From Asticcacaulis machinosus (GTDB lineage Bacteria; Pseudomonadota; Alphaproteobacteria; Caulobacterales; Caulobacteraceae), in NCBI RefSeq assembly GCF_028550435.1, contig NZ_JAQQKV010000002.1, positions 1,054,001-1,118,000 of the forward strand: a DNA stretch of 64,000 nucleotides, written 5' to 3'. Below the pieces are notes generated by a model. It was not told the origin of the DNA, ran no database searches, and was given only the letters and a program-made list of their open reading frames with translations. Positions 1-64,000 of this stretch are shown here, piece after piece; the first letter of the stretch is position 1; each line of letters starts with the position of its first letter. The position numbers were made by a program, and so were the translations under genes.

Positions 1-152
1 GTTTTCAGGTCGGGCAGGGCGCGTACGGGCACCGGCTGTCCTACCAGCTCACGCGGCTGATATTCGGTTTTTTTGTGGAAATTGAAATAGCCGAATACGC
101 CCACCAGAGCGGCCAGCACGATCAGCGGAATGAAAGCGAACAGCCGTTTCAT
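1..152 (-). CDS. ccmG: CcmG/DsbE thiol:disulfide oxidoreductase, N-terminal part only
   Basis: Only the first 50 codons are inside the window; the gene runs off the left edge. The visible part has a short basic start, one hydrophobic segment (about residues 5-22, a signal anchor) and then a periplasmic stretch ending in a VRALPDL-like segment, which fits the start of CcmG/DsbE. The CXXC thioredoxin motif lies outside the window. In the family, this membrane-anchored protein reduces apocytochrome c cysteines for haem attachment. Its ATG overlaps the ccmD stop codon by 3 bases, and its place at the end of a ccmA-B-C-D run supports the call more than the short sequence does. Confidence 0.8.
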   Translation of the reverse strand, partial: MKRLFAFIPLIVLAALVGVFGYFNFHKKTEYQPRELVGQPVPVRALPDLK

Positions 153-316
153 ATGTCGGATTTAACGTCTTTCAGGGCATCCTGAAGCGCGTCGAGTTTT
201 GTCTTTTGCAAGCTTCGGGCGCGCACGGAGGCGATCACCAGCGCGCTCAGAGCCACAAAGGTCGCCCCATAGCAACCCCAGACGTAAAACCCGTACTTGC
301 CCATGTCTAAGTCCAT
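149..316 (-). CDS. ccmD: Haem exporter accessory protein CcmD
   Basis: A 55-residue protein. It starts MDLDMGKYGFYVWGCYGAT, has one transmembrane helix (about residues 10-31) and a charged cytoplasmic tail. The short length, a single helix led by aromatic and Tyr/Trp residues, and the position between ccmC and ccmG are all typical of CcmD, which helps release holo-CcmE from the CcmABC complex. The start is 7 bases downstream of the ccmC stop, and the stop overlaps the next start, so it is translationally coupled within the operon. An internal ATG at codon 5 is an alternative start. Confidence 0.87.
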   Translation of the reverse strand: MDLDMGKYGFYVWGCYGATFVALSALVIASVRARSLQKTKLDALQDALKDVKSDI

Positions 317-323
317 CACACCC

Positions 324-1043
324 TCACTGGAAACTTAAGCGCGCCCGCAGGGTGCGGTAGCGGCGGGTGATGATCTCAGCATCTATGCGCACCAGCCACA
401 GCCAGACGAACAGGGCATGAAAGGCCGCGGTCATGACCAGCAGGGGCCATAACATTTCCGGCGCAATGGTCGGGCCATCCATGCGTACAACCGAGGCACC
501 CTGATGCAGGGTGTTCCACCAGTCGACGGAAAACTTGATAACCGGCAAATTGACTAATCCTACCAACGCCAGAATGGCCGTGGATTTGGCGGCGCGCACT
601 TCATCGTCAATGGAGGCATGAAGCGCAATATACCCGATATAAAACAGAAATAGCACTAAAACCGACGTCATGCGGCCGTCCCATTCCCACCATGTCCCCC
701 ACATCGGCTTACCCCACAGAGAGCCGGTGATCAGGGCCAGAGCGGTGAAGACCGCACCGATGGGGGCAGCGGCTTTGGCGGCGGCATCGGCCAAAGCATG
801 ACGGAAAATCAGGCCGAAAAATGAGGCGATCCCCATGATCAGATAGACCATCATCGCCATCCACGCCGCAGGCACATGCAGGTACATGATGCGCACGGTA
901 TCGCCCTGCTGATAATCTTCGGGTGAGGCAAAGCAGAGATAGAGGCCCCACGCAAACAGCACCGCCGCCAGCCCGCCAATATAGGGGCGGATTGGGGCAA
1001 AGACGCGCGTAAATCGCTCAGGGTTAGCCAGCCAGGTGATCAT
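324..1043 (-). CDS. ccmC: Haem ABC exporter membrane protein CcmC
   Basis: A 239-residue inner-membrane protein with six predicted hydrophobic segments. It carries the tryptophan-rich WWD haem-handling motif (GTWWEWDGRMTS, about residues 115-127), with conserved histidines in periplasmic loops on either side. In System I cytochrome c maturation, CcmC presents haem to the chaperone CcmE in the periplasm. The length is normal for the family. It follows ccmB after a 187-base gap filled by an inverted pair of palindromic repeats, and is followed closely by ccmD. The start at MITWLANPERF puts the first helix at the usual distance from the N terminus. Confidence 0.97.
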   Translation of the reverse strand: MITWLANPERFTRVFAPIRPYIGGLAAVLFAWGLYLCFASPEDYQQGDTVRIMYLHVPAAWMAMMVYLIMGIASFFGLIFRHALADAAAKAAAPIGAVFTALALITGSLWGKPMWGTWWEWDGRMTSVLVLFLFYIGYIALHASIDDEVRAAKSTAILALVGLVNLPVIKFSVDWWNTLHQGASVVRMDGPTIAPEMLWPLLVMTAAFHALFVWLWLVRIDAEIITRRYRTLRARLSFQ

Positions 1044-1085
1044 GGTTTCGACATAGGGCTTTTGCGGCGTTCGGACAAGTCTCTT

Positions 1086-1233
1086 AAGGACTCTCCTTCT
1101 TGGAGGGGGAGCTGCATTTTAGTGCTCGCATTAAAATGCAGAGGGGGTAAATCTTACTTGTGAAAATCACCCCCTCTGAAATTAAATCATAACTGACTTA
1201 ATTTCAGCTCCCCCTGCATCAGGGAGAGTTCTA
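1086..1233. repeat. Two head-to-head hairpin repeat units between ccmB and ccmC
   Basis: Two copies of one unit lie in opposite orientation (plus 1086-1150, minus about 1169-1233). Each unit reads AGRACTCTCC, then GGGGGAGCTG, then a hairpin, then CAGAGGGGGT. The inner stems differ: CTGCATTTTA pairs with TAAAATGCAG in the first copy, and CTGAAATTAA pairs with TTAATTTCAG in the second. A third copy is at 19438-19500. The second unit begins at the ccmB stop codon. The element may affect read-through from ccmB into ccmC, but nothing in the sequence proves this. Confidence 0.75.
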
Positions 1234-1920
1234 AGACAGTGCACTTTTGAGCGCAGCGCCCATCGCAATCGGCCCTAGAGCCAGCGCAAACAGGGCGTAG
1301 GCGCAGAGCAGGCTCAGGGCTTGGGTAATGGGGGCGCCGGTAAGATAGGCCTGCATCAGCCCGGCCCCGAAAATGACCGGCGGCACATAGAACGGCAGCA
1401 CCAAAAGGGCGATCAGAACACCGCCCTTGCGGGTGCCGAGGCTCAAAGACGCGCCAATACCGCCGATGATGGCAAAGCTTAAACTGCCAAGGATGGCGCC
1501 GATCAGGCTGATAAACGCCGCATCCACAGGCGCGCCCAGAATGATCATGACAAAAGGTGTGAGCACCGCCAGCATCAGTCCCGTCCCCAGCCACTGCGCC
1601 AGACATTTCAGCAGGGCGATGACTTCCATAGGCAGAGGCCCAAGGCGCAATATATCAAACAGGCCATCCTCGTAGTCGCGCTCAAACAGCCGCTCCAGCG
1701 ACAATAGCGAGGCCAATGCCAGACTGAGCCAGGTCAGGCCGGGCGCGACCCGCGACAAGGTGGTGCTGTCGGAGCCCAGGCTTAACGGGATCATGGCCAT
1801 CAGGGTCAGATAAAATCCGACCGCCAGTAACGGCCCGCCACCACGGGTCAGGGACAGGCTAAGGTCACGCTTAAGCAGGGACAGGGCCGCATGGGGGGCC
1901 ACGTTGATCTTAGTCGACAA
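1231..1920 (-). CDS. ccmB: Haem exporter permease CcmB
   Basis: A 229-residue, very hydrophobic protein with six predicted membrane spans. The N terminus has the cytoplasmic motif ALSLLKRDLSLSLTRGGGPL, then a segment resembling FERDYEDGLFDILRLGPLP, which is typical of CcmB. It forms the membrane part of the CcmAB ABC complex that drives release of haem-loaded CcmE. The start overlaps the end of ccmA by 11 bases, so the two are translationally coupled. Its stop codon is fused to a palindromic repeat. Length and motifs are normal for the family. Confidence 0.96.
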   Translation of the reverse strand: MSTKINVAPHAALSLLKRDLSLSLTRGGGPLLAVGFYLTLMAMIPLSLGSDSTTLSRVAPGLTWLSLALASLLSLERLFERDYEDGLFDILRLGPLPMEVIALLKCLAQWLGTGLMLAVLTPFVMIILGAPVDAAFISLIGAILGSLSFAIIGGIGASLSLGTRKGGVLIALLVLPFYVPPVIFGAGLMQAYLTGAPITQALSLLCAYALFALALGPIAMGAALKSALS

Positions 1921-2560
1921 GGGCCGCCTCCTGTGCCTTCAGGTCAGGCCGTGTCAGGTGGACGATGCGCGTCTCAAACGGCAGCGGATCATGGACGGCG
2001 GCGATGATGATGCCGCCATCGCTGAGATGATCCTGCATCAGGCGGGCGGCTAAATCCCGCTGGTGAGCATCGAGGGGTGACATCGGCTCATCCAGAAGCC
2101 ACAGTCTGCGCGGTGCAATCAGTAGCCGTGCCAGTGACACCCGGCGTTTCTGACCGGCGGATAACAGCCGCGTTTCCAGATCCAGCAGAGGTGACAGGTT
2201 TAAGTATTGGACTGCGAATTGATAATTATTCTCATTTGCGTTTAAGTATTGCGCCTGAAACCTAAGCTCCTGCTCTGTGGTGCGGGTGGGGCTTAACGCA
2301 TCGTGGTGGCCGAGATAGTGGATAAACTCTGTGCGAAATCTTATGGGATCAATCAGGCCGTGGTCGTCAAAGGCTGATATTTTACCCGTTTGGGGCGAAA
2401 AAAAACCGGCTATGGCCCGTAGAAGCGTGGTTTTACCGACGCCGTTCTGGCCGGTCAGGCTTATGGCGTCGCCACTTCCTACTTCCAGATTCAGATTTGA
2501 AATCAGAAGGTTATAGCCTTTTTTCAGGCTGATCTTGTCAAGTGTCACGCTCAGCGACAT
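1910..2560 (-). CDS. ccmA: Cytochrome c biogenesis ATP-binding protein CcmA
   Basis: An ABC ATPase of about 216 residues. It has Walker A GQNGVGKTT, the signature LSAGQKRRVSLARLL, Walker B LWLLDEP, and an H-loop histidine in AAVHDPLP. It powers the CcmAB transporter in System I cytochrome c maturation. I chose the ATG at 2560 (MSLSVTLDKISL) because CcmA proteins normally begin just before the first beta strand; an in-frame ATG at 2584 would add eight residues. It is the first gene of the leftward ccm operon and is divergent from acnA, so the ccm promoter probably lies in 2561-2780. Confidence 0.95.
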   Translation of the reverse strand: MSLSVTLDKISLKKGYNLLISNLNLEVGSGDAISLTGQNGVGKTTLLRAIAGFFSPQTGKISAFDDHGLIDPIRFRTEFIHYLGHHDALSPTRTTEQELRFQAQYLNANENNYQFAVQYLNLSPLLDLETRLLSAGQKRRVSLARLLIAPRRLWLLDEPMSPLDAHQRDLAARLMQDHLSDGGIIIAAVHDPLPFETRIVHLTRPDLKAQEAALVD

Positions 2561-2782
2561 GAAAACGACGTCCCAATCATTCAAAATAACCCTAAAATAT
2601 GTTGGGGCCTTAATAGACGAAAAGCCATAACAAGTTTAGAAGGGCAATTGACCGCCTGACTTTGGCATCGCGTCGCGTAAGTGTGGAACCCTGTGAGTTC
2701 CCCTTTCATGCGCGCGATCAAGAGACAAGAAATGGCCATCGGGGCTGTTTGTAGGGGCGGTCATATTGAAAAGGAAGCTAAA

Positions 2783-5482
<2,700 letters not shown>

Positions 5483-5490
5483 GCCTTTTA

Positions 5491-5522
5491 GCCCCGCCGG
5501 TTTGCGCCGCGCGGGGTTTTTC
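5491..5522 (+). terminator. Intrinsic terminator after acnA
   Basis: CCCCGC pairs with GCGGGG around a short loop, followed by TTTTTCC, 9 bases after the acnA stop. It probably separates acnA transcription from acnB. Confidence 0.8.
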
Positions 5523-5593
5523 CTGTTCAACTTTTCGCATTTGCGATATGGCATGGATGATCCGTGCCCGACATTCATTCAAGGTTTTTTCCC

Positions 5594-8179
5594 ATGCTTG
5601 AAGCTTACCGCGCCCATGTGGCTGAACGCGCTGCCATTGGCATCCCGCCCCTGCCGCTGACCGCCATCCAAACCGCCGAAGTTATCGAACTGATCAAGAC
5701 CCCACCTGCGGGTGAGGCCGACTTTCTGCTCGACCTTCTGACCTACCGTGTCCCCCCCGGCGTGGATGATGCCGCTCAGGTCAAGGCGTCGTTTTTGTCG
5801 GCTGTGGCCCACGGCGATTTTCCGGTTGAACTGATCTCACGCGAACGCGCCACTGAGCTTTTGGGCACGATGGTCGGCGGCTATAACGTCAAGCCGTTGA
5901 TTGACCTTCTGACCGATGCCGTGGTGGGAAAGATCGCTGGTGAAGCGCTCAAGAAAACCCTTCTGATGTTCGACTTCTTCCATGACGTTGCCGAACTGGC
6001 CAAGGGCGGCAACGCCAATGCCAAGGAAGTCGTTCAGTCGTGGGCTGATGCCGAATGGTTCACCTCACGCCCCAAGGTGGCTGAGCGGATTACGGTTACG
6101 GTCTTTAAAGTCACCGGTGAGACCAATACGGACGATTTGTCGCCCGCGCCGGATGCCTGGTCGCGTCCGGATATCCCGCTTCATTACCTTGCCATGTTGA
6201 AAAACACCCGCGACGGTATTACCCCTGAAGAGGACGGTAAGCGCGGGCCGATCAAATTCATCGAAGACCTGAAGATGAAAGGTCACCTCGTCGCCTATGT
6301 CGGCGATGTGGTCGGCACTGGCTCATCGCGCAAATCGGCGACCAACTCGGTCATCTGGGCGACCGGCGAAGACATTCCTTATGTCCCGAATAAGCGTTTC
6401 GGCGGTGTGACGCTGGGTGGCAAGATCGCCCCGATCTTCTTCAACACGCAGGAAGATTCCGGCGCCCTGCCGATCGAAGTTGATGTCACGGACTTCCACA
6501 TGGGCGATGTCATCGACATCTATCCCTACAAGGGCGTGATCGAAAAGAACGACGTCAAGGTCGCGGAATTCGCGCTCAAATCCCATGTTATCCTTGATGA
6601 GGTTCAGGCCGGTGGCCGTATCAACCTGATCATCGGCCGCTCCCTGACCGCCAAGGCCCGTGAGTTCCTGGGCCTGCCCGCTTCGACCGAGTTCCGTCTG
6701 CCGGTGCCGCCCGCAGGGTCTGACAAAGGCTTTACTTTGGCGCAGAAAATGGTCGGTAAGGCCTGCGGTTTGGGCGAGGGGCAGGGCATCCGTCCCGGAA
6801 CCTATTGCGAGCCAAAGATGACGACCGTCGGGTCTCAGGACACAACCGGCCCGATGACGCGCGATGAGTTGAAAGACCTCGCCTGTCTCGGTTTCTCGGC
6901 TGATCTGGTTATGCAGTCGTTCTGCCATACGGCGGCCTACCCAAAGCCGGTCGATGTGAAGACCCACCGCGAACTGCCGGCGTTTATCTCGAACCGTGGC
7001 GGCGTGGCCCTGCGGCCCGGCGATGGGGTCATCCACTCCTGGCTCAACCGTCTGCTGCTGCCCGATACGGTCGGCACCGGCGGGGACAGCCATACCCGTT
7101 TTCCCATCGGGATTTCCTTCCCCGCCGGGTCTGGTCTTGTGGCCTTTGGGGCGGCCACGGGCGTTATGCCGCTCGATATGCCGGAGTCCATTCTGGTGCG
7201 CTTTAAAGGTGCTCTGCAACCCGGTATTACCCTGCGCGATCTGGTCCACGCCATCCCGTACTATGCCATCAAGCAGGGTCTGCTGACGGTGGCCAAGGCC
7301 GGTAAGGTCAATGAATTCTCCGGCCGTATTCTGGAAATCGAAGGTCTGCCGAACCTGAAGGTCGAGCAGGCGTTTGAACTGTCCGATGCCTCGGCCGAGC
7401 GTTCGGCGGCGGGCTGTACCGTCAAGCTCAACAAAGAGCCGATCATCGAATATATGACCTCGAACATCGTGCTGATGAAAAACATGATCGCTGATGGTTA
7501 TGCTGATGCCCGCACGCTCAGCCGCCGGATCAAGGCGATGGAAGACTGGATCGCCAATCCGGTGCTGATGGAGCCTGATGCCGACGCTGAATATGCCCAC
7601 ATCATCGACATCGACCTGAATGAAATCGTTGAGCCGATCCTGTGTGCACCGAACGACCCCGACGATGCCCGTCTGTTGTCGGAAGTGGCGGGTACACACA
7701 TCGACGAAGTGTTTATTGGTTCATGTATGACCAATATCGGCCACTTCCGGGCGGCGTCTTTGTTGCTGAAAGACAAGAAGGACATCCCGACCCGTCTGTG
7801 GGTGGCGCCGCCGACCAAGATGGACGCGGCTGAACTGACCAAGGAAGGCCATTACAACACCCTTGGCACCGCCGGGGCGCGTATGGAAATGCCGGGTTGT
7901 TCTTTGTGCATGGGTAATCAGGCTCAGGTGCGCGAAGGGGCGACCGTCGTGTCGACCTCGACCCGTAACTTCCCTAACCGTCTGGGCAAGAACTCCAACG
8001 TCTTTTTGGCATCAGCGGAACTGTCGGCCATTGCCTCTAAGCTTGGCCGTCTGCCGACCCTGGAGGAATATCATGCCGATATGGGTGTGGTGAATGCGGC
8101 GGGCACCAGCGTCTATCGCTATATGAACTTCGACCAGATCGAAGAATATGCCGAGACCGCCAAAGAGGTCGCTGTTTAA
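5594..8179 (+). CDS. acnB: Bifunctional aconitate hydratase 2 / 2-methylisocitrate dehydratase
   Basis: An 861-residue AcnB-type aconitase. The domain order differs from AcnA: an N-terminal HEAT-like helical domain (about 1-160), the swivel domain (about 165-370, with [16 protein letters not shown]), then the Fe-S catalytic domains. Cluster ligands are near residues 711 ([10 protein letters not shown]), 769 and 772 ([11 protein letters not shown]). AcnB enzymes act in the TCA cycle, and many also hydrate 2-methylaconitate in propionate breakdown. The start [14 protein letters not shown] at 5594 is the family start; a codon at 5564 would add ten unsupported residues. It is a single gene flanked by terminators on both sides. 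AcnA and AcnB are not recent duplicates. Confidence 0.97.
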
Positions 8180-8185
8180 TTTTAG

Positions 8186-8215
8186 AAAGCCCCATCGGAA
8201 ACGGTGGGGCTTTTA
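8186..8215 (+). terminator. Intrinsic terminator after acnB
   Basis: AAAGCCCC pairs with GGGGCTTTT around a short loop and ends in a T run, 7 bases after the acnB stop. Confidence 0.85.
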
Positions 8216-8227
8216 GTATTGCGGGTA

Positions 8228-8269
8228 CAAAAAACGCCTGTGCCAAGGGGATGGAGCACAGGCGTTTTT
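8228..8269. terminator. Second, probably bidirectional terminator
   Basis: AAAAAACGCCTGTGC pairs with GCACAGGCGTTTTT around a 12-base loop. The A run on one side and T run on the other let it work on either strand. It backs up the acnB terminator. Confidence 0.8.
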
Positions 8270-8342
8270 GATGCGTTTTAGTTTTTTAGTTGCCCTACCG
8301 CGATGCTGCTTGAGGGCTTTAGAGAGGGACTCTAAGTTTTAT

Positions 8343-8418
8343 CGGTTGAGCCGCCCCGAACCGGTTCGGGCTGTGGGGGGGCTGTTCAGGGGGGAACCCG
8401 CTCTTGGCGGCCCAACCG
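8343..8418. other. Long GC-rich imperfect palindrome in a gene-free stretch
   Basis: In the 422-base gap between acnB and the DUF2794 gene, CGGTTGAGCCGCC (8343-8355) pairs with GGCGGCCCAACCG (8406-8418): 12 of 13 positions match. Inside is a nested perfect palindrome, CCCGAACCGGTTCGGG (8355-8370). There is no T run, so it is not a simple terminator. It may be a structured RNA, a DNA cruciform or a protein-binding site. I do not recognise the family. The rest of the gap (8270-8342 and 8419-8601) shows nothing I can name. Confidence 0.5.
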
Positions 8419-8601
8419 ACACACATATATTTACGCGCCAAACGGGCGAATGAACGGCGAAATTAAGGTCATTTATTGTTAGCTTCATTTTGTTTGGAAG
8501 CGTGGTTTTGGCGCTTCAAATTGCGTGTGAATGCCTTGCCAATCTAAGCGACTTAGGGCGTACTGTGGTGGTCTGTATTACCTCGACAGGTTTGATCCGG
8601 C

Positions 8602-8940
8602 ATGAGTATTCAGGATTTGGGTAGCTCCCATCCCGCCCCGCGCGGCCCGGTATTTTTTGAGCGCAAGGAGCTGGAAATGATCCTGCGCCTATACGGGCAA
8701 AAGGTGGCGTCGGGCGACTGGCGCGATTATGGCATCGACACCTTTACCGACGCGGTATCGTTTAATGTGTTCCGCCGCACCAGCGAGGCGCCGCTATACC
8801 GCATCGAAAAGCGTCCGGCCTTAAGCCGTAAACAGGGGGCGTTTGCGGTGTTTAATCAAGCCGGTTTGATCCTGAAACGCGGGCGCGAACTGGCACCGGT
8901 TCTGGCGGTTCTGGATAAGACGAAATTGAACCTGCTCTGA
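8602..8940 (+). CDS. DUF2794 domain protein
   Basis: A 112-residue soluble protein that fits DUF2794, a small family I know from alphaproteobacteria. Visible family-like features are FERKELEMILRLYGQKVASG near the start, the WRDYGIDTFTDAVSF block, RRTSEAPLYRIEKRP, and GLILKRGRELAPVL near the end. There is no signal peptide, membrane helix or recognisable catalytic motif, and the function is unknown. It converges on a leftward glycosyltransferase gene with no gap between their stop codons. The ATG at 8602 gives the usual family length. Confidence 0.88.
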   Translation: MSIQDLGSSHPAPRGPVFFERKELEMILRLYGQKVASGDWRDYGIDTFTDAVSFNVFRRTSEAPLYRIEKRPALSRKQGAFAVFNQAGLILKRGRELAPVLAVLDKTKLNLL

Positions 8941-10578
8941 CTATTCGTGCACCTTGCCATCGACGATCGGGTGGCCCGTCGCCGGATCACGTGGGGCGCG
9001 GGCAAAGTCATAACCGTAGAACAGCCTGATATCACGTAGCCGCTTATGATCGATCGGCACCTGAACCAGACGCGGCTCAGTGGTGCGTCCGAAATCCTGA
9101 CGCATATCGATGACAAAACGATCCGTCAGATTGGCCAGAAGCACATTCTGTCCGGTCTCTGACGTCAGTGGCATATGGGTTTCGCTGTGGGAATGAGGGT
9201 TAAGTTCACGCACCCAGTTTTTAAGCGGAATATCCGGATGGGCCTTAAACCAGTCACGGCCGTAATAGGCCATCGAGTTGTATAAGAACCGGTCATCGAC
9301 CGCGATTGCGCTCAGGCGTTCGCCGCGCGCCAGGGCGGCTTCGGCCTCGGTCAGCACCACCTGCGTGGCTGCTTCCCAGCCGCGGGCGCGTTTCATGCCC
9401 GACGCCATGCCCATAGCCTGAGTGGCGGCGGGTGAGGTGATGCCGTACATGAACGCTGACATGATCAGAACCTGTATGGCGAGGCCGCCCCACAAAGCCA
9501 CAGTAATAGCTGTTTTCACAATGCCCTTGCGGCGGTAGGGCAGAGACGTAATCACCCCGTAAAGCCAGGTCGCTGCCAACAGGCTGCCCGGTACATAGGC
9601 TGAGGCCGCCCAGTTGGCATGGGCCCGCGACAACAGGGCCTGAATAGTGACGAACAGCAGTGGTGGCAGTGCAAAACAGATTAGCATCAGGTCGCGGTTA
9701 CGCGACCCGCCACCCAGTTCTGTATCGGGTGATACCGGTGCGCGGTTAAGGGCAAAGGCGATCAAACCTATGACCAGCATCCCGAACGGCAGCGGGCCGA
9801 ATACGCCGAACTGATGGCTTATGAAACGTAACATCGACAGGGGATGGAACAGCGATCCCTGCCAGTTGGCATTGTCGGCGGTGTGGGCCACGGTCTGGAA
9901 GCCGTGGGTGGCGTTCCAGATGATATTGGGCGCGATCACGGCAGCGAAGGTTAAAACCCAGATAAACAGGGCTTGCCATGACCAGCGCGACCGGGCGCGC
10001 GGATCAAAGGCGGCATGGATGATCGCGCCTAACAGGAAATAGAGACAGGCATATTTGCTCAGGAACGCGCCGCCAAAGGCCAACCCCAGCAAAAAGGCGG
10101 TGATTAATGGCCGCTTTCCGCGACCATGCAAAAACTCGACATAGACCAGAAGACTGAGCGACAGGAAAAACAGCAGGCAGGCGTCGGTGGAGATTACGCC
10201 CGACGACAAGACAACCCCCGGCATCAGGCTATAGATCAGGGCCGCCAGAGCGCCCACTTTTTCATTATAAAGCCGCTTGCCGGCAAACAGCAGCGCCGTG
10301 GCCGATCCTGCGTGCAAAAGTGGCGCAAACAGCCGCACAAAGCCTTCGCTATTGCCGCCGATGGCGGTCGCCAGATGAATGACCCACGCGATCATTGGCG
10401 GCTTAGAATAGTAGCCGAAATCCAGCTCCCGCGACCAAAGCCAGTACTGGGCCTCATCCGGATAGAGATCGAGATAGGTCGTAAACAACAAGGCCACGCG
10501 CACGACGGTGAGGGCGGCGATGGCCAGCAGACTGATGTGCGTCAGAGACAGACGGGAGGTGGTGGAATTGGAGGTCAT
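8941..10578 (-). CDS. GT39-family (ArnT/PMT-like) membrane glycosyltransferase
   Basis: A protein of about 545 residues with around ten hydrophobic segments. The first periplasmic loop has YPDEAQYWLWSRELDFGYYS with the catalytic Asp-Glu pair, followed by KPPMIAW. This is the signature of polyprenyl-phosphate-sugar-dependent GT-C transferases such as ArnT. A soluble C-terminal part (about 400-545) follows the last helix. The enzyme should move a sugar from a lipid-phosphate donor to an envelope acceptor; donor and acceptor cannot be read from sequence. I chose the ATG at 10578; an upstream in-frame GTG at 10584 adds two residues. It is monocistronic and divergent from the TonB receptor gene. 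Confidence 0.87.
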   Translation of the reverse strand: MTSNSTTSRLSLTHISLLAIAALTVVRVALLFTTYLDLYPDEAQYWLWSRELDFGYYSKPPMIAWVIHLATAIGGNSEGFVRLFAPLLHAGSATALLFAGKRLYNEKVGALAALIYSLMPGVVLSSGVISTDACLLFFLSLSLLVYVEFLHGRGKRPLITAFLLGLAFGGAFLSKYACLYFLLGAIIHAAFDPRARSRWSWQALFIWVLTFAAVIAPNIIWNATHGFQTVAHTADNANWQGSLFHPLSMLRFISHQFGVFGPLPFGMLVIGLIAFALNRAPVSPDTELGGGSRNRDLMLICFALPPLLFVTIQALLSRAHANWAASAYVPGSLLAATWLYGVITSLPYRRKGIVKTAITVALWGGLAIQVLIMSAFMYGITSPAATQAMGMASGMKRARGWEAATQVVLTEAEAALARGERLSAIAVDDRFLYNSMAYYGRDWFKAHPDIPLKNWVRELNPHSHSETHMPLTSETGQNVLLANLTDRFVIDMRQDFGRTTEPRLVQVPIDHKRLRDIRLFYGYDFARAPRDPATGHPIVDGKVHE

Positions 10579-10701
10579 GAGCACATCGCATTATACAGGA
10601 TAGCGTGAGGCGTATCCTAAACCGAGGCCCCTTTCAACGGATAGCTTGCGGCAATCTTGTGGCGCGAATATGTGACAATAAAGGCGCATCTGGTTTCCAA
10701 C

Positions 10702-10719
10702 GTCACAAATGTCACAAAA
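10702..10719. promoter_or_regulatory. Direct repeat upstream of the TonB receptor gene
   Basis: GTCACAAA occurs twice, nine bases apart (10702-10709 and 10711-10718), in the 299-base divergent gap between the glycosyltransferase and TonB receptor genes. A reverse-oriented TGTGACAATA lies about 30 bases further upstream. This could be a regulator site, but the regulator is not identifiable. The gap shows no other recognisable element. Confidence 0.35.
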
Positions 10720-10877
10720 CCTTTGCAGATTTCGCTCAAAAAGCGGCTGAAAAGCTACTAAAGGATTAACACGTTTTGCACCTGCGAGGCGTTGTGGTCT
10801 TTAACTGGCCGCCATCTCCATGCGGTGCGGTGTAGTTTTAATTCAAACCTGTAACTCTGGAGAGGGGATACTCCACT

Positions 10878-13800
10878 ATGATGAATCATTTGAAATACGG
10901 CGCAGCTGCGTCCGTGTTGGCCCTTATGTCGGTGAGCGCTGTTTACGCGCAGGAAACCACCGGCGGCATCCGCGGTATGATCAGCGACGAAAGTGGTGCG
11001 CCGGTTGCGAATGCATCGGTTGAAATTCTCCACACGCCGACTGGTCGTAAAGTTCAAACAACGACCGACGGCAGCGGTTATTATGGCGCGACTAACCTGC
11101 GCGTTGGCGGCCCTTACACCGTGACGGTAACCGGCGCTGGTTTCGAGGCGAATTCGCAATCAGTTGCTGCGATTGGTATTGGTGATCCGGCGGCAGTAGA
11201 TATTGTCGTCGAAAAAGCGGGTCAGGTTCAAGAGGTGGTTGTACGCGCCAGCCGTCGTCCCGTAGAGCCCGGCCGTACCCGCATCTCCGGCGAAGCGGTT
11301 GAAATGTCGCCGTCTCTGAACCGCGATATTCGCGACTTAGCGCGCAAATCGCCTTACGCGACGCTTGATCCGACCAATTCGGATGCCCTTCTGCTTGGTG
11401 GCCAAAGCAATCGTTCTAACGCCATCCTGATCGATGGTGTCAAGCAAGGCGATGACTTCGGTCTCAATGCCAATGGTTATCCGACACAACGTTCGCCAAT
11501 CTCTATCTCTGCTGTGGAAGCAGTCAGTGTCGATGTGGCGCCTTTCGACACGCAGTACGGCTTCTTTCAGGGCGGCGTGGTCAACGTCGTCACGAAGTCT
11601 GGCGGCAATGATTTCCACGGTGGCCTGTTCTATGAGAAGCTGGACGACTCATTACGCGGCGACTCTTATGTCGGCAGTGATGGTGTGGCACGGTCTTTGA
11701 CGAGCAAGTTTGAAGAAAAGACCTGGGGCGCACAATTGTCCGGCCCGATCATTAAGGACAAACTGTTCTTCTTTGCATCGTATGAAGACTTTGAAGGCGC
11801 TGAACCGACCATTTTCGGCCCCAGCGATTCTAGTGCAGCGACAAAAATTCCCGGCGTCACAACCGCAAACATTACCCGCATCACTGATATTCTTAAGACA
11901 AAGTATAACTTCGATCCGCTCGGCTATACGGCTGACGAACTCGCTTACACGGATGTGAAAAAGCAAGTTAAGCTTGACTGGCAAATCAACGACAACCACC
12001 GTGCCGTGGCGTCGTGGCAGGAAACCCTGAGCGAGCGCATCACGGACACCGGCAACACGTCCACAGGTTCTACACCTTCGCTGGGTCTGCTGTCGAAGTG
12101 GTACACCCTGCAATCGAACCTGAAAACCTACAAGCTGCAGCTTTTCTCCGACTGGAACGAGAGCTTCTCGACCGAAGTTTCCGTTTCACGTAAGGAAGTG
12201 GTCAATATTTCCAACCCACTGGGTGGCGATGACTTTGCTGAATTCCGCGTCTACATTGCAGGCGGCACGGGCTCTAGCGTCTACGCAGGCCCTGACATTT
12301 CCCGTCAGGCGAACGCCCTGACCAATGATGTCGACAACTACCGCGTGCGGGGTACATATCGTTGGAACGATCATACCTTCACGGCTGGCTATGAGCGTGA
12401 AGAAGTTGAAATCTTTAACCTGTTCGTTCAGCGTGCAACCGGCCAGTATGTATTTAACTCAATCGACGATCTGGATAACAAACGTGCCGCCTCGGTTCAG
12501 TATTCCAATGCGGCCAGCAATGACAAAAATGACGGTGCAGCTCAGTTTGGTTACGCCGTAAACACGGTCTATGTTCAAGATGAATGGCGTCTCAAGCCGA
12601 ACCTTACCGTCAAGGCCGGTATTCGCCATGACTGGTATGAATCTGACGACAAATCCAAGTATAATCCGTCGTTTGCCGCCAACTACGGTTTCCGCAACGA
12701 CAAGAACCTGAACGGCCTTAACTCGTTCCAACCGCGCATCAGCTTTAACTGGCGTCCGGAAATCGATACCGGCCTGACCGTTTATGGTGGCATCGGCAAG
12801 TTCCAGGGCGGTTCGCCGAACGTCTGGATTTCCAACAGCTACTCTAACCCTGGCAATCTGACGGGTTCGGTCACCTGTAACCGTACGGGCACGACCTCTG
12901 TTGCCAACTGTGGCAGCGGCGTGAATCTTACGGGTGTTCTTGATAATGTTGACGGCTTCAATGTTGCCCAGGCTATCAAGGATCGCAATACGATTTCGGC
13001 AAATGCTGGCACCGGCAATGTCAATGCCATTGCGCCTGATTTCGATCTTGCTCAAATCTGGAAGACTTCGATCGGCGTTCAAAAGCGCGCTGATCTTGGC
13101 GTCCTCGGTGAAGACTGGTTGTTCCGCGTAGAGTACCTGAAGACCAAGGTTGACAAGGCGCTCTACTGGTACGATGTGTATCTGGAAAAAGCTCAAACGG
13201 GTACGGCACCTGACGGTCGTCCGACATTCTTTGCCACGACCGTTAACGGGGCGGCTCGCACGAACCGTCAGGACGTTGTTCTGGCCAGCACCGATAAGGG
13301 CGAGGCCCAGCAGATTATGTTGGCGGTCAGCAAGAGCTGGAATGATGGTTGGGCTCGCGGCCTGAACATGGATGTCAGCTATACGCGCTCCGACTCGAAA
13401 GACGTCAATTCCGGCACCAGCTCGGTTGCGACTTCAAGCTACCGTCAGAACGCCGTATATTCGCCGAACGAAGCAATTCTCGCGACCTCCAACTTCGAGA
13501 TCAAAAACAGCCTGAACTTCTCGGTCAATTATAGCCGTAAATTCTTCGGTGATTATGCGACCAAGGTGGGTATTTTCGGTCAAAAGCGTTCGGGCCTGCC
13601 TTATAGCTTCACCTATGACGACAATAGCTCAACCACTCTGGCTCAGTCGGGGATGTTCGGCGAAGTTGGACTTTATACCTCAACCGATCGCCAATTGCTC
13701 TACGTCCCAACGGCTGACGCTAATGGTAATGTGACGGCAACCTCTGATCCGTTGGTCAAATACGCTGCGGCTTTCAATGTGGCTGCGTTTAACACCTACC

Positions 13801-14171
13801 TGCAGGAGACGGGCCTTATTAAGTACGCCGGCTCGATTTCGCCGCGTAACGCCTTCAAGTCACCGGATCTGACCACGGTTGATCTGCACCTTGCCCAGGA
13901 ACTACCGGCATTCTTCCCAAATGGTTCCAAGCTTGAAGCCTATCTTGACATCCGTAACCTCGGCAATCTGCTAAATGACGAGTGGGGTGTTCTGGAGCAG
14001 TATAGCTTCCCGTACTTCCGTAACGAAGTGGTAGCGCGCAACTGTCAGGTCGCGTCGTGCACTGCCGGTACGGGTAACTTCTATCAGTATGACTCCTTCA
14101 CCAAGCGTCAGCCATCGGTAAACGTCCGCTCGGTTTATCAAGTGAAAGTCGGCGTTTCCTACAAGTTCTAA
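10878..14171 (+). CDS. Oar-like TonB-dependent outer-membrane receptor with N-terminal carboxypeptidase-regulatory-like domain
   Basis: A 1097-residue protein. It has a signal peptide ending SAVYAQ (about 1-25), then a CarboxypepD_reg-like beta-sandwich (about 28-115, GGIRGMISDESGAPVANASV), then a plug domain (about 120-250, with GGQSNRSNAILIDGVKQG and VNVVTKSGG), then a long beta-barrel ending in the typical terminal aromatic (VGVSYKF). This architecture is the Oar/Cna-B-like group, whose substrates are often peptides or complex sugars but are usually unknown. Two adjacent ATGs open the frame; GGAGAGGGG lies upstream. No neighbour suggests a substrate. A terminator follows. Confidence 0.93.
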   Translation: MMNHLKYGAAASVLALMSVSAVYAQETTGGIRGMISDESGAPVANASVEILHTPTGRKVQTTTDGSGYYGATNLRVGGPYTVTVTGAGFEANSQSVAAIGIGDPAAVDIVVEKAGQVQEVVVRASRRPVEPGRTRISGEAVEMSPSLNRDIRDLARKSPYATLDPTNSDALLLGGQSNRSNAILIDGVKQGDDFGLNANGYPTQRSPISISAVEAVSVDVAPFDTQYGFFQGGVVNVVTKSGGNDFHGGLFYEKLDDSLRGDSYVGSDGVARSLTSKFEEKTWGAQLSGPIIKDKLFFFASYEDFEGAEPTIFGPSDSSAATKIPGVTTANITRITDILKTKYNFDPLGYTADELAYTDVKKQVKLDWQINDNHRAVASWQETLSERITDTGNTSTGSTPSLGLLSKWYTLQSNLKTYKLQLFSDWNESFSTEVSVSRKEVVNISNPLGGDDFAEFRVYIAGGTGSSVYAGPDISRQANALTNDVDNYRVRGTYRWNDHTFTAGYEREEVEIFNLFVQRATGQYVFNSIDDLDNKRAASVQYSNAASNDKNDGAAQFGYAVNTVYVQDEWRLKPNLTVKAGIRHDWYESDDKSKYNPSFAANYGFRNDKNLNGLNSFQPRISFNWRPEIDTGLTVYGGIGKFQGGSPNVWISNSYSNPGNLTGSVTCNRTGTTSVANCGSGVNLTGVLDNVDGFNVAQAIKDRNTISANAGTGNVNAIAPDFDLAQIWKTSIGVQKRADLGVLGEDWLFRVEYLKTKVDKALYWYDVYLEKAQTGTAPDGRPTFFATTVNGAARTNRQDVVLASTDKGEAQQIMLAVSKSWNDGWARGLNMDVSYTRSDSKDVNSGTSSVATSSYRQNAVYSPNEAILATSNFEIKNSLNFSVNYSRKFFGDYATKVGIFGQKRSGLPYSFTYDDNSSTTLAQSGMFGEVGLYTSTDRQLLYVPTADANGNVTATSDPLVKYAAAFNVAAFNTYLQETGLIKYAGSISPRNAFKSPDLTTVDLHLAQELPAFFPNGSKLEAYLDIRNLGNLLNDEWGVLEQYSFPYFRNEVVARNCQVASCTAGTGNFYQYDSFTKRQPSVNVRSVYQVKVGVSYKF

Positions 14172-14198
14172 GATCGTCTGATATTAGAACCTGAAAAT

Positions 14199-14233
14199 CA
14201 GCGGCTCCTGTTTTATGCGGGGGCCGCTTTTTT
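14199..14233 (+). terminator. Intrinsic terminator after the TonB receptor gene
   Basis: AGCGGCTCC pairs with GGGGCCGCT (one G-T pair) around a loop and is followed by seven Ts. Confidence 0.85.
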
Positions 14234-14389
14234 GTGCAACTAAGACACGCACTTGTGTTTTTTTGTGCGCGCAGGCGTCTGGCCATAGGCAAGACCTTTT
14301 CTTATGTGTATGAGGCGCTTAAAGAGGATAGCGTAAGGTCAGCCGTATAAATGACCACACAATTTACCTGCATAGCCCGGACGTTTTGA

Positions 14390-15457
14390 ATGACCAAGAA
14401 TGTGCCTGCCGCCAACGGCTTTTCCGATGATCGTGTTGTGCCGGCGGAGTGGGAACCCCATCAGGCCATGTGGCTGGGCTTCCCCAGTCATGAGAACCTG
14501 TGGCAGGAAGATCTTATCCCGGCTCAGGCCGAAGTGGCCGCTTTGGCGCGCGTGCTGGCCGAAGCCGGTGATGAGCATGTCAAGCTGATGGTTATGGGCG
14601 ATGCGGCCCGCAAGGCCGCCGAAGACATGCTGGGTGACCTGAAAAAAGTCGAGATTATCGACGGCAAATTCGGTGATATCTGGTTCCGCGATACCGGCCC
14701 GATCTATGTCTCGCTCGATAAGGACGGTAAAGATCATCACGCCGCTCGTCCGATCAGCTTTTTGAACAATGGCTGGGGGGGCAAGTACCACCTGAAATAT
14801 GATGATCAGGTTGCCGCTCAGATTACCACGGCTGATGGTCATGTCTCTGAATTACATGAATTTATTCTTGAAGGCGGATCGCTGGATCACGATGGCTTTG
14901 GCACGGTTCTGACGACGCGGCAATGCCTGCTCAATCCGAACCGTAATCCGGACTGGACGCAATCGACGGCGGAGCAGGCCTTGACCGAGGCTCTGGGGGC
15001 CAAGAAGGTGATCTGGTTAGGCGATGGTCTGCTGAATGACCATACTGACGGCCATATCGACAATCTGGCACGTTTCGTAGCGCCGGGGGTCGTCGCCTGC
15101 CCGGTCGCGTTTGGCACGGATGATCCCAATGCTGAAATTTACGATACTACGGCCAAATTTCTCAGCCAGCAAACCGATGCGCGCGGCATGCCGCTTCAGG
15201 TCGTGCGGATACCATCCCCCGGAAAAACGCTGGATGAGGATGGCGAAATCATTCCGGCTTCCCATATGAACTTTCTGATCGCCAACGATTGTGTGGTGGT
15301 GCCGATATACAATGATCGTCCCGGCGAAATGGCTGTGGAAGCGCTGCAAAGCCTGTTCCCGGAGCGGACGGTTCTGGGGCTTTCGTCCGAAGCCATTCTG
15401 ACCGGCGGCGGGTCGTTCCACTGCATCAGCCAGCAAGTGCCGTTAATCCGCGCGTAA
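14390..15457 (+). CDS. aguA: Agmatine deiminase (agmatine iminohydrolase)
   Basis: A 355-residue member of the peptidylarginine-deiminase-like superfamily. Conserved features are AEWEPHQAMWLGFPS near the N terminus, FGDIWFRDTGPIY (about 99-111), ILEGGSLDHDGFGT, NDHTDGHIDNLARF and the catalytic cysteine in GGGSFHCISQQ near the C terminus. It hydrolyses agmatine to N-carbamoylputrescine and ammonia. The next gene encodes the enzyme that uses this product, 25 bases downstream, which makes the pathway assignment strong. No arginine decarboxylase of the speA type is in the window, so the agmatine source is not shown. Confidence 0.96.
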   Translation: MTKNVPAANGFSDDRVVPAEWEPHQAMWLGFPSHENLWQEDLIPAQAEVAALARVLAEAGDEHVKLMVMGDAARKAAEDMLGDLKKVEIIDGKFGDIWFRDTGPIYVSLDKDGKDHHAARPISFLNNGWGGKYHLKYDDQVAAQITTADGHVSELHEFILEGGSLDHDGFGTVLTTRQCLLNPNRNPDWTQSTAEQALTEALGAKKVIWLGDGLLNDHTDGHIDNLARFVAPGVVACPVAFGTDDPNAEIYDTTAKFLSQQTDARGMPLQVVRIPSPGKTLDEDGEIIPASHMNFLIANDCVVVPIYNDRPGEMAVEALQSLFPERTVLGLSSEAILTGGGSFHCISQQVPLIRA

Positions 15458-15482
15458 CCTGCGCCTTATCTGAGTATTGCTC

Positions 15483-16352
15483 ATGACCCGCACCCTATCT
15501 GTGGCCGCCATTCAGACGTCTTACGGCGATGACATGGTCGCCAATATCAAAAAGACCGAAGCCTTTGTGCGCGAAGCCGCCGCCAAGGGGGCGCAGGTCA
15601 TCCTGCCGTCAGAGCTGTTTCAGGGGCCGTATTTCTGCGTCTCTCAGGAAGAAAAATGGTTCGCCACCGCCTATGAATGGCGCAGCCATCCGGCGGTGAT
15701 CGCTATGGCCGAACTGGCGCGGGAACTGAATGTTGCCATTCCGGTCTCGATCTATGAGCGCGAAGGCCCGCACTATTTCAACAGTCTGGTCATGATTGAC
15801 GCGGGCGGTGCAGCCTTGGGCGTTTACCGCAAGAGCCATATTCCTGATGGGCCGGGCTATCAGGAAAAATACTATTTCCGTCCGGGTGATACCGGTTTTA
15901 AAGTCTGGGACACCAAATTCGCCAAGATCGGCGTCGGTATCTGCTGGGATCAGTGGTATCCGGAAACGGCGCGCTCAATGATGCTGATGGGGGCGGAGAT
16001 TTTGATGTATCCGACGGCGATCGGGTCGGAACCGCATGATACCTCGCTCGATACCGCCGCCCCGTGGCAGCGCGCTATGCAGGGCCATGCCGTATCGAAC
16101 GTCGTGCCGGTAGTGGCGTCAAACCGCATCGGCCATGAGCAGGTAGCTGAGGCCGGTCAGACCTTCTATGGCCACAGCTTCATCGCCAACCATCGTGGCG
16201 ATCTGGTTGAGCAGTTTGGGGCAAAGGATGAAGGCGTGCTGGTGCACACGTTCGATCTGGATTACCTGAACACCCATCGTGCGGCCTGGGGCTTTTTCCG
16301 CGACCGCCGCACCGATCTTTATGGGGCATTAGCAAGCGGCCGGCCGGCTTAA
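15483..16352 (+). CDS. aguB: N-carbamoylputrescine amidase
   Basis: A 289-residue nitrilase-superfamily hydrolase with the Glu-Lys-Cys triad visible: Glu in LPSELFQGPYFC, Lys in VYRKSHIPDGPGY, Cys in GVGICWDQWYPE. It converts N-carbamoylputrescine to putrescine, CO2 and ammonia. LFQGPYFC and DQWYPE(T)AR are characteristic of the AguB subgroup. I chose the ATG at 15483 rather than the TTG at 15477. It sits directly behind aguA as a two-gene operon for making putrescine from agmatine. Confidence 0.96.
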   Translation: MTRTLSVAAIQTSYGDDMVANIKKTEAFVREAAAKGAQVILPSELFQGPYFCVSQEEKWFATAYEWRSHPAVIAMAELARELNVAIPVSIYEREGPHYFNSLVMIDAGGAALGVYRKSHIPDGPGYQEKYYFRPGDTGFKVWDTKFAKIGVGICWDQWYPETARSMMLMGAEILMYPTAIGSEPHDTSLDTAAPWQRAMQGHAVSNVVPVVASNRIGHEQVAEAGQTFYGHSFIANHRGDLVEQFGAKDEGVLVHTFDLDYLNTHRAAWGFFRDRRTDLYGALASGRPA

Positions 16353-16393
16353 TTTATATTGCTTTCCAAGCAGCCCTGAGAAATGCTCAGGCT

Positions 16394-17836
16394 ATGGTTG
16401 GTAAAGACACAAATAATGAACGGCTTTGGCTGGGACTGTGCGCCCTGACCGGAGCCGTTTTTTGCCTTCTGTTTGTGATCAATGCCCGCCGTGGCGGACT
16501 GTGGACCGATGAGCTGTTTACGGTCTGGGCGACTGATCCGTCAATCACGCCGTGGCAGCTTCAGTTTGACCGCCTACGCTATGAAACCAACCCACCGCTG
16601 CATTTCTGGCTGCTGTATGGCTTAAGGCACGCGGTGCCGGAGGCGCGTTTGGCGGGGCTGCTACTGAATGTTGCGGTGGTCGTGGCCACGGTAGCCGCGA
16701 TTGTCATGACTATGCGCCGCGATGACCGGACGAAGCTGGGCTACGGGCTGGCGATCCTGTTCTTGCTGAATAGCGCGCCGCTGATCTACGTACAGGAATT
16801 GCGCGCCTATATGCTGGCGATGGGGCTTTGTGCGGTACTGGCCGTGCTGGTCATGCGGTTTATCGCGCATGGTCTTGGTCAGTTGGTGACGCTGGCTGTG
16901 CTCGGCGCGGTGACGGCCTTGAGCCATGTCTACGGGGCGCTGTTTGCCGGAGCACTGGCCGCGGGGATGGTCGTGGACGGTATGGTGTCGAGGCGCACGG
17001 AGGTCTGGCGGGCGGGGCTGATCCTTGGGGCAGCGTGCAGCGTGCCGTTCCTGATCTGGTTTATGGGCGTGCATCATCAGGAAGGCGGAACCCTGCGAAA
17101 TATTGGCTGGATCAGCTTTGCGCCGGATCATATCAAAAGCACTGTTGATGGTATTGGGCGGGTATTTATCGGGCCGGTTTGGGCGGTGGCAGCATGGCTG
17201 CTAGTGCTGGTGGTCACCTTAAGTTCGCCTGTGTTTCGCCGGTCGTGGATGATCGTCGCGGTGGCGGCGGTGATCTTTCTGATCGGGCCATTTGCGATCT
17301 CGGCCAAGGTGCCGATCCTGCATTACCGTTATTTTGCGGTCGGGTTTCCGACGCTGATGCTGCTGCTGGCGATGACGGTTCATGAGGTCTGGCGCGCGGA
17401 GCCGTCGCGGTTGCGCAAAGGCGCAGCGGCCATTCTGGTGCTGATCCCGGTGATGATGAGCCTGCCGGTGTCGTGGGCGGAACTGAGCGCCAAGCCTGTC
17501 TGGCGCGGGGCAGAAGTGGTGCGGGCAAATGCACAGGCGTGCCCTTCAAAGGCGGTGCGCGGCGTGACCTATAATGATGCCAAGGTGCAGCCGATTTTTC
17601 CATTTACCTATGAGTATCTGTTGCGCGGCACGGGCCTTAAGGTCACGGGTTCAGATAAGATGACCGATGTGGCCGATATTGATTGCCGTATAGTGGCCTG
17701 GGTCGAACATAATGGCTTTATCAGTGAAACGACCGATGAGGCTCTGTTGTTGGAGCGACTGAATCTGACCAACCGTGAGCGGGTGCCTCTAACCATTCAT
17801 CGGCACCCGAACGGCGTGGTCATTTTAAAGCACTGA
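16394..17836 (+). CDS. GT39-like polytopic membrane glycosyltransferase
   Basis: A 480-residue membrane protein with roughly ten to eleven hydrophobic spans. After the first helix it has GGLWTDELFTVWATD and then NPPLHFWLLYGLRH, matching the Asp-Glu catalytic loop and the following conserved segment of the GT-C/GT39 superfamily. A soluble C-terminal section of about 100 residues follows. It begins 41 bases after aguB on the same strand and may be co-transcribed, but nothing links it to polyamines. It is only distantly like the other GT39 protein here. Donor and acceptor are unknown. Confidence 0.75.
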   Translation: MVGKDTNNERLWLGLCALTGAVFCLLFVINARRGGLWTDELFTVWATDPSITPWQLQFDRLRYETNPPLHFWLLYGLRHAVPEARLAGLLLNVAVVVATVAAIVMTMRRDDRTKLGYGLAILFLLNSAPLIYVQELRAYMLAMGLCAVLAVLVMRFIAHGLGQLVTLAVLGAVTALSHVYGALFAGALAAGMVVDGMVSRRTEVWRAGLILGAACSVPFLIWFMGVHHQEGGTLRNIGWISFAPDHIKSTVDGIGRVFIGPVWAVAAWLLVLVVTLSSPVFRRSWMIVAVAAVIFLIGPFAISAKVPILHYRYFAVGFPTLMLLLAMTVHEVWRAEPSRLRKGAAAILVLIPVMMSLPVSWAELSAKPVWRGAEVVRANAQACPSKAVRGVTYNDAKVQPIFPFTYEYLLRGTGLKVTGSDKMTDVADIDCRIVAWVEHNGFISETTDEALLLERLNLTNRERVPLTIHRHPNGVVILKH

Positions 17837-17889
17837 CCTGTCCGCCCACTCCAAGTCATGGCCGCGGCGCCTCGCCGCCCGCGCCGCAA

Positions 17890-18028
17890 ATAGAAACGGC
17901 CGTCCTTCTTTTTGGAGGGGGGCAAGCCCGCGTCTTTTGCGTTCAGCAAAAGCGCAAAGGAAAGACTCGTCCTTGCCGCACTGTCGTTTGATATAGAAAC
18001 GGCCGTCCTTGGGGGGCAAGGACGGCCG
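17890..18028. repeat. Direct repeat and strong hairpin between two convergent genes
   Basis: The 354-base gap between convergent genes (17837-18190) contains ATAGAAACGGCCGTCCTT twice (17890-17907 and 17993-18010). The second copy continues into an inverted copy, giving an 11-bp perfect stem, CGGCCGTCCTT/AAGGACGGCCG (18000-18028). Read leftward, the stem is followed by TTTCTAT, so it could terminate the minus-strand gene that ends at 18191. The rest of the gap holds nothing else I can identify. Confidence 0.55.
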
Positions 18029-18190
18029 CGCATGTCGCCGGTTTCGAGGGGGGGGATGATTCCGGCGACTGACTTAGGGGCGATGAAGATTTCGCCGTTG
18101 CGAAACATCATAGCCGATGGGTGTTACATAAGTCCTAATCCCAAAAAGGAAAGAGGTAAAATGAGTGAATCCTCATTTTTTATGACATTT

Positions 18191-19243
18191 TTATAAGAAT
18201 AGCTTGGTCCAGCCGCGGGCTTCACGGTTCTTCCAGGCGCCACGGTGATAGGCGTCCGAGGCGATCAGCGGCACGACCGTTGTCGCTTCTGCGAAGACCA
18301 TTTGTTCAAATGTGGTATCGACCTTGCCCCACGAAGCGGCTTCCTTAAGGGTCGAGGATGAACAGGCGCCGTCACGCACGTCAGCGACCGTGATCTGCAC
18401 GGCATATTTGTGCATATCGGCTTCGACGCCGAGGATTTCAGCGCAGACGACCGTGTCCTGGGCAAAGTTCTTCGGCACGCCGCCGCCGACCATGAACAGG
18501 CCGGTGGTACCCGCGGCGATCTTGATGTCGGTCAGTTCGCGGAAATCGGCAACTGCGTCGATCATCAGGTAGGGCTGCTTTGCGGCGATGCGCTCTTTCT
18601 GGTGTTTGACCAGGCCGAAACCAGCAGACGAGTCGACAAAGGCCGGGCAGAAGATCGGCACATTGTTCTCATAGGCCGTTTGGATCAAGCTTCCAGCCTT
18701 CTTGGCATTGCCTTCCGACAACCACTTGCCCATCTCCCAGATGAATTCGCGCGAGGAATAGCCACGTGGCTCAAGGCGGTTGCAGATCTCAAGGATCGTG
18801 TGGTCGCAAGCCTGAAGCTCTTCTTCGTCGATATAGGTGTCGTAGATGCGGTCGATATAGTTGTCACGCAGGACATTGTCATCAACGGGGCCTGCGGCCT
18901 GATAGTGCTTGAAGCCGAGCGCTTCGAAGAAGTCCATGTCGACGATCGAAGCGCCGGTGGCGACCACGGCGTCGATCATGCCGAACTTCACCATGTCGCG
19001 GTAGACGTGCATGCAGCCGCCCGCCGAGGTCGAACCGGCCAGAATTAGCCAGGGCGAGCAGGCCTTGTCTTCGAGGGCCATGTTGAAGATGTCGGCGGCA
19101 CGGGCGGTATCGCGCGACGAAAACGACATCTTGCGCATCGAATCGATGATCGGGCGGGCGTCGTAGGAGGTGATGTCGACGTGCTCTACGGTTTCGGCGA
19201 GCAGGGCGGCTTTGGTGTTTGATTGGGGGGTATCAGCGTTCAT
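18191..19243 (-). CDS. Deoxyhypusine-synthase-like polyamine enzyme
   Basis: A 350-residue member of the deoxyhypusine synthase family. The NAD-binding GSTSAGGC segment, the VATGASIVDMDF block and the catalytic lysine in EAASWGKV are all present. Bacteria lack eIF5A, so the true substrate is not that protein. Some bacterial homologues are believed to make homospermidine-type polyamines using spermidine, putrescine or agmatine as aminobutyl donors and acceptors. The neighbours (aguAB, an ornithine-decarboxylase-type gene) support a polyamine role. I chose the ATG at 19243 (MNADTPQ), preceded by AAGGA; a longer frame to 19333 has no support. Confidence 0.88.
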   Translation of the reverse strand: MNADTPQSNTKAALLAETVEHVDITSYDARPIIDSMRKMSFSSRDTARAADIFNMALEDKACSPWLILAGSTSAGGCMHVYRDMVKFGMIDAVVATGASIVDMDFFEALGFKHYQAAGPVDDNVLRDNYIDRIYDTYIDEEELQACDHTILEICNRLEPRGYSSREFIWEMGKWLSEGNAKKAGSLIQTAYENNVPIFCPAFVDSSAGFGLVKHQKERIAAKQPYLMIDAVADFRELTDIKIAAGTTGLFMVGGGVPKNFAQDTVVCAEILGVEADMHKYAVQITVADVRDGACSSSTLKEAASWGKVDTTFEQMVFAEATTVVPLIASDAYHRGAWKNREARGWTKLFL

Positions 19244-19437
19244 CTCTTGGTCCTTTGAGAGGAGATTAAGGTGGACGCCCGTCATTGATCCGTTATCCCC
19301 CAGACGGTGCGATGGGGCGGGAACTGCGCTCAAGCAGCGAAGCGGTAGTGCTGCTCGAAATTAATTGTGGCTGCCGTATAAACCAAGCGAAAGGCTTTGG
19401 CAAATAAGGTTTCGATGAGCGTTTTGTGACACCCTCA

Positions 19438-19500
19438 AGAACTCCTCCTGTTGCAGGGGGAGCTGACCTTTAAGCGGCGCTTAAAGATCAGAGGGGGTAT
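19438..19500 (+). repeat. Third copy of the covarying hairpin repeat
   Basis: AGAACTCCTCCTGTTGCAGG, then GGGAGCTG, then an inner stem CTGACCTTTAAGC pairing with GCTTAAAGATCAG (12 of 13), then AGAGGGGGT. Flanks match the copies at 1086-1233 while the inner stem is different. It lies just after the stop of the ornithine-decarboxylase-type gene, between it and the deoxyhypusine-synthase-like gene. Confidence 0.75.
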
Positions 19501-19502
19501 CC

Positions 19503-20771
19503 CTACTTGCTCCGCTTCTTGCCGCGTTTGCCGCCTTTGGGGCGGTTGAGGCGCACGACCTTATTGTCTTCATAGGTCTCAAAGACGCTGCGCGGGGTGG
19601 CGATATGGCGCGGGCCAAGGCCGAACAGTGAGGCCATCGGCGCATCGTCCATGAATACCGTATCGGTTTGGCCATAGCCGTTAAAGCCGGTCGCCATAGC
19701 CACGCCGTAAGCGCCCAGCATCCCGATTTCGATATAGTCGCCTTCGCGCACATCGGCCGGCAGCCAGAACGGCCCCGGCATGTGGTCGATGGAATCGCAG
19801 GTCGGGCCATAGAAACGGAACGGGCGCAGTTCGCCTTCGGCGTCAGTGCCATCCGCGCGCACCAGCTTGACCGGGAAAGGCCATTTGGCATGGGTAGCGT
19901 CAAACAGTGTGCCGTAGGAGCCGTCATTGAGGTACAGCGCATCACCTTTGCGCAACTCAACGCGCGTTAGCACCGAGGTCGATTCCGCCACCAGCGAGCG
20001 ACCGGGTTCGGCCCACAGTTCCGTCGTTTCGTGGACCTTCATGTCTTCAAAGGCGCGGTCGATGACATCCATATATTCGGCCAGAGACGGCGGCACCATG
20101 CCAGGATAAACCGACGGGAAGCCGCCGCCGACATCGACGATATCAGCAAACACGCCGGCGCGCACCAGTGAGCGCGATGCGGCGGACATGGCGGCCGCAT
20201 AGGCGGTCGGGCGCATACACTGTGAGCCGACATGGAAAGAGATACCCATCAGATCCTGCGTGGCCTGACGCGCGGCCAGCAACAAAGCCGGGGCCTCATG
20301 GGCCTGAGCGCCGAACTTATTGGTCAGTGGCAGGTTCGAGCCTTCGCCAGAGGTCGCCAGACGCACGATCAGGTTCAGATCCTTGGCATTGCCGGTAGCG
20401 TCCTGAATCTTGCGCAGTTCATCATGAGTATCGAGGCTGAAGGTGCGCACGCCGTAATCAAAATAGGCGCGGGTAATGGCCGACCGGCTCTTGACCGGGT
20501 GCATGAAGGCGAGGCGTGCTTCGGGAGCAAGGGAGCGCACCAGTTCGACTTCGCCTAATGAGGCCACATCGAACGACGATATCCCCGCATCGCGCAGGGT
20601 TTCAATTACCCATGCGGATGGATTTGCCTTAACGGCGTAAAAGACATCGCCTTTAAAATTTGCCTGAAACCATTGGGCCGCGACGGAAACGGCAGCGCGT
20701 CGCACCATAGCGACGGGACGTTCCGGAGACTGCTTGCGGACCAGGTCCAGGGCCGTAGGGAAGATTTCCAT
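19503..20771 (-). CDS. Type III (alanine-racemase fold) ornithine decarboxylase-family enzyme
   Basis: A PLP enzyme of about 422 residues. The PLP lysine is in VFYAVKANPS (about residue 47), with HVGSQC, the glycine-rich VDVGGGFPSVYPG, the phosphate-binding EPGRSLVAE, and GPTCDSID holding the catalytic cysteine contributed to the partner subunit of the dimer. This fits group IV ornithine or ornithine/lysine decarboxylases that make putrescine. The C-terminal tail is Lys/Arg-rich (KGGKRGKKRSK). The start is set at the ATG (20771); the frame also opens with GTG at 20780. A speF-type structured leader lies upstream, and a deoxyhypusine-synthase-like gene follows on the same strand. Confidence 0.93.
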   Translation of the reverse strand: MEIFPTALDLVRKQSPERPVAMVRRAAVSVAAQWFQANFKGDVFYAVKANPSAWVIETLRDAGISSFDVASLGEVELVRSLAPEARLAFMHPVKSRSAITRAYFDYGVRTFSLDTHDELRKIQDATGNAKDLNLIVRLATSGEGSNLPLTNKFGAQAHEAPALLLAARQATQDLMGISFHVGSQCMRPTAYAAAMSAASRSLVRAGVFADIVDVGGGFPSVYPGMVPPSLAEYMDVIDRAFEDMKVHETTELWAEPGRSLVAESTSVLTRVELRKGDALYLNDGSYGTLFDATHAKWPFPVKLVRADGTDAEGELRPFRFYGPTCDSIDHMPGPFWLPADVREGDYIEIGMLGAYGVAMATGFNGYGQTDTVFMDDAPMASLFGLGPRHIATPRSVFETYEDNKVVRLNRPKGGKRGKKRSK

Positions 20772-20809
20772 CCACCACACCCAAGATAAAAGTTAAACCC
20801 AGACCGACG

Positions 20810-20895
20810 TTAGCAGAGTGTTTCTCTAGCCTCATGACCAGATGTCGCCATCTGACCCGCATGAGACCGCATGTTTCGGGGTCCGCCGGAAGCGC
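20810..20895 (-). promoter_or_regulatory. speF-type leader RNA upstream of the decarboxylase gene
   Basis: On the minus strand the leader holds a nested stem: CTCATG (20865-20860) pairs with CATGAG (20836-20831), enclosing CAGATG-GCGA-CATCTG (20854-20839). A GCATG sequence just before competes for the same pairing. An element of this kind, upstream of ornithine decarboxylase genes in alphaproteobacteria, has been described as the speF motif. I match it from memory and position, not from a covariance search. It probably regulates decarboxylase expression. The remainder of the gap up to 21153 is AT-rich around 20930-20970 and holds no other element I recognise. Confidence 0.65.
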
Positions 20896-21153
20896 GGAAT
20901 ATATAGATATAGGCCCCGGTGTAAAGGCCTGAATTATGAAGTTTAATATAACGAAGTTATTAAATTAACCCTATGATCTGCTTTTGAAAGTTTGCAGGTT
21001 TTGGTTTGGCTCCGTGACGCTTTTTGGCGGGCGTGACATACCGAAGTGGTTGCCAAATGTACAAAACTTGGGCAAGGGTAGGGACGTTAATCATTTGGTG
21101 ACGCTGTTGTTTGATCCGCAGCGTGGTTTTGCGTGAAATTTGGGGGTATAAAT

Positions 21154-21975
21154 ATGCCGCAGCCGCTGGTCGAGGTGAGCGCTGTCTCCAAAACCTATAC
21201 GATCAAGGCCGACGGTACCAAACCGCGCGGGGTGCTCAAAGCCCTCAACAATGTCTCCTTCACTATGGATAAGCCTGAACGGATCGCTCTGATCGGGCCA
21301 TCGGGTTCGGGCAAATCAACCCTGTTGCGTTCGATTGGCGGGTTGCTGATCGATGATGCCTCAAGCGGTGACATCAAGGTCATGGGGCAGGCGATCCAGT
21401 CCAAAGGTCGTCTGGCGCCCAATGTCCGTCAGGCGCGCATGAATCTCGGCATGATCGCGCAACAGTTTAATCTGGTCGGGCGCTTAAGCCTGTTTACCAA
21501 TGCAGCTCTGGGGCATCTGGGCAAGATGGGTGGCCTGCGTGGCTTCTTCGGACTGTGGTCAAAAGCTGAGAAAATGGCCGTTATGCGTGCCCTTGATCAT
21601 GTCGGGGTGGCTGCAAAAGCCAATCAACGCGCCAACACCTTATCCGGCGGTCAGCAGCAGCGCGGCGCCATTGCCCGCGCCATCGTGCAGGATGCCAAGG
21701 TCATTCTGGCCGATGAGCCTGTGGCCTCGCTTGATCCGGTGACGGCGCGCAAGGTCATGGAATTGCTGGTCAAGGTCAATACTGAAGATAAGGTCGGGGT
21801 GATCGTCACCCTGCATCAGGTTGACTATGCCAAACGCTATTGTGACCGGATACTGGCGCTCAAGGACGGGGTTATCGTCTATGATGGCCCGGCTAATGGC
21901 CTGAGCGGTGACACACTCAAAGATATCTACGGCGAAGAAATCGAAGACGCCTACTGGGAAGGAGCGGTATCCTGA
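21154..21975 (+). CDS. phnC: Phosphonate/phosphate-type ABC transporter ATP-binding protein
   Basis: A 273-residue ABC ATPase with Walker A GPSGSGKSTLLRS, signature LSGGQQQRGAIARAIV, Walker B VILADEPVASLDP, and the switch histidine in VIVTLHQVDYA. The NLVGRLSLFTNAALGHLG segment is typical of PhnC. It energises uptake of a phosphorus compound with PhnD and PhnE. I chose the ATG at 21154, with TGGGGGT as Shine-Dalgarno, over a GTG at 21133. Its stop overlaps the phnD start. No carbon-phosphorus lyase or phosphonatase genes are nearby, so the substrate could be phosphonate, phosphite or phosphate. Confidence 0.93.
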   Translation: MPQPLVEVSAVSKTYTIKADGTKPRGVLKALNNVSFTMDKPERIALIGPSGSGKSTLLRSIGGLLIDDASSGDIKVMGQAIQSKGRLAPNVRQARMNLGMIAQQFNLVGRLSLFTNAALGHLGKMGGLRGFFGLWSKAEKMAVMRALDHVGVAAKANQRANTLSGGQQQRGAIARAIVQDAKVILADEPVASLDPVTARKVMELLVKVNTEDKVGVIVTLHQVDYAKRYCDRILALKDGVIVYDGPANGLSGDTLKDIYGEEIEDAYWEGAVS

Positions 21976-23024
21976 TGCTGAAGCGCAAACATTTTATCTT
22001 GGGCGCGATGGCCGCTGTGGCAGGGGCAGGGTGGCTTGGCCTGTCGTCATGCTCAAAGCCCCAAGATGCCAAGGCTAACCCCGAAATCGCCTTCTCGGTG
22101 CTGTCGGTCGAAAAGGCGCAGGATCTTGAGAAACTGTGGACGCCACTGTTTGAGGATATGCGCAAGGAAACAGGCCTGAATATCCGCCCGTTCTATTCGT
22201 CGAACTACACGACCCTGATCGAAGGGATGCGTTTCAATCAGGTGCAGGCGGGCTGGTTCTCCAATGCCGCAGGGCTTGAGGCTATTCGCCGGGCCGAAGG
22301 CGAAGTGTTCGCCCATTCGACCTATCCTGACGGGGTCGAAGGCTATACCTCCGTCATCATTGTCCCCGCCAAATCGACGCTGACGGCGGAGCAACTGATT
22401 AAATGCGATAAGACGCTTAATTTCGGCATGGGCGATGTCAAATCGACCTCAGGCACCTTGGCGCCGCTGACCTATTTCTTTTTGCCTGCGGGCAAGGAGC
22501 CCAATACCTGCTTCAAGAATGTCCGCTCCGCCTCCCATCAGGCCAATATCGAAGCCGTGGCCGCCGGAGTGATCGATGCCGCGACCAATAATTCGACGGC
22601 GCTGTGGGAGCTTGAGGAAACCAATCCGGAAAAGTTTGCCAAGATCAAGGTGATCTGGAACTCGCCGGTACTGCCTAATGACGTGCTGATCTACCGTAAG
22701 GATCTTGATCCCGCTGCTAAGGAAAAGCTGCGCTCGTTTTTCCTGACCTATGGTACCGGCGAAGGGGCTGAGGCTGAGCGTCAGCGCGGGGTGCTGCGCG
22801 CCCTTTATTTTGGTAATTTCAAGCCCGATGACAACAATCACTTCATTCCGGTGCGTTTGATGGAGGCCACTCAGGCCCTTCAGCAGGCCAAAAACAGCGG
22901 CGATGCCGCGGCCGTTGAAAAGGCCCAGAAGGCCTATGATGACATCAAGGTCGAAGAAACCGCCTATCTGAAAAAGGCTCCGCCGGTGCAGGCCAAGGCG
23001 GATGCGTCCGCTTCGGCTGAGTAA
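21975..23024 (+). CDS. phnD: Phosphonate/phosphite-type substrate-binding lipoprotein
   Basis: A 349-residue periplasmic binding protein. The N terminus is a lipoprotein signal ending LGLSSC, so it is probably anchored in the membrane. SVEKAQDLEKLWTPLFEDM, PFYSSNYTTLIEGMRFNQV and the DVKSTSGTLAPLTYF phosphorus-binding loop match the PhnD family. It overlaps phnC by one base (TGATG coupling) and is followed after 10 bases by phnE. An Ala/Lys-rich tail of about 60 residues (QQAKNSGDAAAVEKAQKAY) follows the binding fold and is longer than in the shortest family members. Confidence 0.92.
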   Translation: MLKRKHFILGAMAAVAGAGWLGLSSCSKPQDAKANPEIAFSVLSVEKAQDLEKLWTPLFEDMRKETGLNIRPFYSSNYTTLIEGMRFNQVQAGWFSNAAGLEAIRRAEGEVFAHSTYPDGVEGYTSVIIVPAKSTLTAEQLIKCDKTLNFGMGDVKSTSGTLAPLTYFFLPAGKEPNTCFKNVRSASHQANIEAVAAGVIDAATNNSTALWELEETNPEKFAKIKVIWNSPVLPNDVLIYRKDLDPAAKEKLRSFFLTYGTGEGAEAERQRGVLRALYFGNFKPDDNNHFIPVRLMEATQALQQAKNSGDAAAVEKAQKAYDDIKVEETAYLKKAPPVQAKADASASAE

Positions 23025-23034
23025 AGAGCGTTTC

Positions 23035-23862
23035 ATGACCAAAACCGCCGCCTCAGATATGGCCACCCAAGATATAGCTTCACTGGCCCCGCCGACGACC
23101 TCGTTCGTGTCGCGCCTGATTACTTATGGCGGCTGGGCGATACTAATCATTCTGCTGGTGACCAGCTATAAAGCCGTCGAGATGGGCAATATCTCGCGGC
23201 TGGTCGAAAAGTGGGGCAATACCCAGTCGGTGCTGGCCGAATATATGCACCCCAATTTTTCGGACTGGCGCAACTATGTCGACAAGATGTGGCTGACGAT
23301 CCAGATCGCCATCTGGGGCACGGTTTTATCAGTCATTATGGCTATTCCTCTCAGCTTGCTCTGTGCGTCGAACATCGCGCCGCAATGGATTGTGCAGATC
23401 GCCCGTCGCCTGATGGACATATTGCGTTCGGTCAATGAACTGGTCATGGGGACCCTGTTTCTGGTGGCCGTTGGGCTTGGGCCTCTGCCGGGTGTGCTGG
23501 CGTTGGCCCTGCATAATACCGGCGTTCTGGCCAAGCTGTTTTCTGAAGCGGTCGAAGCCATCGACGTCGCCCCGGTCGAAGGCGTGCGTGCCACCGGTGG
23601 CAACCGTTTGCATGAAATCGTCTGGGGGGTGTTTCCGCAAGTGGCACCGCTATGGACCTCGTTTGCGCTTTACCGGTTTGAATCGAGTGCGCGCTCGGCG
23701 ACCGTGCTGGGCCTGATCGGGGCGGGCGGTATCGGTCAGGTGCTGTTTGATAATCTCAACAGCTTTGACTATGCCCGCACCTCAGCGATTGCGATTGTCA
23801 TTGTGGTGGCAGTGACGGCCATCGACTTCTTGTCGCAGGCCATTCGTAAGCGGTTACTGTAA
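23035..23862 (+). CDS. phnE: Phosphonate/phosphate ABC transporter permease
   Basis: A 275-residue inner-membrane permease with about six hydrophobic segments. The cytoplasmic coupling loop EGVRATGGNRLHEIVWGVFP contains the EAA-like motif, and RSVNELVMGTLFLVAVGLGP is characteristic of PhnE. It forms the channel with PhnC and PhnD. I chose the ATG at 23035 after an AAAGAG ribosome site; a codon at 23002 lies inside phnD and is less likely. It is the last gene of the three-gene operon. There is a gap of about 100 bases with a PHO-like box before pstS. Confidence 0.93.
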   Translation: MTKTAASDMATQDIASLAPPTTSFVSRLITYGGWAILIILLVTSYKAVEMGNISRLVEKWGNTQSVLAEYMHPNFSDWRNYVDKMWLTIQIAIWGTVLSVIMAIPLSLLCASNIAPQWIVQIARRLMDILRSVNELVMGTLFLVAVGLGPLPGVLALALHNTGVLAKLFSEAVEAIDVAPVEGVRATGGNRLHEIVWGVFPQVAPLWTSFALYRFESSARSATVLGLIGAGGIGQVLFDNLNSFDYARTSAIAIVIVVAVTAIDFLSQAIRKRLL

Positions 23863-23903
23863 ATTCTCCGAAGGCGGACAAAATGCGGCGCGAGGCATAT
23901 TCA

Positions 23904-23921
23904 AATTCATAGAATTGTCAT
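23904..23921 (+). promoter_or_regulatory. PHO-box-like site upstream of the first pstS
   Basis: AATTCAT-AGAA-TTGTCAT: two half-sites 11 bases apart, as expected for PhoB binding (consensus CTGTCAT repeated every 11 bases). The downstream half matches 6 of 7, the upstream 4 of 7. It lies 40-57 bases before the pstS start. Confidence 0.6.
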
Positions 23922-23960
23922 ATAGGCGGGTTAAAACCCTCCGACATCAGGAGAATTTCC

Positions 23961-25007
23961 ATGAAAAAGATTATTGTGGCCGCTGCCGCCTTGGCTGTGT
24001 TCGCCGTTGCCGGTTCAGTTTCGGCTCAGGCGTCACGCGATTATGTCTGGGCCGCCGGTTCATCAACCGTGTTCCCGTTCACCACCCGCGTCGCTGAAAA
24101 CTATGCCCGCAAATCAGGCGCTAAGGCCCCTAAGGTGGAATCTTTGGGTACCGGCGGTGGTTTCAAAGCTTTCTGCGCCGGCATCGGTGCCGGTACGCCG
24201 GATATCGCTAACGCCTCGCGCCCGATGAAGAAGTCGGAATTCGACGCCTGTAAAGCCAAGGGCGTTAACGACATTCTGGAAATCAAGATCGGCTATGACG
24301 GCATCGTTATCGCGACCGACAAAAAGGGCAAAGACTATAATTTCCGCGATGTCGATTTCTATCTGGCCCTGTCCAAGGATGTGCTGCGCTACGGCCAGTA
24401 CGTAAAGAACCCCTATAAGGGCTGGCATCAGGTCAATCCGAACCTGCCCAAGAGCAAGATCCTGATGTACGGGCCGCCGACCACTTCCGGTACCCGTGAT
24501 TCCTGGAACGAACTGGCGCTTGAGGCCGGGGCATCCAAGTTCCCGGCCCTTAAGGCGTTGAAGGAAAAAGACGAGAAGGCCTTTAAAGCCCGCGCCGCCA
24601 CCGTGCGCGAAGATGGCCTGTGGGTTGATTCCGGTGAAAACGACAATGCCATCGTCGGCACCCTGACCAAGACGCCGGGCGCTTTGGGCGTATTCGGTTA
24701 TTCCTTCTATGAAGAAAACATGGATAAGGTAAAGGTGGCCACCATTAACGGTGTGGCGCCGACCCCTGAAAACATCGCTACCGGCAAGTACCCGGTGTCG
24801 CGTTCGCTCTATATCTACGTCAAAAAGGCTCACATCGGCGTCACGCCGGGGCTTGATGCGTTTATCAATGAGTATGTCTCCGATGCAGCGACGGGCAAGG
24901 GCGGTTATCTGCAACAGCGTGGTTTGATCCCGCTGCCGGTCGCCGAACATGCGGCCATCAAGGGCGGCATCAAGACCTTGAAGCCGATGGCGCGTCCGAA
25001 GTCGTAA
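23961..25007 (+). CDS. PstS-type phosphate-binding periplasmic protein (copy 1)
   Basis: A 348-residue secreted protein. The signal peptide ends near SVSAQA (about 1-24), followed by VWAAGSSTVFPFTTRVAENY, the phosphate-binding P-loop-like AGSST. GYDGIVIA, GPPTTSGTRDSWNEL and GVFGYSFYEEN are conserved PBP-like features of PstS. It captures phosphate for an ABC importer, but no pstCAB genes are in the window. GGAGAATT precedes the ATG. A terminator and a second, clearly paralogous gene follow, so this is a tandem duplication next to phnCDE. Confidence 0.92.
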   Translation: MKKIIVAAAALAVFAVAGSVSAQASRDYVWAAGSSTVFPFTTRVAENYARKSGAKAPKVESLGTGGGFKAFCAGIGAGTPDIANASRPMKKSEFDACKAKGVNDILEIKIGYDGIVIATDKKGKDYNFRDVDFYLALSKDVLRYGQYVKNPYKGWHQVNPNLPKSKILMYGPPTTSGTRDSWNELALEAGASKFPALKALKEKDEKAFKARAATVREDGLWVDSGENDNAIVGTLTKTPGALGVFGYSFYEENMDKVKVATINGVAPTPENIATGKYPVSRSLYIYVKKAHIGVTPGLDAFINEYVSDAATGKGGYLQQRGLIPLPVAEHAAIKGGIKTLKPMARPKS

Positions 25008-25028
25008 GCGCAAGCTTGGGTTGAAAAT

Positions 25029-25067
25029 GAAAGCCGTCCCTGCCTCGTGGTGGGGGCGGCTTTTTTC
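25029..25067 (+). terminator. Intrinsic terminator after the first pstS
   Basis: AAAGCCGTCCC pairs with GGGGGCGGCTTT around an 11-base loop and is followed by a T run. Confidence 0.85.
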
Positions 25068-25079
25068 TGTGACTGGTTT

Positions 25080-25097
25080 TTGTCACGAAACTGTCAT
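25080..25097 (+). promoter_or_regulatory. PHO box upstream of the second pstS
   Basis: TTGTCAC-GAAA-CTGTCAT: 5 of 7 and 7 of 7 matches to the PhoB half-site with exact 11-base periodicity. It ends 33 bases before the chosen start and so would sit in the promoter. This argues against earlier in-frame starts at 25047 or 25098. Confidence 0.75.
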
Positions 25098-25130
25098 ATG
25101 AAGCGGCCTCACTCACGGAACCGCTGTCCT

Positions 25131-26183
25131 ATGTATATGCCGCTTTTGTCTCTCTGTGTTGCCGCTCTTATCGCTATGTCGCCCCTTTCGGCTTCTGCAC
25201 AGATGCAGCGCGACTATGTGTGGGCGGCCGGGTCATCTACCGTGTTTCCATTTGCGACGCGCGTGGCTGAATACTACATGCGCAAATATGGCACTAAGGC
25301 GCCTAAGATCGAATCGCTAGGCACCGGCGGCGGCATCAAGCTGTTCTGTTCAGGTTTGGGCGGCAGTACCCCTGACGTTGCCAATGCGTCCCGGCCCATG
25401 AAGCCATCTGAGTACGAGATGTGCCAAAAGAACGGCGTTGGGGAGATTATCGAACTTCAGATTGGCTATGACGGTGTCGTCATAGCCATGAACAAGCAAA
25501 ACCCGGATTATGATTTCCGGCTGGATATGCTTTATCTGGCCCTGTCCAAAGATGTGCTGCGGTACGGGGCCTTCGATCCCAACCCCTATGTGCGCTGGAG
25601 CCAGATTTCGGCCGGATTACCAGACCGCAAAATACTGGTGTACGGCCCGCCGTCGACCTCCGGCACGCGTGATGCCTTTGTGGAACTGGGCATGGAAAGT
25701 GGCGGGGCGGCCTATCCGCTGCTGAGGGATATTAAGACCCGCAATGAAAAGCGTTTCAAGCAACTGACCGGTTCGATCCGCGAAGATGGGCGCTACGTCA
25801 ACGCCGGCGAAAACGACAATGCGACCTTAAGTGTGCTGACCAAGACGCCGGATTCGCTCGGTGTATTCGGCTATTCCTTTTATGAGGAAAATAAGGACAA
25901 GGTGAAGGTCGCCAAAATCGACGGTGTTATGCCGACGCCAGCGGACATCGCGTCCGGGCGATACCCCCTGGCGAGGTCCTTGTTTATATACGTTAAGAAA
26001 GCCCACCTGAGCTTTGTGCCGGGTCTCGAAGGCTATATGAACGAGTTTGTGTCCGATGCGGCCGCTGGTAAGGGCGGTTATCTCAAAGGTCGCGGACTCA
26101 TCGCGCTGGATGACAAACTACATGATCAGGTCAAGCTGGCCGCCCGCACTCAGGTCGTGATGAGCCCGCCCGATGCGCATTAA
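25131..26183 (+). CDS. PstS-type phosphate-binding periplasmic protein (copy 2)
   Basis: A protein of about 350 residues, similar to the preceding PstS over its whole length (shared blocks include YVWAAGSSTVFPF, LALSKDVLRYG, GENDNA, LGVFGYSFYEEN and VSDAA-GKGGYL). A signal peptide ends near PLSASAQ. The start is placed at 25131 because the PHO box ends at 25097, and a transcript driven from that box should begin after it. It has its own promoter region and sits behind a terminator, so the two pstS genes are separate units that may respond at different phosphate levels. Confidence 0.9.
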   Translation: MYMPLLSLCVAALIAMSPLSASAQMQRDYVWAAGSSTVFPFATRVAEYYMRKYGTKAPKIESLGTGGGIKLFCSGLGGSTPDVANASRPMKPSEYEMCQKNGVGEIIELQIGYDGVVIAMNKQNPDYDFRLDMLYLALSKDVLRYGAFDPNPYVRWSQISAGLPDRKILVYGPPSTSGTRDAFVELGMESGGAAYPLLRDIKTRNEKRFKQLTGSIREDGRYVNAGENDNATLSVLTKTPDSLGVFGYSFYEENKDKVKVAKIDGVMPTPADIASGRYPLARSLFIYVKKAHLSFVPGLEGYMNEFVSDAAAGKGGYLKGRGLIALDDKLHDQVKLAARTQVVMSPPDAH

Positions 26184-26242
26184 AATTGACGCGCATCTTT
26201 TTCCAAAAACCGCTTACGCTTTTTGGGATGCGCTGAAGCGTT

Positions 26243-27337
26243 TTAAGCTGTCTTTCGCCGTTTGCGGATCGGGTTAAGCGCCTTAAGACGGGTCCAGATT
26301 CGGGCTTTTTCCGGCTGGGGCAGGGGCTGGAGATTGCGCACAAACTCTTCGGCGCAGGCTCGCCACGAGAATTTCTCGGCATAGGCGCGCACGTCTTTCG
26401 GATCGAGCGTTAACGCCTCTTCGATGGCGATTTTCAGGTCGTCATTGATAACGCCAGCATTTGAGCCCGGAATGATGTCGATGGGGCCGTGGGCCGGGAA
26501 AGCCGCGACTGGCGTGCCGGTCGCCATAGCCTCTAGAATCACCAGTCCGAACGTGTCGGTAAGCGACGGGAACACAAACACATCAGCATCGGCATAGGAC
26601 CGCGCCAGCTCGTCGCCAAAACGCGGGCCGGTAAAGACAGTCTTTGGGTACTTAACCTTAAGCTCTTCAAGTTGCGGGCCGCCGCCGACAATCACCTTGG
26701 TGCCGGGGACATCGAGCGACAAAAAGGCTTCGATGTTCTTTTCAACCGCCACGCGCCCGACATAGGCCATGATCGGGCGGGGCAGGTCATGATAAATCGG
26801 CTCAAGGTCAGGGCGGAACATGACGGTATCGACACCGCGCGTCCACGGAGAGACATTTTTGATGCCGTGGGCCTCAAGGTCTTTTTGCAAGGTCGGTGTT
26901 GCCACCATGACCCGGCCTGACGGTTTATGGAACCAGCGCATATAGGCATAGCCGACACTGAGCGGCAGCGGCAGGCGGGCGGAGACATATTCCGGGAATT
27001 TGGTGTGATAGCTGGTGGTGAACGGCAGGCCCCATTCCACGCACACCCGGCGCGCAGCAAGCCCTACCGGCCCTTCGGTGGCGATGTGAACGGCATCTGG
27101 GGCGTACATCAGGATGCGCTCGCGCACCTCTTCGTAACAGCCGAGCGCCAGCTTGACTTCTTTGTAATCAGGCCAGGAAACGGTCTTGAACTCATTATAT
27201 TGAATGATTTCAAAGTCATGACCCAGAGCGCGGCATTCATCCAGCGTGCGCTTCAATGTGGTCACGACCCCGTTGACCTGAGGTTCCCACGCATCGGTGG
27301 CCAGCAAGATACGCAAGGCTTTAAGCTTCCCTCTCAC
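26243..27337 (-). CDS. GT4-family glycosyltransferase
   Basis: A 364-residue GT-B fold enzyme. The N-terminal ATDAWEPQVNGVVTTL and TSYHTKFPEYV belong to the acceptor domain. The C-terminal domain has the donor-site E-x7-E motif in FPSLTDTFGLVILEAMATG. The pattern resembles MgtA-type mannosyl- or glucosyl-transferases that act on lipid acceptors at the membrane, but the sugar cannot be deduced. It runs leftward and converges on the second pstS. The 300-base divergent gap to the TetR gene probably holds its promoter. Confidence 0.87.
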   Translation of the reverse strand: MRGKLKALRILLATDAWEPQVNGVVTTLKRTLDECRALGHDFEIIQYNEFKTVSWPDYKEVKLALGCYEEVRERILMYAPDAVHIATEGPVGLAARRVCVEWGLPFTTSYHTKFPEYVSARLPLPLSVGYAYMRWFHKPSGRVMVATPTLQKDLEAHGIKNVSPWTRGVDTVMFRPDLEPIYHDLPRPIMAYVGRVAVEKNIEAFLSLDVPGTKVIVGGGPQLEELKVKYPKTVFTGPRFGDELARSYADADVFVFPSLTDTFGLVILEAMATGTPVAAFPAHGPIDIIPGSNAGVINDDLKIAIEEALTLDPKDVRAYAEKFSWRACAEEFVRNLQPLPQPEKARIWTRLKALNPIRKRRKTA

Positions 27338-27552
27338 CTGAAATGAACGCGCCGGCGAACATCAATTTCACATGCAACATCACAGCTAACCATCCTATAG
27401 CTTAAGATGATCCGCTATGTCAGAGTTATTTCTCATATTTACGACATAGGGTAGACTGAAAATGCGGATAAAGCGGCACTTGCGTGTGAATTTGTTGAAA
27501 TGCAAGCTTGCCACACCGCGCAAATGCCTTAATTAGAAAGGATAAGCCAAGG

Positions 27553-27597
27553 TTTGCACTGCACAATACGCAAATTTAGCCGCACTGTCGGTATAAT
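27553..27597 (+). promoter_or_regulatory. Possible promoter and operator of the TetR gene
   Basis: A TATAAT hexamer (27592-27597) lies 41 bases before the TetR-family start. Just upstream is an interrupted inverted repeat, TTTGCA...CGCAAA (27553-27574), that would cover the -35 region. TetR regulators often repress themselves through such sites. This is a guess from position. Nothing else recognisable lies in 27338-27637. Confidence 0.35.
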
Positions 27598-27637
27598 GTG
27601 GTACAAGCCCTAAAGAAAGTTGTTTCAAAGACCTGCC

Positions 27638-28306
27638 ATGAGCGATCGCCGTAAAGACATGCCCGTTAAGGACCCGGCTTCAAAGGATGTGACCCCGCGC
27701 GATACGCCGAAGTCGCGGCGCACCCGCACGCAGATTCTCGATACCGCCATGCGGTTGTTCGCGGAACTGGGTTACGACCGTGCCGGCAATGCCGCTATCG
27801 CCGAGGCCTGCGGTCTGACGCGCGGGGCGATGCTGTATCATTTTCCGACCCGTGAAGCGCTGGTCGAAGCCGCGGCCTGGTATATACATGCCGCCAGAGA
27901 GGCTATGTTCGAGGCGGAAGCCGCCAAGCTTAAACCCGGTCAGGATGCGCTGGACGGGGCGGTCGATGCTTATTGGCGCCTGCTGTCATCCGTGCCGTTC
28001 TCAGCCTTTTTGGCGCTTGAGCGGGCGGCCCGTCAGGATGCGGATGTTGCCAAGGCCATTCGTCCGGCTCAGGAAGCCTTTGATCAGGGCGCTATGGGCA
28101 ATGCCACGCCGGGCTTTATCACGGCCGGGATCGATGCCCGCTTTCAGGCCAGCCGCGATCTGGCGCGCTTTGCCCTGGATGGTTTGCACCGTGCGGCCCT
28201 GACCTATGATCAGCCCGAACGCGTTGAAAACCTGATCAATGTCATTAAACGCGCCCTGCATATGCTCAACCGCAAGGGCGATGTGCATGATCTTTGGGTT
28301 GATTAA
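27638..28306 (+). CDS. TetR-family transcriptional regulator
   Basis: A protein of about 222 residues. After a charged N-terminal extension of about 27 residues comes a TetR DNA-binding domain: RTQILDTAMRLFAELGYDRAGNAAIAEACGLTRGAMLYHFPTRE (shown here only for its key parts: the helix-turn-helix AIAEACGLTRGAMLYHF). The C-terminal ligand domain (about 85-215) is unassigned. The ATG at 27638 is preferred to an upstream TTG. The 3' end overlaps a DUF924 gene, so the two are probably co-transcribed, though the DUF924 gene need not be its target. Confidence 0.9.
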   Translation: MSDRRKDMPVKDPASKDVTPRDTPKSRRTRTQILDTAMRLFAELGYDRAGNAAIAEACGLTRGAMLYHFPTREALVEAAAWYIHAAREAMFEAEAAKLKPGQDALDGAVDAYWRLLSSVPFSAFLALERAARQDADVAKAIRPAQEAFDQGAMGNATPGFITAGIDARFQASRDLARFALDGLHRAALTYDQPERVENLINVIKRALHMLNRKGDVHDLWVD

Positions 28307-28835
28307 GCCCTCACAGGTCATCGACTTCTGGCGTGAGGCTGGCGCTGAGGCGTGGTTTGCCAAAAACGATGACTTCGATGCCCGCTTTACCGCGTTTTGC
28401 CACGACCTGCACATGCAGGCAGCGGCGCGGCGGCTGGATGACTGGGCGCAGACGGCGCAGGGGGCGCTGGCCCTTCTGATTTTGCTGGATCAATTTCCGC
28501 GTAATGCCTTTCGCGGCACGGCCCATATGTTCGCTACTGATCCACTGGCGCGCACGGTCGCAGAGGCGACCATTGCCGTCGGTCAGGATATGGAGATTGA
28601 GCCTCTGCTGCGCGGTTTTATCTATCTGCCATTTATGCACTCAGAGGATCTGGCCGATCAGAAACGCAGTGTGCGTCTGAATACGCCGCTAGGTGGCGAC
28701 AGTTTGGAATATGCCATAGTTCACCGCGACATCATTGCCCGTTTTGGCCGGTTTCCACACCGTAATACGGTGCTGGGGCGCGCAACGACACCGCAGGAGG
28801 CGGCCTTTCTGGCTGACGGTGGCTTTGCGGGTTGA
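28281..28835 (+). CDS. DUF924 family protein
   Basis: About 184 residues. The family pattern is clear: VIDFWREAGAEAWFAKNDDFD, ALLILLDQFPRNAFRGTAHMF, FIYLPFMHSEDLADQKRSV, and RFPHRNTVLGRATTPQEAAF near the C terminus. The fold is thought to be TPR-like and the function is unknown. The start overlaps the TetR gene by about 26 bases; ATGs at 28281 and 28287 are both possible. There is no signal peptide, so it is probably cytoplasmic. Confidence 0.87.
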   Translation: MCMIFGLIKPSQVIDFWREAGAEAWFAKNDDFDARFTAFCHDLHMQAAARRLDDWAQTAQGALALLILLDQFPRNAFRGTAHMFATDPLARTVAEATIAVGQDMEIEPLLRGFIYLPFMHSEDLADQKRSVRLNTPLGGDSLEYAIVHRDIIARFGRFPHRNTVLGRATTPQEAAFLADGGFAG

Positions 28836-28905
28836 GAATCGTCTGGCCTGACGGGGGCATAGCTGGTATTTCCGGCGCCTTTCATAGTTTACCCCGTGGC
28901 CCATC

Positions 28906-29271
28906 ATGCGTTTTCTGCTCCGTTCCAAAATCCACAATGCCTATGTGACCGAAGCCAATCTGGCCTATATCGGCTCGATCACCATTGACGAAGACCTGAT
29001 GGATGCGGTCGGTTTGTGGGAAGGTGAAAAGGTTCTGGTGGTGTCCAATACTTCGGGCGCGCGGCTTGAAACCTATGTCATTACCGGTGAGCGCGGATCA
29101 GGCAAGATTGCCATGAATGGGGCGGCGGCACACCTGATTGCCGAAGCTGAGCAAATCATCATCATGGGATTTGAATTGACCTCTGATCCAGTTGTCCCCA
29201 GAGTCGTGCTGGTTGACCGTGAAAACAAGCTTGACCGGTACTTGTCGGAAACCCCTTCGACGATTCTTTAA
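28906..29271 (+). CDS. panD: Aspartate 1-decarboxylase proenzyme
   Basis: A 121-residue PanD that makes beta-alanine for pantothenate and CoA synthesis. The self-cleavage site is Gly23-Ser24 in [10 protein letters not shown], where the serine becomes the pyruvoyl cofactor. The N-terminal [17 protein letters not shown] and [12 protein letters not shown] are conserved. It is a single gene; no panB or panC is next to it. A small hairpin without a T run (about 29300-29322) follows the stop. Confidence 0.95.
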
Positions 29272-29430
29272 TCCGTACACGCCGTAGGGGAAATCGGCCA
29301 ATCCCAAGCCCTGTTTGGGATCGCTTAAACACCCACAGGGTTATGCACTGCGTTAGGACTTTTTTAACCAAAAACCGTTTGACGAAACCGCGTTTCAGGC
29401 CCCATATTTGGTTCGGGCAGTAGGGGTCGG

Positions 29431-29444
29431 CACTAGATATAGTG
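29431..29444. promoter_or_regulatory. NrdR-box-like palindrome upstream of nrdA
   Basis: CACTAGATATAGTG, self-complementary at 12 of 14 positions, resembles the NrdR repressor box family (CAC-AT-rich-GTG). It lies 63-76 bases before the nrdA start. NrdR normally controls ribonucleotide reductase genes, and similar sites occur before nrdB in this window. A clear second box at the usual 31-base spacing is not seen here. Confidence 0.55.
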
Positions 29445-29506
29445 TTCACGCTATAGGCTTTGTGAGCTCCGGGCTGGAGCGTTTTTTGCTTTTTTGGGTG
29501 AGTTGT

Positions 29507-31381
29507 ATGTCCGTAAATGATGCCGTCAAGCGTGAATCCGTGCCGATGATGAAGTCCTTTATGGAGGTTCGCCCCAAGGCGCGCGCCGAATTCAAGCTGG
29601 TAAAACAAGTGGTTACCGATCCGTCACGGGATGCCGTGCTGACTGACTTCGGCAAAAAGACTCTGGATGACCGCTACCTGATGCCGGGGGAATCCTATCA
29701 GGATATGTTTGCGCGTGTGGCCACCACCTATGCCGACGACGCCGAACATGCCCAGCGCATCTATGACTATATTTCGCAATTGTGGTTCATGCCGGCGACG
29801 CCGGTGCTGTCGAACGGCGGTGCGTCGCGCGGTTTGCCGATCTCGTGCTTTCTGAATTCGGTGCCGGACAGCCTTGAGGGCATTGTCGGCACCTGGAACG
29901 AAAACGTCGCTCTGGCGTCGAACGGCGGTGGTATCGGTACCTATTGGGGCGGCGTGCGCTCCATCGGTGAAAAGGTCAAGGGTGCCGGTCAGACCTCAGG
30001 CATCATTCCGTTTATCCGCGTGATGGATTCGCTGACCTTGGCGATCTCTCAGGGGTCGCTGCGCCGCGGTTCGGCCGCCGTCTATATCGATATCCACCAC
30101 CCTGAAATCGAAGAATTCCTCGAAATCCGCAAGCCGTCGGGCGACTTTAACCGTAAGGCGCTTAACCTGCACCACGGCATTTCGATCACTGACGAATTTA
30201 TGGAAGCGGTACGTGACGGCAATCCGTTCGGCCTGCGCTCGCCCAAGAATGACGAGATCATCAAGTTTGTCGATGCCCGTGCCCTGTGGCAGAAAATTCT
30301 TGAAATCCGCATGCAGACGGGTGAGCCCTATCTGATCTTTGCCGACACCGTGAACCGTGCGATGCCGCAGCATCAGCGCGAACTGGGCCTGAAGGTGCGT
30401 CAGTCGAACCTGTGCGCGGAAATTATGCTGCACACCGGCGCTGACCATCTGAACCGCGACCGCACCGCCGTATGCTGCCTGTCGTCGGTCAATGCCGAGA
30501 CCTTCCTGGAATGGCGCGATCACCCGCGCTTTGTCGAAGACATCATGCGCTTCCTCGATAATGTCCTCGAAGACTTCATCCAGAGCGCGCCCAATTCTAT
30601 GGAAGCGGCGGTATATTCGGCGCAACGTGAGCGTTCGGTGGGCTTAGGCCTGATGGGCTTCCACTCCTTCCTGCAATCTCAAGGGGTTGCGTTTGAATCG
30701 GCTATGGCCAAGTCGTGGAATCTGCGCCTGTTTAAGCACCTGCGCCGTGAAGCCGACAAGGCGTCCGTCAAGCTGGCTGAAGAACGCGGTGCCTGCCTCG
30801 ATGCCGCCGAGCGCGGCGTCATGGAACGCTTCTCGCACAAATTGGCCATCGCGCCGACCGCCTCGATCTCGATCATCTGCGGCGGGACGTCGGCAGGTAT
30901 CGAGCCGATTCCGGCCAATATCTATACCCATAAAACCCTGTCGGGTTCATTCGCGGTCAAGAACCCTTATCTCAAGGCGCTGCTGGCCGAAAAAGGTCTC
31001 GATACGCTCGAAATCTGGGATTCGATCGTGGAGCATGAAGGCTCGATCCAGCATCTGGACGCTCTAAGCGACGACGAAAAGGATATCTTCAAAACCGCGT
31101 TTGAAATCGATCAGCGTTGGGTGGTTGAACTGGCCGCTGACCGTGCGCCGGAAATCTGCCAGTCGCAGTCGCTCAATATCTTCCTGCCCGGCGACGTCGA
31201 TAAGTGGGATCTGCACATGCTGCACTGGACCGCGTGGGAACAGGGCGTCAAATCGCTTTATTATCTGCGTTCAAAGTCGGTGCAACGCGCCGCCTTTGCG
31301 GGCTCGGAAGGCAAGGAAGCGGTCGTGTCGATGGCCAATGCCGCTAAGACTGACTATGAAGAATGCTTGGCTTGCCAGTAA
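29507..31381 (+). CDS. nrdA: Ribonucleoside-diphosphate reductase, alpha subunit (class Ia type)
   Basis: A 624-residue large subunit that reduces ribonucleotides to deoxyribonucleotides with NrdB. Redox and catalytic cysteines are visible in PISCFLNSV, SNLCAEIML and TAVCCLSSVN; the C-terminal tail ends in ECLACQ, the swinging dithiol pair. The radical-transfer tyrosines are in SLYYLRSKS. It is shorter than the E. coli enzyme because it has no N-terminal ATP-cone, so it may lack the usual overall activity control by dATP. The start is ATG 29507 after GGGTGAG; a frame to 29408 would cross the NrdR-like box. Confidence 0.94.
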   Translation: MSVNDAVKRESVPMMKSFMEVRPKARAEFKLVKQVVTDPSRDAVLTDFGKKTLDDRYLMPGESYQDMFARVATTYADDAEHAQRIYDYISQLWFMPATPVLSNGGASRGLPISCFLNSVPDSLEGIVGTWNENVALASNGGGIGTYWGGVRSIGEKVKGAGQTSGIIPFIRVMDSLTLAISQGSLRRGSAAVYIDIHHPEIEEFLEIRKPSGDFNRKALNLHHGISITDEFMEAVRDGNPFGLRSPKNDEIIKFVDARALWQKILEIRMQTGEPYLIFADTVNRAMPQHQRELGLKVRQSNLCAEIMLHTGADHLNRDRTAVCCLSSVNAETFLEWRDHPRFVEDIMRFLDNVLEDFIQSAPNSMEAAVYSAQRERSVGLGLMGFHSFLQSQGVAFESAMAKSWNLRLFKHLRREADKASVKLAEERGACLDAAERGVMERFSHKLAIAPTASISIICGGTSAGIEPIPANIYTHKTLSGSFAVKNPYLKALLAEKGLDTLEIWDSIVEHEGSIQHLDALSDDEKDIFKTAFEIDQRWVVELAADRAPEICQSQSLNIFLPGDVDKWDLHMLHWTAWEQGVKSLYYLRSKSVQRAAFAGSEGKEAVVSMANAAKTDYEECLACQ

Positions 31382-31407
31382 AAATCGCGGTCTTTGGCCG
31401 ATTATGT

Positions 31408-31481
31408 CGTTGCCGTCGCTTGCAGGTACTATCTGTACCTGCGGCGCTAGGCGCCTAATACTCGCCACAAATCTCACGATT
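31408..31481. repeat. Dispersed GCAGGTAC inverted-repeat element (copy A)
   Basis: GTCGCTTGCAGGTACTATCT followed by GTACCTGCGGCGCTAGGCGC: GCAGGTAC pairs perfectly with GTACCTGC. A second copy at 60618-60720 shares the whole core and the trailing CAAATCTCACGATTT. It lies in the nrdA 3' untranslated region, before a terminator. Confidence 0.75.
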
Positions 31482-31507
31482 TTTAATCAGCGCAATAGTA
31501 ACAAAAG

Positions 31508-31544
31508 CAAAAAATCCCATTGGATAATTCCGATGGGATTTTTT
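31508..31544. terminator. Terminator between nrdA and the tad locus
   Basis: AAAAAATCCCAT pairs with ATGGGATTTTTT around a 12-base loop. A and T runs on each side make it usable by both convergent transcripts. Confidence 0.88.
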
Positions 31545-31602
31545 CGTTATTGACCCATCTCAAAGTATTTTGGCCAGAAGGGCCACAAACTTTGAGATGA
31601 AA

Positions 31603-32571
31603 TCACTTCTTCATATCCATGATCTTGAGGGCAACAGGGCCAAGGATCACCAGAAACAGCACGGGTAAGAAAAACACGATCATCGGCACGGTCAACTGTG
31701 CCGGCAGGGCGGCGGCTTTTTTCTCGGCGGCCGACATACGCATTTCGCGGTTTTCCTTGGCCATGACCCGCAGGGCCGACCCCAGCGGCGTACCGAATTT
31801 TTCCGCCTGAATCATGGCCGTGCACACCGACTTGATGCCGGGGTGGTTGGTGCGGCGTGACAGGCCCTCATAGGCCAGACGGCGTTCCGGCAGGTAGGAC
31901 AGTTCCGCCACCAGCAGGGATAACTCTTCGGCCAGCTCAATTGAACTGGCGCCGATTTCCTGTGACACTTTCTGAATGGCGCTTTCGACCGACATGCCGG
32001 CCTCAACGCTGATCAGCAACAGATCGAGCGCATCGGGAAAGGCCGCGACAATGGAGTCCCGGCGCTTGGAGGCCAGGTTTTTAATATAAATGTTCGGTGC
32101 ATAATAGCCGGCGACCAGTGCGCCCACGACTGCCAAAAGCTTCATATTCGGCTGCATCACACCCGGATTAATCACCAGCACATAAAGCGCTGCGGAGGCG
32201 GCCAGCACAAACGGCATGACAAAACGAAAGAAGTAAAAGGTCGAAACCGGACGTGGGCCGCGAAACCCGGCCATGGCCAGACTGTCGACCACCTTGGGGT
32301 CTTCGAGCAGGGTCTTAAGGTTCAGCCGCTCAACGATCTGTTTGTAAACGCCTTCGTCACGTTGTCTCAGGCCGGAATCCTTATTGATGTTCAGGCGCGA
32401 TTGGCGGCGCAGTTCGTCACGGCGGTGAGCGACGGCCTTGAGGCGCTTATCCAGTTCCTGGCCGGTGACCATGCTTTTGCCGATGGTGATGCAGGTGAAG
32501 AACACAAGCACCGCCACCCCGATCGCAATCAGGTTACCCGGTTCCATGATGAGGGCGGCAAAATCAGTCAT
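31603..32571 (-). CDS. tadC: Tad pilus platform protein TadC (type II secretion F domain)
   Basis: A 322-residue inner-membrane protein with an N-terminal helix, a T2SSF domain (about 170-300, with FPDALDLLLISVEAGMSVES and SRRTNHPGIKSVCTAMIQAE) and C-terminal helices. In the Tad/Flp system, TadB and TadC form the platform that the CpaF motor turns to build pili. It is the last gene of the cpaB-tadC run, 8 bases after tadB. In Caulobacter nomenclature it corresponds to cpaH. Confidence 0.94.
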   Translation of the reverse strand: MTDFAALIMEPGNLIAIGVAVLVFFTCITIGKSMVTGQELDKRLKAVAHRRDELRRQSRLNINKDSGLRQRDEGVYKQIVERLNLKTLLEDPKVVDSLAMAGFRGPRPVSTFYFFRFVMPFVLAASAALYVLVINPGVMQPNMKLLAVVGALVAGYYAPNIYIKNLASKRRDSIVAAFPDALDLLLISVEAGMSVESAIQKVSQEIGASSIELAEELSLLVAELSYLPERRLAYEGLSRRTNHPGIKSVCTAMIQAEKFGTPLGSALRVMAKENREMRMSAAEKKAAALPAQLTVPMIVFFLPVLFLVILGPVALKIMDMKK

Positions 32572-32579
32572 GTGTCCGT

Positions 32580-33557
32580 CTACATCTTGAAGTTAATCAT
32601 TTTACGCATCGACAAAATGCCGAGCCCCATCCACACCAGACCGGCCGCCAGCATCATCTGACCGCGCGGATCGGTAAACATGACGCGGATATAGTCAGGC
32701 CGCGACAGGAAAATCATGACAGCCACGCCCGGCGGTAGCGAACCGATGATCGAGGCTGAGGCAATGGCTTCGGACGACAGGGCCTTAACCTTTTCGCGCA
32801 TCATCTTACGGGCGCGCAGGACGTTCGACAGGTTTTGCAAGGCTTCGGCCAGGTTGCCGCCGGTCTTTTGCTGGATCGCCAGTACAATGGTGAAAAACTT
32901 TAGTTCCGGCGTCGGCAGACGCTCATACATGATGTCGAGCGCTTCGACGATCGTTCGGCCGCCACCTATATTGTCGACCAGCCGCTGAAATTCCGGGCCA
33001 AGAGGGGCCGCACCTTCACGGGCAATGACTTTTAGTGAATCGTGTACCGGCAGGCCCGATTTGATGCCGCGCGTCAGGATATCGAGGGCGTCGGGGAAAT
33101 CACGGGTGAATTTCTTCTGGCGACCATTGGCCATAAAGCTTAACACCCAACGCGGCAGTCCGTAACCGGCGCCAAAGCCGGCACCCAGCGCCACAAGGGC
33201 ATTGGGTTTAAGTAAAAATACACCGACCGCGCACACAACCCCCAAAATAACGCTGGTGACCCAAAAACGGGTCAGATTGGGGGTTAAACCGGCATGGGTC
33301 ATACGCGCTGTCAGGGTCAGGCGCGCTTTGCGTTCCTTGCGCTCAGCCTCTTTCAGTTGCAGCATGATGGCCTTGCGGCGTTCTTCGGGGGTGCGGCTTT
33401 GGCTTTTCTGGCGCTTGGCGCGGCTGGGATCCGCCGCAGCAATGGCCTGAGCACGCTTGACGGCCACCTGAGAACCGTTGCCGTCTGACGTCAGCACATA
33501 GCCAAGGCTGGCCAGAATGACGAAGCTCAAGACCGCAATGAGGATTGTGGTGAGCAT
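32580..33557 (-). CDS. tadB: Tad pilus platform protein TadB (type II secretion F domain)
   Basis: A 325-residue membrane protein. It has an N-terminal helix, a charged linker rich in Arg/Lys (about 30-85), then two helices and a T2SSF domain (about 165-290) with FPDALDILTRGIKSGLPVHDS and QQKTGGNLAEALQNLSNVLR, a hallmark of the family. It partners TadC in the pilus platform. It starts 2 bases after the cpaF stop, so it is tightly coupled. It corresponds to Caulobacter cpaG. Confidence 0.95.
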   Translation of the reverse strand: MLTTILIAVLSFVILASLGYVLTSDGNGSQVAVKRAQAIAAADPSRAKRQKSQSRTPEERRKAIMLQLKEAERKERKARLTLTARMTHAGLTPNLTRFWVTSVILGVVCAVGVFLLKPNALVALGAGFGAGYGLPRWVLSFMANGRQKKFTRDFPDALDILTRGIKSGLPVHDSLKVIAREGAAPLGPEFQRLVDNIGGGRTIVEALDIMYERLPTPELKFFTIVLAIQQKTGGNLAEALQNLSNVLRARKMMREKVKALSSEAIASASIIGSLPPGVAVMIFLSRPDYIRVMFTDPRGQMMLAAGLVWMGLGILSMRKMINFKM

Positions 33558-33559
33558 GG

Positions 33560-35134
33560 TTATTCTGCCGCGTCCAAAGCTTCAGCCAGTTCGCGCTCTA
33601 AGCCGTAATAGCGGGCGCGATCCCAGAAGCGCGGGCGGCCGATGCCGGTAGAGCGGTGGCGGCCCATGATCTTGCCGTCTTTGTCCTCGCCTTCGATGTC
33701 ATAGATAAACAGATCCTGGGTGATAATCACATCGCCTTCGAGGCCCAGAACTTCGGTGACGTGAGTGATACGGCGTGACCCGTCACGCAGACGGGCGGCC
33801 TGCACAATGATATCAATCGAGCCTACGATCATTTCGCGGATGGTTCGCGACGGCAGGCCATAGCCGCCCATAGTGATCATCGATTCCAGACGCGAGATAG
33901 CTTCGCGCGGGGAGTTGGCGTGCAGTGTACCCATCGATCCGTCGTGGCCGGTGTTCATGGCCTGAAGCAAATCGAAGGCTTCGGGGCCACGGACTTCGCC
34001 GACGATGATACGCTCAGGCCGCATCCGCAGACAGTTCTTAACCAGATCGCGCATCGAAATCATGCCTTGACCCTCAAGATTGGGGGGACGGGTTTCAAGG
34101 CGCACCACATGCGGCTGCTGAAGCTGTAGTTCGGCAGCGTCTTCGCAGGTCACGACCCGTTCGGTCGGGTCAATAAAGGCGGTGAGCGTGTTGAGCAGGG
34201 TTGTCTTGCCCGAACCGGTACCGCCTGAGATCAGCACGTTACAGCGTGATGCCCCGATAACGCCTAAAACCCGCGCGCCTTCGGGGCTGATGGATTTAAA
34301 CTCCACCAGATTGCGCATAGTCAGCTTGTCTTTTTTAAACTTACGGATGGTCAGGGTCGGGCCATCGAGTGCCAGTGGCGGGGCGATGACGTTCACCCGC
34401 GATCCGTCGGGCAGACGGGCGTCACAGATGGGGGAACTTTCATCGACGCGGCGACCGACCTGAGAGACGATCCGCTGACAGATGTTCATCAGTTGCTGGT
34501 TGTCGCGGAAACGGACATTGGTCAGTTGCACCTTGCCGCCGACTTCGATGAACACGCGCTGAGCGCCGTTCACCATAATATCGGCGATGTCGTCGCGCGC
34601 CAGCAGTGGCTCCAGCGGGCCATAGCCCAGAACATCGTTGATGATGTCCTGAATCAGGTTGTCCTGCTCGGACACCGACATGGAGACGTTTTTGATGGCC
34701 ACCAGTTCGGCGACGATATCGCGGATTTCTTCGGCAGCCGCCTTGTGATCGAGCTGAGCCAACTGGGCCAGATCAATCGTGTTCAGCAGGGCGTTGAAAA
34801 TGGCCGTCTTGGTCGCGTGATAGTAGTCCGACTGCTCACGCACGATCTCGGTGACCGCCTGCGCCTTATGCAGTTGATCCAAACCTTGCGCCAGTTTAGC
34901 GGTCGCGGGGGCAGCTTCACGTTTTTCCGGAACGGCGTCGGGTTTGCGAGCAGGCTTTTCCGCCGCGCGGGCTTTTTCGGCAGATGGTTTGCCGCCTAAG
35001 GCTTGGGTGCGTGTGGCCGCAGGTTCGGGGGCGGGCTCAGCCACAGCCACAGCCACAGGGGCACCTGCCGCCGAGGGCGCGGGCTTGCTGCCAAAGCCGC
35101 TTTTTACCTGTTCGCCGGGACGCTTTCCAAACAC
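33560..35134 (-). CDS. cpaF: Flp pilus assembly ATPase CpaF/TadA
   Basis: A 524-residue secretion-type ATPase. The first about 90 residues are an Ala/Pro/Lys-rich, probably disordered extension. The ATPase core has Walker A SGGTGSGKTTLLNTL, Asp box TCEDAAELQLQQPHV, Walker B RPERIIVGEVRGPEAFDLL and His box GHDGSMGTLHANSPREAI. It is the motor for extension, and probably retraction, of Tad pili. It lies 8 bases after cpaE in the operon. Confidence 0.97.
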   Translation of the reverse strand: MFGKRPGEQVKSGFGSKPAPSAAGAPVAVAVAEPAPEPAATRTQALGGKPSAEKARAAEKPARKPDAVPEKREAAPATAKLAQGLDQLHKAQAVTEIVREQSDYYHATKTAIFNALLNTIDLAQLAQLDHKAAAEEIRDIVAELVAIKNVSMSVSEQDNLIQDIINDVLGYGPLEPLLARDDIADIMVNGAQRVFIEVGGKVQLTNVRFRDNQQLMNICQRIVSQVGRRVDESSPICDARLPDGSRVNVIAPPLALDGPTLTIRKFKKDKLTMRNLVEFKSISPEGARVLGVIGASRCNVLISGGTGSGKTTLLNTLTAFIDPTERVVTCEDAAELQLQQPHVVRLETRPPNLEGQGMISMRDLVKNCLRMRPERIIVGEVRGPEAFDLLQAMNTGHDGSMGTLHANSPREAISRLESMITMGGYGLPSRTIREMIVGSIDIIVQAARLRDGSRRITHVTEVLGLEGDVIITQDLFIYDIEGEDKDGKIMGRHRSTGIGRPRFWDRARYYGLERELAEALDAAE

Positions 35135-35142
35135 CTATGGCC

Positions 35143-36708
35143 TCACTTCTTGAACAGCTTGGCGAGGAAGGATTTGGGTGCCTTGACCTCGACCTGACGG
35201 CCGGTGAGTACAGCGGTCAACTGGGTCAGGCCTTCGTGTACCTTTGAGGTCGGGGCGCATTCGGCAATCATCTGACCGTTATTGGAGGCCTGACCGAACA
35301 GTTTGGCATCAAAGGGGATCACGGCGGCGGGCGTCAGGCCAATGGCGGCGGTGAAATCCTTGACCGGAATTTCCGGGCGGCCGGGCATTTCGGTCTGGTT
35401 CAGCACCAGCTTAGGCGCGGCGTCATTGGGCCGGAAGGTTTTCAACAGGTCGACAATGTTCTTGGCATTGCGCAGTGAGGCCAGATCGGGCGTTGCCACA
35501 ATCACCACATCATCGGCGGTAATAAGGTTTTTCTTCAGCCACGGCGTCCAGACATGGGGCAGATCCATGACGATATAGGGGGCGGATGAGCGGATTTTGC
35601 GCGTCACGTCCTCATAGGCATCTTCACCGGCGGTGTAGTCCTGATCGAGCGAGGCCGGGGCCGAAAACAGCGACAGGCGCTCCCCGCACTTGGTCAGCAT
35701 CCGGTCGAGCAGCACCGGATCAAGGCGGTCAGGCTCATTGAGTGCATCGGCCATGCCCTGCAGCGGGTCCTGATTGAAATCGAGACCGGCGGTGCCGAAC
35801 GGCAGATCGTAATCGACAATGACTGTGTTCGATTGCAGGCTTTCGGACAGGTTGTAGGCAAAATTGTGGGCCAGTGACGACGATCCTGCCCCGCCGCGGG
35901 CACCGACAAAGGCAATCGCACGCCCGACAAATGGTGTGTCGGGGTCGGTAAACAGCGACGCGATCGACTTGATTAGTTGCAGGGGCTGAACAGGGGCCAC
36001 CATATATTCGCTGACACCCTGACGCATCAGCTCACGGTAGAGCTGGATGTCATTATGGGCACCGATGACCACGACCTTGGTGCCGGCATCGCAGACCTGA
36101 GCCAGATCGGTCAGTTCGTTCATCAAATCACGGCCACGCGAATGGCTTTCGACGATAATCAGAGAGGGTGTTGGCTGATCACCATAGGCATGGATGGCTT
36201 CGGATATGCCGCCCGTGCGCACCATGCACTGGGCGCGGGTCATGCGACGATCGGCAGATACGGTCTCGCAGACCTGAGCGCTGTCATCGGATTCCATGAA
36301 AAAATGAATGCCGATGCGCGGGATCGATACCGTATCGTAATCGTCATCATCCATGAACGGGTTGATCGCGGGTGCACTGTAGGCCGCTGAGGTGGCGGGC
36401 CTTAGGGGGATATCGGCTTCGTCCAGAAACGGATCGGTAATGCCGCCCACAGTGCTGGCTTCTACGCGCGCTAAAGATTGACTGGACAAGGCTTGGGGCG
36501 CCAGTTCGGGGGTGATCAGATCCAGATCGCCCTCATAGTCTTCGTCGAAGTCGTATCCGGCCTGGGCTGTGTTGTGGGCCAAACCCTGACCAAAGCTGTC
36601 ATTCGCATCAAAGGTTTCAAACGGATCGGGTACATTGCCGACCGATGGAAAAGCATCGTCGTCGAAAGGATCTTTAATCCGGCTATGTGAATTCGGTGTC
36701 GCAGACAT
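35143..36708 (-). CDS. cpaE: Pilus assembly protein CpaE/TadZ (ParA/MinD-like)
   Basis: A 521-residue protein: a long acidic, low-complexity N-terminal region (1-150), a receiver-like domain (about 150-270, PSLIIVESHSRGRDLM) and a MinD/ParA-like ATPase domain whose Walker A is the divergent FVGARGGAGSSSLAHNFAYN. CpaE/TadZ places the Tad machine at the cell pole. I chose the ATG at 36708 (MSATPNSHS), with GAGGTAAGG as ribosome site; the frame upstream to 36828 overlaps cpaD. The loss of the classic lysine-rich Walker motif suggests weak or no ATP hydrolysis, as seen in some family members. Confidence 0.93.
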   Translation of the reverse strand: MSATPNSHSRIKDPFDDDAFPSVGNVPDPFETFDANDSFGQGLAHNTAQAGYDFDEDYEGDLDLITPELAPQALSSQSLARVEASTVGGITDPFLDEADIPLRPATSAAYSAPAINPFMDDDDYDTVSIPRIGIHFFMESDDSAQVCETVSADRRMTRAQCMVRTGGISEAIHAYGDQPTPSLIIVESHSRGRDLMNELTDLAQVCDAGTKVVVIGAHNDIQLYRELMRQGVSEYMVAPVQPLQLIKSIASLFTDPDTPFVGRAIAFVGARGGAGSSSLAHNFAYNLSESLQSNTVIVDYDLPFGTAGLDFNQDPLQGMADALNEPDRLDPVLLDRMLTKCGERLSLFSAPASLDQDYTAGEDAYEDVTRKIRSSAPYIVMDLPHVWTPWLKKNLITADDVVIVATPDLASLRNAKNIVDLLKTFRPNDAAPKLVLNQTEMPGRPEIPVKDFTAAIGLTPAAVIPFDAKLFGQASNNGQMIAECAPTSKVHEGLTQLTAVLTGRQVEVKAPKSFLAKLFKK

Positions 36709-36721
36709 GGTTGACCTTACC

Positions 36722-37387
36722 TCACTGAACCGCGTCGGAAATGGCAGAGGCGGCGGCGGCATTATCCTCAGAAGCCGTGACTTCGCCCTTACGGTATTTA
36801 TCCATGATAACCGACTTGCGGCCGGCATCAGATGGTGTGCTCGCGGCAGGGGCGGCGATGTCGCGCGGATCAGCGATCTGAGCCGCCATATTGGCCGTCA
36901 CGGCGCAACCATAGTTGGCGTAAGGGGTGTTGCTGGCAGTGCGCGACAGGTTTTCCCACGCGCGGTTACAATCCGGCCGATTCGCTCGGTAGCTAATCAG
37001 CGTCAGGGACACGATATCAGTCGGGTGCTCGGTCATTGTCTGAAGCTTAAGCGAGCGGCCATCGACGCCTTTGGCCATCAGATAATCGCTGACGGTGCGG
37101 CCATGATCCATAGCTGCAGGGCTGGGGCCGGTGGTGATGATGACATCGGCGTTTGTGGCACGGGCACTGAGGTTATTCAGCGCCGTCATCTGGTTGGCCG
37201 ACAGATGGTCCGTCTTAAAACGCAAATGTACCGGCGCATCTTCTCTGGCCTGCGCCTCAAGCGCATACTGCGTGGTCGGCAGTACCGGGGGCAGAACCGG
37301 GGCGCTGGCCGTGGGCTGACCATCCGTGACGCAGCCTGACAGCAGCGCACCACCAAAAAAAAGAGCCGGGATCAGAGCTGTTTTCAT
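36722..37387 (-). CDS. cpaD: Pilus assembly lipoprotein CpaD
   Basis: A 221-residue lipoprotein: the signal ends ALLSGC, with Cys18 as lipid site. The family pattern is visible in FKTDHLSANQMTALNNL, GRTVSDYLMAKGVDG and NYGCAVTANMAAQIADPRDI, the conserved C-terminal block of CpaD/TadB-like proteins. It probably acts as the pilotin or stabiliser of the CpaC secretin in the outer membrane. It lies 11 bases after cpaC and 13 bases before cpaE. Confidence 0.93.
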   Translation of the reverse strand: MKTALIPALFFGGALLSGCVTDGQPTASAPVLPPVLPTTQYALEAQAREDAPVHLRFKTDHLSANQMTALNNLSARATNADVIITTGPSPAAMDHGRTVSDYLMAKGVDGRSLKLQTMTEHPTDIVSLTLISYRANRPDCNRAWENLSRTASNTPYANYGCAVTANMAAQIADPRDIAAPAASTPSDAGRKSVIMDKYRKGEVTASEDNAAAASAISDAVQ

Positions 37388-37398
37388 CTTATCAACTC

Positions 37399-38844
37399 CT
37401 ATTCGATCACATAGCCGACAGGGGCCTGATAGCCGGAACCGGCGCCGCCAGAGCCTTGCGGAGGCTGCCCACCGCGATCCTTGATGACCTTGTTCATATT
37501 GCCGATAAAGGTGCTGGACAGGTCGTGGGCGATTTGCAGATTGTCAGCCGGACTTTGCAGGGCATCCGGGCGGGTGGGGGAGACGATATAGGGGGTGACG
37601 ATCACCACCAGTTCGGTCTCCCGGTTCAGAAAATCGCGCGACCGGAACAGGCTTCCGATAACGGGCAGGGTGGTCATGCCAGGCAGGGCGTCTACGGCCT
37701 GACGATATTCCGATTGCAACAGGCCCGCGATCATCAGGGATGACCCGGACGCCATTTCCACGCTGGTTTCAACCCGACGGACCGAGATGGCCGGAATGTT
37801 GAGAGTGTCGGTCAGGGATATCGATCCGTTGGCCGACAACTCAGATACTTCGGTTGACAGTTTCAGCGCGATGCGCCCGCTCGACAGCACAACCGGCGTG
37901 AAGCCTAAGCCGACGCCAAAGGGTTTGAACTCAACCGATATTCGGCCTTGGTTATCCTGACCCGTCGGTACTGGAAACTCACCACCCGCCAGGAATTTGG
38001 CCGATTCACCTGAAACCGTCGTCAGGTTAGGCTCTGCCAGCGTGCGCATAAGGCCAACGCGCTCAAAGGCTTCGATGGTGGCATCAACGGCACTCAAGCC
38101 CGACGACGCTGGATTAGACTGGGCATAATTGCCCGTTAATCCCCCCAACAGCACGCCATTGATGCTGTAGCCGGGGCTATTGGTGAAGGTGAAATTGTCT
38201 CCACCGCCCAAACGTCCAATAATGGCATTGGTGTCAAAACCCAATTGTTTGATGGTTGAGCGTTGTACTTCGGCCACGCGCACCTTGAGCATGACCTGAT
38301 CCTGCCCGCGGATGGACAGCATGTTGATGACGTCTTCGGGCTTTTGTACGAACGACGCCGCCAGCCGCTGCACCTGATCGGCCTCGCCGTTGCTGGACAC
38401 CATACCCGAGAGCAGGATCTTGCCGTTCAGACTCTGGGCTTCGACCTGCGCGCCGGGGAACAGGCGTGAAATCGTCTCGGACAACTGATCGGTCGGGGCA
38501 TCGACGCGAATGCTAAGGTTCAGGATCTGGCGCCCCAGACCGTCAAAGAAAATGGCGTCCGACTGACCCGGTGCGACGCCCAGCACAAATATGCGCTTGG
38601 GTGTTTTCAGCACGGCATCGGCGACAGTAGGGTTGGAGACAAACACATCGCGCGCTTCGACCGGCAGATCGACAATGGCGGAGCGGCCTTTGGGCAGGTT
38701 CAGAATCTCAGTCTTCACAGTACCGGTCTGGGTCGTGACGGCCATGCCTGAGCCAAGCGGTTCCGCGGACGCTTTATGGCCGGCACAGGCAAGTGCTGCG
38801 GCGGCCATAAGGGCCGGAAGGATAAAAGGTTTTAGTTTATTCAT
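37399..38844 (-). CDS. cpaC: Tad pilus outer-membrane secretin CpaC/RcpA
   Basis: A 481-residue secretin. It has a signal peptide (about 1-27), a pilus N-terminal domain (about 40-115, with GRSAIVDLPVEARDVFVSNP), a BON-like region, and the secretin domain (about 240-450) ending TLPVIGSLFRSRDFLNRETE and LVVIVTPYIV. It forms the outer-membrane pore for the Flp pilus. The start overlaps the end of cpaB by 4 bases (ATGA). A Gly/Pro-rich tail follows the pore domain. Confidence 0.96.
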   Translation of the reverse strand: MNKLKPFILPALMAAAALACAGHKASAEPLGSGMAVTTQTGTVKTEILNLPKGRSAIVDLPVEARDVFVSNPTVADAVLKTPKRIFVLGVAPGQSDAIFFDGLGRQILNLSIRVDAPTDQLSETISRLFPGAQVEAQSLNGKILLSGMVSSNGEADQVQRLAASFVQKPEDVINMLSIRGQDQVMLKVRVAEVQRSTIKQLGFDTNAIIGRLGGGDNFTFTNSPGYSINGVLLGGLTGNYAQSNPASSGLSAVDATIEAFERVGLMRTLAEPNLTTVSGESAKFLAGGEFPVPTGQDNQGRISVEFKPFGVGLGFTPVVLSSGRIALKLSTEVSELSANGSISLTDTLNIPAISVRRVETSVEMASGSSLMIAGLLQSEYRQAVDALPGMTTLPVIGSLFRSRDFLNRETELVVIVTPYIVSPTRPDALQSPADNLQIAHDLSSTFIGNMNKVIKDRGGQPPQGSGGAGSGYQAPVGYVIE

Positions 38845-39758
38845 CGGGCGACTGTGACCTCCGATGCCTGACCGTTGCGGAAGACACGCACGGTATTGGT
38901 GGCCGTCTGTGTATCTTGTGAATTCACCCGCCCGCTGGCGGCGCCGACATCGGCATAAGAGCGCAGCATCAGTGACAAAGACCCCTGAGAGCGGGCCAGG
39001 GCCAGCGCCTGACCATCTTCGGGCGCCAGTTCAAGGGTCGCCGTGGCGCCGACAACGGCGGCCTGATCAGCGGCGGCCTGAATGTTCTGATCGATCGCCA
39101 GAACCTTGATATTACGCAAAACCGGCTCGACAATATACTGGTTGCGCCCGCCATTGGTGCTTGGGATTTCGCGACTGACCATGATGTCGACGCGGTCGCC
39201 GGGCAGGATAAAGCCCGCGGCGGCATTTTCGGCGGAAATCGGTACCGCCATCGCGCGCTTGCCCGGCTCCAGCATCACGGCCATGAACCCGCCCTCGTCA
39301 GCGCGGACGATCTTACGGTCAGTGATCGGCTCGTTCTTGGTGATTTCTTCGCGCACCACACCGTTCAGATAGCCTTCCATGCCCTTGGTCGGGGCCATCG
39401 CTTTTTCAGCGACTTCACCGGCTTTTTTAGCGGCCGTCTTGACCTTGGTTTCGACCTTGGTTTCTTCTTCGGGCGGCAGAGGCACCGTGACCTCGCCATC
39501 GGTGGTGTAGGCGGCGGTCAGTGAGGCTTCGGGCCATTCCATCCAGGTCAGATCCGCTTCGGCCAGACGCTCACCGGGCTTTAGGTCGCGGGCGGCGACC
39601 AGCACCTTGACGGTCGGTACCTGCACGGCGGCGACGGCAACCTGTGAGGCCGAGGCCTGCTTTGAGCCCTTACCGGAAACCAGTCCGCGCACGACAAAGG
39701 CCAGCAGCAGCGCTGCAATAGCAGCCACCCCGAACACGACGATGCGTGATGCCTTCAT
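38841..39758 (-). CDS. cpaB: Flp pilus assembly protein CpaB/RcpC
   Basis: A 305-residue protein with one N-terminal membrane helix (about 7-27), a SAF-like domain (VPTVKVLVAARDLKPGERL, about 48-66), a charged insert rich in Lys and Glu (about 90-130), and the CpaB/RcpC domain with AVPISAENAAAGFILPGDRVD and RNIKVLAIDQNI. It stabilises the periplasmic part of the Tad secretin complex. It is the first gene of the cpaB-tadC block and is separated from cpaA by a repeat-filled gap. Confidence 0.94.
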   Translation of the reverse strand: MKASRIVVFGVAAIAALLLAFVVRGLVSGKGSKQASASQVAVAAVQVPTVKVLVAARDLKPGERLAEADLTWMEWPEASLTAAYTTDGEVTVPLPPEEETKVETKVKTAAKKAGEVAEKAMAPTKGMEGYLNGVVREEITKNEPITDRKIVRADEGGFMAVMLEPGKRAMAVPISAENAAAGFILPGDRVDIMVSREIPSTNGGRNQYIVEPVLRNIKVLAIDQNIQAAADQAAVVGATATLELAPEDGQALALARSQGSLSLMLRSYADVGAASGRVNSQDTQTATNTVRVFRNGQASEVTVAR

Positions 39759-39903
39759 AAAACCTTATCCCTCAGTGCTGACGCGCCTAATGGCGTGCAG
39801 AATGAATCAACTCAGATTGACCATGTATTAAGGGTGGTTAACGTCTGCCTAAAGAAAGGCGGTCATGTGTTAATTTATTAATTTGACGGTGTTTTTCCAT
39901 CTT

Positions 39904-40042
39904 AAGAACCTCCCCTGTTGCAGGGGAGTCTCTCCTCCCCACGTGTGGGGAGGTGTCGAGTTTACGAGACGGAGGGGTACGGACGGCTATATACCCCTCC
40001 GTCAGCCTTAACGGGCTGCCACCTCCCCATGAAATGGGGAGG
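39904..40042. repeat. Cluster of CTCCCC-type hairpins between cpaA and cpaB
   Basis: Four hairpins in a row: CCTCCCCTGTTGCAGGGGAG (39909-39928), CCTCCCCACGTGTGGGGAGG (about 39934-39953), CGGAGGGGTA pairing with TACCCCTCCG (39970-40001), and ACCTCCCCATGAAATGGGGA (40021 onward). It opens with AGAACCTCCCC, the same end as the element at 43065-43185. It splits the pil locus transcriptionally or is a landing site for a small mobile repeat. Confidence 0.7.
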
Positions 40043-40051
40043 AGATTCAGA

Positions 40052-40567
40052 TTACAATCCCGCCAGCTTAAACAACGCGCCGTGCGGGGCGGCCAGCAGC
40101 GCACCGGCGAAAATCGCGACACCATAAGGCACGCCGCCCTTATCGGTCATCAGGCGTTTCTGCCACTCGGTCATGGTCTCAGTGCGTTTAAAGACCTTGC
40201 GTAAAATCAGGAACAGCAGGGTCAGTGCGCCCCCGGCGATAGCCACATAAAACACAAACGGTAGTGTGGCGCTAAGGCCCAGCCACAGGCTGGCGGCTGT
40301 CATCAGTTTAGCGTCGCCGCCGCCCATCCATCCGGCGGCAAACATGGCCATACCGGCCAAAAGCACGCCAAACGCCAGCAGGGTATGCAGGCCAATCAGG
40401 GGCAAGCTTAAGCCCAGCAACAAGGCGGCCGGATAAAAACCGCCAGCCAGAATAAGGCACAGGCGGTTGGAAATGGTCATGGTACGGATATCGCTGATCG
40501 CCGCCCACAACAGGCAGGCCGGGTAGATAAGCATAAAGGCGGTGACTGATATATTCAGCAGAGTCAT
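40052..40567 (-). CDS. cpaA: Prepilin peptidase CpaA (A24A family)
   Basis: A 171-residue inner-membrane aspartic protease with about five helices. The two catalytic aspartates are in AAISDIRTMTISN (about residue 26) and GGGDAKLMTA (the GxGD motif, about residue 88). It cleaves the leader of Flp pilins before the ATAIEY segment. It has no methylation domain, as usual for the short Tad-type enzymes. It lies downstream of the two pilin genes on the same strand. Confidence 0.95.
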   Translation of the reverse strand: MTLLNISVTAFMLIYPACLLWAAISDIRTMTISNRLCLILAGGFYPAALLLGLSLPLIGLHTLLAFGVLLAGMAMFAAGWMGGGDAKLMTAASLWLGLSATLPFVFYVAIAGGALTLLFLILRKVFKRTETMTEWQKRLMTDKGGVPYGVAIFAGALLAAPHGALFKLAGL

Positions 40568-40627
40568 GACACTAAAAATCCAAAGTCAAATGAACCTGCA
40601 GAAAAGCACTAAAACCCTTAGAAGAGT

Positions 40628-40804
40628 TTAAGGTGTTCTGGAGGTTACCTCTTCAATGCTCGCACTGATCTTATCGTACATTTTTTCGTTTTCGTCAGCG
40701 ACCTGGGATATTGCCGTTGCAACAACCAGAAACATCAACGCGGCTATAAGTCCGTATTCGATGGCGGTAGCCCCGCGTTCGTCCTCAATAAAGGCTTTAA
40801 TCAT
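40628..40804 (-). CDS. Flp/Fap-type pilin, second copy
   Basis: A 58-residue pilin. The N-terminal leader MIKAFIEDERG is followed by ATAIEYGLIAALMFLVVATA, matching the Flp processing motif (cleavage after Gly, Glu at +5, Tyr at +6) and the hydrophobic helix. The mature C terminus, ENEKMYDKISASIEEVTSRT, is more charged than in the neighbouring pilin. I chose the ATG at 40804; the longer frame to 40846 has no pilin features. It lies between pilA and cpaA and may be a minor pilin. Confidence 0.92.
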   Translation of the reverse strand: MIKAFIEDERGATAIEYGLIAALMFLVVATAISQVADENEKMYDKISASIEEVTSRTP

Positions 40805-40926
40805 TGTGCCTTCCTTAATTGAAAGCTGAGTAGGTGTCCGCCGCATACACTCATAGTAAAAGGCCGCAGATACCTGCGCATCTGCGGCCTCTCATGTTTT
40901 ATATCGGGTCGATCACGACCTGAACA

Positions 40927-41106
40927 TTAACCTGCGTTAGCAGCCGTCAGTTCGTCTTCAACGTTCTGGAAGGTGGCTTCCAGTTGGGTGCTCATCGTGC
41001 CCAGAACGGTGATCAGAGCGACGGCGATCAGGGCAGCAATCAGGCCATATTCAATGGCCGTTGCGCCGGATTCGTTCTTGGCGAAAGACTTTACAAACTT
41101 GATCAT
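40927..41106 (-). CDS. pilA: Flp pilin PilA
   Basis: A 59-residue pilin read directly from the minus strand. The leader MIKFVKSFAKNESG is followed by ATAIEYGLIAALIAVALITV, then a short polar tail ending LTAANAG. Leader, cleavage Gly and Glu/Tyr pair fit a major Flp pilin. AAGGAAGTTCCTC lies just before the start, giving a good ribosome site. It is the first gene of the leftward pilus locus, behind a very AT-rich promoter region, as in Caulobacter, where CtrA drives pilA. Confidence 0.95.
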   Translation of the reverse strand: MIKFVKSFAKNESGATAIEYGLIAALIAVALITVLGTMSTQLEATFQNVEDELTAANAG

Positions 41107-41467
41107 GAGGAACTTCCTTACAGATTAGGTTAGAGTAATTGATCCATTTACTTGTTTCGGGCCCCTGTAAATGGGTCAATGGCTCCCGAACACGAGAATG
41201 AATTTAGCGAACTGTGATTAATTACGAGTAAACAAATAAGGGATTTGTAAAATTATCTATAGTTAACTGATATTTACTATGAATTGATATTAACTTTAAT
41301 TTCTATTAATCATAGTTTTCGATGAATTAATTCATATTTTCCACGTTAATATTGCATTTAGTATTTTTAAATATTTTTTGTTTACCACATTTCCTAACCG
41401 GACGCTTAGGGCTTTCGCCTAATATGTCCTCATGCGCCTCGTTTTGACGGGGTTTATCAAGACCAGA
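41107..41467. promoter_or_regulatory. AT-rich divergent promoter region of the pilus locus
   Basis: This stretch between pilA and the divergent pilus genes has no gene. About 41200-41400 is strikingly AT-rich compared with everything around it. It holds many TTAA sequences, including TTAA-7 bases-TAAA at 41218-41232 (close to the CtrA pattern TTAA-N7-TTAA) and TTAA-6 bases-TTAA near 41298. CtrA control of pilA is known in Caulobacter. The exact sites here are inference. Confidence 0.5.
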
Positions 41468-41911
41468 ATGGATTCTTATATGGCCTTAATATTCAAAGCC
41501 GCCGCGACTTTCGGCCTGTCAGTTATCGGTTTTGCGGCCCTTATGGCCTCGCCCGCGACCGCGGCGCAAAAGCTGCAAATTGAAAAGAACCATTCTACAC
41601 GTGTTTCTTTGTCGGCGCCTGCGGGCAATGTCATTGTTGGTAATCCGGATATCGCCGATGTCACTGTGGTCGATACGCGCACAATATTTATAGTGGGCCG
41701 CAGCTTCGGGCGCTCAGGCGTGACCATTACCGATAAGTATGGCCGGGTGATCTTCGACAGCGATGTGGTGGTGGGCCAGGCGTCCAATGGTAAGGGCGTC
41801 GTCAATGTCTATAAGGGGCTTAAGGCGTCTTCGGTGGTTTGCAGCCAGATTTGCCAACCGCAGGACGATGCGGCGGGCGGGCCTGCCACCGAAGTGGCAA
41901 CGGTGCCGTAA
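41468..41911 (+). CDS. Secreted pilus-assembly N-domain protein
   Basis: About 147 residues with a signal peptide ending SPATAAQ. It matches the pilus N-terminal domain that also starts CpaC: KNHSTRVSLSAPAGNVIVGN, PDIADVTVVDTRTIFIVGRS, and GVTITDKYGRVIFDSDVVV. It lacks the secretin pore, so it is a stand-alone version, probably an accessory of the secretin in the periplasm. Two cysteines in VVCSQICQ near the C terminus could form a disulfide. The start could be 41468 or 41480. It opens a three-gene plus-strand operon with two TadE-like genes. Confidence 0.85.
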   Translation: MDSYMALIFKAAATFGLSVIGFAALMASPATAAQKLQIEKNHSTRVSLSAPAGNVIVGNPDIADVTVVDTRTIFIVGRSFGRSGVTITDKYGRVIFDSDVVVGQASNGKGVVNVYKGLKASSVVCSQICQPQDDAAGGPATEVATVP

Positions 41912-41920
41912 GTTGTGGCC

Positions 41921-42487
41921 ATGATGCTGGGCAAATATCGCAAAACCTTACAACGGATACGCGCCCGGGCGATGGCCAGAGCGATGGCGGGCGTGCGCGA
42001 TCGCAAAGGCGCTGTCGCCGTTGAGTTTGCCCTGATCGCTATCCCTTTTATTATGCTGATTTTCGGCTGTCTGGAATTGGCGCTGTTTATCATCGTCAGT
42101 GTGCTTTTGGATAATGCCACCCAGTCGGCCGCGCGTGAAATCCGCATGGGTATTCTGACCGGCGAAAACTCCGATGCCACCAGCTTTCGCCAGCAAATCT
42201 GCGACAATATGGGCTGGGTGGCCGCGACCTGCATGAGCGACCTTCAGATCGATGTCGAAACTTTTGACAACTTCGCGCTGGTCGACATGACGCCGCCGAT
42301 CGAAGACGGAGAATTCGAAGAGGCCAATTTTAGCTATGATCTGGGCGGGTCAAGCCAGATCCAACTGGTCAGCGCCTATTATTCCTACACCCTGATGACG
42401 CCGCTGCTGAATGCAGGCATGTCAACCCTGTCGAATGGCGATGCGGTTTTGACCACGCAGGTTGTCTTTAGAAACGAGCCGTTCTGA
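41921..42487 (+). CDS. TadE-like pseudopilin (first)
   Basis: About 188 residues. A basic N terminus is followed by DRKGAVAVEFALIAIPFIML, the TadE motif with the pseudopilin-like Gly and Glu, and a membrane helix. The rest is periplasmic, with two cysteines (QQICDNM and ATCMSD). TadE-like proteins are minor pilins needed for Flp pilus assembly. The ATG at 41921 is preferred to a GTG at 41915. The stop overlaps the next start by one base. Confidence 0.9.
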   Translation: MMLGKYRKTLQRIRARAMARAMAGVRDRKGAVAVEFALIAIPFIMLIFGCLELALFIIVSVLLDNATQSAAREIRMGILTGENSDATSFRQQICDNMGWVAATCMSDLQIDVETFDNFALVDMTPPIEDGEFEEANFSYDLGGSSQIQLVSAYYSYTLMTPLLNAGMSTLSNGDAVLTTQVVFRNEPF

Positions 42488-43056
42488 TGGGTATTATGCG
42501 TCGCCTCAATCCGCTCAATACACTGCGCCGGTTCGTCAAAGACCGGTGGGGCGTATCGGCGCTGGAATTTGCTTTGATCGCGCCTATTCTGATTACGCTT
42601 TATCTGGGCCTGGCAGAACTGGCCCTGGGCATGATGGCGTCGCGCAAAGCGTCGCATCTGGCCGCGTCCGTGGGGGATCTGGCTGCGCAGTCGGAAAGCC
42701 TGACCAACGCCAATATCACCGATTTGTTCGAGATTGGCGATAACATTATCAATCCTTTTGAGGGCGGCGCCGCGCTCAAGATCAGGCTAACCTGCGTGAC
42801 TATGGGGACCGACAATAGGGCTAAGGTCATCTGGAGCGACACCCACACCTGGACTGAAAAAAATACAGATGCGTCGCCGGTGATTACGGCCATTACCACA
42901 ACTCAGTTACCTGTCGGCCAAAGCCTGATCGTGACTGAGGTGGAATATGATTACGATTCCCCTCTACATAGCTTCCTGCCAGCGACATCGACCTTTGACG
43001 ATGTATTCTATCACCATCCGCGCAATGGCAGCGTGGTGGTGCGCAAATCGTCTTAA
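42487..43056 (+). CDS. TadE-like pseudopilin (second)
   Basis: 189 residues. The N terminus RRFVKDRWGVSALEFALIAP, followed by a membrane helix, is the TadE/TadG-type signature. The periplasmic part has no further known domain. It is coupled to the first TadE-like gene by the TGATG overlap, so the two are probably made in equal amounts and act as minor pilins. A 121-bp palindromic element follows. Confidence 0.9.
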   Translation: MGIMRRLNPLNTLRRFVKDRWGVSALEFALIAPILITLYLGLAELALGMMASRKASHLAASVGDLAAQSESLTNANITDLFEIGDNIINPFEGGAALKIRLTCVTMGTDNRAKVIWSDTHTWTEKNTDASPVITAITTTQLPVGQSLIVTEVEYDYDSPLHSFLPATSTFDDVFYHHPRNGSVVVRKSS

Positions 43057-43064
43057 TGATCCAA

Positions 43065-43185
43065 AGAACCTCCCCTAATTTTAGGGGAGGATGTCACGGA
43101 GTGACAGGTGGGGTTAATCTGGCCGGGGTTTGACCCCACCTCCGGCCCTGTCGGCCTCCTCCTCCCCTCCATGAGGGGAGGTTCT
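43065..43185. repeat. 121-bp MITE-like element with 12-bp perfect terminal inverted repeats
   Basis: AGAACCTCCCCT (43065-43076) and AGGGGAGGTTCT (43174-43185) are exact inverted repeats. Inside are further nested stems such as GTGGGGTTAA...TGACCCCAC and GGCCGGGG/CCGGCC-like pairs. It lies between the convergent tadE-like and pabB genes and could act as a two-way terminator. Related ends occur at 39904-40042, 43200-43222 and 48585-48614. Confidence 0.7.
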
Positions 43186-43220
43186 AAGAATGCGATAGCC
43201 CTGCCTGCCTCAGGGGAGTT

Positions 43221-44651
43221 CTAACTAACCGTCCCTTCGAGTACCGACCGGATCAGCTTGAGCTTGGTCTCGGTCTCGATACGCTCCTCATGCGGCACGC
43301 TGTCGGCGACGATGCCGCCGCCGGCACACACCCGCAAATGCCAGACGCTGTGGTCGTCTTTTTCAAGCGCTATAGTGCGGATCAGGACGCTTGAGTCCAT
43401 GCCGCCTTCGGCATCAATCACCATCAGCGACCCGCAATAGGGGCCGCGCGGGGCCTCTAATTCCTGAATGACCTTAAGCGCCTGCACCTTGGGCGCGCCG
43501 GAAATCGAGCCGGGCGGGAAGGTGGCGCAGATGACATCGGCGGCATCAAGGCCGGGCGAAAGCTGCCCCGTCACGGTCGAGACCAGATGGTGCACGCTGG
43601 GGTAGGTTTCAAGGGCGTTGAGCGCGGTTACCTTAACCGATCCGACCTCACTGACCTTGGACAAGTCATGGCGCATCAGATCGACAATCATCAGGTTTTC
43701 GGCGCGGTCCTTGGGGCTTGTCAGCAGGGCGTCACTTAAAGTTTTATCGGCGGTGGGGGTGGCGCCGCGCGGGCGGGTGCCTTTGATCGGGCGCGTTTCC
43801 AGATGGCCGTCGGATCGTAAAGATATGAACCGTTCCGGGCTGTTGGAAATGATGGCGCGCCCTTTTAGGCGTAAGCCTGCCCCAAAGGGAGCTGGGCCCG
43901 CCCGGTTAAGGTCACGCAAAACACGGCCCAGGGTTACATCATCTTTCAGCGTGCCTTGCCAGCCACGCGCCAGATTAGCCTGAAACAGGTCGCCGGCGTG
44001 AATTTGCTGGATCAGGTTTGCCACCTTATCTTCGTGCACCTGATCGCTGGTTTCTAAGGTGAGAGGGGCCTGTACCAGTGGGCCGGAACGGATCAGGCCG
44101 GTTGCCGGATGTTTGAGCGCGGCGTTAAAGGCTTTGCGCATCATGTCGGCGGCATTGCGCGCGGTATAGTCATCGCGGCCGCGGCCCAATGACAAAAGCG
44201 TGCGCGTTCTGTGATCAAAGGCGAGAACAGCGGGGTAACGCAGGATATGTAACTCAGGCCACGCCTTACGCCCTTCGATACGGAACGGACGCTTTTTTAA
44301 GGATTCAAAGCGCATGCCCATCTCGAATGAGGCCAGCGCGATTACACCGCCGGTAAAGGGTGGCAGGTCGGTGACGGTATCGCCGCTGAGTTTCGCGGGG
44401 GATTTGCTCTGCTCAAACGGTAGAATCGACTGTTTCAAAAGACTTTTCGGGTCTGTGTCGTCTTCAAACTCCAGCGTGGTCACACCATCAGGATAGCAAC
44501 TTAAGTACGACCATCTCCCTTGCGGGCCGCCATCGGAAATCAGGCCTACGCTATGGTCGGCTTCAAACCATGCCTCGAACAACGTCTCCGGCGCTACGAA
44601 TGGCAGCCGGATCACATGCAGGTGACTTAGAGGGGTGGCGAAGGCCGACAT
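43221..44651 (-). CDS. pabB: Aminodeoxychorismate synthase component I
   Basis: A 476-residue chorismate-binding enzyme making 4-amino-4-deoxychorismate for folate. The catalytic lysine of ADC synthase is in TRPIKGTRPRGATP (PIKGT rather than the PIAGT of anthranilate synthase). FQANLARGW, VDLMRHDLSKV, FPPGSISGAPKVQA and CAGGGIVADSVPHEERIETE are conserved. There is no glutamine amidotransferase or lyase domain fused and none next to it, so PabA and PabC must lie elsewhere. Confidence 0.94.
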   Translation of the reverse strand: MSAFATPLSHLHVIRLPFVAPETLFEAWFEADHSVGLISDGGPQGRWSYLSCYPDGVTTLEFEDDTDPKSLLKQSILPFEQSKSPAKLSGDTVTDLPPFTGGVIALASFEMGMRFESLKKRPFRIEGRKAWPELHILRYPAVLAFDHRTRTLLSLGRGRDDYTARNAADMMRKAFNAALKHPATGLIRSGPLVQAPLTLETSDQVHEDKVANLIQQIHAGDLFQANLARGWQGTLKDDVTLGRVLRDLNRAGPAPFGAGLRLKGRAIISNSPERFISLRSDGHLETRPIKGTRPRGATPTADKTLSDALLTSPKDRAENLMIVDLMRHDLSKVSEVGSVKVTALNALETYPSVHHLVSTVTGQLSPGLDAADVICATFPPGSISGAPKVQALKVIQELEAPRGPYCGSLMVIDAEGGMDSSVLIRTIALEKDDHSVWHLRVCAGGGIVADSVPHEERIETETKLKLIRSVLEGTVS

Positions 44652-44709
44652 TCACAACTTCTTGATTCGATAATAACCATTTGAAGGATCACACTAATAC
44701 TAGGTTAAA

Positions 44710-44828
44710 GCCCCTTTTCGCAACTGCCCTCTCTTGGTGTTGTCGTATGGAGCCTTAAGCCTATGGATGGAGGTCCATTGATCCTTATGTGCGCCCAAAT
44801 CATACCAGATTTCGGGCGCATATTTTTA
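44710..44828 (+). ncRNA. Candidate small RNA ending in an orphan terminator
   Basis: TGCGCCC-AAATC (44790-44801) pairs with GATTT-C-GGGCGCA (44808-44820), followed by TATTTTTA. This is a good plus-strand terminator, but no plus-strand gene lies upstream: the nearest sequence is the start of pabB on the other strand. It would fit a small RNA beginning in the pabB upstream region. The 5' end is a guess and no clear promoter is seen. Confidence 0.35.
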
Positions 44829-44835
44829 TGTTGAT

Positions 44836-44972
44836 CACCCCAAAGTTGCCCTTCGGGTACTTCGGGGTGGGGGCATATAGTCAAATCTGAATTTGGGGCG
44901 GCCCTTCATTCAGATTTGGCTTTTTATTCCACCCGAAACCTATTGGCGCGACGCGCCAAACCTTCGGGTGAG
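44836..44972. other. Three further stable hairpins downstream of amn
   Basis: CACCCC...GGGGTG with a TTCG loop (44836-44869); CAAATCTGAAT pairing exactly with ATTCAGATTTG (44882-44918) followed by TTTTT, again plus-strand; and CACCCGAA/TTCGGGTG with inner TTGGCGC/GCGCCAA (44930-44970), which adjoins the amn stop. Together with the hairpin at 44790 they fill the 323-base gap between amn and pabB. Confidence 0.6.
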
Positions 44973-44974
44973 CA

Positions 44975-46477
44975 TCACCGAAATGGCGGTTCATCAAACG
45001 CGCGCAGCTTACGTGAATGCAGCCGCGACCCGGCATCGCGCAGGATATCCATCGTCTTGATACCGATGTCGATATGCTCAGAAATCGCCCGCTCATAGAA
45101 ATGGTTGGCCTGACCCGGCAGTTTCAGCTCCCCGTGCAGCGGCTTATCCGACACACACAGCAGCGTGCCGTAAGGCACCCGGAACCGATAGCCTTGGGCT
45201 GCCAGGGTGGCGCTTTCCATATCGATGGCCACCGCACGCGACTGTGAAAAGCGGATGGCGCTTAAGGAATATCGCAGTTCCCAGTTGCGGTCATCGGTGG
45301 TGACGACCGTGCCGGTGCGCAGGCGCCGCTTAAGCTGATCCGGGTTTTCGCCGGTAACTTCGACGCAGGCCTGTTGCAGGGCGACCTGAACCTCGGCAAT
45401 GGCGGGGATGGGGATTTCGACCGGCAGCACATCATCCAGCACATGATCGTCACGCAGGTAAGCGTGGGCCAGCACATAATCGCCGATGCTTTGCGACGGG
45501 CGCAAGCCCCCGCAGTGGCCGATCATCAGCCAGGCTTGCGGGCGGGTCACCGCCAAGTGGTCGGTTATGGTCTTGGCATTCGACGGTCCGACGCCGATAT
45601 TGACCAGTGTAATGCCCTGACGGTTCGGGGCCAGCAGGTGATAGGCTGGCATCTGGTGCTTACGCCACGGCGAATTGGCGATCAGCTCCAGCGGATTTGG
45701 GGTGTCGCGCGTGATCAGCAGGTTGCCGCAGCACGACAGGGCGGTATAGGGGCTGTTCGGATCTTTGAGTTGTTCCAGCGCATATTTGACGAACACATCG
45801 ACATAGCGATGATAGTTGGTCATCAGGATATAGCCCTGAGTGTGTTCCGCCGGGGTGCCGGTATAGTGCTTCAGGCGGGCCAGCGAAAAGTCCGAGCGCA
45901 GGCCGTCAAACAACGACAGCGGGTGCGAACCATCGGCATTGCGGACTTCGTGGCCGTCGGCGACTTCGTTGCCGATCAGGGCCAGTTCGGTCGCCGGGAA
46001 AAATCGCGCCAGATCAACGGCCGAGACGCTGTTGAGATCAAGGTCGGCGCCATCCAGCACATAGGGGTAGGGGATTTCCTGATCCGACAGGCCGACCTCG
46101 ATCGTGATGTCGTAATCCTTTTGCATCAGCGCGATCTGTTCTTCGATGAAGTCGCCGTAAAGGTCAGGGCGGGTGATCGAGCCGGCATAGACGCCGGGGC
46201 GCGAAAAGCGGGCAAAGGCGCGGTTGACGAACGGGTGGCGATGCCCCAGCACCGGCGTATCCTCGTCGTCGTCTTCATCGACGCCGTTCCAGGTCACGAT
46301 AAGTTTGGGGTAACAATAACGGCCCTCGGCGCGCAGAGCCTTTGACGGCTTGGTCTTATTGGCCAGATAGGCCTGAAGGTCGGCCTGTAGCTGCGTCACC
46401 GAAGTCTGATACAGGGTTTTAAGGTGGTTTACGGCGTCATGGGCCGTGGCGTGTGTCGTTATATTTTGTGTTGTCAT
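44975..46477 (-). CDS. amn: AMP nucleosidase
   Basis: A 500-residue enzyme that splits AMP into adenine and ribose 5-phosphate. The N-terminal AMN domain includes SLFDGLRSDFSLARLKHYTG and YILMTNYHRYVDVFV. The C-terminal nucleoside-phosphorylase-like domain has NIGVGPSNAKTITDHL, GHCGGLRPSQSIGDYVLAHA and DMESATLAAQGYRFRVPYG. I chose the ATG at 46477 (MTTQNITTHA) with AGGT upstream; longer starts up to 46609 are not supported. Monocistronic. Confidence 0.95.
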   Translation of the reverse strand: MTTQNITTHATAHDAVNHLKTLYQTSVTQLQADLQAYLANKTKPSKALRAEGRYCYPKLIVTWNGVDEDDDEDTPVLGHRHPFVNRAFARFSRPGVYAGSITRPDLYGDFIEEQIALMQKDYDITIEVGLSDQEIPYPYVLDGADLDLNSVSAVDLARFFPATELALIGNEVADGHEVRNADGSHPLSLFDGLRSDFSLARLKHYTGTPAEHTQGYILMTNYHRYVDVFVKYALEQLKDPNSPYTALSCCGNLLITRDTPNPLELIANSPWRKHQMPAYHLLAPNRQGITLVNIGVGPSNAKTITDHLAVTRPQAWLMIGHCGGLRPSQSIGDYVLAHAYLRDDHVLDDVLPVEIPIPAIAEVQVALQQACVEVTGENPDQLKRRLRTGTVVTTDDRNWELRYSLSAIRFSQSRAVAIDMESATLAAQGYRFRVPYGTLLCVSDKPLHGELKLPGQANHFYERAISEHIDIGIKTMDILRDAGSRLHSRKLRAFDEPPFR

Positions 46478-46713
46478 GGCGATACCTATCATGGACGCCG
46501 GGGTTTTACCAGTGGTTGCCGCCGCGGCATTTTGAGGGAACCTGCCGCATAAACATGACGTCCATATTATGTCTGGAAACGTGATTGCTGCAACTGCGAA
46601 TACAGCCACAGGGAGAATTTTGTTTGCGAGGTCAGTCGGCCTCTGTTACCTCTCACACTGAGCCTGATTCGATACATAAGGTTAGGGGCGGGGCTCAAAG
46701 AGGGGTTAATACC

Positions 46714-47130
46714 ATGAAAAAATTAGTTTTAGTGGCCGCAGCCGGTGCTGCGCTGGCCGCTTTGTCAGGCTGCGCCACCATCACGCGCGGTACCAATGAT
46801 GTGTTCGTCGTTGAAACCGATCCGGTTGGGGCGTCCGTTAAAACATCGCACGGTTATTTCTGTGACGCCACGCCGTGCTCCATCAAAATGCCGCGCAAAT
46901 CTGAGTTCGATGTCACCATCACAAAGGCGGGTTACAAGACCTGGACCGGCCATGTGACCAACAAAATCTCAGGCGGCGGCGGTGCGGCTATGGCGGGCAA
47001 TGTTCTGGTTGGTGGGATCATTGGCGCGGCCGTTGACGGATCGTCAGGGGCCATGAAGGATCTGGTGCCCAATCCCCTGATCGTCAAACTGGAAAAAGAA
47101 GAAACGCCTGCCGTCGCGGCGGTTCAGTAA
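46714..47130 (+). CDS. PEGA-like small lipoprotein
   Basis: A 138-residue lipoprotein. The signal ends AALSGC (Cys20). The mature part has VVETDPVGASVKTSHGYFC and DATPCSIKMPRKSEFDVTITKA, a PEGA-like beta fold often seen in surface or peptidoglycan-near proteins, then a Gly-rich hydrophobic stretch (GGGGAAMAGNVLVGGIIGAA) that could insert in a membrane. RBS AGAGGGG. Function unknown. Its stop abuts the stop of the convergent hydrolase gene. Confidence 0.85.
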   Translation: MKKLVLVAAAGAALAALSGCATITRGTNDVFVVETDPVGASVKTSHGYFCDATPCSIKMPRKSEFDVTITKAGYKTWTGHVTNKISGGGGAAMAGNVLVGGIIGAAVDGSSGAMKDLVPNPLIVKLEKEETPAVAAVQ

Positions 47131-47982
47131 CTAACCGACAGCCATCAGGAACTCAGCCACGTCTTTGCGTACCGGCGCCTTATTACGGAACGGGACAGAA
47201 AAGGCGGCGGCGGTGTCCTGATGGCTGATGTCGTCATAGAGTTTCAGCGTCACGGCATTGCCTGAGGCCCTGAGTTTTTGCGCCATGACTTCGGAATTGC
47301 GCACGCGGGCGATGGTGTCGGCGCGACTGTGGATCAGCAAAAAGCGTGTATCCAACTTACGCACATGGTTGATGGGTTGGGTCTCCCGCGGTCGCGGCCA
47401 TTGCCCAAACGCATTGATGGTCGACTCCACATCATAGGGATAAAAATCATACGGCCCGGCCAGCCCGATCATGGCTTTGATGGCGATATCAGGGATATAT
47501 TGCGGATCAAGCGTTAGCATCATCGCGTTATAGGCCCCCGCCGAATGGCCCATCAGAATCAGTTGTTCAGGATCGCCGCCATGAGTGGCGATGTTCGCAT
47601 GGACATGCCGAACGGCCGCCGCGCTATCGGTCAGGAAATCGGGATAGCGCACTTCCGGCACCAGCCGGTAATCGGGCATGGCGACAACATAGCCTAAGGC
47701 GGCCAGTGATCGCCCCATCCAAGCATAATCGTCCTTCGAGCCGGAATTCCAGCCACCGCCGTAGAAAAACACAATGACGGGAAGGTTTTGGGCTCCTTTT
47801 CGCGGGCCATAAATATCATAGCTGCGGCGCGGGCCGTCGCCATAGGCAATGTCACGCGCCAGACGTTCGCTGTCGCCATCCTTGGGCGTTAAGGTATTGA
47901 ATGCGCTTAAGGTATTGCAGCCGGATAAGGCTGCGGCCAAACCTGATAAGCCTATAAACGATAAGAAGCTACGTTTGTTCAT
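47131..47982 (-). CDS. Secreted alpha/beta hydrolase (carboxylesterase-like)
   Basis: A 283-residue hydrolase. The N-terminal signal contains AAALSGCN, a likely lipoprotein site (Cys22). The oxyanion-hole motif FFYGGGWNSGSKDDYAWMG is the HSL/BD-FAE-like type with Tyr in place of His. The nucleophile is in MGHSAGAYNAMML, and the acid and base are probably in LIHSRADTIA and DISHQDTAA. It probably hydrolyses small esters in the envelope; the substrate is unknown. Confidence 0.88.
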   Translation of the reverse strand: MNKRSFLSFIGLSGLAAALSGCNTLSAFNTLTPKDGDSERLARDIAYGDGPRRSYDIYGPRKGAQNLPVIVFFYGGGWNSGSKDDYAWMGRSLAALGYVVAMPDYRLVPEVRYPDFLTDSAAAVRHVHANIATHGGDPEQLILMGHSAGAYNAMMLTLDPQYIPDIAIKAMIGLAGPYDFYPYDVESTINAFGQWPRPRETQPINHVRKLDTRFLLIHSRADTIARVRNSEVMAQKLRASGNAVTLKLYDDISHQDTAAAFSVPFRNKAPVRKDVAEFLMAVG

Positions 47983-48014
47983 ATGTCGCTTACGTGCCGG
48001 GCGGTGATTTGGAT

Positions 48015-48179
48015 TTACTGCAGATGCGGCTTGACCGGTTCCGGCTCATGCAGATGGGGTTCGGCCTCATCTTCGGGTGTGTAGAGCGGATAAAACAAGC
48101 CAAAGCTTGCGGCCATATCACTCAAAGGGGCGGCAAGATCGCTTAAGGACAGACTAGTGATAAAGGTCAGGTTGGTCAT
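48015..48179 (-). CDS. Possible small protein, unrecognised
   Basis: A 54-codon frame starting MTNLTFITSLSLSDLAAPLS and ending in a His/Glu/Pro-rich tail (EPHLHEPEPVKPHLQ). There is no good ribosome site, and no family that I recognise. It lies in the divergent gap between the hydrolase and a small membrane protein. The frame is open and compositionally plausible, but could be chance. Confidence 0.3.
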   Translation of the reverse strand: MTNLTFITSLSLSDLAAPLSDMAASFGLFYPLYTPEDEAEPHLHEPEPVKPHLQ

Positions 48180-48320
48180 GGCGAACACGCTTGATGAAAA
48201 TGCGGGCTGTCTGGCCACGCTATGTCCGTAAGCATAAGAAAGCGATGCGAAGCTATAGGCATGATAGGGCTTTGCGTGACCGCGATTGCCCTATATGACG
48301 CACAGTCACGGAGGATGGTC

Positions 48321-48581
48321 ATGAAAGAACTTGGTCAGGCATTGTGGCATTCGCTGACGGTGATATCGGCGACGCTGTTTTGGCTGTTGAGCCTGATCTA
48401 TGTGTTTGTCGCCTTCACGTCGTTTGGGTTCAATGCAGGTCTGTCGTTTCAGCTTTTGGGGCTGGTGCTGGCACTACATGTGGCGCGTGCCCTGCTGACC
48501 CCGCGCTTTGCCTCCGTCAAGGTCGGCTATGTGATCGGCGCGGCGGTATTGTTTGGGCTGATGCTATTTTCGCAGGGGTAG
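48321..48581 (+). CDS. Small inner-membrane protein
   Basis: 86 residues starting MKELGQALWHSLTVISATLF, with three hydrophobic segments (about 12-33, 38-55, 65-84). CGGAGGA lies 6-8 bases before this ATG, which decides the start against the longer open frame from 48222. No family recognised. It is followed directly by a CCTCCCC hairpin that separates it from nrdB. Confidence 0.65.
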   Translation: MKELGQALWHSLTVISATLFWLLSLIYVFVAFTSFGFNAGLSFQLLGLVLALHVARALLTPRFASVKVGYVIGAAVLFGLMLFSQG

Positions 48582-48584
48582 CTT

Positions 48585-48614
48585 TTTCCTCCCCTTTGAA
48601 GATAGGGGAGGAAA
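48585..48614. terminator. CTCCCC hairpin acting as a terminator between convergent genes
   Basis: TTTCCTCCCCT pairs with AGGGGAGGAAA. Read leftward it is followed by AAGC after a short A/T-rich edge; read rightward by GAGAA. It sits a few bases after nrdB's stop (minus) and after the small membrane protein's stop (plus). It shares its core with the palindromic elements at 39904 and 43065. Confidence 0.6.
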
Positions 48615-48619
48615 GAGAA

Positions 48620-49666
48620 TTAGTTCGTGCCCAGCGTGGCGTCGGAGCGTTTTTTCATCAACTGATCAAACGCGCCCCAGACCCCTTCGCCGCCGGTCCA
48701 CTGACCCTTGGTGGCGGCCTTTGAATATTCCGTGGCGCGGGCCTCAAAGAAGTTGGCGTGTTCAACGCCCGACAGCAGAACCTGCAACCACGGCAGAGGG
48801 TTTTCCTTGACGCCGTAGACTTCCGGCAGTTCCAACTGACGCAGGCGCCAGTCGGCAATGTAGCGGATATATTGCTTGATATCGTTCGGCGTCATGCCTT
48901 CGACCGGGCCCATCTCGAACGCCAGATCGATGAAGTTGTCTTCCATCATCACCACGTTCTTACAGCAATCGACGATATCATCGGCCACAGCCTTGGTGAC
49001 AGCACCCGTTTCCTTGTTGAAGGCGTGATAAAGCTTGATGATGCCTTCGCAGTGCAGGCTCTCATCGCGCACCGACCACGACACGATCTGGCCCATGCCC
49101 TTCATCTTGTTGAAGCGCGGGAAGTTCATCAGCATGGCGAACGACGCAAACAGTTGCAGCCCTTCGGTAAAGCCGCCGAACATGGCGAGCGTCCGGGCAA
49201 TATCGGCATTGCTGTCGACGCCGAATTTCTGCATGAAATCGTGCTTATCGCGCATGGCCTGATACTGCATAAACGCGCCGAATTCCGACTCCGGCATGCC
49301 GATGGTTTCCAGCAACAGCGCATAGGCGGCGATATGGACGGTTTCCATATTACCGAACGCGGCCAGCATCATCTTGATTTCGGTCGGCTTAAAGACGCGC
49401 GCGTATTTTTCCATGTAGTTGTCCTGCACCTCAATGTCGGATTGGGTGAAGAACCGGAAAATCTGGGTCAGCAGGTTGCGTTCATTGTCATTGAGCTTGG
49501 CGGCCCAGTCCTTACAGTCCTCGCCCAGCGGCACTTCTTCGGGCAGCCAGTGCACCTGCTGCTGCTTTTGCCAGTAATCAAACGCCCAGGGGTAACGGAA
49601 CGGCTTATAGGCACCCGACGGGGTAAGCAGGCCAGGCAAGGAAGAAGCAGACGTGATGAGGCTCAT
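48620..49666 (-). CDS. nrdB: Ribonucleoside-diphosphate reductase, beta subunit (class Ia)
   Basis: A 348-residue radical-generating subunit. The radical tyrosine follows the metal ligands in ETVHIAAYALLLETIG; further ligands are the Asp in TQSDIEVQDNY, a Glu in the FGGFTEGLQLFASFAM region, and the Glu/His in SWSVRDESLHCEGI. It supplies the tyrosyl radical to NrdA. Unlike in many bacteria, it is not next to nrdA, which lies 17 kb away on the other strand. Two NrdR-like boxes lie upstream at the usual 31-base spacing. Confidence 0.96.
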   Translation of the reverse strand: MSLITSASSLPGLLTPSGAYKPFRYPWAFDYWQKQQQVHWLPEEVPLGEDCKDWAAKLNDNERNLLTQIFRFFTQSDIEVQDNYMEKYARVFKPTEIKMMLAAFGNMETVHIAAYALLLETIGMPESEFGAFMQYQAMRDKHDFMQKFGVDSNADIARTLAMFGGFTEGLQLFASFAMLMNFPRFNKMKGMGQIVSWSVRDESLHCEGIIKLYHAFNKETGAVTKAVADDIVDCCKNVVMMEDNFIDLAFEMGPVEGMTPNDIKQYIRYIADWRLRQLELPEVYGVKENPLPWLQVLLSGVEHANFFEARATEYSKAATKGQWTGGEGVWGAFDQLMKKRSDATLGTN

Positions 49667-49714
49667 GAACTATATCCCGAATCGTAAGCGACGCGATTGA
49701 ACTGTCGCCTATAT

Positions 49715-49759
49715 CACCACAGTTTGTGGTTAAGGCTAGGTTAATATCTACATATTGTG
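49715..49759 (-). promoter_or_regulatory. Pair of NrdR-box-like sites upstream of nrdB
   Basis: Read on the minus strand, CACAATATGTAGAT (49759-49746) and CACAAACTGTGGTG (49728-49715) begin exactly 31 bases apart, the phase typical of paired NrdR boxes. Both start with the CACA half-site; the right halves are imperfect. They lie about 50-95 bases before the nrdB start, in a 237-base gap with nothing else recognisable. Confidence 0.55.
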
Positions 49760-49903
49760 TGTGTTTGTCGGTCTGGTTTGGGGATAATTTTATCCGCCGT
49801 GATCATGCGGACTCATTAAGCACGCAGATCAATTCGGCTACTCGTTAACACGGTTGATCACGGTGCGCATCCGGATTTTTTGGGCTGTGACAATAAATCT
49901 GGA

Positions 49904-50713
49904 TTAACTGCCGGCCTTGAGGGCTTCCCACGTTCTGGTGTTGGCAGGGCCGTTCAGGCTGTGGTGCAACCAGACCAGATTGGCATCGGCGACGGCGGGC
50001 GGCAGGTCGCGGCGCAGCAGGGCCTCAGCCTCGGTCATCTTGCCCTCAAGGCCTAAGATCAGCGCCAGATTTTGACGCATGGCCAAGGTCGCCGTCGGCT
50101 GTGCCACGGCGCGGCGGAGCAGGGCTTCGGCCTCAGGCAACTTACCTGCCGATGCGGCCGATATGGCCTTATTGGTGAGGACGGTCGCATTTTCCGGTGA
50201 TAACTTAAGCGCCTTATCCCATGCGGTTTGCGCCTCAGCACCCCGTTTGGACTGATCATAGGCGACCCCGATCAGCGACCAGTTTTGCCAGTCGTTCGGT
50301 TTCAGCTTCAGTGCCTGATCCAGCGGTTCAATGGCGTAAAAGCCGTTGCCACTGGCAATATGAGCACGAGCGGCGGCGGTCAGGGCCTCGACATTATTCG
50401 GCGCAAACAACAAAACGCGGTGGGCGACATCGGCGGCCTCATCGAACCGGCCAAGGGCACGTAAAGACTGGCTGAGGTCAATACCGGCCTGGGCATCGGT
50501 CGGGCTGCGGTCAAAGGCACGGGCGAAATAGGCCGACCGGGCCAGAGGATCGGCGCGCAGGGCCTCCTCACGATTGACCGGCAGAACCGCCTTATTGGCG
50601 GGAGCAGCGGCGGGCGCCTCGGCTTTTTTCTGACCAAACGGAAAGGCTTGGGCGGCGGGCGATATCACCATCAACGCGGCGGCGGTGATGATGGCGGATT
50701 TGAGTAAGGCCAT
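49904..50713 (-). CDS. TadD-like tetratricopeptide repeat protein
   Basis: 269 residues: a signal peptide (to about AAQAF, residue 23), an Ala/Lys/Pro linker, then about four TPR units (for example GRFDEAADVAHRVLLFAPNN, GFYAIEPLDQALKLKPND, GAEAQTAWDKALKLSPENA, GKLPEAEALLRRAVA). The C-terminal AMRQNLALILGLEGKMTEAE and RRDLPPAVADANL resemble TadD of Tad pilus systems. It lies 7 kb from the pilus locus, so the pilus role is inference; a general periplasmic TPR role is possible. The start at 50713 is chosen because it gives a clean signal peptide. Confidence 0.8.
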   Translation of the reverse strand: MALLKSAIITAAALMVISPAAQAFPFGQKKAEAPAAAPANKAVLPVNREEALRADPLARSAYFARAFDRSPTDAQAGIDLSQSLRALGRFDEAADVAHRVLLFAPNNVEALTAAARAHIASGNGFYAIEPLDQALKLKPNDWQNWSLIGVAYDQSKRGAEAQTAWDKALKLSPENATVLTNKAISAASAGKLPEAEALLRRAVAQPTATLAMRQNLALILGLEGKMTEAEALLRRDLPPAVADANLVWLHHSLNGPANTRTWEALKAGS

Positions 50714-50821
50714 GCGCAAGGTTCCGATATGACTCAAAAAGAGCGGCGGCGTTAAGATTTCAGTGACAGCGATGAAGATAGGGTTAAAACCGTTAAAACT
50801 GCGCAAACCTGAGACCCGAAA

Positions 50822-52246
50822 ATGGCCAAGCCGCTGAAATCCACGTCAAATGCCTCTGGCAAGTCCGCCCCCGATCATCTGATCATTGCGGTGTTTGAGG
50901 ATGAACTGGCGGCCCGACTGTCAGAAACGTCCCCGGCGACACGCGCCTATGCCAGTGCGCGCGCCTTTACGGCCCGTGCGGGCACTTTGATTTTACTGCC
51001 GGAAGGCAAGGGGGTGACGGCCTGGTATGGCCTTGGGGCGCGTAAGGCCTATAACCCGATGCTGTTTCGTGCTCTGCCGCCGCAACTGCCCAAGGGGAAC
51101 TGGGTGCTGAAGGCCGATGCCGGCCTTGATCGCTGCGCTATCCATGCGGCGTGGGGCATGGGGGTTTACGGTTTTGACCGCTATAAGGGCGAGGGCGGCA
51201 AAAACCAGAGAGGTGAGGTCAAACTCGACACCGCCGATCTGACGCCGGCGCAGATCGGGGCCGTGGGCCATGAGGTGGCCGCCCATAATCTGGCGCGTGA
51301 TCTGATCAATACCCCGGCACAGGATATGGGGCCTGCCGAGCTTGAGGCCGCCGCCCGTGCGGTGGCGGATGAGTGTGGCGCCGAGATTGCCGTTATTACC
51401 GGCGATGAATTGCTGGCGCAAAACTATCCGGCGATCCATGCGGTCGGTCGGGCAGCGCCTGAGTCTCGTGCGCCACGCTTTATCGAGATCACCTGGTCGC
51501 CTATCGGCAGCGAGGGCCTGCCGATCCCAACAGTGGCCCTGGTGGGCAAGGGCATTACCTTTGATACCGGCGGGCTGAATATGAAGGGCGGGGCCGGTAT
51601 GGCCCTAATGAAAAAGGATATGGGTGGTGCCGCGCATGTGCTGGCGCTGGGGCGCTGGATCATGGCGACCAACCTGCCGGTAAAGCTGTCGATATTGTTA
51701 TGTGTCGCGGAAAATTCGATCGGCGGGGAGGCTTTCCGGCCGGGTGATGTGCTGTCTTCGCGGGCAGGGCTGACGATTGAGGTTGGCAATACCGATGCCG
51801 AAGGACGGCTGGTGCTGGCTGATGGTCTGGCGCGCGCCTCTGAGATCAATCCTGATCTGACGCTCGATTTTGCGACGCTGACCGGTGCGGCGCGGGTAGC
51901 ACTCGGCCCGGAAGTCGTGCCGTTCTATTGCGATGACGAAGAGATTGTCCGCCGTTTGGAAATCGCCAGCCTGTCCGAACATGACCCTCTGTGGCGGATG
52001 CCGCTGTGGGCGGGATATAAGGACGCGCTGGAATCTGACATTGCCGATATTCGCAATGACCCGCAAGGCTGGGCGCAGGCCGGATCGGTGACGGCGGCCC
52101 TGTTCCTGCAACGCTTTGCCCCCACAACCGGCGTGTGGGCGCATTTTGATATCTATGGCTGGAACCCGCGCGGGGTGCCGGGCTATCCGGCGGGGGCCGC
52201 GGCCCATACTCTGCGGGCGGTGTATCGTCTTATCAAAGGGTTATAA
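50822..52246 (+). CDS. Leucyl aminopeptidase family (M17) metallopeptidase
   Basis: A 474-residue cytosol aminopeptidase. The catalytic domain has VGKGITFDTGGLNMKGGAGM with the Lys and Asp metal/catalytic residues, MKKDMGGAAHVLAL, and the signature NTDAEGRLVLADGLA. The N-terminal half is more variable, as in the PepA/PepB family. It trims N-terminal residues from peptides in the cytoplasm. The 3' end overlaps a 20-bp perfect palindrome (52234-52253) that includes the stop codon. Confidence 0.94.
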   Translation: MAKPLKSTSNASGKSAPDHLIIAVFEDELAARLSETSPATRAYASARAFTARAGTLILLPEGKGVTAWYGLGARKAYNPMLFRALPPQLPKGNWVLKADAGLDRCAIHAAWGMGVYGFDRYKGEGGKNQRGEVKLDTADLTPAQIGAVGHEVAAHNLARDLINTPAQDMGPAELEAAARAVADECGAEIAVITGDELLAQNYPAIHAVGRAAPESRAPRFIEITWSPIGSEGLPIPTVALVGKGITFDTGGLNMKGGAGMALMKKDMGGAAHVLALGRWIMATNLPVKLSILLCVAENSIGGEAFRPGDVLSSRAGLTIEVGNTDAEGRLVLADGLARASEINPDLTLDFATLTGAARVALGPEVVPFYCDDEEIVRRLEIASLSEHDPLWRMPLWAGYKDALESDIADIRNDPQGWAQAGSVTAALFLQRFAPTTGVWAHFDIYGWNPRGVPGYPAGAAAHTLRAVYRLIKGL

Positions 52247-52329
52247 CCCTTTGGCGGTGAACACTAAAAATTAAGGCTGGCTGTTAACGGGGTTTTCGTA
52301 TCCTTTGTGTAGGATCGGGTTTGACTAAA

Positions 52330-52373
52330 GCATTTTCAGAAGAAGTGGACACCGTTTCTTCGCCCGAAAATGC
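52330..52373. repeat. Intergenic palindromic repeat of the GTGGACACCG type
   Basis: GCATTTTC (52330-52337) pairs with GAAAATGC (52366-52373), and GAAG with CTTC inside, around GTGGACACCG. I recall very similar repeats between genes in many alphaproteobacteria. It lies between the aminopeptidase and the NlpC/P60 gene, 40 bases before the latter's start. Confidence 0.7.
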
Positions 52374-52415
52374 GTAACGAAAACTAGTATTCCGTACAGA
52401 AGGTTTGGACGCTTT

Positions 52416-53282
52416 ATGGCGCATGAACGTGACCCCCGATTTGATCCGCGTCTCACCCCCTATAAGGACGGTGTGGCCGAGATTGCCTTGCAAGGCGTCA
52501 TTACGGCGGCGCGCTATGTGGTGGGTGAGCTTCTGACCTGTAATGTCACCTCGGCCGCCATGTCGGATGAGCCGGGTGCCCATGCCGAACAGTCGAGCCA
52601 ACTCCTGTTTGGTGAGCGCTTCAAGGTCATTGAGCGCAAGCATGACTATGTCTGGGGCCAATCAATGCGCGACGGCTACGTCGGTTATGTCCATGCGGGA
52701 GCCTTCACGCCGGACTGGCATTTGCCGACCCATTTTGTCTCGACCCTGCGCACCTTTGTATTTGCCGATACCTCGATCAAATCGCCGATCAAAAAGATCC
52801 TGAGCCTAAATTCGTTGGTCAGCGTGACGCGCGAAGAGGGCCGGTTTTCGTTCATCAACGATCTGGGCTGGGTCTATACAGCCCACCTGAGCGGCTTTGA
52901 CCGTTTTGCAGGCGATTATGTCGAGGTGGCCGAAACCTTCCTTCACGCGCCCTATCAGTGGGGTGGCCGCGAAAGTATCGGGGTTGATTGTTCGGGGCTG
53001 GTGCAGCAGGCGCTTTATGCCACGGGCCGGTCGTGCCCGCGCGATACCTATATGCAGGCGGCAGAACTGGGCGACGTGATTGAGATCGGCGCTGATTTTA
53101 GCGGTCTGCAACGCGGCGATCTGGTCTTCTGGAAAGGCCATGTGGCGATTATGATGGATGCCGATACCATCATCCACGCCAACGCCTTTCACATGAAAAC
53201 GGCGATTGAACCGTTGAAAGAGGCCGTGGCGCGCATTGAGGCCAGCGGCAACGGCCTGCCGACGGTTTTCCGCCGCCCTTAA
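52416..53282 (+). CDS. C40 (NlpC/P60) peptidase with SH3-like domains
   Basis: 288 residues without a clear signal peptide. The N-terminal half has bacterial SH3-like repeats (about 40-150). The C-terminal NlpC/P60 domain has the catalytic cysteine in GVDCSGLVQQAL, the histidine in FWKGHVAIMMD, and a following His in TIIHANAFHM. It fits gamma-D-glutamyl-L-diamino acid peptidases that cut peptidoglycan stem peptides, here probably in the cytoplasm or recycled muropeptides. It ends at a two-way terminator. Confidence 0.9.
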   Translation: MAHERDPRFDPRLTPYKDGVAEIALQGVITAARYVVGELLTCNVTSAAMSDEPGAHAEQSSQLLFGERFKVIERKHDYVWGQSMRDGYVGYVHAGAFTPDWHLPTHFVSTLRTFVFADTSIKSPIKKILSLNSLVSVTREEGRFSFINDLGWVYTAHLSGFDRFAGDYVEVAETFLHAPYQWGGRESIGVDCSGLVQQALYATGRSCPRDTYMQAAELGDVIEIGADFSGLQRGDLVFWKGHVAIMMDADTIIHANAFHMKTAIEPLKEAVARIEASGNGLPTVFRRP

Positions 53283-53299
53283 AGAAGTAACCACGCATC

Positions 53300-53335
53300 A
53301 AAAAAAGCCCTGCGAAATAAATCGCAGGGCTTTTC
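53300..53335. terminator. Bidirectional terminator
   Basis: AAAAAAGCCCTGCGA pairs with TCGCAGGGCTTTT around an AATAAA loop. It serves the plus-strand peptidase and the minus-strand cytochrome gene, which converge here. Confidence 0.92.
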
Positions 53336-53353
53336 TGTTTTGGTTGTTTGAAT

Positions 53354-53995
53354 TTAGTGGGCTGCGGGAGCCGCTGCTGGCGCTGCGGCAGGGGCCGCTT
53401 CGCCGGCTGCCGGAGCAGCGGTTGTGGCCGCACCCGGTTGACGGGCCGGATCGGGCGCAGGCACCGCATAACCTGCAGAGCCATGAGTCTTAAGCCAGGC
53501 GATCAGGTTGACGCGGTCTTCAGGTTTTTTGATGCCGGCAAAGGCCATCTTGGTGCCCTTGACCCACTTACCCGGTGCGCCGAGGAAGTGATAAAGCTCA
53601 TCATAGGTCCAGTTTGGCGCTGGGGCTGCGTGAGCCTTCATGGCGTCCGAATAGGCAAAACCGGCATGGCCCGCCGTGGGACGGCCGACAATGCCGTTCA
53701 GGCCGGGGCCGGTACCATTCGCATCAGTAACCTGGTGGCACGACGTACATTTTTTGAACTGGGCTTCGCCAGCGGCCAGATCAGCCGTCGCCAGAACCGT
53801 ACCCCAATCGGGCAGGATTTCAGGGCCGGCAGCCTCGCCACCTTCGGCGACTTCGGCGACTTCGATCAGGTAGCCCGGCTTTTCAGGCTTTTCGGTGTGG
53901 TAGATCATGTCGGCGCCGATGCGCACGCCCATAATGGCAAGGGCCGTGGCCAGGCCCGCGCCCATAATCATATTCAGTTTAAGGTCACCGCTCAT
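53354..53995 (-). CDS. Membrane-anchored c-type cytochrome (CycM-like)
   Basis: 213 residues. An N-terminal uncleaved helix (about 8-25) anchors it. The haem site is CTSCH (about residues 83-87), and the axial methionine is in KGTKMAFAGIKK; GPGLNGIVGRPTAGHAGFAY is typical of class I cytochromes c552/CycM that carry electrons to cytochrome oxidase. The last about 35 residues are an Ala/Pro tail (APAAAPAAAPAAH). Its haem would be attached by the Ccm system encoded at the start of this window. Confidence 0.93.
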   Translation of the reverse strand: MSGDLKLNMIMGAGLATALAIMGVRIGADMIYHTEKPEKPGYLIEVAEVAEGGEAAGPEILPDWGTVLATADLAAGEAQFKKCTSCHQVTDANGTGPGLNGIVGRPTAGHAGFAYSDAMKAHAAPAPNWTYDELYHFLGAPGKWVKGTKMAFAGIKKPEDRVNLIAWLKTHGSAGYAVPAPDPARQPGAATTAAPAAGEAAPAAAPAAAPAAH

Positions 53996-54262
53996 TCAGA
54001 TCACCAATCATGGGGCTCAGCCGCCCTCAAGAAGTTTATTCCATGCCGAACTATAGCCTTATCGGATGATTCCTTAAAACTATGTTCTTGCGCAGACTAT
54101 TAGAGTGTCAGCGCATTTGGCTTGCGTCTGGCTCTCTGACACGCTACCGCGAAAGACGCAAGGCGCGTTTGCCGCTTTTTGCCGAAAAAGCCTTGTGAGT
54201 GTGGCAAATCGCCGCATTTTCAAAACGGTTGCAACCGCCTGATAGGGTGAGAGTTTATAGAT

Positions 54263-54988
54263 ATGACATCGCTGGTTATTATTCCTGCCCGAATGGCCGC
54301 CACCCGTCTGCCGGATAAGCCTCTGGCCGATATTGCGGGCTTGCCCATGATCGTGCGGGTGATGAAGCAGGCGCAGAAAGCCCGCGATGTGCGTGTGGTC
54401 GTGGCCGCGGGTGACCAGCCGATTGTTGATGCTATTGTGGCCCACGGCGGAGAAGCGGTTCTGACCGATCCGGCCCTGCCATCGGGATCTGACCGAATCA
54501 TGGCGGCATTGCGGGCGGTTGACCCGGAAGGCGCCCATGACATTGTGATCAATCTTCAGGGCGACATGCCGTTTGTCGACCCTGAGGTCATCAGCCGAAC
54601 TATCGCGCTTTTGAATGATCAGCCCAAAGCCGATATTGCAACCCTTGTAGCGCCTGAACATTCCACTGCTGACCGCACTAACAAAGATGTGGTCAAGGCG
54701 GTGCTGACCACATCGGGTAAAGCCTTGTATTTTACCCGATCGACCCTGTTTGGCGATGCGCCGATCTGGCGGCATATTGGCATCTATGGCTACCGGCGGG
54801 CTGCATTGGAGGCCTTTACCGCTGCCCCGCCATCACCGCTGGAGACGCTTGAAAAACTTGAGCAATTGCGTGCGCTGGAAATGGATATGAATATCTATGC
54901 GCTGGTGGTAGAGGACGCGCCCCTGTCGGTCGACAATCCGGCAGACCTGACCGATGCCATTGCCTATGCCCAAGCTAACTCTCTTTAA
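54263..54988 (+). CDS. kdsB: 3-deoxy-manno-octulosonate cytidylyltransferase
   Basis: A 241-residue CMP-KDO synthetase that activates KDO for lipopolysaccharide. The nucleotide-binding IPARMAATRLPDKPLADIAG opens the protein; INLQGDMPFVDPEVI and RHIGIYGYRRAALEAF are family motifs. LETLEKLEQLRALEMDMNI is near the C terminus. The start is fixed by the N-terminal strand VIIPAR. It is the first of three closely spaced plus-strand genes (kdsB-pheA-amidotransferase). A 267-base gap upstream holds no recognisable element. Confidence 0.96.
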   Translation: MTSLVIIPARMAATRLPDKPLADIAGLPMIVRVMKQAQKARDVRVVVAAGDQPIVDAIVAHGGEAVLTDPALPSGSDRIMAALRAVDPEGAHDIVINLQGDMPFVDPEVISRTIALLNDQPKADIATLVAPEHSTADRTNKDVVKAVLTTSGKALYFTRSTLFGDAPIWRHIGIYGYRRAALEAFTAAPPSPLETLEKLEQLRALEMDMNIYALVVEDAPLSVDNPADLTDAIAYAQANSL

Positions 54989-55005
54989 GTTTTGCGGACT
55001 GTAAC

Positions 55006-55851
55006 ATGTCAAACCCTCAAAGAATCGCCTTTCAGGGCGAACCCGGCGCCTTCAGCCATCAGGCCATAAAGCGCTGGTTTCCCGGTGCCGAAGCGGTCGC
55101 CCATCCGACTTTTGAGGAAGCGTTTGCGGCGGTGCGTAGCGGTGAGTGTGACCTTGGTATGATTCCGGTCGAAAACTCTCTGGCCGGGCGGGTGGCGGAT
55201 GTCCATCACCTGCTGCCCCATTCGGGTTTGAAGATCATCGGGGAGCGCTTCCTGCCGATCGAAATGAATCTGATGGTCAATAAGGGCGCGAAACTTGAGG
55301 ATATCAAGGTGGCGGCCTCCCACCCTATGGCCCTGATGCAGTGCCGTAATTCCTTGCGCGAACTCAACATCTTACCGGAAGTGTTTCACGATACGGCGGG
55401 ATCGGCCCGCGCCCTGAAAGACAGCGGCGCTATGGACCGGGCGGCAATTGCCCCCGAAGTGGCGGCAGAACTTTACGGCCTTGAGATCATCCGCCCGAAC
55501 CTTGAAGACGCGCGCCACAACACCACGCGTTTTCTGGTGCTGACGGGTGAACAGAGCGTGGTCGACCCGGCGCCGGAAACCCGTTGCGTCACCACCTTTG
55601 TGTTTCGGGTGCGCTCGATCCCCGCAGCGCTCTATAAGGCGCTGGGCGGGTTTGCCACCAACAGCGTTAATATGACCAAGCTGGAAAGCTATTCGGAAAA
55701 CGGCTCGTTCTCGGTGACGTTTTTTTACGCGGATGTCGAGGCGCGCCCCAGCGACCGCGCCCTTCAACTGGCTATGGAAGAGCTGAAATTCTTTGCAACG
55801 GATGTCGAGATTTTGGGCGTCTATCCGCAGGATGAGTTCCGCAGGAAGTAA
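55006..55851 (+). CDS. pheA: Prephenate dehydratase
   Basis: A 281-residue single-domain PheA with a C-terminal ACT domain. The catalytic part has FQGEPGAFSHQA, MIPVENSLAGRVADVHHLL and the TRFLVL threonine-arginine motif (NTTRFLVLTGE). The ACT domain (about 195-275) includes GSFSVTFFYADVE for phenylalanine feedback. It makes phenylpyruvate in phenylalanine synthesis. There is no chorismate mutase fusion. It lies 17 bases after kdsB. Confidence 0.96.
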   Translation: MSNPQRIAFQGEPGAFSHQAIKRWFPGAEAVAHPTFEEAFAAVRSGECDLGMIPVENSLAGRVADVHHLLPHSGLKIIGERFLPIEMNLMVNKGAKLEDIKVAASHPMALMQCRNSLRELNILPEVFHDTAGSARALKDSGAMDRAAIAPEVAAELYGLEIIRPNLEDARHNTTRFLVLTGEQSVVDPAPETRCVTTFVFRVRSIPAALYKALGGFATNSVNMTKLESYSENGSFSVTFFYADVEARPSDRALQLAMEELKFFATDVEILGVYPQDEFRRK

Positions 55852-55857
55852 AAGACT

Positions 55858-56619
55858 ATGTGCGAACTTCTGGGCATGAACGCCAATGTGCCGACCGATA
55901 TCCGCTTCAGCTTTGCCGCCCTGGCGAAACGCGGCGGTGACACCGGCCCGCATAAGGATGGCTGGGGCATCAGCTTTTATGAAAACAAAGGCTGCCGCAG
56001 CTTTCATGACCCGAACCCGTCGGCGCAGTCGGAACTGGCGGCGTTGGTCAAAAATTATCCGATCAAGAGCCGCATGGTCATCGCCCATGTCCGTAAGGCT
56101 AACCGCGGGCGGGTGGCGCTGGAAAACACCCACCCGTTTACCCGCGAACTGTGGGGGCGGGCCTGGACGTTTGCGCACAATGGCCAGCTTAAGGGTGTCA
56201 AGGATTTACCGCTCAGTTTTTTCAGGCCCATAGGTACAACCGACTCCGAGCACGCCTTTTGTTTTGTGATGGATTATCTGGTCAAGACCTTTCCCGAATG
56301 TCCGCCGCCCAAGGTGCTGGATCGGGAAATCTCGGATCTGTTTGCGCAACTACGCGGCCTTGGCGTGTTCAATACCCTGCTGACCGATGGGCGCTCAATG
56401 TACGCGTCATGCTCAAAAAAGCTGTGCTATATCAAACGCGAAGCGCCGTTTGGTCGGGCAACCCTGATAGATGAGGACGTGCAGGTTGATTTCGCGGCCG
56501 AGACCACGCCGGACGATAAGGTCATCGTTATCGCCACCCAACCTTTGACGCAGGATGAACTATGGACGACGGTTGTGCCAGATAGCACGCTGATTCTACG
56601 TGGCGGTGAGGTTGTTTAG
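55858..56619 (+). CDS. Class II glutamine amidotransferase (YafJ-like)
   Basis: A 253-residue Ntn-type amidotransferase. Cys2 right after the initiator Met (MCELLGMNANVPTDIRFSF) is the nucleophile. DGWGISFY, VIAHVRKANRGRVALENTHP and the FAHNGQLKG motif are the usual ammonia-channel domain features. There is no synthetase domain, so its acceptor reaction is unknown. It starts 6 bases after pheA, probably in one transcript. The 3' end overlaps the stop of a convergent small gene by 4 bases. Confidence 0.93.
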   Translation: MCELLGMNANVPTDIRFSFAALAKRGGDTGPHKDGWGISFYENKGCRSFHDPNPSAQSELAALVKNYPIKSRMVIAHVRKANRGRVALENTHPFTRELWGRAWTFAHNGQLKGVKDLPLSFFRPIGTTDSEHAFCFVMDYLVKTFPECPPPKVLDREISDLFAQLRGLGVFNTLLTDGRSMYASCSKKLCYIKREAPFGRATLIDEDVQVDFAAETTPDDKVIVIATQPLTQDELWTTVVPDSTLILRGGEVV

Positions 56620-56816
56620 CTTGTCAAAAAGTGACTGAGGTAAACGACAGTAAACACGCTTTGGAGCGCGGTGGCTGTAACCGCCAAACCCAGGCCGATC
56701 CATTCCAGATAAGACCGTTTCAGCGACAGCTTGTCTTCATTGAAATGGGCGGGTTCGACATCGTAGTTTTCGACGAAGATATTGTCCTGATTATTGGGAT
56801 GGGCATGTTCGGTCAT
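56616..56816 (-). CDS. Small single-helix membrane protein
   Basis: 66 residues starting MTEHAHPNNQDNIFVENYDV, with one C-terminal helix (about 43-63). A strong ribosome site AAAGGAGGACG lies 3 bases upstream, which fixes this start against longer frames to 57053 that would run through the SRP RNA gene. No family recognised. It converges on the amidotransferase gene. Confidence 0.75.
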   Translation of the reverse strand: MTEHAHPNNQDNIFVENYDVEPAHFNEDKLSLKRSYLEWIGLGLAVTATALQSVFTVVYLSHFLTS

Positions 56817-56964
56817 GATCGTCCTCCTTTTATGAGTTGGAAGCAGCATAATCCGTTTGCTGTAAGGCTTTAAGACGCATGTTCGTGATCGGTGTAAGCG
56901 GGCTGTAAAATGCTCCTTGAGATTCCCTCTTGCATCCGGGAGCCAAAATACGCATATAGCGCTT

Positions 56965-57051
56965 GAGATCGCGCGGGCGAAGGCCTCGCCAATCTGGTCA
57001 GGGCCGGAAGGCAGCAGCCACAACGAATTCACCTTCGGGTCGCGCGGTCTC
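56965..57051 (+). ncRNA. ffs: Signal recognition particle RNA (small 4.5S type)
   Basis: The conserved SRP54-binding core GGTCAGGGCCGGAAGGCAGC followed by AGCC lies at 56997-57019. GAGATCGCGCG (56965-56975) pairs with CGCGCGGTCTC (57041-57051, one G-U pair) to close the hairpin. It lies upstream of dnaX-ybaB-recR, a gene order common in alphaproteobacteria. Ends are set by the closing stem and may extend a few bases. Confidence 0.93.
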
Positions 57052-57140
57052 ACCTATTCCCCAAAAAATCTATCTCGTAATGAATGATCAAGGTTATCGA
57101 AACCATCTAGCGATGGGGCGTGTAAATTTGAGGGGGGATT

Positions 57141-57761
57141 ATGGCGTCAGATTATATGCGGACTGATGAAAGGCTAGAACTTATCAATGCGCTTGAACAC
57201 AGCGCTGAAATTTCTGATAAAATTGAAGAAAATCCAATATTTTGGAAATGGTTAATCGTCGCTTTCCATAATGCCCTACAGGGTGCATTCGTTTGCTACT
57301 TAGATGGCTCCATTACGGGCTTGGGTACATCTGGATTGAGTGTACTCGATGATCACAAAAAAGATGATCATAACAATCAGCTTCAAACTCTACGTTGGCT
57401 AAATGGTGATATGGATGGTGAAATGCCAAATCCTAAATTGGCCCCAATCAGGAAGCTTTATCAGCGATTGTCTGAGGTTGAATACGTTGGAGAATGGAAT
57501 GTAGTCGTTACCAGTAGAACGACGGATTCGGCATTGAAAAGATTAGTCGATTTCCGAAATGAGTTCATACATTTCACTCCGAAAGGCTTGTCAGTTGAAC
57601 TCAACGGTTTTCCACAAATGGTGCTAACACTGTGTGATCTTGTTGAGGTGTTGGCTCTGGTAAAGCCAACATACAGCCGACATATGGACGAAGCGAAGAA
57701 TTCTCGATTAGCAGATGCTTTATCCAAGCTTAGAGCAAATATGGGTGCTTTAAAGTACTGA
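57141..57761 (+). CDS. HEPN-like protein of unknown role
   Basis: 206 residues, mostly helical, no signal peptide. The segment LVDFRNEFIHFTP contains R139-N-x3-H144, the R-x4-H pattern of HEPN ribonucleases, placed in a helix as expected. The N-terminal part (WKWLIVAFHNALQGAFVCYL) resembles the helical start of some HEPN-type hypothetical proteins. A GGGGGGATT ribosome site precedes the ATG. The DNA is clearly more AT-rich and has different codon use from all neighbours, which suggests recent transfer into the ffs-dnaX gap. It has no partner gene beside it. A toxin or defence role is inference; it could be an inert orphan. Confidence 0.7.
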   Translation: MASDYMRTDERLELINALEHSAEISDKIEENPIFWKWLIVAFHNALQGAFVCYLDGSITGLGTSGLSVLDDHKKDDHNNQLQTLRWLNGDMDGEMPNPKLAPIRKLYQRLSEVEYVGEWNVVVTSRTTDSALKRLVDFRNEFIHFTPKGLSVELNGFPQMVLTLCDLVEVLALVKPTYSRHMDEAKNSRLADALSKLRANMGALKY

Positions 57762-57794
57762 CGCCTTCGACAAATGTGTCTATAGATTTCCTTT

Positions 57795-59660
57795 ATGAGC
57801 GATTTTCCTGAAGCCGATGATCCGTTTGCCACCGATGACGAAGATGAGCGTGCTAACGCTGCGCTTTTTGAGCACAGTGAGCGCGATGATCTGACGGCGG
57901 ATATTTTCGGTGACACGGCACCTGCAAAGACGCCGAGCGCCCCGGCGCCGCTGACGTCCGAAGCCTATACGGTGCTGGCGCGCAAATACCGTCCGCGCAC
58001 CTTTGAGGATCTGATCGGTCAGGAAGCGATGGTGCGCACTCTGTCGCACGCCTTTGCTACCGGCCGGATCGCCCATGCCTTTATGCTGACCGGTGTGCGC
58101 GGGGTAGGGAAAACCACGACGGCGCGGTTGCTGGCGCGCGCGCTCAATTACGAATCTGAGACCGTACATGGCCCGTCGGTCGATCTGACCACGTTCGGCG
58201 TCCACTGTCAGGCAATCATCGAAGGCCGCCACATCGATGTGCTGGAACTCGATGCCGCGTCACGGACCGGTGTCGATGCCATGCGTGAACTGCTGGAGAG
58301 CGTGCGTTATGCGCCGGTAGAGGCCCGCTATAAAGTTTACGTCATCGACGAAGTGCACATGCTGTCGACGGGGGCGTTTAACGCGCTCCTGAAAACGCTC
58401 GAAGAACCGCCGCCCCACGCCAAGTTTATCTTTGCGACGACCGAAATCCGTAAAGTTCCAGTCACCATCCTGTCGCGCTGCCAGCGCTTTGACCTGCGCC
58501 GGGTTGAACCGGAAACGCTGGCACCGCACCTTGAGAAAATCTGCCGCCTCGAAGGCGCTCAGATTGAGCCGGACGCCATCGCCCTGATTGCCCGTGCCGC
58601 CGAAGGCTCGGTACGCGACAGTTTGTCCTTGCTCGATCAGGCGCTGGTGCAGGGCGATGAAGGCCAGCCCGTATCAGGTGAGTTGGTGCGCGACATGCTG
58701 GGCCTGGCGGATCGGTCAGCCACACTGAACCTGTTTGAAAACATCATCTCCGGCCAAATTCAGGACGCTTTGCCGGGGTTCCGCACGCTCTATGGTTACG
58801 GCGCTGATCCGTCGCAGATCATGGGCGATATGCTGGAATACTGCCATGCCTGTTCGGTGGCCAAGGTGTTAGGGGCCGAAGCCACTCGCTTGCCTAAAGA
58901 AGCCGCCGAGCGGGTGACCCTGCTGGGCGCGGCCTTGTCGGCGGGGACTTTATCGCGCTTGTGGACCCTGATGCTTAAGGCGTTTGAGGAAGTGCGCCGC
59001 GCACCAGACCCTGCGGCGGCGACTGAAATGGCGTTGGTGCGGTTCTGCTATGTCTCTGACCTGCCGGGGCCGGAAGCCCTGCTGAAGCGGCTGCAGAATG
59101 GCGAAGACCTGCTGGCGGGGGGGACGCCTCAAGGCCCAACGGGCGGCGGGGGTGGTGTGAGTGCGCAATATCGCGGCGCCAATTCCAATGCGGTCGTAAT
59201 GATGCGTCCGCACATGCAGGCCGCACCGCAGATTGAACTGAACAGCTTTGCCGATGTCATGGCCCTGATCGAGCAAAAGCGCGAAATTGGGTTGCGCGTT
59301 GATGTCGAGCGTTATGTGCGGTTGGTGTCGTTCATGCCGGGGGCTATCACCTTTGAGCCGGCACCCAATATGCCCGCCGATCTGGTGCGCAAACTGTCCT
59401 TACGTCTCAAGGAATGGACGGGTCAGCGCTGGCTGATCGCCACCGACGGGCAGGGCGGGGCGGAATCGATTTATGAGCGCGATAAGCGTGAAGCCGATGA
59501 AGCGCGGTCGGCGGTGCTGGCCGATCCGTTTATGACCCAGCTTATGGCCACCTTCCCCGGTGCCAAAATGACGGGTTTCCGCAAAAAACCCAAGCCGGTT
59601 GACACAACGCCTGAAATTCCTACATCTGCCGATGAAACTCCCGATAAGGATGACGACTGA
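57795..59660 (+). CDS. dnaX: DNA polymerase III subunits gamma and tau
   Basis: 621 residues. After an acidic N-terminal extension (about 1-52) comes the clamp-loader ATPase: VLARKYRPRTFEDLIGQ, Walker A GVRGVGKTTTARLLA, Walker B VYVIDEVHMLS, sensor ILSRCQRFDLRRV and LEEPPPHAKFIFATTE. The usual four-cysteine zinc module between Walker A and B is reduced to one Cys (GVHCQAIIEG), as I recall from other Caulobacterales. The C-terminal domain (about 470-600) binds the polymerase. I see no convincing slippery site for a short gamma form. The stop overlaps ybaB by one base. Confidence 0.96.
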   Translation: MSDFPEADDPFATDDEDERANAALFEHSERDDLTADIFGDTAPAKTPSAPAPLTSEAYTVLARKYRPRTFEDLIGQEAMVRTLSHAFATGRIAHAFMLTGVRGVGKTTTARLLARALNYESETVHGPSVDLTTFGVHCQAIIEGRHIDVLELDAASRTGVDAMRELLESVRYAPVEARYKVYVIDEVHMLSTGAFNALLKTLEEPPPHAKFIFATTEIRKVPVTILSRCQRFDLRRVEPETLAPHLEKICRLEGAQIEPDAIALIARAAEGSVRDSLSLLDQALVQGDEGQPVSGELVRDMLGLADRSATLNLFENIISGQIQDALPGFRTLYGYGADPSQIMGDMLEYCHACSVAKVLGAEATRLPKEAAERVTLLGAALSAGTLSRLWTLMLKAFEEVRRAPDPAAATEMALVRFCYVSDLPGPEALLKRLQNGEDLLAGGTPQGPTGGGGGVSAQYRGANSNAVVMMRPHMQAAPQIELNSFADVMALIEQKREIGLRVDVERYVRLVSFMPGAITFEPAPNMPADLVRKLSLRLKEWTGQRWLIATDGQGGAESIYERDKREADEARSAVLADPFMTQLMATFPGAKMTGFRKKPKPVDTTPEIPTSADETPDKDDD

Positions 59661-59986
59661 TGGATATCAACAGTTTGATGAAGCAGGCTCAGGCCGTGCA
59701 GCAGAAATTTTCCGAAGCCCAGAACAAGATGAGCGCCACGGTCGTGACCGGCACATCGGGGGCGGGTCTGGTCAGTCTGGATCTCAAAGGGGCGGGTGAA
59801 TTGTTGTCGCTTAAAATCGACCCCAGCCTTTTGTCCGAAGACCCGGAAATCCTGAGCGACCTGATTGTGGCGGCCCACGCCGATGCCCGTAAAAAGCTGG
59901 ATGAGGTTAATGCCAACCTGATGAAGGATGCGGCCGGGCCGTTCGGCGGGATGGGGGCTTTCCCCGGCATGCCGAAAATCTTTTAA
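59660..59986 (+). CDS. ybaB: YbaB/EbfC nucleoid-associated protein
   Basis: A 108-residue DNA-binding protein. MDINSLMKQAQAVQQKFSEA opens the coiled-coil arm; VTGTSGAGLVSLDLKGAGEL and IDPSLLSEDPEILSDLIVAA are the family core. It binds DNA as a dimer and is usually found between dnaX and recR, as here. Coupled to dnaX by a TGATG overlap and followed 4 bases later by recR. Confidence 0.95.
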   Translation: MDINSLMKQAQAVQQKFSEAQNKMSATVVTGTSGAGLVSLDLKGAGELLSLKIDPSLLSEDPEILSDLIVAAHADARKKLDEVNANLMKDAAGPFGGMGAFPGMPKIF

Positions 59987-59990
59987 TTAA

Positions 59991-60593
59991 ATGGCGATTG
60001 GCGCAGGCCCCGAAATTGAGCGATTGATGGCGCTGCTGTCTAAGCTGCCGGGGCTTGGGCCGCGCTCGGCCAGGCGGGCAGCATTAGCTTTGCTTAAGCG
60101 GCGTGAACAACTGCTGATCCCGCTCACCAACGCCATGCAGGACGCCGCCGATAAGGTCGAATCGTGTCGGATATGCGGGGCTTTATCGACGCAAAATCCG
60201 TGTGCGACCTGTGCTGATCCGGGCCGCGACAAAACCATGATCTGCGTGGTCGAAGAAGACTCAGCCCTGTGGGCGATGGAGCGTGTGGGCGCGTTTAGCG
60301 GGCGTTATCATGTGCTGGGCGGGCTGTTATCCGCTCTGGACGGCGTGCGGCCTGAAGACCTGCGCATCGACGGACTAGTTGAGCGCGTGCGCAGTGGTCA
60401 CATCACCGAAGTCATCATGGCCTTGCCCGCCACGGTCGAGGGGCAAACCACAGCTCACTATGTCGCCGATCGCTTAAGGCCGCTAGGGAATGGCGTGCAG
60501 ATCACCTATCTGGCCCGCGGCGTGCCTGTCGGCGGGGACCTCGACTGGCTGGATGATGGGACCATATCCCACGCCTTCAAGCAACGGCGTTAA
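59991..60593 (+). CDS. recR: Recombination mediator RecR
   Basis: A 200-residue RecR. It has an N-terminal helix-hairpin-helix (LMALLSKLPGLGPRSARRAA), a zinc finger of four cysteines (SCRICGALSTQNPCATCADP), a Toprim domain (CVVEEDSALWAMERVG) and a C-terminal Walker-B-like part. It helps load RecA at gaps with RecO. Last gene of the dnaX-ybaB-recR operon; a long 3' region with repeats and a terminator follows. Confidence 0.96.
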   Translation: MAIGAGPEIERLMALLSKLPGLGPRSARRAALALLKRREQLLIPLTNAMQDAADKVESCRICGALSTQNPCATCADPGRDKTMICVVEEDSALWAMERVGAFSGRYHVLGGLLSALDGVRPEDLRIDGLVERVRSGHITEVIMALPATVEGQTTAHYVADRLRPLGNGVQITYLARGVPVGGDLDWLDDGTISHAFKQRR

Positions 60594-60617
60594 AGCCTTG
60601 AGTTTGGCGATCTGCGG

Positions 60618-60720
60618 CGTTGTCGTCGCTTGCAGGTACTAGTTGTACCTGCGGCGCTAGACGCCTGGCATCTCATCCAAACTGAAGGCTTTCCTCGTCG
60701 TGCCTCAAATCTCACGATTT
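60618..60720. repeat. Dispersed GCAGGTAC inverted-repeat element (copy B)
   Basis: CGTCGCTTGCAGGTACTAGT, then TGTACCTGCGGCGCTAGACG. This is the same core as 31408-31456. The shared tail CAAATCTCACGATTT comes about 30 bases later than in copy A because of an insertion. Like copy A it follows a housekeeping gene's stop. Confidence 0.75.
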
Positions 60721-60726
60721 ATATCT

Positions 60727-60788
60727 CCTCCCTATTGCGCAGCAATGGGGAGGTGGCGGTGAGCATCGCGAGCCGACGGAGGGGGGAT
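60727..60788. repeat. CTCCC/GGGGAG palindromic repeat
   Basis: CCTCCCTATTGC pairs with GCAATGGGGAGG, followed by GTGGCGGTGAGCATCGCGAG and CCGACGGAGGGGGG. It belongs to the same broad family as the elements at 39904 and 43065. Confidence 0.6.
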
Positions 60789-60826
60789 TTGCGCCGAGGG
60801 TTGTTTTACGCTATAAGGTTCGGATT

Positions 60827-60850
60827 GGCAGGTTTAACCCTGCCTTTTTT
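60827..60850 (+). terminator. Intrinsic terminator just upstream of rlmN
   Basis: GGCAGG pairs with CCTGCC around TTTAAC, followed by six Ts, 33 bases before the rlmN start. It either ends the recR transcript or lies in the rlmN leader. Confidence 0.7.
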
Positions 60851-60882
60851 AGTTTCCCGACATTGTCTGAGAGCCCCCGCCC

Positions 60883-62109
60883 GTGGCCTATACGCTTGAC
60901 CTGAGTTCCAAACCTGCCGCCGCACCTGCCCGCGTCAATATCACCGGCCTGACGCGTCAGGGACTGATCGACGCCCTGGCAGACTCCGGTGTGGTTGAGG
61001 CACGCAAAGCCAAGATGCGCGCGACACAGATCTGGCGCTGGGTGCACCATTTCGGGGTCACCAGCTTCGATCTGATGACCGATATCGCCAAGGATCAGCG
61101 CGGGCCTCTGGCGGAAAAATTCTCGCTCGACCGTCCCGAAATCATTGAACGTCAGATATCAAATGACGGTACGCGTAAGTGGCTGATCCGCATGGCGCCC
61201 GGCATTGAGGTCGAAAGCGTCTTTATTCCCGGCGTTGGTCGCGCCGGGGCTTTGTGTGTATCGTCTCAGGTTGGCTGCACGCTGAACTGTTCTTTCTGTC
61301 ATACCGGCACGCAAAAGCTGGTGCGCAACCTGACGGCGGCGGAAATCGTGGCGCAGGTGCAAATCGCGCGCGATGACCTTGAGGAATGGCCGTCCCCGCG
61401 TGAGGCGCGCAAACTGTCCAACATCGTCTTTATGGGCATGGGCGAGCCGCTCTATAACCTCGACAGCGTGGCCGACGCGATTGATATCATTTCCGACAAT
61501 GAGGGCATCGCCCTGTCGCGCCGCCGCATCACGGTATCCACGTCCGGCGTGGTGCCGGAATTGACGGCTTTGGGGGAGCGCACCCAAGCCATGCTGGCGA
61601 TTTCACTGCACGCCACCAATGATGAACTGCGCGACATGCTGGTGCCGCTCAATAAGAAATATCCGCTCAAGGACCTGATCGCCGGTATCCGCACCTATCC
61701 GGGTATTTCCAATGCGCGGCGCGTGACCTTTGAATATGTCATGCTGAAAGATGTGAACGACAGTCCCGCCGAAGCGCGCGCCCTGATCAATCTGCTCAAA
61801 GGCATACCGGCCAAGGTCAATCTGATCCCGTTCAATCCGTGGCCCGGCACCAATTACCAGTGCTCCGACTGGAAGACGATTGAGGCCTTTGCCGCCATCC
61901 TCAACCGCGCCGGCTATGCCTCACCGATCCGCACCCCGCGCGGGCGCGATATTCTGGCGGCCTGCGGTCAGCTCAAGTCCGAGAGCGAGAAGCAGCGCGC
62001 CAGTGAAACGCGCCGTCAAGTGCGCGACGGCCCAAATCGCGATAATATCGTCAGGGTTGACCATATCGACGGCCTGCCGTTTGGACACTTGGTCGAGGAT
62101 GCGGATTAA
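60883..62109 (+). CDS. rlmN: Dual-specificity 23S rRNA/tRNA adenine-C2 methyltransferase RlmN
   Basis: A 408-residue radical-SAM enzyme. The cluster motif CTLNCSFC (CX3CX2C) follows the first functional cysteine in ALCVSSQVG. The second, methyl-carrying, cysteine is in DILAACGQL near the C terminus. [11 protein letters not shown] and [14 protein letters not shown] are conserved. It methylates A2503 of 23S rRNA and A37 of some tRNAs. The start is a GTG. The C-terminal tail of about 50 residues is Arg/Asp-rich and longer than usual. Confidence 0.96.
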
Positions 62110-62265
62110 ACCCGCGTGATAAACCCGTCTTGGGGGAAAACCGTCGCAATATCTTAGGAATTTCCGGTTATATTGAAATGATTGACAAAGGCCCATCACG
62201 CGTCATGGTCTGAACGCGCGGTAAAACGGTCTTGAAGATTATCAAAGCGGCGGGGCATAGGCTTT

Positions 62266-62724
62266 ATGATACCTGATTTTCTGAACCCGGAATTCCTTAT
62301 CCCGGAAGCCTTGCGCCCTGAATTTCAGGCGTTCGGCACGGGGTTCCCCGTCACCCTGCTTCATGCCGGTGTGACGCTGTTGATGCTGATGATCGGCACG
62401 GCGGTCTATGCGTTTCTGACACCCTATAAAGAAATCAACCAGATCCGTGACGGTAATTCGGCGGCGGCAGTGGGCTTTGGCGGGGTGATCATCAGCTTGG
62501 CCATTCCTTTGGCGACGTCGATGTCGGCCTCAACCTCAATCCGTGAGATTGTGATCTGGGGCGGGGCTACCATCCTGTTGCAACTGTTCGTGTTCCGCAT
62601 TGTCGATTTTCTGTTGTCGGGCCTGCCTGAGCGCATCAATGAGGGCGAAGTGTCGGCTGCGGTGTTGCTGGTGGCGGCAAAGCTGGCCGGGGCCATTATC
62701 CTTGCCGCTGCCGTAGCGGGCTAA
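62266..62724 (+). CDS. DUF350 membrane protein
   Basis: 152 residues with four hydrophobic segments. The family pattern includes FLTPYKEINQIRDGNSAAAV, GFGGVIISLAIPLATSMSAS and RIVDFLLSGLPERINEGEVS. DUF350 (YjfL-type) proteins sit in the inner membrane; their role is unknown. It is followed 18 bases later, on the same strand, by an unusual protease-like gene, so the two are probably co-expressed. Confidence 0.88.
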   Translation: MIPDFLNPEFLIPEALRPEFQAFGTGFPVTLLHAGVTLLMLMIGTAVYAFLTPYKEINQIRDGNSAAAVGFGGVIISLAIPLATSMSASTSIREIVIWGGATILLQLFVFRIVDFLLSGLPERINEGEVSAAVLLVAAKLAGAIILAAAVAG

Positions 62725-62742
62725 GATCAGGGAGGGCAGCAG

Positions 62743-63591
62743 GTGAAACTCGACTGGCTGCTTTATGGGGTTGCGCTGGCGGTGGGCACGATTGTGACTG
62801 TCAACTGGCGCGACCAGTCGATGGCGCCGCCCGCACCGCCGCCGCCCAGCGCGTCGGAGATTTCCCTGCTGGCCAGTTTCAGCCCGTTCGCCCAAGGTTC
62901 GATCATCAGTTTGCCGAGTGGTGAGGGCGTGGCCACCCAGATTGACTATACGGGTACGGCTTTTTCAGTATCGCCATCCGGTGAGTGGATCATTGCCCGC
63001 GACAGTATCCGCAATTGCGCCTACCCGTTTTTAAACATCGGTGGCAATCTGGGCGTGCCGTTCAAAATCCGCAAATCGGCCAAATCTGAACTGCCAAGCC
63101 ATGAGAATTACGAGATTGCAGTCACCTCCGGTGGCACACGGCCCTTACCATTGGCCGATCCGGCAACACTTAAGGTCGGGCAGCGTGCCTTTATGCCGGG
63201 TTTTCCGCGCGGCGAGGTCGGCGAAGCGACGGGCCGGTTTATCGGGCGTACCACCTTATCGAAATCCAAGCGTTTTGAGGCCAATGAATCCGTACTGGCC
63301 TGGGCCGAGGCGGGCCATACCCATGATCTCAAGGGCAGCCTGAACCAGCTTATCGGCGGTCCGGCGGTTAATACGTCGTCTCAGGTGGTCGGCATCACTC
63401 TGCGCCACAATCCGCGCCGGGGCCGGATCTATACGTCTACGCCGGAAACCCTGCACGCTCTGGCTAATCCGCCGTCACGCCGCCCGGACTATGACCGCGA
63501 AGAAACGATCACACGGCGGAACTACGGAACCGTGTCCGATAGCTTCCGCCGTGAGTACCGTGTCGCTCAGGTAGGGTGCTTGCGCACCTGA
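62743..63591 (+). CDS. Trypsin-fold protein with lost catalytic residues
   Basis: 282 residues: a membrane helix (about 4-21), a Pro-rich linker, then a trypsin-like domain. GTAFSVSPSGEWIIARDSI aligns with the segment that normally holds the catalytic His, but has Asp (about residue 87). LNQLIGGPAVNTSSQVVGIT aligns with the GDSGGP motif, but has Ile (about 204) where the Ser should be. So it is probably an inactive homologue that binds rather than cuts. Start GTG 62743 after GGAGGG. Co-oriented with the DUF350 gene. Confidence 0.7.
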   Translation: MKLDWLLYGVALAVGTIVTVNWRDQSMAPPAPPPPSASEISLLASFSPFAQGSIISLPSGEGVATQIDYTGTAFSVSPSGEWIIARDSIRNCAYPFLNIGGNLGVPFKIRKSAKSELPSHENYEIAVTSGGTRPLPLADPATLKVGQRAFMPGFPRGEVGEATGRFIGRTTLSKSKRFEANESVLAWAEAGHTHDLKGSLNQLIGGPAVNTSSQVVGITLRHNPRRGRIYTSTPETLHALANPPSRRPDYDREETITRRNYGTVSDSFRREYRVAQVGCLRT

Positions 63592-63605
63592 GCGGTTACG
63601 TGGCT

Positions 63606-64000
63606 TTAGGCATCGATTTTAAGATTGGCGCCCTTGATCAGGTCGGCGACAACCGATGGATCGGCAAGGGTTGAGATGTCGCCCAGGGCTTCGGGCTGGC
63701 CTTCGGCGATCTTGCGCAAAATCCGGCGCATGATCTTGCCGGAGCGGGTCTTGGGCAGGCCCGGGGCCCACTGAATGACATCGGGTGAGGCGATCGGGCC
63801 GATCTCCCGGCGCACCCAGTTGCGCAAGGTGACCTTTAGCTCTTCGGTTGGTTCCACACCCTTGACCAGGGTCACAAAGCACCAGATGCCCTGCCCCTTG
63901 ATGTCATGAGGGAAGCCGACCACGGCGGCCTCGGCCACGGTTTCGTGGGCGACGAGCGCGCTTTCAACCTCAGCCGTGCCGATACGGTGGCCGGAGACAT
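63606..64000 (-). CDS. acs: Acetyl-CoA synthetase, C-terminal part
   Basis: The C-terminal domain only; the gene continues past the right edge. [15 protein letters not shown], the AMP-forming enzyme turn, is followed by [19 protein letters not shown] and [17 protein letters not shown], where the Lys of SGKIMRR is the catalytic, acetylation-controlled residue. The match to Acs rather than other acyl-CoA ligases is good from these motifs. It converges on the protease-like gene. Confidence 0.93.

Follow-up and report, generated by a model that had tools for sequence, protein, structure and literature searches.

What keeps a short DNA segment folding into the same hairpins while its sequence changes, and how do the copies of such a segment arise? 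The question is raised by a 64,000-nucleotide stretch of Asticcacaulis machinosus (NZ_JAQQKV010000002.1:1,054,001-1,118,000), referred to in its entirety as the window; the genome it belongs to is labelled G000. A sequence-only reading of this DNA had described three hairpin units that share conserved flanks, carry different inner stems that still pair, and lie next to stop codons. It had proposed that the structure is selected or that one arm is copied from the other. The three units were confirmed at 1086-1150 (+), 1167-1233 (-) and 19437-19500 (+). A flank pattern matched exactly these three in the window, shuffled sequences leading one to expect 0.01, and a covariance model trained on 15 copies, the three window units among them, scored them at 72.7, 74.0 and 78.7 bits, respectively. 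The features are as follows.

1087-1232, no strand assigned: whole element, read as non-autonomous, with two head-to-head units and a spacer, AGGAC...GTTCT (cross-genome presence/absence)
1091-1111, plus strand: outer hairpin H1 of the left unit, CTCTCC..GGGGGAG (sequence, folding)
1112-1141, plus strand: inner hairpin H2 of the left unit, CTGCATTTTA../..TAAAATGCAG (sequence, folding)
1142-1148, plus strand: conserved G-rich tail AGGGGGT of the left unit, towards the spacer (sequence, consensus)
1176-1207, minus strand: inner hairpin H2' of the right unit, CTGAAATTAA../..TTAATTTCAG (sequence, folding)
1208-1228, minus strand: outer hairpin H1' of the right unit (sequence, folding, model match)
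19438-19500, plus strand: solitary unit (no partner unit found); the ORF at 19503-20780 (-) has its stop codon 2 bp away
39904-40047, no strand assigned: related composite element, with a GGGGAGGTGTCG..CGAGACGGAGGGG unit that, by eye, appears to lie behind a AGAACCTCCCC hairpin
43065-43185, no strand assigned: related complete element of B type, AGAACCTCCCC...GGTGGGGTTAA / TTGACCCCACC...GGGGAGGTTCT

The window contains one head-to-head pair, a single unpaired unit and a further two elements that are related but belong to other sequence types. Read on its unit strand, each of the three units forms a hairpin H1 (CTCCCCC..GGGGGAG), a second hairpin H2 (CTN..NAG) directly next to it and, after that, AGGGGGT. 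Folding z-scores of this strand were -4.4, -5.3 and -3.6 for RNA and -4.8, -7.1 and -4.1 for DNA. The complementary strands fold too, somewhat more weakly (as DNA, -10.7, -13.2 and -14.5 versus -12.2, -16.4 and -15.1 kcal/mol for the unit strand), and for two of the three units the folding of both strands is nearly equal. An Rfam scan of the window at the gathering score yielded no family covering the units; its sole match was a bacterial small SRP RNA at 56962-57057 (+) with 63.3 bits. At 39904-40047 one hairpin unit appears to be nested in, or to lie directly behind, another, an arrangement that suggests the insertion of one element type into another.

Searched against the whole genome of A. 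machinosus, a similar flank pattern yielded 18 exact copies (reversed-pattern control, 0) and, in a looser form, 52 copies (control, 0). In A. machinosus and four close relatives the family numbers dozens of copies. An earlier candidate scan, which scored 150 of 1374 candidates, gave 108 matches that include opposite-strand matches to the same hairpins, and no copy count was taken from it. Many units form convergent, head-to-head pairs with their G-rich tails facing each other, and such a pair constitutes one element of the form AGAAC-H1-H2-GGGGGTAA...TTACCCCC-H2'-H1'-GTTCT. A pattern search for whole elements, AGAAC...GTTCT, revealed 33 candidates of 121-174 bp, two of them overlapping. The halves are of type A (inner CT..AG, tail AGGGGGT) or type B (tail GGTGGGG), and only ~12 bp of the ends are common to copies at unrelated sites. 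Two elements at different sites, L220 and L236, are 85% alike over their full length, as expected of copies; the median of 496 pairs is 63%. The best reading of the 121-174 bp copies is that they are MITE- or REPIN-like non-autonomous derivatives of a longer element that has been internally deleted.

The fold of the units is conserved far better than the sequence of the inner stem. In the 15-copy alignment the named structure was 98.1% paired, compared with 80.9% with shuffled partners, and the covariation score was 0.452, compared with 0.117 after shuffling and at most 0.093 when the partners were slid by 1-3 columns. The inner-stem pattern GGGGAGCT N12-40 AGAGGGGGT, in which no pairs beyond the first two are fixed (these two were kept in the shuffles), gave 160 matches in 7 of the 25 genomes of the genus and 0 for the reversed control. 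About 150 listed of these 160 matches, together with units read from fetched loci, provided 126 distinct inner segments. Of the first 10 pairs, 80% or more are standard in 121 of these segments, as against 5.2% of interior shuffles; to the eye, the remaining five resemble stems that contain a G.A mismatch or a bulge.

The mismatches that do occur are strand-biased. Read on the unit strand, 114 well-parsed stems contain 29 G.T and 4 A.C mismatches, or 25 versus 4 when one event is counted per cluster and position (p = 1e-4). A two-sided (cruciform) or arm-copying process predicts equal numbers of the two, so that the excess argues for selection on each unit's own single strand. Selection for structure acting on this one strand is strongly supported, strand-biased C-to-T mutation being a process that could also produce a G.T excess. 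The loops carry a weak DNA-loop signature (GNA 7 and GNNA 12 versus TNC 3 and TNNC 5 of the 126). These figures bear out the earlier claims that the inner stems differ in sequence yet pair and that their structure is selected, and the genome holds further copies, the inner arms of which clearly pair. The proposed copying of arm onto arm, which would treat G.T and A.C alike, is left unsupported by the 25:4 count, and the sequence-only reading missed both the architecture of two ends of one element and the DUF559 gene described below.

That the units adjoin stop codons also proved correct. The element at 1087-1232 reaches into the stop codon of the ORF at 1231-1920 (-), and the solitary unit, as listed, is 2 bp away from one. 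Gene ends across the genome were taken from a simple choice of ORFs by length and third-position GC, and stops were compared with starts. In 61 clusters, the gene boundary that an element or unit faces is a 3' end in 80 cases and a start in 36; 52 of the 80 facing stops lie within -2 to +14 bp of the unit or element, versus 6 of the 36 facing starts. Converging genes flank 24 of the clusters and diverging genes 3. Terminator scoring was positive for one of the three window units, the 19438 unit scoring nothing, and terminator-like sites at the two window loci were not above shuffles. A terminator-like function at 3' ends is at most part of the story.

To follow the history of the insertions, we compared 15 sites with their counterparts in four relatives, sixty stretches in all, some long stretches lying outside the alignments; a sixteenth, composite locus (L221) was excluded because it had almost no match in the relatives. 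The 1087-1232 site is empty in G004 and G013, with 5 bases between the aligned flanks. G002 has a single hairpin there, the remnant expected of a deletion between direct repeats CCCCTG, and in G012 the element is partly kept, with one H2 changed by wobble steps. At the L236 site the alignment reads as different combinations of left and right halves: L1R1 in A. machinosus, L2R1 in G002, L1R2 in G013 and L3R2 in G004. Three other intergenic positions (L207, L225 and L211) are occupied by different elements in different species, and the L209 site holds a collapsed remnant that resembles a terminator with a T-tract. Clearly shared insertions, for example L203 in G012 or L214 in G002 and G004, have conserved their inner stems apart from small changes, which places the large diversity of stems between insertions. 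By eye, no consistent target-site duplication was seen in the 33 candidate elements or the 60 orthologous stretches, and no excision joint could be cleanly defined at the orthologous sites, most unoccupied sites being too diverged. A second, unrelated intergenic repeat (CAAGCGCCGCAGGTAC..GTACCTGCAAGCGC) was seen at L282, L284 and L297 and partly at L261, L262 and L264 (G002, G004, G013), at gene-end positions where A. machinosus has an element of the DUF559 type.

Frames of the family DUF559 (PF04480) sit exactly between two inverted A-type units in G000, G002, G004, G012 and G013. Two such arrangements in A. machinosus are:

G000:C3, 85188-85250 > 85264-85581 < 85621-85685: unit, DUF559 frame, inverted unit
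G000:C1:1509207-1509708: DUF559 between two inverted units

The complete versions span 498-502 bp; that of G013 is shortened. At the loci L097 and L098 the flanking units belong to the same covariance family (64.9-78.1 bits), forming terminal inverted repeats of a larger element. A search for PF04480 gave 86 matches in 17 genomes, and 20 loci were fetched: all 10 of A. machinosus and 10 from relatives, five of the latter chosen for units already seen there. An inverted word of at least 12 bases spans the gene at 14 of these 20 loci (6 of the 10 in A. machinosus) and one of at least 10 bases at 18 (9 of 10); among 44 ordinary window genes the median was 8 and none reached 12, the cut-off of 10 lying outside this calibration. 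Direct words of at least 12 bases occur at 4 of the 20. The orthologous loci L102 and L113 have units upstream only, and most other DUF559 genes of A. machinosus appear, by eye, to be framed by C-run/G-run hairpins of their own sequence types. At L099 (G000:C1:1483100-1485000) the DUF559 frame continues through the right-hand repeat into a downstream reading frame, as if fused to it; judged by eye, this frame may be RibD-like.

The distribution of units follows that of the gene among close relatives. Five genomes have a best DUF559 with 82-100% identity to the L097 protein, measured for G013 across 90 of the 121 residues, and each of the five contains 19-52 exact A-type units. Of the other 20 genomes, 18 contain none, G018 contains 2 and G021 contains 8, the best DUF559 matches of these two being 56-57% identical. 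The association between at least 19 exact units and a close L097-type DUF559 has a Fisher p of 2e-5, the five positives being close relatives and not five independent cases. Both element-type DUF559 genes of G013 (L110, L111) are shortened or disrupted, and this genome still has 24 exact units. Among the matches listed, the covariance model gave weak matches (E <= 0.001) in 22 of 61 genomes. These include five in G010, which yet has no PF04480 match and in which the L097 protein found no DUF559 either, and two each in G005 and G019, where the search with the L097 protein found none at E <= 1e-20; such matches may be remnants, or the model may be picking up units of other types. The genome-wide search for transposases covered Y1/RAYT (PF01797) only. 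It gave 0 matches in G000 and likewise in each further genome searched that bears units. The 3 positive genomes of 17 (G008, G009, G014) are without a unit match at E <= 0.001 among the matches listed.

In Pfam, the L097 protein matches only DUF559 and a nuclease profile, MTES_1575. An AF2 model derived from 36 DUF559 sequences reached a pLDDT of 88.2. Its best fold in a Foldseek search of the PDB only is I-Bth0305I (3r3p; TM 0.64/0.77, E 3e-5), other folds being 3hrl (E 4e-5), which also matches DUF559 by sequence (E 2e-15), and, more weakly, Vsr (1cw0; E 0.05). As judged from this model, DUF559 is a small nuclease with a homing-endonuclease/Vsr-like fold. Asp49, Glu60, Asp62, His66 and Asp75 are invariant in the 36 sequences, and we assume that these conserved acidic and histidine residues have catalytic roles. 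The one DUF559 protein that we met with in vivo data is Caulobacter VsrA (CCNA_02930). In a 2026 report it is interpreted as a mismatch-repair endonuclease, a protein induced by DNA damage and itself DNA-damaging (PMC12907096); the word beginnings 'palindrom' and 'transpos' are absent from the main text of that report. A full-text literature search for DUF559, PF04480 and COG2852, the scope of which left subscription journals mostly outside, returned no paper linking the family to repeats.

The inverted framing of DUF559 extends beyond Asticcacaulis. From 119 confirmed relatives we kept 80 named loci, 75 with usable flanks, from Asticcacaulis, Caulobacter, Sphingomonadaceae, Mucilaginibacter and other Bacteroidota, Planctomycetota, Chloroflexota, Patescibacteria and others. 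Inverted words of at least 12 bases occur at 49 of the 75 loci and of at least 15 bases at 38, leaving 26 and 37 loci without them; the rates in 1484 flank pairs from different loci were 11.8% and 5.5%, and the 44 window genes gave 0. Direct words of at least 15 bases are common as well (16 of 75), so part of the inverted-word signal reflects clustering of elements. Inverted words of at least 15 bases were found in Planctomycetota (L150), Mucilaginibacter (L170), Chloroflexi (L171) and Patescibacteria (L172, L178), where they are known as words and not as double hairpins.

A Sphingomonad-type unit, GGGGAGGGGGACC..GGTGGAGGGG, has 2-100 copies in 16 of 16 genomes (control, 0), all chosen for having DUF559 loci (15 Sphingomonad or unclassified, one Caulobacter). 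In the reverse test, about 150 listed of 382 matches contained at least six convergent unit pairs with gaps of 347-427 bp, and 6 of 6 enclose DUF559; four of these are seed loci and two are not. Among the matches listed, 96 distinct inner hairpins of this type have C(GNA)G loops in 61 cases and C(GNNA)G loops in 13 more. Their mismatches are 56 G.T and 0 A.C, the former including, by eye, one recurrent wobble position. GNA and GNNA loops form extraordinarily stable DNA mini-hairpins (PMC4686876), and the loop type thus points to single-stranded DNA rather than RNA.

We read the observed copy number, head-to-head architecture, covariation, strand bias, location of DUF559 between units and presence or absence at orthologous sites as the marks of a mobile-element family that has DUF559 as its own enzyme, the units as its ends and the short copies as deleted derivatives, a reading to which we assign a probability of about two in three. 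The evidence comes from sequence comparison and structure prediction, and the number of transposition events seen is zero. DUF559 probably moves the elements; that it cuts, that its substrate is single-stranded DNA, and by which route the copies insert, we infer. The autonomous copy would be the ~500 bp arrangement of unit, DUF559 gene and inverted unit, from which the 121-174 bp copies, including 1087-1232, would have arisen by internal deletion and become non-autonomous. Each end would be read as a single strand composed of a sequence-conserved H1, an H2 conserved in shape with largely free sequence, and the G-rich tail. The DUF559 protein would most likely bind this folded end as single-stranded DNA and nick or cut at the element boundary. 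Copies would then settle at new sites, in many cases immediately after a stop codon, where the harm may be least, and the H2 stems would drift through paired substitutions, since nothing but the shape of the hairpin is recognized.

A less likely competitor is a spread of the homing type, in which DUF559 breaks a degenerate or terminator-like site and recombinational repair copies the element in, halves being exchanged as a by-product. The nearest fold is a homing endonuclease, four genomes differ in their combinations of left and right halves at the L236 site, and the L207, L225 and L211 positions carry different elements by species; against it, the sites are many and unrelated with only the ~12 bp ends in common, and ordinary recombination between copies would likewise shuffle halves. 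It is improbable that another enzyme moves the units and that DUF559 is a Vsr-like repair or defence gene repeatedly captured between them. The interpretation of VsrA as a mismatch-repair endonuclease (PMC12907096) and the genomes with weak model matches and no DUF559 would fit such a history. Against it stand the findings that Y1/RAYT, the transposase family covered genome-wide, is absent from the unit-rich genomes searched, that wide convergent gaps are DUF559-sized and, among the matches listed, encode DUF559 in 6 of 6 cases, and that inverted repeats frame this gene in several phyla.

Slightly less probable again is that the units are immobile RNA elements, namely bidirectional intrinsic terminators or stabilizers of mRNA 3' ends under selection, with DUF559 as a passenger. 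The closeness to gene 3' ends (52 of 80), the 24 of 61 clusters between converging genes, the one terminator-like window unit and the terminator-like L209 remnant with its T-tract are in keeping with this. Presence and absence nevertheless vary between sister species, terminator-like sites are no commoner than in shuffles at the window loci, with no score for the 19438 unit, and the inverted pairs around DUF559 would go unexplained; moreover, two units of one transcript would be read on opposite strands, yet the G.T bias tracks each unit's own strand. Template switching (quasipalindrome correction), which would copy arm onto arm in the absence of selection, accounts for near-perfect inverted repeats that differ between copies; being blind to G.T versus A.C, it is very improbable in the light of the 25:4 ratio on the unit strand. 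Classical REPIN/RAYT elements, which the head-to-head palindromic units, the gene 3' ends and the several subtypes recall (cf. PMC3733652), are hardly credible here, the consensus having no GTAG tag and Y1/RAYT being absent from G000 and the unit-rich genomes searched. On the same absence of PF01797, RAYT was rejected as the mobilizer.

The mobile-element reading places the family beside several known systems without merging it with any. Like REP/REPIN sequences and their RAYT (TnpA-REP), the units are short, palindromic, paired in inverted orientation behind genes, and presumed to be non-autonomous and moved by a nuclease encoded between such units. Unlike them, the gene is DUF559, with an EDxHD/Vsr-like fold and not a Y1 HUH transposase, each unit has two hairpins with a freely varying and covarying inner stem, and the GTAG tetranucleotide at the unit foot is absent from the consensus AAGAACTCCCCC..GGGGGTAA. 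MITEs derived from insertion sequences share the inverted-repeat ends and the internal deletion of an autonomous element; here, however, the autonomous copy has no known IS transposase, the ends are folded double hairpins, and no consistent target-site duplication was seen by eye. EDxHD homing endonucleases are known from introns or split genes and from homing to a single site. I-Bth0305I shares with DUF559 the nearest solved fold (3r3p) and the biology of a mobile nuclease, whereas the gene described here is bounded by inverted hairpin ends of its own and units are present at many sites.

In IS200/IS605 the transposase recognizes subterminal secondary structures (PMC6006769), which resembles the structures near the ends of the present units; in contrast, Y1 TnpA is absent here and inverted ends put the folded strands on opposite strands. 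CGTC REPs (Di Nocera et al. 2013) are mostly alphaproteobacterial palindromic repeats in head-to-head dimers, apparently without a dedicated transposase (PMC3733652), a likeness that ends at their CGTC tag and single 8-9 bp stem, neither of which is present in the A-type consensus. The CIR repeats of Caulobacter (Chen and Shapiro 2003), compared by their description in PMC2229807 only, are likewise intergenic, alphaproteobacterial and two-armed; association with CcrM GANTC sites and high conservation are theirs and not those of the units.

DUF559, a little-understood nuclease family found across phyla, is now tied to one class of short palindromic repeats, and the tie puts the enzyme question within reach of a test that needs one small protein and some short oligonucleotides. 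Many genomes contain short palindromic repeats without a known transposase. We tentatively propose, at slightly less than even odds, that DUF559 elements form a separate pan-bacterial class of transposable elements, in which one EDxHD-type nuclease of ~120 residues recognizes the shape of double-hairpin ends folded from single-stranded DNA, and that DUF559 is the enzyme so far missing for a large part of the short palindromic repeats that have no RAYT. If the mobile-element reading is true, DUF559 genes annotated as 'Vsr-like' would have to be read differently, including Caulobacter vsrA, the DNA damage of which has been explained by mismatch repair (PMC12907096). The freely drifting inner stem would then provide a clean natural case of DNA that is recognized by its shape.
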